Shown here: positions 1-20,233 of the stretch, piece by piece | How positions within the stretch are numbered: the first letter of the stretch is position 1 | Layout: each line of letters begins with the position of its first letter | Origin: a virus | IMG/VR virus record: IMGVR_UViG_3300004806_000114 | Coordinates: 1-20,233 of that record | DNA length: 20,233 nucleotides | Strand: one strand, 5' to 3' | Position numbers and translations under genes: made by a program | Notes under the pieces: model-generated | The model's input: only the letters and a program-made list of their open reading frames with translations | The model's database searches: none | Told to the model about the DNA's origin: nothing

Positions 1-54
1 GACAACTGGGTTGCCAGCAGGTAAAGAATATATACCGCTACCGTTACGACTCAT
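1..54 (-). CDS. Phage tail/virion protein, N-terminal fragment (cut by window edge)
   Basis: Only the first 18 codons are visible, reading MSRNGSGIYSLPAGNPVV. I recognise this start from memory as an N-terminus recurring in podovirus tail-fibre-like or virion proteins that follow the ejection genes. The start ATG shares its A with the TAA stop of the preceding gene (TAATG), which fits translational coupling and supports this start. The role of the full protein cannot be read here. A tail-tip or fibre component is the most likely guess from position and N-terminus. Confidence 0.6.
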   Translation of the reverse strand, partial: MSRNGSGIYSLPAGNPVV

Positions 55-1691
55 TATTTAACTCCTTCTTGCGCTTGTTTAATTAATAACAACTGCGCCA
101 ATTTCTTTTGTTGGTCTGTAAGTTGTGGTGCTTTTGCCACTAATTGTCCTGCTTTATAAGCAGTTTCACCCATTAATCTAGGGCTAGTTGTTGCCATAGT
201 AGCCGCTAAACCTGGCAAATTAGCTCCACCAGTCATAACAGCACCTAAACCAGCGCTAACATCAAGTCCTTGTCCAACTAAACCTCTAGGAGTCCAAGAA
301 TTAACAGCTTGACCTGCAATAGCTGGCATTAAATTTTGACCGCCTTGGTTCATTAGTTTATTAGCTAATTCTTGACGGAAACCATAATCAGTATTGACAC
401 TATTGCGTGTCAAAGACTGCAATTTTTTTAATGCAGTTTCTTGCGCTTTGCCTTTTCCTAATGACAATGACCTTTCAATTTCTCTTTCAAGTCCTAATGC
501 TTTTTCATAATCTGCCATTGTTTTTGCATAATTTTCATCTTGAGAAACAATAGTATTTTTTACGGCATTACGAGTATTTGAAAGAATACGCTTGGCTTGG
601 TCAGTCATACCTTCTGAATAAACATCATCTAAGCGTTGTTTTAAATCATCTAAACCGCCAGCAGTATGAAGAGTTGGTTTCTTTTCCCATTCATTTAAAA
701 TGTCACGAATTTCGCTGACTTTTTTCATTGTGTCAGGGCCAACTTTTGACGCTTCTTCGCCAATTCCTTTAGATTTTAAACTATCTAAAGTATTGGTAAA
801 TGCTTCTTTAATTGGTTTGAAATCTAAAAATACTTGGTTATTTTTTGTAGTTTCAATGCCTTGTTTATATGCTTGACTGCGTTGTGAACGCATTTCTGCC
901 AAAGCGTCTTTAGCTTTATTAAGTACATCTTCCATTGGCACTTCATTACGCATATTTTGCAAAAATTCTTCATTGCCTGTTTTACCAGCTTTATATGCTT
1001 GACTAAATGCTTCTTCACCAGCACCAGTAGAAACACCAGCACCTTTACGCAACAAAGAACCTAATAATTCACCGCCTTTGCCAACTGCTGCTGGAATTGC
1101 GCCTAATGCAACATTTACTGGTGCTTCTGCAATTTTTTCTTTATAAAATTCTGTACCAGTTTTACCTGTTTCATTAGGCATTACAGCGCCTTGCAAAGCA
1201 CTTGCGCCCATTGTTTGCAAAACAGGTGCAGCTTTAGCAAAACTAGGAATAGCACCAATAGCTTTTAATGAACCAGCAACAGGTGCAATGCCACCAGCAA
1301 TTTGCCCAGTTAAATAAGAACCAGGGTTTGCTTCTTGGTATGGTTTCGCTTGCTGGGCATAATTTTGTGCTGCTGCACCACCAATATTTCCACCACTAGC
1401 TAATTGCGCTACACCTAATGTTGGGTCAATAATTCCTGATTTTAATGCGCCTACTAATGAAGACTCTAATGGTCTTGGTGTTTCTTGAACATTTAATGCG
1501 CCACGATTAATTGGTCTTCCAAGCGCTGCACCACCACCTGTTTCTCCAAAAGCACCAGCAGAAGCACGAGGCATTCCAGCATTAGGGTTTTGTCTTAAAA
1601 CTTCAGCCTGTACTTGTTCTTGTGAAGCACCAGCAGGGCCTTCAATTTGGTATGTTTTGCCATCAGGGGCAGAAATTGAATATATTGGCAT
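54..1691 (-). CDS. Putative internal virion / DNA-ejection protein (545 aa)
   Basis: This is probably a virion protein ejected with or ahead of the DNA. That is inferred from position: it is the last of four Ala/Gly/Gln-rich proteins after the tail hub, where P22 and T7 keep their ejection genes. Residues 1-39 form a short module (starting MPIYSISAPDGKTYQIEG, then GASQEQVQAEVL) that I have seen at the N-terminus of assorted phage virion proteins. Residues about 70-225 are rich in Ala and Gly with weakly hydrophobic stretches. Residues about 240-410 are charged and helical, likely coiled coil. Residues 455-545 are again Ala/Gly-rich. There is no lytic transglycosylase motif or signal peptide. 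The ATG overlaps the upstream stop as TAATG, with a weak TAGG about 8 bases before it. No enzymatic function is claimed. Confidence 0.7.
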   Translation of the reverse strand: MPIYSISAPDGKTYQIEGPAGASQEQVQAEVLRQNPNAGMPRASAGAFGETGGGAALGRPINRGALNVQETPRPLESSLVGALKSGIIDPTLGVAQLASGGNIGGAAAQNYAQQAKPYQEANPGSYLTGQIAGGIAPVAGSLKAIGAIPSFAKAAPVLQTMGASALQGAVMPNETGKTGTEFYKEKIAEAPVNVALGAIPAAVGKGGELLGSLLRKGAGVSTGAGEEAFSQAYKAGKTGNEEFLQNMRNEVPMEDVLNKAKDALAEMRSQRSQAYKQGIETTKNNQVFLDFKPIKEAFTNTLDSLKSKGIGEEASKVGPDTMKKVSEIRDILNEWEKKPTLHTAGGLDDLKQRLDDVYSEGMTDQAKRILSNTRNAVKNTIVSQDENYAKTMADYEKALGLEREIERSLSLGKGKAQETALKKLQSLTRNSVNTDYGFRQELANKLMNQGGQNLMPAIAGQAVNSWTPRGLVGQGLDVSAGLGAVMTGGANLPGLAATMATTSPRLMGETAYKAGQLVAKAPQLTDQQKKLAQLLLIKQAQEGVK

Positions 1692-2749
1692 TATTGACCT
1701 ATTACTGTAGCTTTACCCCACATACTTGGGGTTTGTTGATTTTGCATAGGTGCTTGTTGCATTTGTGGTTGAACACCTAAATTTGTACCTTGTACGCCAG
1801 CAGCAATCGAAATGTCATTTTGTGCTTGTTGGCGCATACGAGCTTTTTGTGCAACCACATCAGAACCATCTCCAATATCTGGGAAATAAGTTTTTCTGTT
1901 TGCTTCAATTTCATGGGCATTAGTGCCAGCACCAGTTTTAAAGCGTAAATATGCTTCAGTCCATTGGTTTTGCGCTTGTTTAGCTTGTTGTGCAGCAGAT
2001 GGTGTTAAAAAGTTAAGCATTCCACCAGCCATTCCTGTAGTTGCTTGTGAAACTGGGCTATTAGGATTAAACCCTTTTGCGTAAACATTATTTAATTCAT
2101 TGTTTGCGCCAACCATTTGGCTGTGAAATACAGCAGCTTTACCTTGTGATTCTGTTAAATTTCCTTTTCCAAGAATAGGTTGTCCATTAATACTTAATGG
2201 AGTAGCTTTTCCAGTAAAAGGATTAATTAAAACAGCGCCTTGTGGAGTTTCAACAACTTGACCTTTTCCAAGTTCAGCGCCACGAAGTCCTAATTCTCTT
2301 TCTCTTAATTTTAATTCTGCTTTGTCTTTTTCAGAAAGTTGTTCAGGAGCTTTTGGAATATTTGCAGCAATTAATGAAGGCACAAATTCTTTTCCACCAT
2401 ATTGTGCTTTTGTTGCAAGACCTAAAGCACCTTTAGTGTCGCCTTTATTTAAGGCTTCCATAATGTCTTGTTGTTCTTGTAATTTTTTATCACGCAATGC
2501 CTGTGCCAATGCTAATTGTTTATTTTCAGCGTTATGGCTTAAATAAGCACCAGCAGCAGCATTAAACAAAGGTTGTAATTGTTGCGCCCAAGAAGGTGCT
2601 ACATAGCGACCAGAAATCACTTGTCCAGTAGGTTGCTGCGTACTATTTTGAGTAAGCAAATCTGCCATTTGCTGTTGGCGTGACAATGCCATAGCTTGTG
2701 GGTCAGTAGCTAATAGTGTTTGGTCAGTTAAAGAAGCTGGTTGTGCCAT
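1691..2749 (-). CDS. Putative internal virion / ejection protein (352 aa)
   Basis: No domain is recognised. The protein is rich in Gln and Ala. Residues about 75-160 are predicted helical and charged, with KLQEQQDIMEALNKGD followed by a Lys/Glu/Leu-rich stretch, so a coiled coil is likely. The C-terminus is Gln/Met/Pro-rich and looks disordered. It sits third in a run of four compositionally similar genes after the tail hub and GNAT-like gene. That is the slot of P22 gp7/gp20/gp16 and T7 gp14-gp16, so an ejection or internal head role is inferred from context only. An AGGA ribosome-binding site lies 7 bases before the ATG. The stop overlaps the next start as TAATG. Confidence 0.68.
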   Translation of the reverse strand: MAQPASLTDQTLLATDPQAMALSRQQQMADLLTQNSTQQPTGQVISGRYVAPSWAQQLQPLFNAAAGAYLSHNAENKQLALAQALRDKKLQEQQDIMEALNKGDTKGALGLATKAQYGGKEFVPSLIAANIPKAPEQLSEKDKAELKLRERELGLRGAELGKGQVVETPQGAVLINPFTGKATPLSINGQPILGKGNLTESQGKAAVFHSQMVGANNELNNVYAKGFNPNSPVSQATTGMAGGMLNFLTPSAAQQAKQAQNQWTEAYLRFKTGAGTNAHEIEANRKTYFPDIGDGSDVVAQKARMRQQAQNDISIAAGVQGTNLGVQPQMQQAPMQNQQTPSMWGKATVIGQ

Positions 2750-2757
2750 ATTATTTC

Positions 2758-3774
2758 CTATTGAAGCAGACTAGCCAATTTTAATGCAGTTGGCGTTGTT
2801 GTTAATCGTGAACCTTCTACTGGTACAGTTTGTGCGCTTGGTAAAAACGCTGATTGATAATGCACAGTTGGTAATGTTTGCGTGGCATTTTTTTGGGTTG
2901 CAGCGCCTAAATTTTTTAATGCTGTTGCTAATTGTGTTGGGTTTGGCAATATAGAAGAAGTAGCTGTAGAACCATTTAAACCGACTGAAGACGCTTCAAT
3001 AGGGTTTCCTAACCAATCTGTAGCTGGTAATCCATTTGCTCCTAATTGATAGGCAACTCCAATATCTCCACCACCAGCAAGACCTGTGCCTAATACAGTA
3101 TTTGGAGCTAAAGCAGCAGATAAACCTGTGCCAGCACCAGCGTTTGCGCCAACAGCAGGTAATGTAGAACTTATACTTCCAACGCCACTTACTCCAGCAC
3201 CAGTAGCAGCACCAGTAGCAGTTGTACCAGCAGCACTTAAATTAGCACCACTACCAGCAGCTATAGCAGGGTCTACTGTAATAGCAGAACTGCTAGGAAT
3301 TGCAATACCAGAAGTTGAACCACCTGTTGTTGCTCCTATACTTGTTCCACCAGTAGAGCCGCTAATATCTGTTGTAAGTGCTTGTGAAGGAGAAACATAA
3401 GAAGATGGCGCTGTAATACTACCGCTTCCTAATGCGTCAATGGTATCTTGAGAAACGCCTGCGTTAGCCAAAGCGTCAGGAGTTAAAGCGCCTGAGTCAG
3501 CTAGACCTAATAATGTAGGGTCAGCAATACCAGCAGCTAAAAGTGCTGCGCCACCGACTGTAGCCCAACCGCCAGGAATAGCATTATTAACAGTTTGGTC
3601 AATAGAAACACCAGCATTACTAATGGGTGTAATTACATCATTTTGGACAATATTACCTACATCAGAAACAGCATTGCTAACTGCATTTCCAATGTCAGAA
3701 ATAACTCCGCCACCCCCTCCAAATGGGGTGCGTTTTAATTCCCAAGTCCAGCCTGAATGTTTACTTCTAAACAT
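2758..3774 (-). CDS. Low-complexity Gly/Ala/Ser/Thr-rich virion protein (338 aa)
   Basis: The protein has a short basic N-terminus (residues 1-18) followed by a five-glycine run and a patterned segment, ISDIGNAVSNAVSDVGNIV, of amphipathic-helix type. A hydrophobic patch at residues about 69-92 (GGWATVGGAALLAAGIADPT) could touch a membrane. Residues 110-260 are almost wholly Gly, Ala, Ser, Thr and Val. I recognise the general type, a poly-Gly lead followed by GNA.S.AVSDVGN, from internal or ejection proteins of environmental podoviruses, but no assigned function. The ATG follows the upstream stop after one base, with a TAGG motif upstream. Membrane contact during DNA delivery is a guess. Confidence 0.66.
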   Translation of the reverse strand: MFRSKHSGWTWELKRTPFGGGGGVISDIGNAVSNAVSDVGNIVQNDVITPISNAGVSIDQTVNNAIPGGWATVGGAALLAAGIADPTLLGLADSGALTPDALANAGVSQDTIDALGSGSITAPSSYVSPSQALTTDISGSTGGTSIGATTGGSTSGIAIPSSSAITVDPAIAAGSGANLSAAGTTATGAATGAGVSGVGSISSTLPAVGANAGAGTGLSAALAPNTVLGTGLAGGGDIGVAYQLGANGLPATDWLGNPIEASSVGLNGSTATSSILPNPTQLATALKNLGAATQKNATQTLPTVHYQSAFLPSAQTVPVEGSRLTTTPTALKLASLLQ

Positions 3775-3775
3775 T

Positions 3776-4618
3776 TTATAGGCCTAAAGATGACAATATA
3801 GAAGGAGCTGCTGCGGTAATTGCGCTAGAACCTAGTCCAAACAAACCACTTGTAAGGTTAGTAGATTGTCCTAAAGCTGCGTTATTAGCGGCAATTTGGG
3901 CGTTTTGTTGTGCTTGAGTAGCAGCATTATAGTCTGGGCCTGTTGTAGCAGCTTGTGTATAAGGCGTTACATAACCAGGATTAGAAGCAGTATTAAATGC
4001 AGCTAATTGTTGCAATGGGTTATTATAAGTCTGTAATTGTTGGTTATAGGTTTGTTGGTTAGCAGTTAAACCAGCATTAAGACCTTGTGTTGTAGCCTGT
4101 GCCAACAAGTTATTTTGGTTGTTGGCAAGCTGATTTTGGGCATAAGTATATGCCTCCGAACCAGGTTGAATACCTTGGTTTGCAAGTTGGTCATTAACCA
4201 TTTGTTGCTGGTGTTGCAGTTGAGGTTGCAAAATTTGCATTTCAGCCGCTTGGTAAGTCTGTCCAGGGTTAATTCCTGTGCTTGGCAAATTAGTAGGGTT
4301 AAATGCTTGTGCGCTAGTGTTTTGCACATTGCTAGAAATATTGCCAAATGTATTTTGTAATGGCTGACTAAATGTTTGGTTAGCGGAATATATTGGGTTT
4401 CCGTTAGCGTCTGTGCCAGTTTGTACATAGTTTAAATTGCCATAAGGAGTAGACTGATTTACTCGGTTTGTGGCAGTAGCGGCTTGTGCGCCAGCTAAAT
4501 TTCCAAGCGCTGTTTGCTGTGCGGCTTGCACATAAGGGCTAGTTGTGTTTGCATAAGGGTTTGTTGTCCCTGTAGCGTTTTGCCCTGCATTAGAAAATAC
4601 ACCTGTACCTGCACCCAT
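3776..4618 (-). CDS. Putative internal virion protein, Gln/Asn-rich (280 aa)
   Basis: Residues 51-88 carry a pattern known to me from many podovirus virion proteins: NRVNQSTPYG, then YVQTGTDANGNP, then a Gln/Pro stretch. A second recurring pattern lies at about 130-165 (LQPQLQHQQQMVNDQL, then QGIQPGSEAY). The rest is Gln/Asn/Ala-rich with helical segments, ending in a small hydrophobic Ala/Ser/Leu tail. Databases often label such proteins only as structural. The gene comes right after the GNAT-like gene and opens the run of ejection-type genes. It has a strong AAGGAG site 7 bases before the ATG, the best in this run, so it may be the main translation entry point of the block. No enzyme motif is visible. 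Confidence 0.68.
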   Translation of the reverse strand: MGAGTGVFSNAGQNATGTTNPYANTTSPYVQAAQQTALGNLAGAQAATATNRVNQSTPYGNLNYVQTGTDANGNPIYSANQTFSQPLQNTFGNISSNVQNTSAQAFNPTNLPSTGINPGQTYQAAEMQILQPQLQHQQQMVNDQLANQGIQPGSEAYTYAQNQLANNQNNLLAQATTQGLNAGLTANQQTYNQQLQTYNNPLQQLAAFNTASNPGYVTPYTQAATTGPDYNAATQAQQNAQIAANNAALGQSTNLTSGLFGLGSSAITAAAPSILSSLGL

Positions 4619-4628
4619 TACTATCTCC

Positions 4629-5018
4629 TTATGCCCATTTACAATATTCTGGGCGCATTTCCAAAATTACCAAATCCCCTTCATCGTGTGCGTCTGGGAT
4701 AATGGCAACATCTCGAAAACCAAGGTGTCGGTCTAGTCTTAGGGCTTTTTCATTGTTGCCTGCGACTGTGCCAATTATAACCTTTAATTTCAATATGTTA
4801 AAAGGGTAATGAAAGACTGCTTTTAAGAAACTTTTAGTAGCCCAATGATTACCCTCGCCATGCACATGAATACAGCAAGATTTACCAAAAAAATTACAAT
4901 ACATCACTACAGCACGAATTTTTCCATCAATCACATTACCTAAATAATGGGCATTTGACGCTTGTGGAAGATTATCCTCTGCCCATTTTTTAAGCAATTC
5001 CTGATTAGTTTCAAGCAC
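4629..5018 (-). CDS. GNAT-fold acetyltransferase-like protein in the T7 gene 13 position (129 aa)
   Basis: Residues 76-101 match the second half of the GNAT acetyl-CoA region: strand LKVIIGTV, then NNEKALRLDRHLGF, the usual N..A..L...LGF ending. A final strand, LVILEMRP, follows at 116-123. The usual Q/R-x-x-G-x-G/A pyrophosphate loop is not evident, so acetyl transfer is uncertain and the fold may be structural. T7 gene 13, needed for virion assembly, lies in the same place after the tail tube genes and is reported as GNAT-like, so an assembly role is the best inference. The start is GTG at 5018, directly after the TAA of the hub gene, with GGAG 8 bases upstream. At 129 residues it is slightly short for a GNAT protein. 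Confidence 0.72.
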   Translation of the reverse strand: MLETNQELLKKWAEDNLPQASNAHYLGNVIDGKIRAVVMYCNFFGKSCCIHVHGEGNHWATKSFLKAVFHYPFNILKLKVIIGTVAGNNEKALRLDRHLGFRDVAIIPDAHDEGDLVILEMRPEYCKWA

Positions 5019-6776
5019 TTACAGGACTCCGCCCTTCTGGAATACATAGTCGGTAGAAACCCAATGGAAATCAATTCCTTGCGACAACACATTCATATTA
5101 ACTGAGGCAGAAAAACCAATACCTTGTACACCTTGCCAGTTTTTAGTGGTTAAATAGCCACCACCCCATTTGTTTAAGTCCCATTTACCGTTGTCCCAAG
5201 TGCCTACTTGAGTCAATCCTGGGTTAAAACTTAACTGACCTACAGGAGGTACTGTTTGAAAGTCGGTGCTAATGTTACATAAAACAGTTGGCACACCATT
5301 GTCAGATTGAATAATAGGGCGAATTAATGTAAATCGCTTGTTTTGTCCTGGACTTTCAAAATAAGAATAAGCCTGTTGTGCATTACCAAATATGTTATTG
5401 CCATTGTCGGCATTACTGTCCCAAAATTTGCCTACAAAACCACTTCCACCAAAATAAAGCTGGTCATTAAATAAAGCAAAACAAGTAGTAGAAATATCTG
5501 TAAATTGCGCCCATGCGTCTGTAATGGTATTCATTACATATTGCTGAGTGCCTGTGCTTGAAGGAATGTTAATAAGCAGCATGGTTTGGTCAGCAAAATA
5601 GCTAATTTGCCAGCCAAAATTGTCTGCATATTGGGCAATTTCTTGGTTAATTGCGTAGTAAATTTTGTCCGTTAAGTAAACCCTTGGGTTTAAACGGTCA
5701 GACTGTAATGCGGCTGAAAGAGGCACTAAACCTTCTTTCATTAATAGCAAAAGGTCGCTGCCAAATTTAAAAAAACATTTTCTACAAAATACTTCGCCAA
5801 ATTGCCAAACACCGACTAATGACCATGTGGTTGCGTCAGAAGGGTCTCCGCCTTGGTAGACAATAACTTCACCATTTTTAGTAACAAATACTGCGTGGTC
5901 GTTTACGCCTTGTCCACCGTCAATAGTCCAAGTACCCATAGCTTGTAAAAAGCTACCATTTCTTGCAATACCGCCAAAGTCTAATACTTGTGCTGCGCCA
6001 CCCAAAGAATTAACAGGCAAATACCAGCATTTAAGGGTGTTTTCTTGCGTGAAATATAGGCGGTTTTGAAACAAATTGACATTAATAAAAGTGCTAGAGT
6101 CTACGCCTGTAATTCCTAATGGAATATAAGTGCCTACAACACTAGCATTTCCGCTTGGCGTAGTCGCCATTGTGTAAGTAAAAGTTGTAGTACTAGTAAC
6201 GGTAATAATGTAAACACCGTTGTAATCACTAGGAGTAGCGCCTGTAATAGTGACTTGGTTTCCAGTAATTAAACCATGTGCAGAAGAGGTTGTTAATGTA
6301 GCAACATTGCCTGTATGGGTAATACTAGAAATAGTTTGACCAGTAGAAGTCGTGGCAATTTTAAGCCATGAAGTACCGTTATAAACCATTACAGGGTCAG
6401 AACCATTACAAGCTACTAGGTAATAACCACCAATGTTGGAAAAGTCCACCCATTGCATTTTGTCGCTAGTAATACCTGTATAAGAGGTAGTAGCTGTACC
6501 AGAATTTGTACAGTTGTATATTTTTGTCCCTGCGGCAGCTAATAATTGCTGACCACTTGGCGCAGCATAAGTCATTACGGTGTTTACTTGACCTGTAATA
6601 CCTGTGGAATATTTAGTCCAACCATTTCTAAGCCTAACATCAGTAGGAGTAGGCCAAAAATTAGTCAGGTTTACTGCGTCAGTAGGCGGCATTGCCGCCA
6701 AAGAGTCCCTAGCGTTCCAACCACCAACAGGCGCAGTTAAAGAAGCGGTTGTAGCAGTATTTTGCTGTGGCTGCAT
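5019..6776 (-). CDS. Tail hub / packaged-DNA stabilisation protein, P22 gp10-like or T7 gp12-like (585 aa)
   Basis: This is likely the nozzle or hub ring that plugs the portal channel after packaging. Support comes from its position right after the adaptor and from beta-propeller-like content: repeated short strands such as GGYYLVACNG, LFQNRLYFTQ, HAVFVTKNGEVIVYQGG and CFALFNDQLYFGG. The N-terminus, with APVGGWNARDSLAAMPP and NFWPTPTDVRLRNGW, is characteristic of these phage hubs. Residues about 148-217 form a separable beta-rich insert with the SAHGLxxGxxVTIxGA pattern. It splits what would be a continuous YNGTSWLKI...ITGVDSSTF stretch. At 585 residues it is longer than P22 gp10 (472), partly because of the insert. 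The ATG lies 2 bases after the adaptor stop without a clear ribosome-binding site, so coupling is likely. Confidence 0.8.
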   Translation of the reverse strand: MQPQQNTATTASLTAPVGGWNARDSLAAMPPTDAVNLTNFWPTPTDVRLRNGWTKYSTGITGQVNTVMTYAAPSGQQLLAAAGTKIYNCTNSGTATTSYTGITSDKMQWVDFSNIGGYYLVACNGSDPVMVYNGTSWLKIATTSTGQTISSITHTGNVATLTTSSAHGLITGNQVTITGATPSDYNGVYIITVTSTTTFTYTMATTPSGNASVVGTYIPLGITGVDSSTFINVNLFQNRLYFTQENTLKCWYLPVNSLGGAAQVLDFGGIARNGSFLQAMGTWTIDGGQGVNDHAVFVTKNGEVIVYQGGDPSDATTWSLVGVWQFGEVFCRKCFFKFGSDLLLLMKEGLVPLSAALQSDRLNPRVYLTDKIYYAINQEIAQYADNFGWQISYFADQTMLLINIPSSTGTQQYVMNTITDAWAQFTDISTTCFALFNDQLYFGGSGFVGKFWDSNADNGNNIFGNAQQAYSYFESPGQNKRFTLIRPIIQSDNGVPTVLCNISTDFQTVPPVGQLSFNPGLTQVGTWDNGKWDLNKWGGGYLTTKNWQGVQGIGFSASVNMNVLSQGIDFHWVSTDYVFQKGGVL

Positions 6777-6778
6777 AA

Positions 6779-7681
6779 TTAAGTACCATAGCCTGTATCT
6801 GGAATGTTAGCCCAACCAATAAGCACTTTGCTTGGGTTAGGATTAAATGACAAGTTAGGCGCACCTTTGTCATTGGCTTTAGCAATAGACAAATAACGCT
6901 GATAATCTTGCGTTAATGAAGTGGTGTCAAAACCTTTAATTTGGAAATATTTAAGTTTTGTATAAATAACCATAATACGACTGTCAAAGAAAGTCGTGTC
7001 TGAGTCATTGGTAAATTGTTGTAATGGTGTGCCAGTTGCAGACTCTGCCCAAGCATTACTACGGTATTCAAAACCTAAATACTCTTGAGTATTCATTGGA
7101 GGCCATACTTGGAAAGTACCGCCAAGAATACGCCAGCGAACTCGTGGGCCAGTTGAAATATAACCAGACTTTAACCATTGCCATTGTTGTGCATCTTCAG
7201 GGCCAAGCATTTCCCAATGCTTTGTTTTATCCCAATGGGTGCGGTCTGTAATGGTCTCAAAGTCAAAAGGAAGGGGGTAAATAGTCTGTGCAAATAAAAC
7301 GCTATTTGTGCCTGTTAAAGATGCTTCCTGACTCATTGTTACGGTTGTAGCGTCATTTACAACAGAAACATAAGTGTCTTGGTTTACATTGTAGCCAGTA
7401 ATGGAGTAATTAGTATTTAGTCCAGTAGTTGTGCTGACATTGGTTAATACATAGCTACCTTGTGTAGAAGTAGCTGTTGCATTAAGGAATTGGGTGTAGA
7501 AACGATACTCCTTCTCCAAAGTCTGCCAGTCATATTCTTTCAATAACTCGTAGCCAGCGCCATTCATCAATGCCAAAATTTGTTGGACATTGGTGTCAGA
7601 ATTACCAGCTACATAGGTAGGTACTGGAAGGTTTAACTCTGCACTTACTTGTTGCACGAGTTGGAGCATCGTTTGGGACAT
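6779..7681 (-). CDS. Head-tail adaptor, tail tubular protein A-like / P22 gp4-like (300 aa)
   Basis: This is predicted to form the ring joining portal and hub. The N-terminus (LQLVQQVSAELNLPVPTYV, then a helical QQILALMNGAGYELLKEYDW) and the later YPLPFDFETITDRTHWD are typical of podovirus adaptors of this type. Residues about 72-132 are an insert of the TTGLxxxxxITG...TVTMS...TGT pattern, a small beta module found in many unrelated phage proteins. Removing it would restore a normal-length connection between the YRFYTQ and AQTIYPLPFDF strands, and the insert helps explain why the protein exceeds P22 gp4 (166) and T7 gp11 (196). The ATG is preceded by GAGG with a 6-base spacer. The order adaptor then hub supports the call. 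Confidence 0.78.
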   Translation of the reverse strand: MSQTMLQLVQQVSAELNLPVPTYVAGNSDTNVQQILALMNGAGYELLKEYDWQTLEKEYRFYTQFLNATATSTQGSYVLTNVSTTTGLNTNYSITGYNVNQDTYVSVVNDATTVTMSQEASLTGTNSVLFAQTIYPLPFDFETITDRTHWDKTKHWEMLGPEDAQQWQWLKSGYISTGPRVRWRILGGTFQVWPPMNTQEYLGFEYRSNAWAESATGTPLQQFTNDSDTTFFDSRIMVIYTKLKYFQIKGFDTTSLTQDYQRYLSIAKANDKGAPNLSFNPNPSKVLIGWANIPDTGYGT

Positions 7682-7682
7682 A

Positions 7683-8306
7683 TTAGGCCTCTACTGCTTT
7701 TGTTTTGCGTGTTTTGGGGGTTTTTTCCGCAACAGCAGCAAGTATCGCTGACATTTGTTCTTGCATTTGTGCCAGCTTCGCCTCTGTTTCAGCCTTAATT
7801 TTAGCATTTTCCTCTTTGAGTTGTGCTAATTCAGCATTGCGCTTGTCAATTTCGGCAGTATCTTGCGCCAAATTTAAGAAAGTGCGTGCTTTTTCTCTAA
7901 AGGAATGAGGACTCATGCCTGCAATCATGCCAATACGCTGTAATTGCTGGTCTGAACAGTTTGCGACATCTTCAACAGTACGGAATTTAATGCCTTTTAA
8001 TTCCTCTGCTTGGGACATACTTACCAAAGGCCAATGTTCAATAGGTGTGCCAGTTAAATTCTGTTCACCACCCATTTTATTTTGGTATGCCGCCCATTGG
8101 ACTGGAAAACGCAGTTTATGGCGGTCTTGGGCAATGGTGTCAATAATGTTTAATTGGTCGCCAGGGGTGTAAATTGTTACCCAGTCAGCATCTCTAAAAA
8201 TAGGTCTGCCTTGTGCAAGGGTTTCATCTTTAATTTCAATAGGTTTGCGGTAAAACTTTACCGTCAATAGTGCGTCAGCACCTCGTACATCTGATTCAAT
8301 AGCCAT
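7683..8306 (-). CDS. Conserved phage virion-associated protein with C-terminal coiled coil (207 aa)
   Basis: I recognise the type from podovirus head-tail regions but no established function. Residues 1-130 look globular, with the basic/aromatic stretch HKLRFPVQWAAYQNKMGG and a following HWPLVSMSQAEELKG. Residues 108-140 (TVEDVANCSDQQLQRIG, then a helix ending in FREKARTFL) resemble a small helix-hairpin-type segment. Residues about 150-193 are a clear heptad-like coiled coil rich in Glu, Lys, Ala and Gln, and the last 14 residues are Lys-rich. The gene lies between the terminator and the adaptor gene, so it is the first gene after the putative transcription drop. A head-completion or assembly-cofactor role is inferred only from position. 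Confidence 0.7.
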   Translation of the reverse strand: MAIESDVRGADALLTVKFYRKPIEIKDETLAQGRPIFRDADWVTIYTPGDQLNIIDTIAQDRHKLRFPVQWAAYQNKMGGEQNLTGTPIEHWPLVSMSQAEELKGIKFRTVEDVANCSDQQLQRIGMIAGMSPHSFREKARTFLNLAQDTAEIDKRNAELAQLKEENAKIKAETEAKLAQMQEQMSAILAAVAEKTPKTRKTKAVEA

Positions 8307-8312
8307 TTAATT

Positions 8313-8317
8313 CTCCT
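8313..8317 (-). promoter_or_regulatory. Ribosome binding site AGGAG for the 207-aa coiled-coil gene
   Basis: AGGAG stands 6 bases before the ATG at 8306, in the 16 bases left between the terminator's U-tract and the gene. This strong site would allow efficient translation of the reduced amount of read-through mRNA. Confidence 0.7.
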
Positions 8318-8333
8318 AAGGGATTAGGTTGTT

Positions 8334-8368
8334 AAAAGAAAAGGGACTCCCCTTTTGAGGGAATCCCT
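8334..8368 (-). terminator. Intrinsic (rho-independent) terminator after the head genes
   Basis: Read on the minus strand, AGGGATTCCCT and GGGGAGTCCCT form an 11-bp stem (two G-U pairs) around a CAAAA loop, followed at once by TTTCTTTT. This is the standard form of a rho-independent terminator. It lies between the decoration-type gene and the tail genes. Since all genes on both sides run the same way and no promoter is visible just downstream, it probably reduces rather than stops transcription into the tail block. T7 uses a terminator after its capsid gene in the same manner. Confidence 0.85.
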
Positions 8369-8389
8369 AGTTTACTACAGGGGTAAAAC

Positions 8390-8698
8390 TTATACGCTTG
8401 CAGCAGAGAACCAAGCGCTATCACCAGAAGCCAAAGCAACGCCAGGTGATGTGTATGCACCACCAGTAGCAGCTACTTGGAAAGTAGAAGCATTGATAGC
8501 GCAAACGGTTGTAGAAGCAGAAATAGCAGCACCAGCTTGTGCGAATACATAACGCAAGCCTGTGTTACCAAAAGTCTCAGCACCGAGTGGGCCAAATGCT
8601 GGGATTGTTTCAACAGTAGAACCGTTGGTCAAAACGAAATCGACATTGGTAACACCGTTAAGGTTTACGCCTGCGATTGGGAGAGTACTATAAGCCAT
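8390..8698 (-). CDS. Small virion protein next to capsid, possible head decoration (102 aa)
   Basis: The protein is small, nearly all beta and poor in charge: Gly, Ala, Thr, Ser and Val dominate. It has a segment GLRYVFAQAGAAISASTTV followed by alternating strands and turns (GGAYTSPGVALASGDSAWF). This pattern, a Y-V-F-x-x-A-G-A strand followed by turn-rich repeats, recurs in small proteins encoded beside phage capsid genes. Capsid decoration or stabilisation is therefore plausible but unproven. The ribosome-binding site AAAGGA is 8 bases before the ATG. The gene is bracketed by two hairpins, one after the capsid stop and one terminator after its own stop, so it may be expressed at a level close to the capsid protein. 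Confidence 0.68.
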   Translation of the reverse strand: MAYSTLPIAGVNLNGVTNVDFVLTNGSTVETIPAFGPLGAETFGNTGLRYVFAQAGAAISASTTVCAINASTFQVAATGGAYTSPGVALASGDSAWFSAASV

Positions 8699-8730
8699 GA
8701 TTTTTTCCTTTGTAAATTAAATAGACCTTT

Positions 8731-8756
8731 ATAAATAGGGGTTTCCCCCTATCTAT
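8731..8756 (-). promoter_or_regulatory. GAAA-tetraloop hairpin starting at the capsid stop codon
   Basis: On the minus strand the segment folds into an 11-bp stem with one G-U pair. The apical 7 bp, ATAGGGG with CCCCTAT, close a GAAA tetraloop of the very stable GNRA type. The stem's first base is the last A of the capsid TAA. No U-tract follows (the next bases are AAAGG), so it is not a standard terminator. It could protect the 3' end of capsid mRNA, act as an RNase site, or pause polymerase. Function is inferred; the structure is visible. Confidence 0.65.
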
Positions 8757-9736
8757 TAGTTGGTCAAAATGCCTTGTAGGAAGCGGTTAGAAGTTGTCAA
8801 GTTACCAGCCCAACCGTATAACTTCACGATTGCGTCTTGGTTAATTGCTTGACGCTCGCCACCGATAGGTACAAAGTTACGCTCTTTGTGTGGGCGTAGG
8901 AAAATGTAGTTGGTGTTCAAGAAGTACATTGTGTTAGAAGGCTGCTCATTACCATAACCGCCACCCAATACAACATCAGCAGATGTACCACCACCGTAGA
9001 ATTTCATAGAAGCGAAACCAGCAGAGCCAGACTCTTCAGAAGTAATACGCTGAATAGCTTGGAGTGACTGTACATACAAGCTGTAGAAATTAGTGTCAGC
9101 AACAATCAAGTCAGCCTTGTCTGTGCCACGAACTAATTGGAGAGCTGTAGAAGTCATCTTAGATTGGATGTTAGAAGCTGTGATGGTTGTACCAGTAGTA
9201 GCTGTATTCTGCCAGAAAGCCCAGTTAGCAGCGTTAATACCACCGTAAGTACCAGATGTAGGAGTTGCAGAAACTGCAGCAGCCAAACCATCCAAATTCT
9301 TACCGCCATTACCTGTACCGTCTAAGAACAAGTCACCAGAAATACGGTTTAACAAGCGTGCTTCAGAAACTTGCATACGACCATCTAACAAGTCGATGAT
9401 TGCTTCTTTAGAGCTGTTTTGCAACATTTCTAAGCCAGACATTGTAACTGCGTCAGCGTACTGAGCAATTTTGTACTGAGCAGCAGAAATTGGGCTATCT
9501 GGAGAAATATTCAATACTTCATAACCAGAGTAGCTGTTTGCATTGTTTGTATTTGGGTCGTTGTACATGATTTCTTCCAAAATCACATTACCACCTGAGA
9601 ATGGGCGTACATTGCCCTTCTTGTCCAAATGCATCAAAATTGCATTGTTTTGTGTTAAGTTGTCTGCCAATTCACCGCTACGACTTTGGATGGTAGTAGC
9701 GATAATATCGGTAATTGCGCTATTTGCGAATGCCAT
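8756..9736 (-). CDS. Major capsid protein (326 aa)
   Basis: This is the coat subunit of the head. The call rests on position directly after the scaffold gene and on sequence type. A helical N-terminus (NSAITDIIATTIQSRSGELAD) is followed by a basic/aromatic stretch with KKGNVRPFSGGNVI. Next come the EEIMYNDPN and YSGYEVLNISP segments and a later QAINQDAIVKLYGWAGNL strand region, all typical of HK97-fold coat proteins of environmental podoviruses. Residues 116-133 (LDGRMQVSEARLLNRISG) fit the long spine helix. Length is usual for a coat without a cleaved scaffold domain, which agrees with a separate scaffold gene. AAAGGA lies 6 bases before the ATG. A GNRA hairpin follows the stop at once. Confidence 0.85.
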   Translation of the reverse strand: MAFANSAITDIIATTIQSRSGELADNLTQNNAILMHLDKKGNVRPFSGGNVILEEIMYNDPNTNNANSYSGYEVLNISPDSPISAAQYKIAQYADAVTMSGLEMLQNSSKEAIIDLLDGRMQVSEARLLNRISGDLFLDGTGNGGKNLDGLAAAVSATPTSGTYGGINAANWAFWQNTATTGTTITASNIQSKMTSTALQLVRGTDKADLIVADTNFYSLYVQSLQAIQRITSEESGSAGFASMKFYGGGTSADVVLGGGYGNEQPSNTMYFLNTNYIFLRPHKERNFVPIGGERQAINQDAIVKLYGWAGNLTTSNRFLQGILTN

Positions 9737-9761
9737 GATATATCCTTTAAAAGTATGTTAA

Positions 9762-10826
9762 TTAAACCCTGCCGCCCATTTCACCCATTTGGGCTGCAAT
9801 AAGCGAGCGTCTATCCTTCGAATCTACCTTGTTTGCCACACCGCTAGGAGTAACGGATTTGGGGCTTACTGCGGCAGCTTTGGCTTTAGCTACTTGTTGT
9901 GCCTTTGATGTTTCTTTTTTAACTTGGGCAAGGAGTCGTTCTTGTTCCAGTTTAAAGACTTCATCATTCATACGCACAGCTTTTGCATAAGCCGTTTCAA
10001 GGTCTTGGGCCAATCCACGCTCAAGTAATTGAGCCATATCTTCCCTTACCGCCTCAAAGTGCGGAAACTTCTCCGCATTACTTCTAACTCTTTCAATCTC
10101 GCCCGTAAGACGAGTTTGTTCTTCTTGTTCTTTCCAGCCTCGCACCTGTTGTACTTCATTTTGCAAAGCCATTAGTTGCTGGTTCAACGCATAAGACTGT
10201 GGGTCTTGATACTGTTGTACTGGCGCAACACTTTCTTGCCCTAATTGTATTCCATAATCTTTTGCAAGTCTATGAAATAACTCAACCTTTTGATTGTAAG
10301 GTGCGCTAGTTAAAATCATGTGCGCCCTACCTAAGTTATTAATCCATGCGGCAGGATGAATATTTTGTTTTTGCAAATCAGGCATAAAAGGAGCAATAGC
10401 TTCTACCAAAGTCTTGGCATTGTCAGCCTCTTGTTTATAGGTAGAAACGCCTTTTTTGTATTCAGACTCACGCTGGTTAGAATATTCTGCTAATTTGAGT
10501 GCTTCTTCAGGGCTTAATTGCTGACCTGTTGTCAGTTTGTCCCAAATTGGCAAATACTCTTTTTTCCATGTTGTTGGGCGTGGAATGGCAGGTTTTACTT
10601 CTTCCTGCGGTTCTTCATCCGACTCCTCAGATTGAGCAGCTTCAACATTTTCGGCAGGTTCTTCACTATCTTCTGCGACAGTTTCCTCTTCATTGGACTC
10701 CTCGGCATTATCTTGTGCCACAGCCTGCGATTCTTCCATAGGTTCTTGTACAATTTCGTTCTCCTCTGGTTGTTCAAGGGCTGCATCCATTGCTGCTTCT
10801 AGCATACTTCTACGGTCATCACTCAT
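9762..10826 (-). CDS. Capsid scaffolding protein (354 aa)
   Basis: This is predicted to guide coat assembly inside the procapsid and then leave. Residues 20-77 are extremely acidic (Glu/Asp with Ser, Gln and Ala) and probably disordered. They are followed by PRPTTWKKEYLPIWDKL, a Pro/Trp/Lys joint characteristic of this podovirus scaffold type. The remainder is helical and charged. A long coiled coil spans about residues 215-310, and the basic C-terminus (SKDRRSLIAAQMGEMGG) would suit coat binding, as in P22 gp8. The gene directly precedes the capsid gene with a 25-base gap. GGAG lies 5-6 bases before the ATG. No protease motif is visible, and no separate prohead protease gene is present in the window. 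Confidence 0.82.
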   Translation of the reverse strand: MSDDRRSMLEAAMDAALEQPEENEIVQEPMEESQAVAQDNAEESNEEETVAEDSEEPAENVEAAQSEESDEEPQEEVKPAIPRPTTWKKEYLPIWDKLTTGQQLSPEEALKLAEYSNQRESEYKKGVSTYKQEADNAKTLVEAIAPFMPDLQKQNIHPAAWINNLGRAHMILTSAPYNQKVELFHRLAKDYGIQLGQESVAPVQQYQDPQSYALNQQLMALQNEVQQVRGWKEQEEQTRLTGEIERVRSNAEKFPHFEAVREDMAQLLERGLAQDLETAYAKAVRMNDEVFKLEQERLLAQVKKETSKAQQVAKAKAAAVSPKSVTPSGVANKVDSKDRRSLIAAQMGEMGGRV

Positions 10827-10846
10827 GGTTTCTCCAAGTTGTCGGA

Positions 10847-11224
10847 TTATCGGTAACTGAGCTTTTCATAAGCCATTTCAGCAATTTGACGCTTACGCTT
10901 CTCATTACTTTGACGGCTTAACTCAATCTTTTTGTGCTGCGTTGGTACATCGTTGCCTAATTCAATCATTCTGTGCTGCTTTAGGTGGCTTCTGTGCTTA
11001 CTACGGCTTTCAATCCAACTACCATCTATTTGGCTTACATAGCCGCTAATATCAGATTGCACCATTGGCGCTTCTCTGAAAGTCATTTCTTGCTTTTCTT
11101 TCCACGCCTGTTCAGCTTCTGGACTACCTAGGGTAAACCCCCAAAACTCAAGGTAATAATCTTTATCAGACTGTTTGGCTTCTACATGGTTGCCTTCTGA
11201 ATATCCACACTTAGGGCAAATCAT
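10847..11224 (-). CDS. Conserved small phage protein with N-terminal CxxC motif (125 aa)
   Basis: The start is placed at ATG 11224, not the in-frame ATG at 11260. A perfect AAGGAGG lies 5 bases before 11224, and the ATG overlaps the glycosyltransferase stop as TAATG. The protein opens MICPKCGYSEGNH, half of a zinc ribbon, and has no other cysteines. Residues about 70-95 carry DGSWIESRSKHRSHLKQH followed by IELGND. I recall this motif from many podovirus proteins encoded just before the scaffold. The three spaced histidines (HRSHLKQH) could complete a metal site with the two cysteines, but this is only a suggestion. The C-terminus is Lys/Arg/Glu-rich and helical. Function is unknown; a head-assembly helper is possible from position. 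Confidence 0.7.
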   Translation of the reverse strand: MICPKCGYSEGNHVEAKQSDKDYYLEFWGFTLGSPEAEQAWKEKQEMTFREAPMVQSDISGYVSQIDGSWIESRSKHRSHLKQHRMIELGNDVPTQHKKIELSRQSNEKRKRQIAEMAYEKLSYR

Positions 11225-12129
11225 TACATCCTCCTTAATAATTCTGGGATTTTGTCCCACTCATTTGGTTTGATTGCTACTACAGAGTCGTACCAGCGCC
11301 CATGTTTCCAGCGCCAGCAAACATAAGGGTCTTCAGGAAGCAACATAATGCACTTCACACCTAAAGCGCCAGCTAAGTGGGCTGTGCCTGTATCTGGGCA
11401 AATAACACCACGCATAGACTTCATGTGTCTTGCGGTTTCATACCAGTTGTTTTTCCAGCCTTTTGGCAATGGAATAAAGATGTCATTGCCATCGTAATTT
11501 AAGCTATAAGCGTCAGCGCCTAAAAGCCTACGCATTTCTTGCACAGGAATGGACTTGGCATAGTGCAAATGGCCTTTAGAAGCCATCCAATTAACACCTA
11601 TTTTCTTTTCGATATTAGATGGTTCTGCGTCTAAATAACCTTCGCTTCCTACAATCTTATTGGCGCTTACAGGGAATAATTGGCGCACATGGGCAGGGGC
11701 GTGCATAGCAAAGTACGGCAGGGACATTGACCCAACCCAATAGTCTGCATTGAGAATTACAGGGTCATTAAAATCATTCGACAAATGGTCAATACACTCC
11801 ATCTGACCGAATAGTAAATGTAGAGAAAAATGTTGAAAAACATAGACTTCCTTTGCGCCCCACGCTTTAAGCATAGGTAAAAATCTTGCCATTTGAATAA
11901 TGTCGCCATAGCCTTGTTCCATTTGGACTACTATGGTTTTCCCTAATAGTCTTTCACCTTTCCATGTAGGTGCTGGCAAATGTTTATCGTGGCTTGCAGA
12001 AATAGCCTGTTTTACTTCTGGATGATAACGGTTCTCATATAGCCTAAATCCTGGCAATAAATGTCCAGCATGGAGAAGGTCTAAAGATTGTTTGTAGAGT
12101 GAGTATGGGCTTTGTGGCAGTTCGGTCAT
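11224..12129 (-). CDS. Glycosyltransferase, GT9 / heptosyltransferase-like (301 aa)
   Basis: This is predicted to transfer a sugar from a nucleotide-sugar donor; the acceptor is unknown. The fold is GT-B type. Residues 24-34 (LLPGFRLYENR) and 55-76 (PTWKGERLLGKTI, then EQGYGDIIQ) match the N-terminal half of proteins annotated as TPR-linked or ADP-heptose:LPS-type transferases, where the EQGxGDxIQ loop is conserved. IGVNWM at 177-182 begins the second half. PDTGTAHLAGALG at 245-257, then WRW at 272-274, matches their donor-site end. The TPR repeats usually found upstream are reduced to one helix pair at the N-terminus. The gene overlaps the repeat-protein gene by ATGA and the next gene by TAATG, so it belongs to the virion operon. 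It could glycosylate a fibre or capsid protein or alter host surface sugar. Confidence 0.78.
   Translation of the reverse strand: MTELPQSPYSLYKQSLDLLHAGHLLPGFRLYENRYHPEVKQAISASHDKHLPAPTWKGERLLGKTIVVQMEQGYGDIIQMARFLPMLKAWGAKEVYVFQHFSLHLLFGQMECIDHLSNDFNDPVILNADYWVGSMSLPYFAMHAPAHVRQLFPVSANKIVGSEGYLDAEPSNIEKKIGVNWMASKGHLHYAKSIPVQEMRRLLGADAYSLNYDGNDIFIPLPKGWKNNWYETARHMKSMRGVICPDTGTAHLAGALGVKCIMLLPEDPYVCWRWKHGRWYDSVVAIKPNEWDKIPELLRRM
11230..11236 (-). promoter_or_regulatory. Perfect ribosome binding site AAGGAGG for the CxxC protein
   Basis: The site ends 5 bases before the ATG at 11224 and lies inside the last codons of the glycosyltransferase gene. It decides the start of the downstream gene over the longer in-frame alternative at 11260. 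Confidence 0.8.
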
Positions 12130-12965
12130 AAGAGCATTAGTAGGGCTTCTTCGTCATCTTGTTCAGCCCTTGCTTTAGCTTCTAGAATTGCAAGTTGCGC
12201 CATTGTGTCGGCAATTTGCTTTCTATACGCTATTGCTTGGGTTAATTCCTTTTCTTGTCTGTCAAGATTGGCGATAACCGCTTCTAAGCGTTTGACTTCG
12301 ACTGACGGTGTATCAATCCTAATCTCTTGTTTTAATTGTACTTTATTTTTCTTTGTTTGTTGCTTTGGCGCAACAGGGTCAATTAAATCCTTAAAGCGCT
12401 TCTTACGAGCCTCTCCATCTGCCCTGCGAGCCTCAATGAGTTTTTCTTCGACTTGTCTGCGCTTACGGTCTAGTGCTTTAGCCCGTTCAATTTCACGCTT
12501 GGTAAAGCCATCGTGCATATCCATGCCGCCACCAACGGTAGCTTGAATATCACAAGTGTCATTGCCGTCTACAGCGTAAATTGAGCCATCTTCTTCAATT
12601 TGGCCTTCAATATCGGCTGTATCATTGCCGTCTGTAGCGCTTATAGAACCGCCTACAAGGGCTTGTGCGGTAAATGTTGCGGTATCAGCACCATCTGTTG
12701 CCGAAATAGCACCAGAAACGGCTACAGCGCCCGTTAAAGTAGCTGTATCTTGTCCATCAGTTGCTTGAATATAGCCAGAAACGAGTTCTTGGGAGTAAAT
12801 TGTGCAGGTATCTGTGCCATCGGTAGCAGAAATCGTACCTGTAATGGCTACTTGGGCTATTAAAGTCGCTGTATCATTAGAATCCGTTGCAGATATAGAC
12901 CCCGTTATTAACGGAAGTGCTATATCTGAGATTGGTTGGTTTGATAACGGATTAAAACCGAGCAT
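12126..12965 (-). CDS. Tandem-repeat virion-type protein with C-terminal coiled coil (279 aa)
   Basis: Residues 20-145 are six consecutive 21-residue repeats with core G-x-I-x-A-T-D-G-x-D-T, each giving two short beta strands separated by an ATDG turn. The periodicity is exact. Such ATDGxDTA repeats appear in tail or fibre-region proteins of environmental phages and may stack as a beta solenoid or sandwich strands. Residues about 150-275 switch to a highly charged coiled coil (Lys/Arg/Glu), with a basic patch KQQTKKNKVQLKQ near 205, suggesting oligomerisation. The N-terminus, LGFNPLSNQPISDIALP, is short and not a signal peptide. Its stop overlaps the glycosyltransferase start by four bases (ATGA), so the two are made together. 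A surface appendage role, and possibly glycan acceptance by Thr/Ser, is inference. Confidence 0.7.
   Translation of the reverse strand: MLGFNPLSNQPISDIALPLITGSISATDSNDTATLIAQVAITGTISATDGTDTCTIYSQELVSGYIQATDGQDTATLTGAVAVSGAISATDGADTATFTAQALVGGSISATDGNDTADIEGQIEEDGSIYAVDGNDTCDIQATVGGGMDMHDGFTKREIERAKALDRKRRQVEEKLIEARRADGEARKKRFKDLIDPVAPKQQTKKNKVQLKQEIRIDTPSVEVKRLEAVIANLDRQEKELTQAIAYRKQIADTMAQLAILEAKARAEQDDEEALLMLL
12531..12908 (-). repeat. Six tandem 63-base coding repeats (21 residues each)
   Basis: The unit encodes a 21-residue beta motif centred on ATDGxDT. Copies start at residues 20, 41, 62, 83, 104 and 125. The first copy has S in place of the turn glycine (ATDSNDT) and the last has AVDG. 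Copies 2 and 6 have Cys in place of the Ala after DT. The DNA copies have diverged a good deal while protein phase is kept, so the array is old and under selection rather than a fresh slippage product. Confidence 0.9.
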
Positions 12966-12968
12966 TTA

Positions 12969-13172
12969 TTACTCTTCTAAAGAGGCTTTCAGTCTAGCAA
13001 TAAAGGCTTCTTTTCCTACGCCAAGTTGGTCTAGCGAGAATTTAGCAGAATCTATTTTTCTATCTAAATCGATGCAATGGGAAAACAACATTTGTTGTTT
13101 TTGAGTCAAGTTTTCGTATTCGTATTCGACTCCGTCTATAGTTATTTGAGTGTTTTTCGTGTTTTTACTCAT
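12969..13172 (-). CDS. Small conserved phage protein (67 aa)
   Basis: The sequence has TQITIDGVEYEYENLTQKQQ at the N-terminus, then a helical part with DLDRKIDSAKFSLDQLGVGKEAFIARLKASL. Small proteins with this plan (ITIDGxEY, LTxxQ, then a DxKI...L..L..GR.AF...LK helix pair) are common in phage genomes near fibre genes, where no function has been assigned to my knowledge. An AAGGAG site lies 6 bases before the ATG, so the gene is well translated. The helical pair suggests a small dimer or trimer, perhaps a fibre assembly helper or a peripheral virion part. Confidence 0.7.
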   Translation of the reverse strand: MSKNTKNTQITIDGVEYEYENLTQKQQMLFSHCIDLDRKIDSAKFSLDQLGVGKEAFIARLKASLEE

Positions 13173-13203
13173 ATAAACTCCTTGGTTGTACTACGGTTAA
13201 AAA

Positions 13204-13425
13204 TTACTTAGCGATTGCTGCTGTAAAAGGCGTCAAATCGTTAGAACCATAATATTCTGCACCTTTAGCAATTTGTATTTTTAAATGGTCAATATTGCGT
13301 TGTTTGCAGTCTTCCCAATCTTCCGCAGACATCTTCTCAGGCTGTCCCGCATTTAAAAGATTAACTGAATCCATTGAGGAATCGTAGTTGCGTTGTACTT
13401 CTTGTTCTGGTGTTAGTTCTAACAT
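13204..13425 (-). CDS. Small conserved phage protein, fibre-associated (73 aa)
   Basis: The protein is acidic and probably helical. Residues 37-70, with DWEDCKQRNIDHLKIQIAKG then NDLTPFTAAI, match a plan I recognise from many short phage proteins (xRNxxHLKIxLAK...DLTPxxxAI), usually encoded right after a fibre gene. Function is unknown; a chaperone or fibre-related role is inferred from location only. The ATG follows the fibre stop after one base. The upstream AGAAAG is only a weak ribosome-binding site, so translation probably depends on coupling to the fibre gene. Confidence 0.68.
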   Translation of the reverse strand: MLELTPEQEVQRNYDSSMDSVNLLNAGQPEKMSAEDWEDCKQRNIDHLKIQIAKGAEYYGSNDLTPFTAAIAK

Positions 13426-13426
13426 T

Positions 13427-14776
13427 TTATTTACTTTCTAAAAGTGCTACTCGTTTACGCAAAGATTGAATTTCTGCAATTAAGTCAGCCATTACTTCAG
13501 AAGTTGATGCTTGCATAGCTTGATAAATTGGTTTTCCTTCTGCATCTACAGCATCTTTTTGTCCGCTTACGCTATTTGCATAAATAGCTTGGAATTGATG
13601 CGCTAAAAATCCTCTTTGTGCAGAACCATCTGATTTCATTGTGTAATTGATGGGCTGTAAAGCATCAATACGACTACCTGAATCAGAAATGCTACTTACT
13701 ACATCTTTTAAGCGATAGTCAGATGTGACATTGTAAAGAACGCCTGTTGTTCCAGCTTGTGAAATAGTGCCAATGATAGAGCCATTATATGCAAAAGATG
13801 CGTAATAATAACCACTAGGAGTTCCTGAAATATGACCAACTCCAACTCCAGCATAGTTACCAGTAAGAATTGCAACGCCTGTAGTTGGTGAAGATGTATT
13901 AGGGCTTGCAACTCCTATACCAAAATTACCACTAGCATCAAACACACCTCTAGGATTACCATCACCATCAGATAACACAATGTAGTTACTTGCTGTACGG
14001 ATGTCTAGACCGCCACTATTACCACTAAAGTTACCTAGAATACTGTTGCTTGAGCCTGTCGTTATATAATAACCAGAGGAAAAATTTGTTGCATTATCAG
14101 TAGAACCAATAAAAGTATTTTTAGAACCAGTTGTTAAATTCAAACCAGCTTGTGAGCCAACAATACAGTTTCCCTTTCCTGTTGATAAATTTAATCCAGA
14201 TTCTTCTCCTAAACACACATTTCCTGCAAAAGAACTGCTAACTGCTGATGTGTAGCCAGCTTTCCAACCTAAAAATGTGTTGTATGCACCAGTAGTATTA
14301 CTATACCCAGCTTGGAAACCTACTGCTGTGTTGTTAGAGCCCGTGGTGTTTAAAAAAAGGGCAATTTGTCCATTTGCTGTGTTGTAAGAACCTGTTGTGT
14401 TTGCAGTTAATGTGCCACTTCCTGTCCCTGTATTAAATCCACCAGAAGTATTTGCTGCTAAAGAAGAATCGCCAATAGCAGTATTGTAACTACCAGTATT
14501 GGTTGCAGCCATTGCCCCTCTACCAAATACAGTAGCACCACCAACACTGCCACCACCCTTACCAACAGTAAGACCTGAAATAGAAGCGTCTGAGGAAGTC
14601 GTTAGGCTAGTCAATGACATACTTGCGCCAGCACCAATTAACTGAATTGGAGTGCTAGAAGCGTTACCTATCCAGACTTTTTTGTCTGTAATATTAACGC
14701 CCATTTCGCCTTGAGCGAGAGTTGAAGGCGAATTGCCAGTCGTTACGCTATTTTTTAGTTCGATTGTCGTTGCCAT
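13427..14776 (-). CDS. Tail fibre with YadA-like repeats and S74 intramolecular chaperone (449 aa)
   Basis: This is predicted to be a trimeric receptor-binding fibre or spike. Residues 1-40 (TTIELKNSVTTGNSPSTLAQ, GEMGVNITD, KKVWIGN) are a common phage fibre N-terminus that anchors to the virion. Residues about 93-225 hold beta repeats of 17 residues built on NTTGSYNTAxGxxAL, as in YadA-type beta-roll heads. Residues 352-449 are the S74-type chaperone: TSDYRLKDVV starts it, with Ser352-Asp353 as the expected self-cleavage point. QRGFLAHQFQ follows, and the end is a coiled coil (MADLIAEIQSLRKRVALLES). This domain drives trimer folding and is then cut off. AAGGA is 7 bases before the ATG. The part between repeats and chaperone (about 230-345) is the likely receptor-facing zone. 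Confidence 0.82.
   Translation of the reverse strand: MATTIELKNSVTTGNSPSTLAQGEMGVNITDKKVWIGNASSTPIQLIGAGASMSLTSLTTSSDASISGLTVGKGGGSVGGATVFGRGAMAATNTGSYNTAIGDSSLAANTSGGFNTGTGSGTLTANTTGSYNTANGQIALFLNTTGSNNTAVGFQAGYSNTTGAYNTFLGWKAGYTSAVSSSFAGNVCLGEESGLNLSTGKGNCIVGSQAGLNLTTGSKNTFIGSTDNATNFSSGYYITTGSSNSILGNFSGNSGGLDIRTASNYIVLSDGDGNPRGVFDASGNFGIGVASPNTSSPTTGVAILTGNYAGVGVGHISGTPSGYYYASFAYNGSIIGTISQAGTTGVLYNVTSDYRLKDVVSSISDSGSRIDALQPINYTMKSDGSAQRGFLAHQFQAIYANSVSGQKDAVDAEGKPIYQAMQASTSEVMADLIAEIQSLRKRVALLESK
14102..14500 (-). repeat. 17-residue YadA-like repeats in the fibre
   Basis: The Asn of the YNT/NNT motif falls at residues 98, 115, 132, 149 and 166, then again at 186, 203 and 220, so the step is 17 with one 20-residue step in the middle. 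Each turn has an NTTGS loop followed by A/F-x-G. The regular step is a beta-roll signature and marks where copies could be gained or lost to change fibre length. Confidence 0.75.
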
Positions 14777-14786
14777 TTGCTATCCT

Positions 14787-16142
14787 TTAGAAGCTACCAC
14801 CGTTAATTGTAATGCCTGTAAGGTCGATTGTCCCTCCTAAAGTCAGACTTCCAGAAGATGTGACCGTACCGCTTAAAGTTATTCCATTGACTGTTCCTGT
14901 GCCAGAAACACTTGTAACTGTTCCTTGTGGGTTTGACGCAGTTGTAATGTTTGTTACACGCCCATAAGTGTCTACTGTTACTACAGGAATTAATGTACTT
15001 GACCCTGTTGTTCCTGCGGTGACTATTCCGCTGGATAAATCCAATACAGGAGTTGTGCCACCTGTGCTGGTTATGCGTCCTGAAGTACCACTAACAGAAG
15101 TTACATAAGTGCCAGAAGGCTGTTTATTGTTAAATGTATTCCAGTCTGTGCTGGTTAAATAGCCATTGGTTGTGCTATTGGCGGCTGCCATGCTAATTGC
15201 AGGAGTTGTGCCACCGCTTGAAACTACAGGGGCAGTACCAGTAACAGAAGTAACACCTGTGTTTGCAATGCTAATTGAGCCTGACCCATTGGTTACGCTA
15301 ATACCTGTACTAGCAGTTAATGTTGTGCGAGTAAACCCTGTGCCATTACCAATGTCCAAAGCGCCATTAGCAGGGGTAGAGGTTAATCCTGTGCCACCAT
15401 AAGCTACTCCAACAGCATTACCTTGCCAAGAAACTGGGCCTGAAATACTGCTTGAAGAATTAAAATTTAAAGTGGCAGTACCCCAAGAAACTGTGCCAGG
15501 CACATAAGAATGGACATCCCAAGTGCCGTTTGTTGTGCCATTAGTTAATAAAATTAAATGGGCAGCGCCACCAGCTTGCAAGGCTAATAACGAGGTTGTG
15601 CCGTCATGTGCATTTAACTGTACAGAAGAATAGGTAATATTGTTATTAAAGTAATATGTGTCGCCAACCGTTAATGTAGTGGCATCAGGCATATTAAATG
15701 TCTGAGAAGTCGTTGTGCCTGTAACTACTTGGTATTGCGCTGAAGCAACAGTTAAATTAATTGGCGTTGCAGAAGACGCTGTAATTGTTGTATTGGGAAT
15801 AAAATTATTGGCAAATACATTACCATTGGTGTCCTGATATACGCCTTTGGCGGCTGGCATATCGCCCCATACTGCAAGCTGACCACCACCAAAGCTAACT
15901 AATGACCCTGCATTGCTAGACGCTAATACTGTCGTTCTAGCTAATGTGCCGCTACCGACTGTGCCAATGCCTACTTCCCAGTTTGTCGTTTGGGTTTCAT
16001 AAATACCGTAATAGGTAGTATTTCCGCTGCCAATAGCAGACCCAAATGACTGGTAACCTGTTACAGCACCAGCAAGCGTCAGAGTGCCAGTACCGCTAGT
16101 AGTACTTGTTTCCTGGACTCTATCTTTAATAATTAAGGCCAT
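14787..16142 (-). CDS. Tail fibre / virion appendage protein (451 aa)
   Basis: The N-terminal ~95 residues (starting MALIIKDRVQETSTT, then GTGTLTLAGAVTGYQSF, NWEVGIGTV and LARTTVLASSNAG) are a very widespread phage tail-protein head-end domain. A beta-rich body follows with VAYGGTGLTSTP and TGVTSVTGTAPVV-type strands and a TNGYLTSTDWNTFNNK motif, seen by me in many fibre-like proteins of aquatic phages and bacteria. The tail is made of VTSVSGTG-type repeats ending TITINGGSF-like. No S74 domain or lectin is visible. It is probably a side fibre or base part next to the S74 fibre encoded just after it. AAGG is 8 bases before the ATG, and the stop lies 10 bases before the next ATG. Confidence 0.75.
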   Translation of the reverse strand: MALIIKDRVQETSTTSGTGTLTLAGAVTGYQSFGSAIGSGNTTYYGIYETQTTNWEVGIGTVGSGTLARTTVLASSNAGSLVSFGGGQLAVWGDMPAAKGVYQDTNGNVFANNFIPNTTITASSATPINLTVASAQYQVVTGTTTSQTFNMPDATTLTVGDTYYFNNNITYSSVQLNAHDGTTSLLALQAGGAAHLILLTNGTTNGTWDVHSYVPGTVSWGTATLNFNSSSSISGPVSWQGNAVGVAYGGTGLTSTPANGALDIGNGTGFTRTTLTASTGISVTNGSGSISIANTGVTSVTGTAPVVSSGGTTPAISMAAANSTTNGYLTSTDWNTFNNKQPSGTYVTSVSGTSGRITSTGGTTPVLDLSSGIVTAGTTGSSTLIPVVTVDTYGRVTNITTASNPQGTVTSVSGTGTVNGITLSGTVTSSGSLTLGGTIDLTGITINGGSF

Positions 16143-16151
16143 TATTTAGCC

Positions 16152-16556
16152 TTATTGGTTAGCACGAATAATAGTGCCAGAAGAAATAGAAACAACCTGA
16201 GTCGTGTCAATAGAGGTGTTATTTAGGTTCATATCGCAACCAGTCAATCCTACTGTGCCATCCATAATAACGGTAGAGTTATCAGACTTAAATATACGAA
16301 AGAATTGCGCTGTACCTGTAGCGACTGCTGTGCCGTTAGCAACCGACCCTAGGGTAATAGTACCGTTGCTGTCAGTACCAAAAGACCCAGTAACAGTAAG
16401 AGAAACCAATAGGGTTTGACTTGTAATTGCAGTATTGGCGTTAGCAGGTTGCGTGCCTTGGTAAATGCTAATAATAGCGCCTGAACCAGCATAGGTAATT
16501 AGACCCTGTTGTTGGGCATCACGAGTGCCATTTGAATACTTGAGGTTTGAAGACAT
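16152..16556 (-). CDS. Small virion-associated protein (134 aa)
   Basis: It begins with LKYSNGTRDAQQQGLITYAG, then IISIYQGTQPANANTAIT, followed by an all-beta body. This plan (LKYSxGxR..., IYxGxxPAxAxTA...) recurs in small proteins of fibre and head regions of many phages and is often annotated as structural. No function can be assigned with confidence; a capsid or tail decoration protein is plausible. The ATG overlaps the portal stop as TAATG, so it is translated with the portal. Confidence 0.7.
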   Translation of the reverse strand: MSSNLKYSNGTRDAQQQGLITYAGSGAIISIYQGTQPANANTAITSQTLLVSLTVTGSFGTDSNGTITLGSVANGTAVATGTAQFFRIFKSDNSTVIMDGTVGLTGCDMNLNNTSIDTTQVVSISSGTIIRANQ

Positions 16557-18916
16557 TAAATAACTCCTTGGATTTTACCGTCAGGGCCACGTACTACTTG
16601 TTTTGGGCGGTTATGGTTTTCGTTAATTGTATTGATTAATTGACCTAAAGTCTGTGTCATTTCTTGGTTACTCTTAGAAATGGCGCTTGCAATAGGCGCT
16701 AATGGGTGTTCCATAGAAGCAGCCATATCTTCTTCATTCATATAAGCTGTTTCACCGTTGTCATCTGCGGCAGAAATGCGTGCTACTTCAATCTTTGCGC
16801 CATTGTTAATGTGGGCTAACAACACTTGCGTATTGCGTTCCATATTCATCTTCATTTGCGCCAATCTTGCTTCCATTTCCATTTCAGCTTGGTTACGCTG
16901 GGCTTCTAACTGGAATTTAAGCTGGTTTTCTTGCGCTTGGTACTCTTGTTTAGCCTTCTCAAGTTGCATTTCAGCTTGCATTTTCTGCATTTCTAACTGG
17001 TTTTGAGTCTGCAATTCTTGTTGCTTGGCTTGCATCTTCATTTGTTCCAGTTGCATTTCTTGTTGGAGTTTTTGCATTTCAGGAGTAGGCGGTTTAGGCT
17101 GTCCTTCAGCTTGTTTAGCTTGAGTACGCAATTTGTCAGCAGTTTCGTCAATCAGACCTTCCAAAGACTTTCCAGCTTTAAACGCAGTTGCCGCAAATTT
17201 AAGCATTTCCATCAATAATGGCGCTAATTCAGGGCTTTGTGTAGCGGCTGGTACTGCTTGTTGCATAAATCCGCCCATTGCTTGCAAGAATTCCATTCTG
17301 TCCTGCTTTTCCTGCATTTCGTCTTGGAAAATCATGGAGTCAGAGGTGACTTCAATACGGAAAGTCTTGCTAACTTCGTCTTTTAGCATCTCCAACGCTT
17401 TTGGAATTAATGCTTTGTCCTCATCAGACATTTGCATTGCGCCAGAAATCTTAACAATGGTGTCTTCTGTGAAGTGTTTGCAGATAATCTGCGACTTAAT
17501 GGCAAGCAGCGAGGTTGCGAAATCAACAACAGCGTGTTGCATAGTTTTGAGGCGACCTGCTGCATTGTTTGACTTAATGATTTGTGCGCCAAGAGTTTCA
17601 TTGGGGTCGGTTTGACCACGCTGAATGTCGGCAATACCCATCAACTCGTAGATTTGACCCTTTACCTGGTCCATTGCTGAGTAGCAAGACATCAATGCTT
17701 GTGCAAATGGGGCAATATCGACTAAATCTAATGCACCTTTGAGTCCTTGTTTCTCGGCAAATGCTGTCCAATTTTTTACTGGAATCAATACATTAGACTC
17801 ATTACCTTCAGAAAATAGTCGCTGGAGTTCAGAAGCGGAAGAGTCGTATAAACCACGAATTTTTAACGCACCAATAAGTCCGTCAATACGGTCACAAAGG
17901 TCGTCTAACTCTCTAGCTTGGTCTTGGTAAATAGTAAAGTCAGGAATAGGCTCAAGACTGTCAGTAGTCAATGTAGCGTATAAAGGTTTAGGGCAAGGAA
18001 AGAAGTTTTCCAACTCTAATGGGTCTTCTCTTTCATCAAGAATTTTGCTCATTGACTTAGAAATCCACAGTACTTTGCCTGTTTCTTTGTCCCAAATCTC
18101 ATAAATCTGCGCTTGGTAGGCTTGGTCATCATTCTTGGTATAAGACTTACCTACTTGTTCAGGCTTGGTGTCTAGTGGAATCTGTTTACCTAATTCCTCG
18201 CCAAAGCGTTCTACAAGCGCTGTACGGTTTAAATAGACCTTACGCCATACTGCGGTGACTTCTTCCCATGTACGAGCTACTGTATGCCCAAAATCACGCC
18301 AATGGACATAATCTACAGGGCAGCACTCGTATTCAATTTCTTCTTCAACTTCGCCAGGTTCGTTATCTTCTTCCTCTGGCATTTCACCTTCAAGCGGTTT
18401 GCCTACATCGCCTTTTCCTTCAACATAGCTAGGGTCATAGGCTTGTTCAGCGTCAATGGTTTCAGTTAATTCAAAGCCATCTTCAGGTTCTTTTTCGGCT
18501 TTTGCCATGAAATGCGGTTCATAGCGCACCCATGCTGTGCCTCGACCACCTAAAAGACGGTCAGTAACGCAGTTCACCATAGCTGACTTATAGTCGCCAT
18601 AGTGTTCAATTTCAAACTCTAATGCCCTTTCAAGCATGAGTGAGGCTACTCGACCAATAGGGTCGTTATCTCTAAACCTACGGCTTACATCTGGGCGAGG
18701 AAGTCTTGCAAATATCGCTGGAGTAATCGTTTGGACATTTGACCAAAGAATATTAAAGCGTGCATTTGGGTTGGTTTTGTTGCGACTATCGTCTTTGTAC
18801 TTCTTTAAAATCTTATCAACACGAGCTTCCCAGAGCTTATAACTACGCTCATAGGACATAATGCGGTTGTACCAATCTTCGTAGCTATGCGCTACCTCGC
18901 CTCTTAATTCAGACAT
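16556..18916 (-). CDS. Portal protein, P22-like (786 aa)
   Basis: This is the dodecameric (by family) ring at one head vertex through which DNA enters and leaves. The N-terminus (residues 53-77, with FNILWSNVQTITPAIFARLP) and the stem/clip region (EVTSDSMIFQDEMQEKQDRMEFL, about 535-560) are typical of P22-type portals of aquatic podoviruses. Residues 141-197 are a strongly acidic insert. Residues about 612-700 are a Gln/Met/Glu/Lys-rich continuous helix, consistent with the C-terminal coiled-coil barrel of P22 portal. The last 30 residues are basic. At 786 residues it is a little longer than P22 gp1 (725). AAGG is 8 bases before the ATG. The gene follows a small protein gene that itself follows the terminase, the usual packaging order. 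Confidence 0.87.
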   Translation of the reverse strand: MSELRGEVAHSYEDWYNRIMSYERSYKLWEARVDKILKKYKDDSRNKTNPNARFNILWSNVQTITPAIFARLPRPDVSRRFRDNDPIGRVASLMLERALEFEIEHYGDYKSAMVNCVTDRLLGGRGTAWVRYEPHFMAKAEKEPEDGFELTETIDAEQAYDPSYVEGKGDVGKPLEGEMPEEEDNEPGEVEEEIEYECCPVDYVHWRDFGHTVARTWEEVTAVWRKVYLNRTALVERFGEELGKQIPLDTKPEQVGKSYTKNDDQAYQAQIYEIWDKETGKVLWISKSMSKILDEREDPLELENFFPCPKPLYATLTTDSLEPIPDFTIYQDQARELDDLCDRIDGLIGALKIRGLYDSSASELQRLFSEGNESNVLIPVKNWTAFAEKQGLKGALDLVDIAPFAQALMSCYSAMDQVKGQIYELMGIADIQRGQTDPNETLGAQIIKSNNAAGRLKTMQHAVVDFATSLLAIKSQIICKHFTEDTIVKISGAMQMSDEDKALIPKALEMLKDEVSKTFRIEVTSDSMIFQDEMQEKQDRMEFLQAMGGFMQQAVPAATQSPELAPLLMEMLKFAATAFKAGKSLEGLIDETADKLRTQAKQAEGQPKPPTPEMQKLQQEMQLEQMKMQAKQQELQTQNQLEMQKMQAEMQLEKAKQEYQAQENQLKFQLEAQRNQAEMEMEARLAQMKMNMERNTQVLLAHINNGAKIEVARISAADDNGETAYMNEEDMAASMEHPLAPIASAISKSNQEMTQTLGQLINTINENHNRPKQVVRGPDGKIQGVI

Positions 18917-18924
18917 AGAAAGCC

Positions 18925-19227
18925 TTATGAGAAGTTGCCTACAGCAATTACGCTAGAACCTGCGCCAGTTGTTACTTTCCAAGGGCCATTTAATGATTGA
19001 GCCTCAACAGTAATAGAATATACGCCTAAAGGTGCTACAGGCGGTACTAACAAATAAGAAGTAGAGCCGTCAATAATAGTGACTGAGCTTGTGGCAGAAG
19101 TAGTTACGGTAGCAATAACACGCACTAATGTGTCGCCTACTGCGCCTGAACCGCCTAAAACTTGAGCAGTTGTGGAAGGGGCTACATATTCGTATGTTGT
19201 GCCAAATGGTTGTTGTATGCCTGACAT
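18925..19227 (-). CDS. Small beta-rich virion-type protein between terminase and portal (100 aa)
   Basis: This is a short, nearly all-beta, charge-poor protein. The segment VGDTLVRVIATVTTSATSS is followed by VTIIDGSTSYLLVPPVAPLG and VYSITVEAQSLNGPW. The strand pattern looks like a single jelly-roll or Ig-like sandwich of the decoration-protein sort. I know similar proteins in this position only as hypothetical. AGGAG is 7 bases before the ATG, inside the end of the terminase gene, and the ATG follows the terminase stop directly. A head decoration or neck part is an inference. Confidence 0.65.
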   Translation of the reverse strand: MSGIQQPFGTTYEYVAPSTTAQVLGGSGAVGDTLVRVIATVTTSATSSVTIIDGSTSYLLVPPVAPLGVYSITVEAQSLNGPWKVTTGAGSSVIAVGNFS

Positions 19228-20233
19228 TTAAATTCTCCTGTTGTTTGTGGTATTTTTAATATCCCACATATCGTTTAAAGTTACATCTGTTTCGCCCACA
19301 AACAAGCCTTTAATAGGCTCATCCTTGGTCATTATCTTTTCTTCCACTCGCCAAGCAACCGCTGCCATTCTGAAAGCATCTGCAGCATGACTTGTCCAGT
19401 CGTGACGAGGTTTATCTCTAAACACTTTCCTATCTTCGTCATACTCTCTTTGATACTGTCGTAATGACTCGATACCATCCTGACACCTTTCTGCGTCAAA
19501 CCAAGACTTCATCAGCGCCATACGAGTTGCTTGAATTCCGTCTTGAAGTCCTAAATTTGGGACAATTTTCATTGATTCTAACGGAATTTTAACAGAAAGT
19601 TGTTCAATTATTGACTTTCCACCACTTGCTAGAGTTTTTGCCCTTGCGTCATGGGGCAGATAATGTATGCCATATTCATAGCCAAACTCTGCTTGTTTAG
19701 CTTGAATTAGTCCTGTATAAAAAGGGACTGGCTGACCATTGCTTCCATGGTAGTCAAGGAAACGAATTTCTCCCCTGACAACTTGCCACCACCAAATGCT
19801 TGTATCGTCTGAATAACCCAAGTCCCAGCTTGTATTAACTTTATACATTGGGTCGTAATCAACCTTGGTAACTCTGCCACCATCGGTAAGCTGGCGCATC
19901 TCTTTGCCATAATAAGCACCCAAAATAGCTGACTCAAAGTCACACTCAAACTCTTGTAAGTATTGGTCTTGCGTCATGGACTTGGCGGCATCTTCCAATT
20001 CTTCTGGCGGCAATAAGCCGGTCTGACTAGCTCTTAAGGTCTTGGCATACCAATCGGAAGATTTGGTGGCGTTATTGTATATGTCCCAAAAGGCATTATG
20101 ACCTTTGGGCGTTCCAATGAAAACTGCCCAACCGAGTCTGTCTGCCAACAAAGGCCGAATAATCTCGCCCCAAATACGAGGGCGCATATCTGCATACTCA
20201 TCTAGGACAATCCCATCAAGGTATAGACCACGT
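19228..20233 (-). CDS. Terminase large subunit, C-terminal part (truncated at window edge)
   Basis: This is the motor ATPase and nuclease that packages DNA into the head. The frame is open to the window end. The ATG at 20187 is internal, since codons upstream of it encode GIVLDEYAD, the Walker B motif with the catalytic Glu. Just after comes the ADRLGWAVFIGTPKGHNAF coupling motif. Counting from Met 20187, the RNase H-like nuclease has acidic residues at TSWDLGYSDD (Asp122), LPHDAR (Asp180) and HAADAFR (Asp270), the usual metal-binding set. A C-terminal tail with GLFVGETDVTL and a basic end likely contacts the portal. The Walker A motif and N-terminus lie outside the window. Confidence 0.9.
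   Translation of the reverse strand, partial: RGLYLDGIVLDEYADMRPRIWGEIIRPLLADRLGWAVFIGTPKGHNAFWDIYNNATKSSDWYAKTLRASQTGLLPPEELEDAAKSMTQDQYLQEFECDFESAILGAYYGKEMRQLTDGGRVTKVDYDPMYKVNTSWDLGYSDDTSIWWWQVVRGEIRFLDYHGSNGQPVPFYTGLIQAKQAEFGYEYGIHYLPHDARAKTLASGGKSIIEQLSVKIPLESMKIVPNLGLQDGIQATRMALMKSWFDAERCQDGIESLRQYQREYDEDRKVFRDKPRHDWTSHAADAFRMAAVAWRVEEKIMTKDEPIKGLFVGETDVTLNDMWDIKNTTNNRRI

Follow-up and report, generated by a model that had tools for sequence, protein, structure and literature searches.

What is the role of an RNA hairpin that opens on the very last base of the stop codon of a phage capsid gene? This arrangement is found in IMG/VR virus record IMGVR_UViG_3300004806_000114, and the stretch analyzed here (the window) is its positions 1 to 20,233 (20,233 bp). 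The genes at this locus lie on the minus strand, and its features are as follows.

10826-9762, minus strand: open reading frame of an unassigned gene
8756-9736, minus strand: open reading frame of the major capsid gene (PHROG 9953, major head protein, E 7e-98)
8756-8758, minus strand: TAA stop codon of the capsid gene, which the outer helix encloses; an in-frame TAG comes next
8731-8756, minus strand: GNRA-capped hairpin of 11 pairs (fold)
8738-8749, minus strand: GC core GGGG-GAAA-CCCC, 6 nt past the capsid stop codon
8742-8745, minus strand: GAAA tetraloop (fold)
8731-8737, minus strand: UAUUUAU, a U-rich 3' arm adjoining the GC core; a weak U-tract
8762-8765, minus strand: 5' arm of the outer helix, GACC, within the last capsid codons (Leu-Thr-Asn; fold and covariation)
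8724-8727, minus strand: 3' arm of the outer helix, GGUC, intergenic (fold and covariation)
8706-8711, minus strand: Shine-Dalgarno-like AAAGGA of the decoration-type gene, outside both helices (read from the sequence)
8390-8698, minus strand: likely decoration-type virion structural gene, 102 aa (open reading frame, PHROG and predicted structure)
8342-8368, minus strand: strong intrinsic terminator downstream of the decoration gene, whose stop codon is ~22 nt away

An earlier sequence-only reading had placed a hairpin with a GAAA loop at 8731-8756, its stem opening on the final base of the TAA, and folding reproduced this exactly. From 8756 to 8731 the minus strand reads AUAGAUAGGGG-GAAA-CCCCUAUUUAU and forms 11 pairs, one of them G-U, the first of which joins A8756 (the last base of the TAA) to U8731. 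The 26-nt hairpin folds at -15.1 kcal/mol, and none of 200 dinucleotide shuffles was equally stable (z -3.7). Folding with more flank (8775-8720; -20.5 kcal/mol, z -4.2) added an outer helix that was absent from the earlier description, in which GACC at 8765-8762 pairs with GGUC at 8727-8724 and thereby encloses the capsid stop codon.

The identity of the 102-aa protein encoded downstream (8390-8698, minus strand) as a decoration protein is plausible, as judged from modeling and profile matches. Its AlphaFold model is all-beta (pLDDT 85.7), and PHROG 26298, "virion structural protein", matches 34 of 50 family members at E values up to 0.1 (best 7e-6, window member 0.04). The window protein has no Pfam match at E 0.1. 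A Foldseek search with the model returned nothing significant (best E 0.46); its weak matches include chains of HFTV1, Sf11, YSD1 and lambda virion structures and the phi29 head fibre, and also unrelated enzymes such as MoeA.

We collected relatives of the locus by five scans of a viral collection with the capsids of the window, L040, L034, L048 and L142 as queries, keeping the best 80 of ~450-600 relatives from each. The scans yielded 314 loci, many of which are repeated contigs; 311 had a readable junction (L019, L043 and L381 run off the contig end), and 113 of these were distinct. As a strict rule, we required a stem of four or more uninterrupted pairs, with three or more GC pairs among them, and a loop of 4. 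Under this rule, the hairpin is present in 74 of the 113 distinct capsid/decoration junctions among these best-80 relatives and absent from 39, the latter including L030, which has the same hairpin with one core mismatch. The loop is GNRA in 71 of the 74 (GAAA 68, GCAA 2, GUAA 1), with UUCG, GAAG and AAAA found once each, and the GC core starts 4-7 nt past the capsid stop codon, at 6 nt in 55 of 74. The more detailed counts below are based on the first 95 distinct junctions (59 with the hairpin by rule) or on parts of them, and leave out 18 that came later.

Presence of the hairpin requires 7 changes on the capsid tree (93 junctions; 58 with, 35 without), at least 5 of which fall on strongly supported branches, and the tree neighbors L011 and L012 differ in it. 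Replacing it with a tree of the downstream protein does not improve the fit: for 91 rows, each of the two trees requires 8 changes. The intergenic gap measures 50-61 nt with the hairpin versus 15-42 nt without it (91 distinct junctions, L030 counted as with), so the hairpin behaves like a ~30-nt unit. Two sets of neighbors with unlike junctions, L023/L024 and L027/L030, may reflect junction exchange by recombination.

An exact 22-mer was found in 42 stretches of the viral collection, and in all 42 the start codon of a frame of 50+ codons lies 53-58 nt from the start of the match. The frame ending just upstream matches capsid in 33 of them; the other 9 have too little upstream sequence for a 60-aa frame, yet carry the same kind of capsid-end DNA. 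A covariance model of the hairpin detected a single copy in the window and a single strong copy per locus in all 42; among 91 hairpin-less or distant loci, it gave one match (E 0.85). We rejected a mobile repeated hairpin because the 22-mer always lies in a capsid-end context, with one strong copy per locus.

Locus L121 contains a weak second match to the hairpin model (2383-2438, minus strand; 26.7 bits, E 0.14). IMG/VR record 3300027969_000189 (40,979 bp) has two capsid genes with a hairpin after each (L100 and L115; L321 and L328), perhaps two related phages joined in assembly.

The sequence-only reading had staked the hairpin on conservation of its pairing in related phages, with covarying stem pairs beneath a fixed GNRA loop, and this is what we found. 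In an alignment of the inner stem from 60 junctions (56 distinct, L030 included), 88.1% of cells pair versus 79.7% with shuffled partners, and 50 cells are changed on both sides versus 7.7. The covariation score is 0.298 versus 0.146 for shuffled partners, and is 0.05-0.10 when the partner is slid by 1-3 columns. For each of the three measures 0 of 500 shuffles, which ignore relatedness, were as high. The closing pair, which is G-C, C-G or A-U, shows 17 changes on the capsid tree, an equal number on each side, and the independent pairs that lie on strongly supported branches are all concordant (7 of 7, p 0.016). Across the tree's 57 rows, the second and third pairs from the loop are invariant. 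Changes are more frequent in the 5' arm than in the 3' arm at pairs 5, 7, 8 and 9 (15 v 4, 13 v 5, 13 v 10 and 8 v 3), and less frequent in the 5' base than in the 3' base at pairs 6 and 10 (3 v 18 and 6 v 11). Judged by comparative sequence analysis, the hairpin is a real, selected RNA element and not a product of chance.

The outer helix was assessed across the same family. Duplexes between the last 15 capsid nucleotides and the downstream tail have a mean energy of -5.74 kcal/mol over 59 junctions, whereas permuted tails give a mean of -4.40 kcal/mol (sd 0.17), and none of 5000 permutations was as low. Each of the ten capsid-end classes pairs more stably with its own tails than with those of other classes, in four cases by a margin of at most 0.33 kcal/mol; the tail of one single-member class is paired more stably by other capsid ends. 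In an in-register count, all four pairs are standard in 45 of 56 distinct rows. The third base of the Thr codon is Watson-Crick paired in 48 of 56 (A/T 28, T/A 12, C/G 8) and unpaired in 8 (A/A 6, A/C 2), compared to a shuffled mean of 23, and 0 of 5000 shuffles (relatedness ignored) reached 48. Sign tests for this base on independent pairs, in which L030 was unscored and the partner of L142 was misplaced by the script (by eye A/A, not A/T), gave 4/4 and a mean of 3.1/5 as expected with none against; the 0.05 level was not reached. In L125, a synonymous Leu change from CTG to CTA is accompanied by C to T in the partner (AACTG/CAGTT versus GACTG/CAGTC). Such compensation at synonymous sites is a warning that variation in the last capsid codons is constrained. 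The 3' arm has been lost in L138, L140, L148 and L150. A looser count (4 pairs, 2 of them GC) finds the helix in 60 of 74 junctions, with swapped tails reaching a mean of 66% and a maximum of 80%; this count says little by itself because the GAC/GTC core is common to the junctions.

We next considered the relation of the hairpin to intrinsic terminators. The sequence-only reading described it as having no U-tract, which holds for the sequence beyond the full stem; the 3' arm after the GC core, however, is UAUUUAU and occupies the place of a terminator's U-tract, and in relatives this flank reads, for example, UUAUUUUU, UUUUAUUA or UUUCUAUU. A terminator score of the d'Aubenton-Carafa form (stem energy per length plus a weighted U-tract) gave the capsid hairpin a positive value in 53 of 59 distinct junctions and a negative one in 6 (mean 12.9, range -7.7 to 29.6). 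Its reverse strand scores above 0 in 2 of 59 and the forward strand is higher in 58 of 59, a comparison in which loss of the GNRA loop lowers the reverse score; for the U-tract part alone, forward beats reverse in 54 of 59. Immediately after the core stands a T in 59 of 59 junctions, and T fills at least 4 of the next 8 positions, this one included, in 57 of 59. Among 45 cells in which one of stem pairs 5-8 is broken, the T on the 3' side is retained in 42 and the A on the 5' side in 1, these cells coming from related sequences. Together, the strand polarity, the U-rich arm and the retention of U at mismatches favor the view that selection acts both on pairing and on a weak U-tract.

The terminator downstream of the decoration gene provides a reference. 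It scores above 0 in 92 of 92 scorable junctions, with means of 45.1 in those with the capsid hairpin and 44.4 in those without, a wider stretch being scanned there, and it lies 17-41 nt from the stop codon of its gene in 88 of 92 (6-11 nt in the other four). Of the 1006 bins along the window's minus strand, just three have positive scores: the strong terminator (39.5), a piece of its own hairpin (0.6) and the capsid hairpin (12.3). None of 90 junctions has a positive score at sites that start ~75 to 30 nt upstream of the capsid start codon (3 of 93 were too short). A simpler scan that wants T after the whole stem flagged the strong terminator on the minus strand and not the capsid hairpin, and also flagged the opposite strand of the capsid hairpin (8735-8752, plus strand). 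The earlier claim that the hairpin differs from the nearby terminator is correct for its strength and its distance from the stop codon, but not for its kind.

We hypothesize that the hairpin is a weak intrinsic terminator (i.e., an attenuator) between the capsid and decoration-type genes, a reading to which we assign a probability of roughly 55%. The hairpin lies between these two genes, its pairing is conserved in both helices, its U-rich arm is polar with respect to strand, and it is weak relative to the second terminator; from these observations we infer termination itself, its efficiency, gating by ribosomes and any role of the outer helix. Once the GC core and U-rich arm have been copied, the GNRA-capped core would fold and a fraction of RNA polymerases would stop, which would supply extra capsid-only mRNA, while the remaining polymerases would transcribe the decoration gene as well and end at the strong terminator (8368-8342); the hairpin would in this way determine the output of the next gene. 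With the core starting only ~6 nt past the stop codon, a ribosome finishing the capsid would cover the stem base and allow polymerase to pass, making leakage dependent on capsid translation. The 4-7 nt spacing of the core, versus mostly 17-41 nt for its strong neighbor, suggests that in a host with coupled transcription and translation the hairpin would leak during capsid translation. On mRNAs that extend past the hairpin, the outer helix could then close over the stop codon. This helix would not be required for termination, and polymerase would be expected to stop before reaching its 3' arm, which speaks against a terminator as the whole explanation. The fuller proposal, that this is a natural translation-gated terminator that lets polymerase reach the decoration gene only during capsid translation, and whose outer helix, covarying with a synonymous codon position, forms a second state closing over the stop codon after the ribosome leaves, is rather unlikely.

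Several observations run contrary to a weak terminator. The U-tract is interrupted and is paired with the 5' arm, 6 of 59 junctions have negative scores, the simpler scan flagged the opposite strand instead, 39 of 113 distinct junctions are without the hairpin under the strict rule, and the excess of changes in the 3' base at pairs 6 and 10 is at odds with U being kept above all else. Published work on spacing speaks for ribosome gating: shortening the distance between the upstream stop codon and tR2 from 28 to 5 bp lowered the efficiency of this terminator from ~90% to less than 10% (PMC4824070). Short stop-to-terminator distances occur in B. subtilis and are explained by polymerase outrunning the ribosome (PMC7858274, PMC12207403). 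Among the roles that the sequence-only reading had listed (stabilizing or processing capsid mRNA, or slowing ribosomes or polymerase), the best match is with polymerase, which the hairpin would partly terminate and not just slow; nothing specific speaks for slowing of ribosomes.

A serious alternative, although we consider it somewhat unlikely, is that the element acts after transcription. The two-tier helix would block 3' exonucleases or be cut by RNase III, and, if cleavage in the AU-rich linker came first, capsid mRNA would then outlive decoration mRNA. GNRA and UUCG loops are known for unusual stability. Covariation of both helices is consistent with such a role, as are the existence of the outer helix only in RNA that continues past the hairpin and the A+T content of the linker (83%; 802 of 962 bases). 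However, this model leaves the strand polarity of the U-rich arm and the U retained at mismatches unexplained, the gap lengths given above leave no room for a long extra linker with the hairpin, and terminating ribosomes would be expected to open the helix.

A third possibility is translational insulation, in which the structure would prevent ribosomes that have finished the capsid from sliding on or starting anew at the decoration gene, or would otherwise tune translation of the latter. Enclosure of the stop codon by the outer helix would suit this role, and the fixed spacing places the core about where a stopped ribosome would meet it. We consider it quite improbable: the Shine-Dalgarno-like site and start codon in the window lie outside both helices, and an AGGA-type site precedes the start codon in junctions with and without the hairpin alike. 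The position of AAAGGA likewise led us to reject a hidden Shine-Dalgarno site for the window.

Stimulators of frameshifting have a spacing similar to that of the capsid hairpin, and when shifted frames were read from 4 codons before the capsid stop, the -1 frame was open to the decoration gene in 19 of 60 junctions (11 in the decoration frame). A readthrough or frameshift signal for capsid extension, as in T7 gene 10, is nevertheless largely refuted, and we rejected it as highly improbable, because the -1 frame is closed in 41 of 60 and the +1 frame in 60 of 60, readthrough is closed in 58 of 60, and a second in-frame stop directly follows the TAA in 45 of 60. Equally improbable is chance, or simple inheritance without function, which would accommodate the 39 of 113 distinct junctions lacking the hairpin under the strict rule and the mere ~7 gains or losses on the capsid tree, which make the hairpin dispensable, but not the changes matched on each side of the closing pair or a covariation score above both shuffled and slid partners.

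How does a weak terminator at this position compare with known systems? A search of all 4227 Rfam families gave no match at or above the gathering threshold in the window or in 20 hairpin loci. The sub-threshold scores (bits/gathering) were, in order, 21.6/55.5 for caiA, 18.0/48.5 for cow-rumen-4, 17.6/41.2 for DUF2815 and 15.5/48 for IMES-4, each far short of its gathering score; the IMES-4 match spans the 26-nt hairpin with GGAAAC. The caiA and DUF2815 models resemble the locus in having a hairpin and ending in a purine-rich site and AUG. At window 8690-8790 the sub-threshold candidate families caiA, DUF2815 and freshwater-2 share the layout of hairpin, linker, purine-rich site and AUG, and some of them may be similar intergenic hairpins. 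Among the open-licence PMC papers listed by our literature searches, neither titles nor abstract openings mention the capsid hairpin element.

Like intrinsic terminators in general, the capsid hairpin has a stable GC-rich stem, a stable tetraloop, a U-rich stretch right after the core, present on the coding strand only, and strand polarity. It is unlike them in its interrupted U-tract paired with the 5' arm, its weak score, its overlap with the stop codon and its covarying outer helix. In position, the closest parallels are hairpin terminators that directly follow major capsid genes and precede the next gene. The T7 record places Tphi (24210) between the end of gene 10B (24162) and the start of gene 11 (24228); its stem lies 9 nt from the 10B stop, and it scores 36.0 with the same script versus ~13 for the capsid hairpin. 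An apparent strong terminator stands directly behind the MCP gene of LUZ100 (PMC10134795). A terminator after a capsid gene is therefore a known arrangement, and the capsid hairpin shares with these its place between the major capsid gene and the next virion gene; the likeness is one of position, and we do not claim common descent. A search for a phage-encoded single-subunit polymerase of the T7 type found PF00940 in 0 of 13 related records, in a search whose control likewise gave no match in any of 14 genomes.

More distant capsid relatives comprised 23 loci (20 from genomes, 3 from phage records). In 11 of these the capsid gene is followed, at 9-45 nt from its stop codon, by a scored terminator, and all 11 come from records titled as proteobacterial bins, L208 and L209 being near-copies. 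These loci are L207-L211, L213-L215, L217, L218 and L220, some of them titled as rumen, reticulum or rectum samples.

The tR2 test constructs (Li et al. 2015) are alike in having a stem a few nucleotides from an upstream stop codon. They are engineered, whereas the spacing of the capsid hairpin is natural and conserved, and repression by the ribosome would be the shared behavior if our model holds. While terminators after capsid genes are already known, what is new here is the fixed place within a ribosome's footprint combined with a covarying helix over the stop codon. The element is compact and well supported, occurs in a large group of uncultivated phages, has been gained or lost between close relatives and comes with natural with/without pairs such as L011 and L012, making it a test case for how the ratio of capsid to the next virion protein is set and for transcription-translation coupling as a regulatory input.
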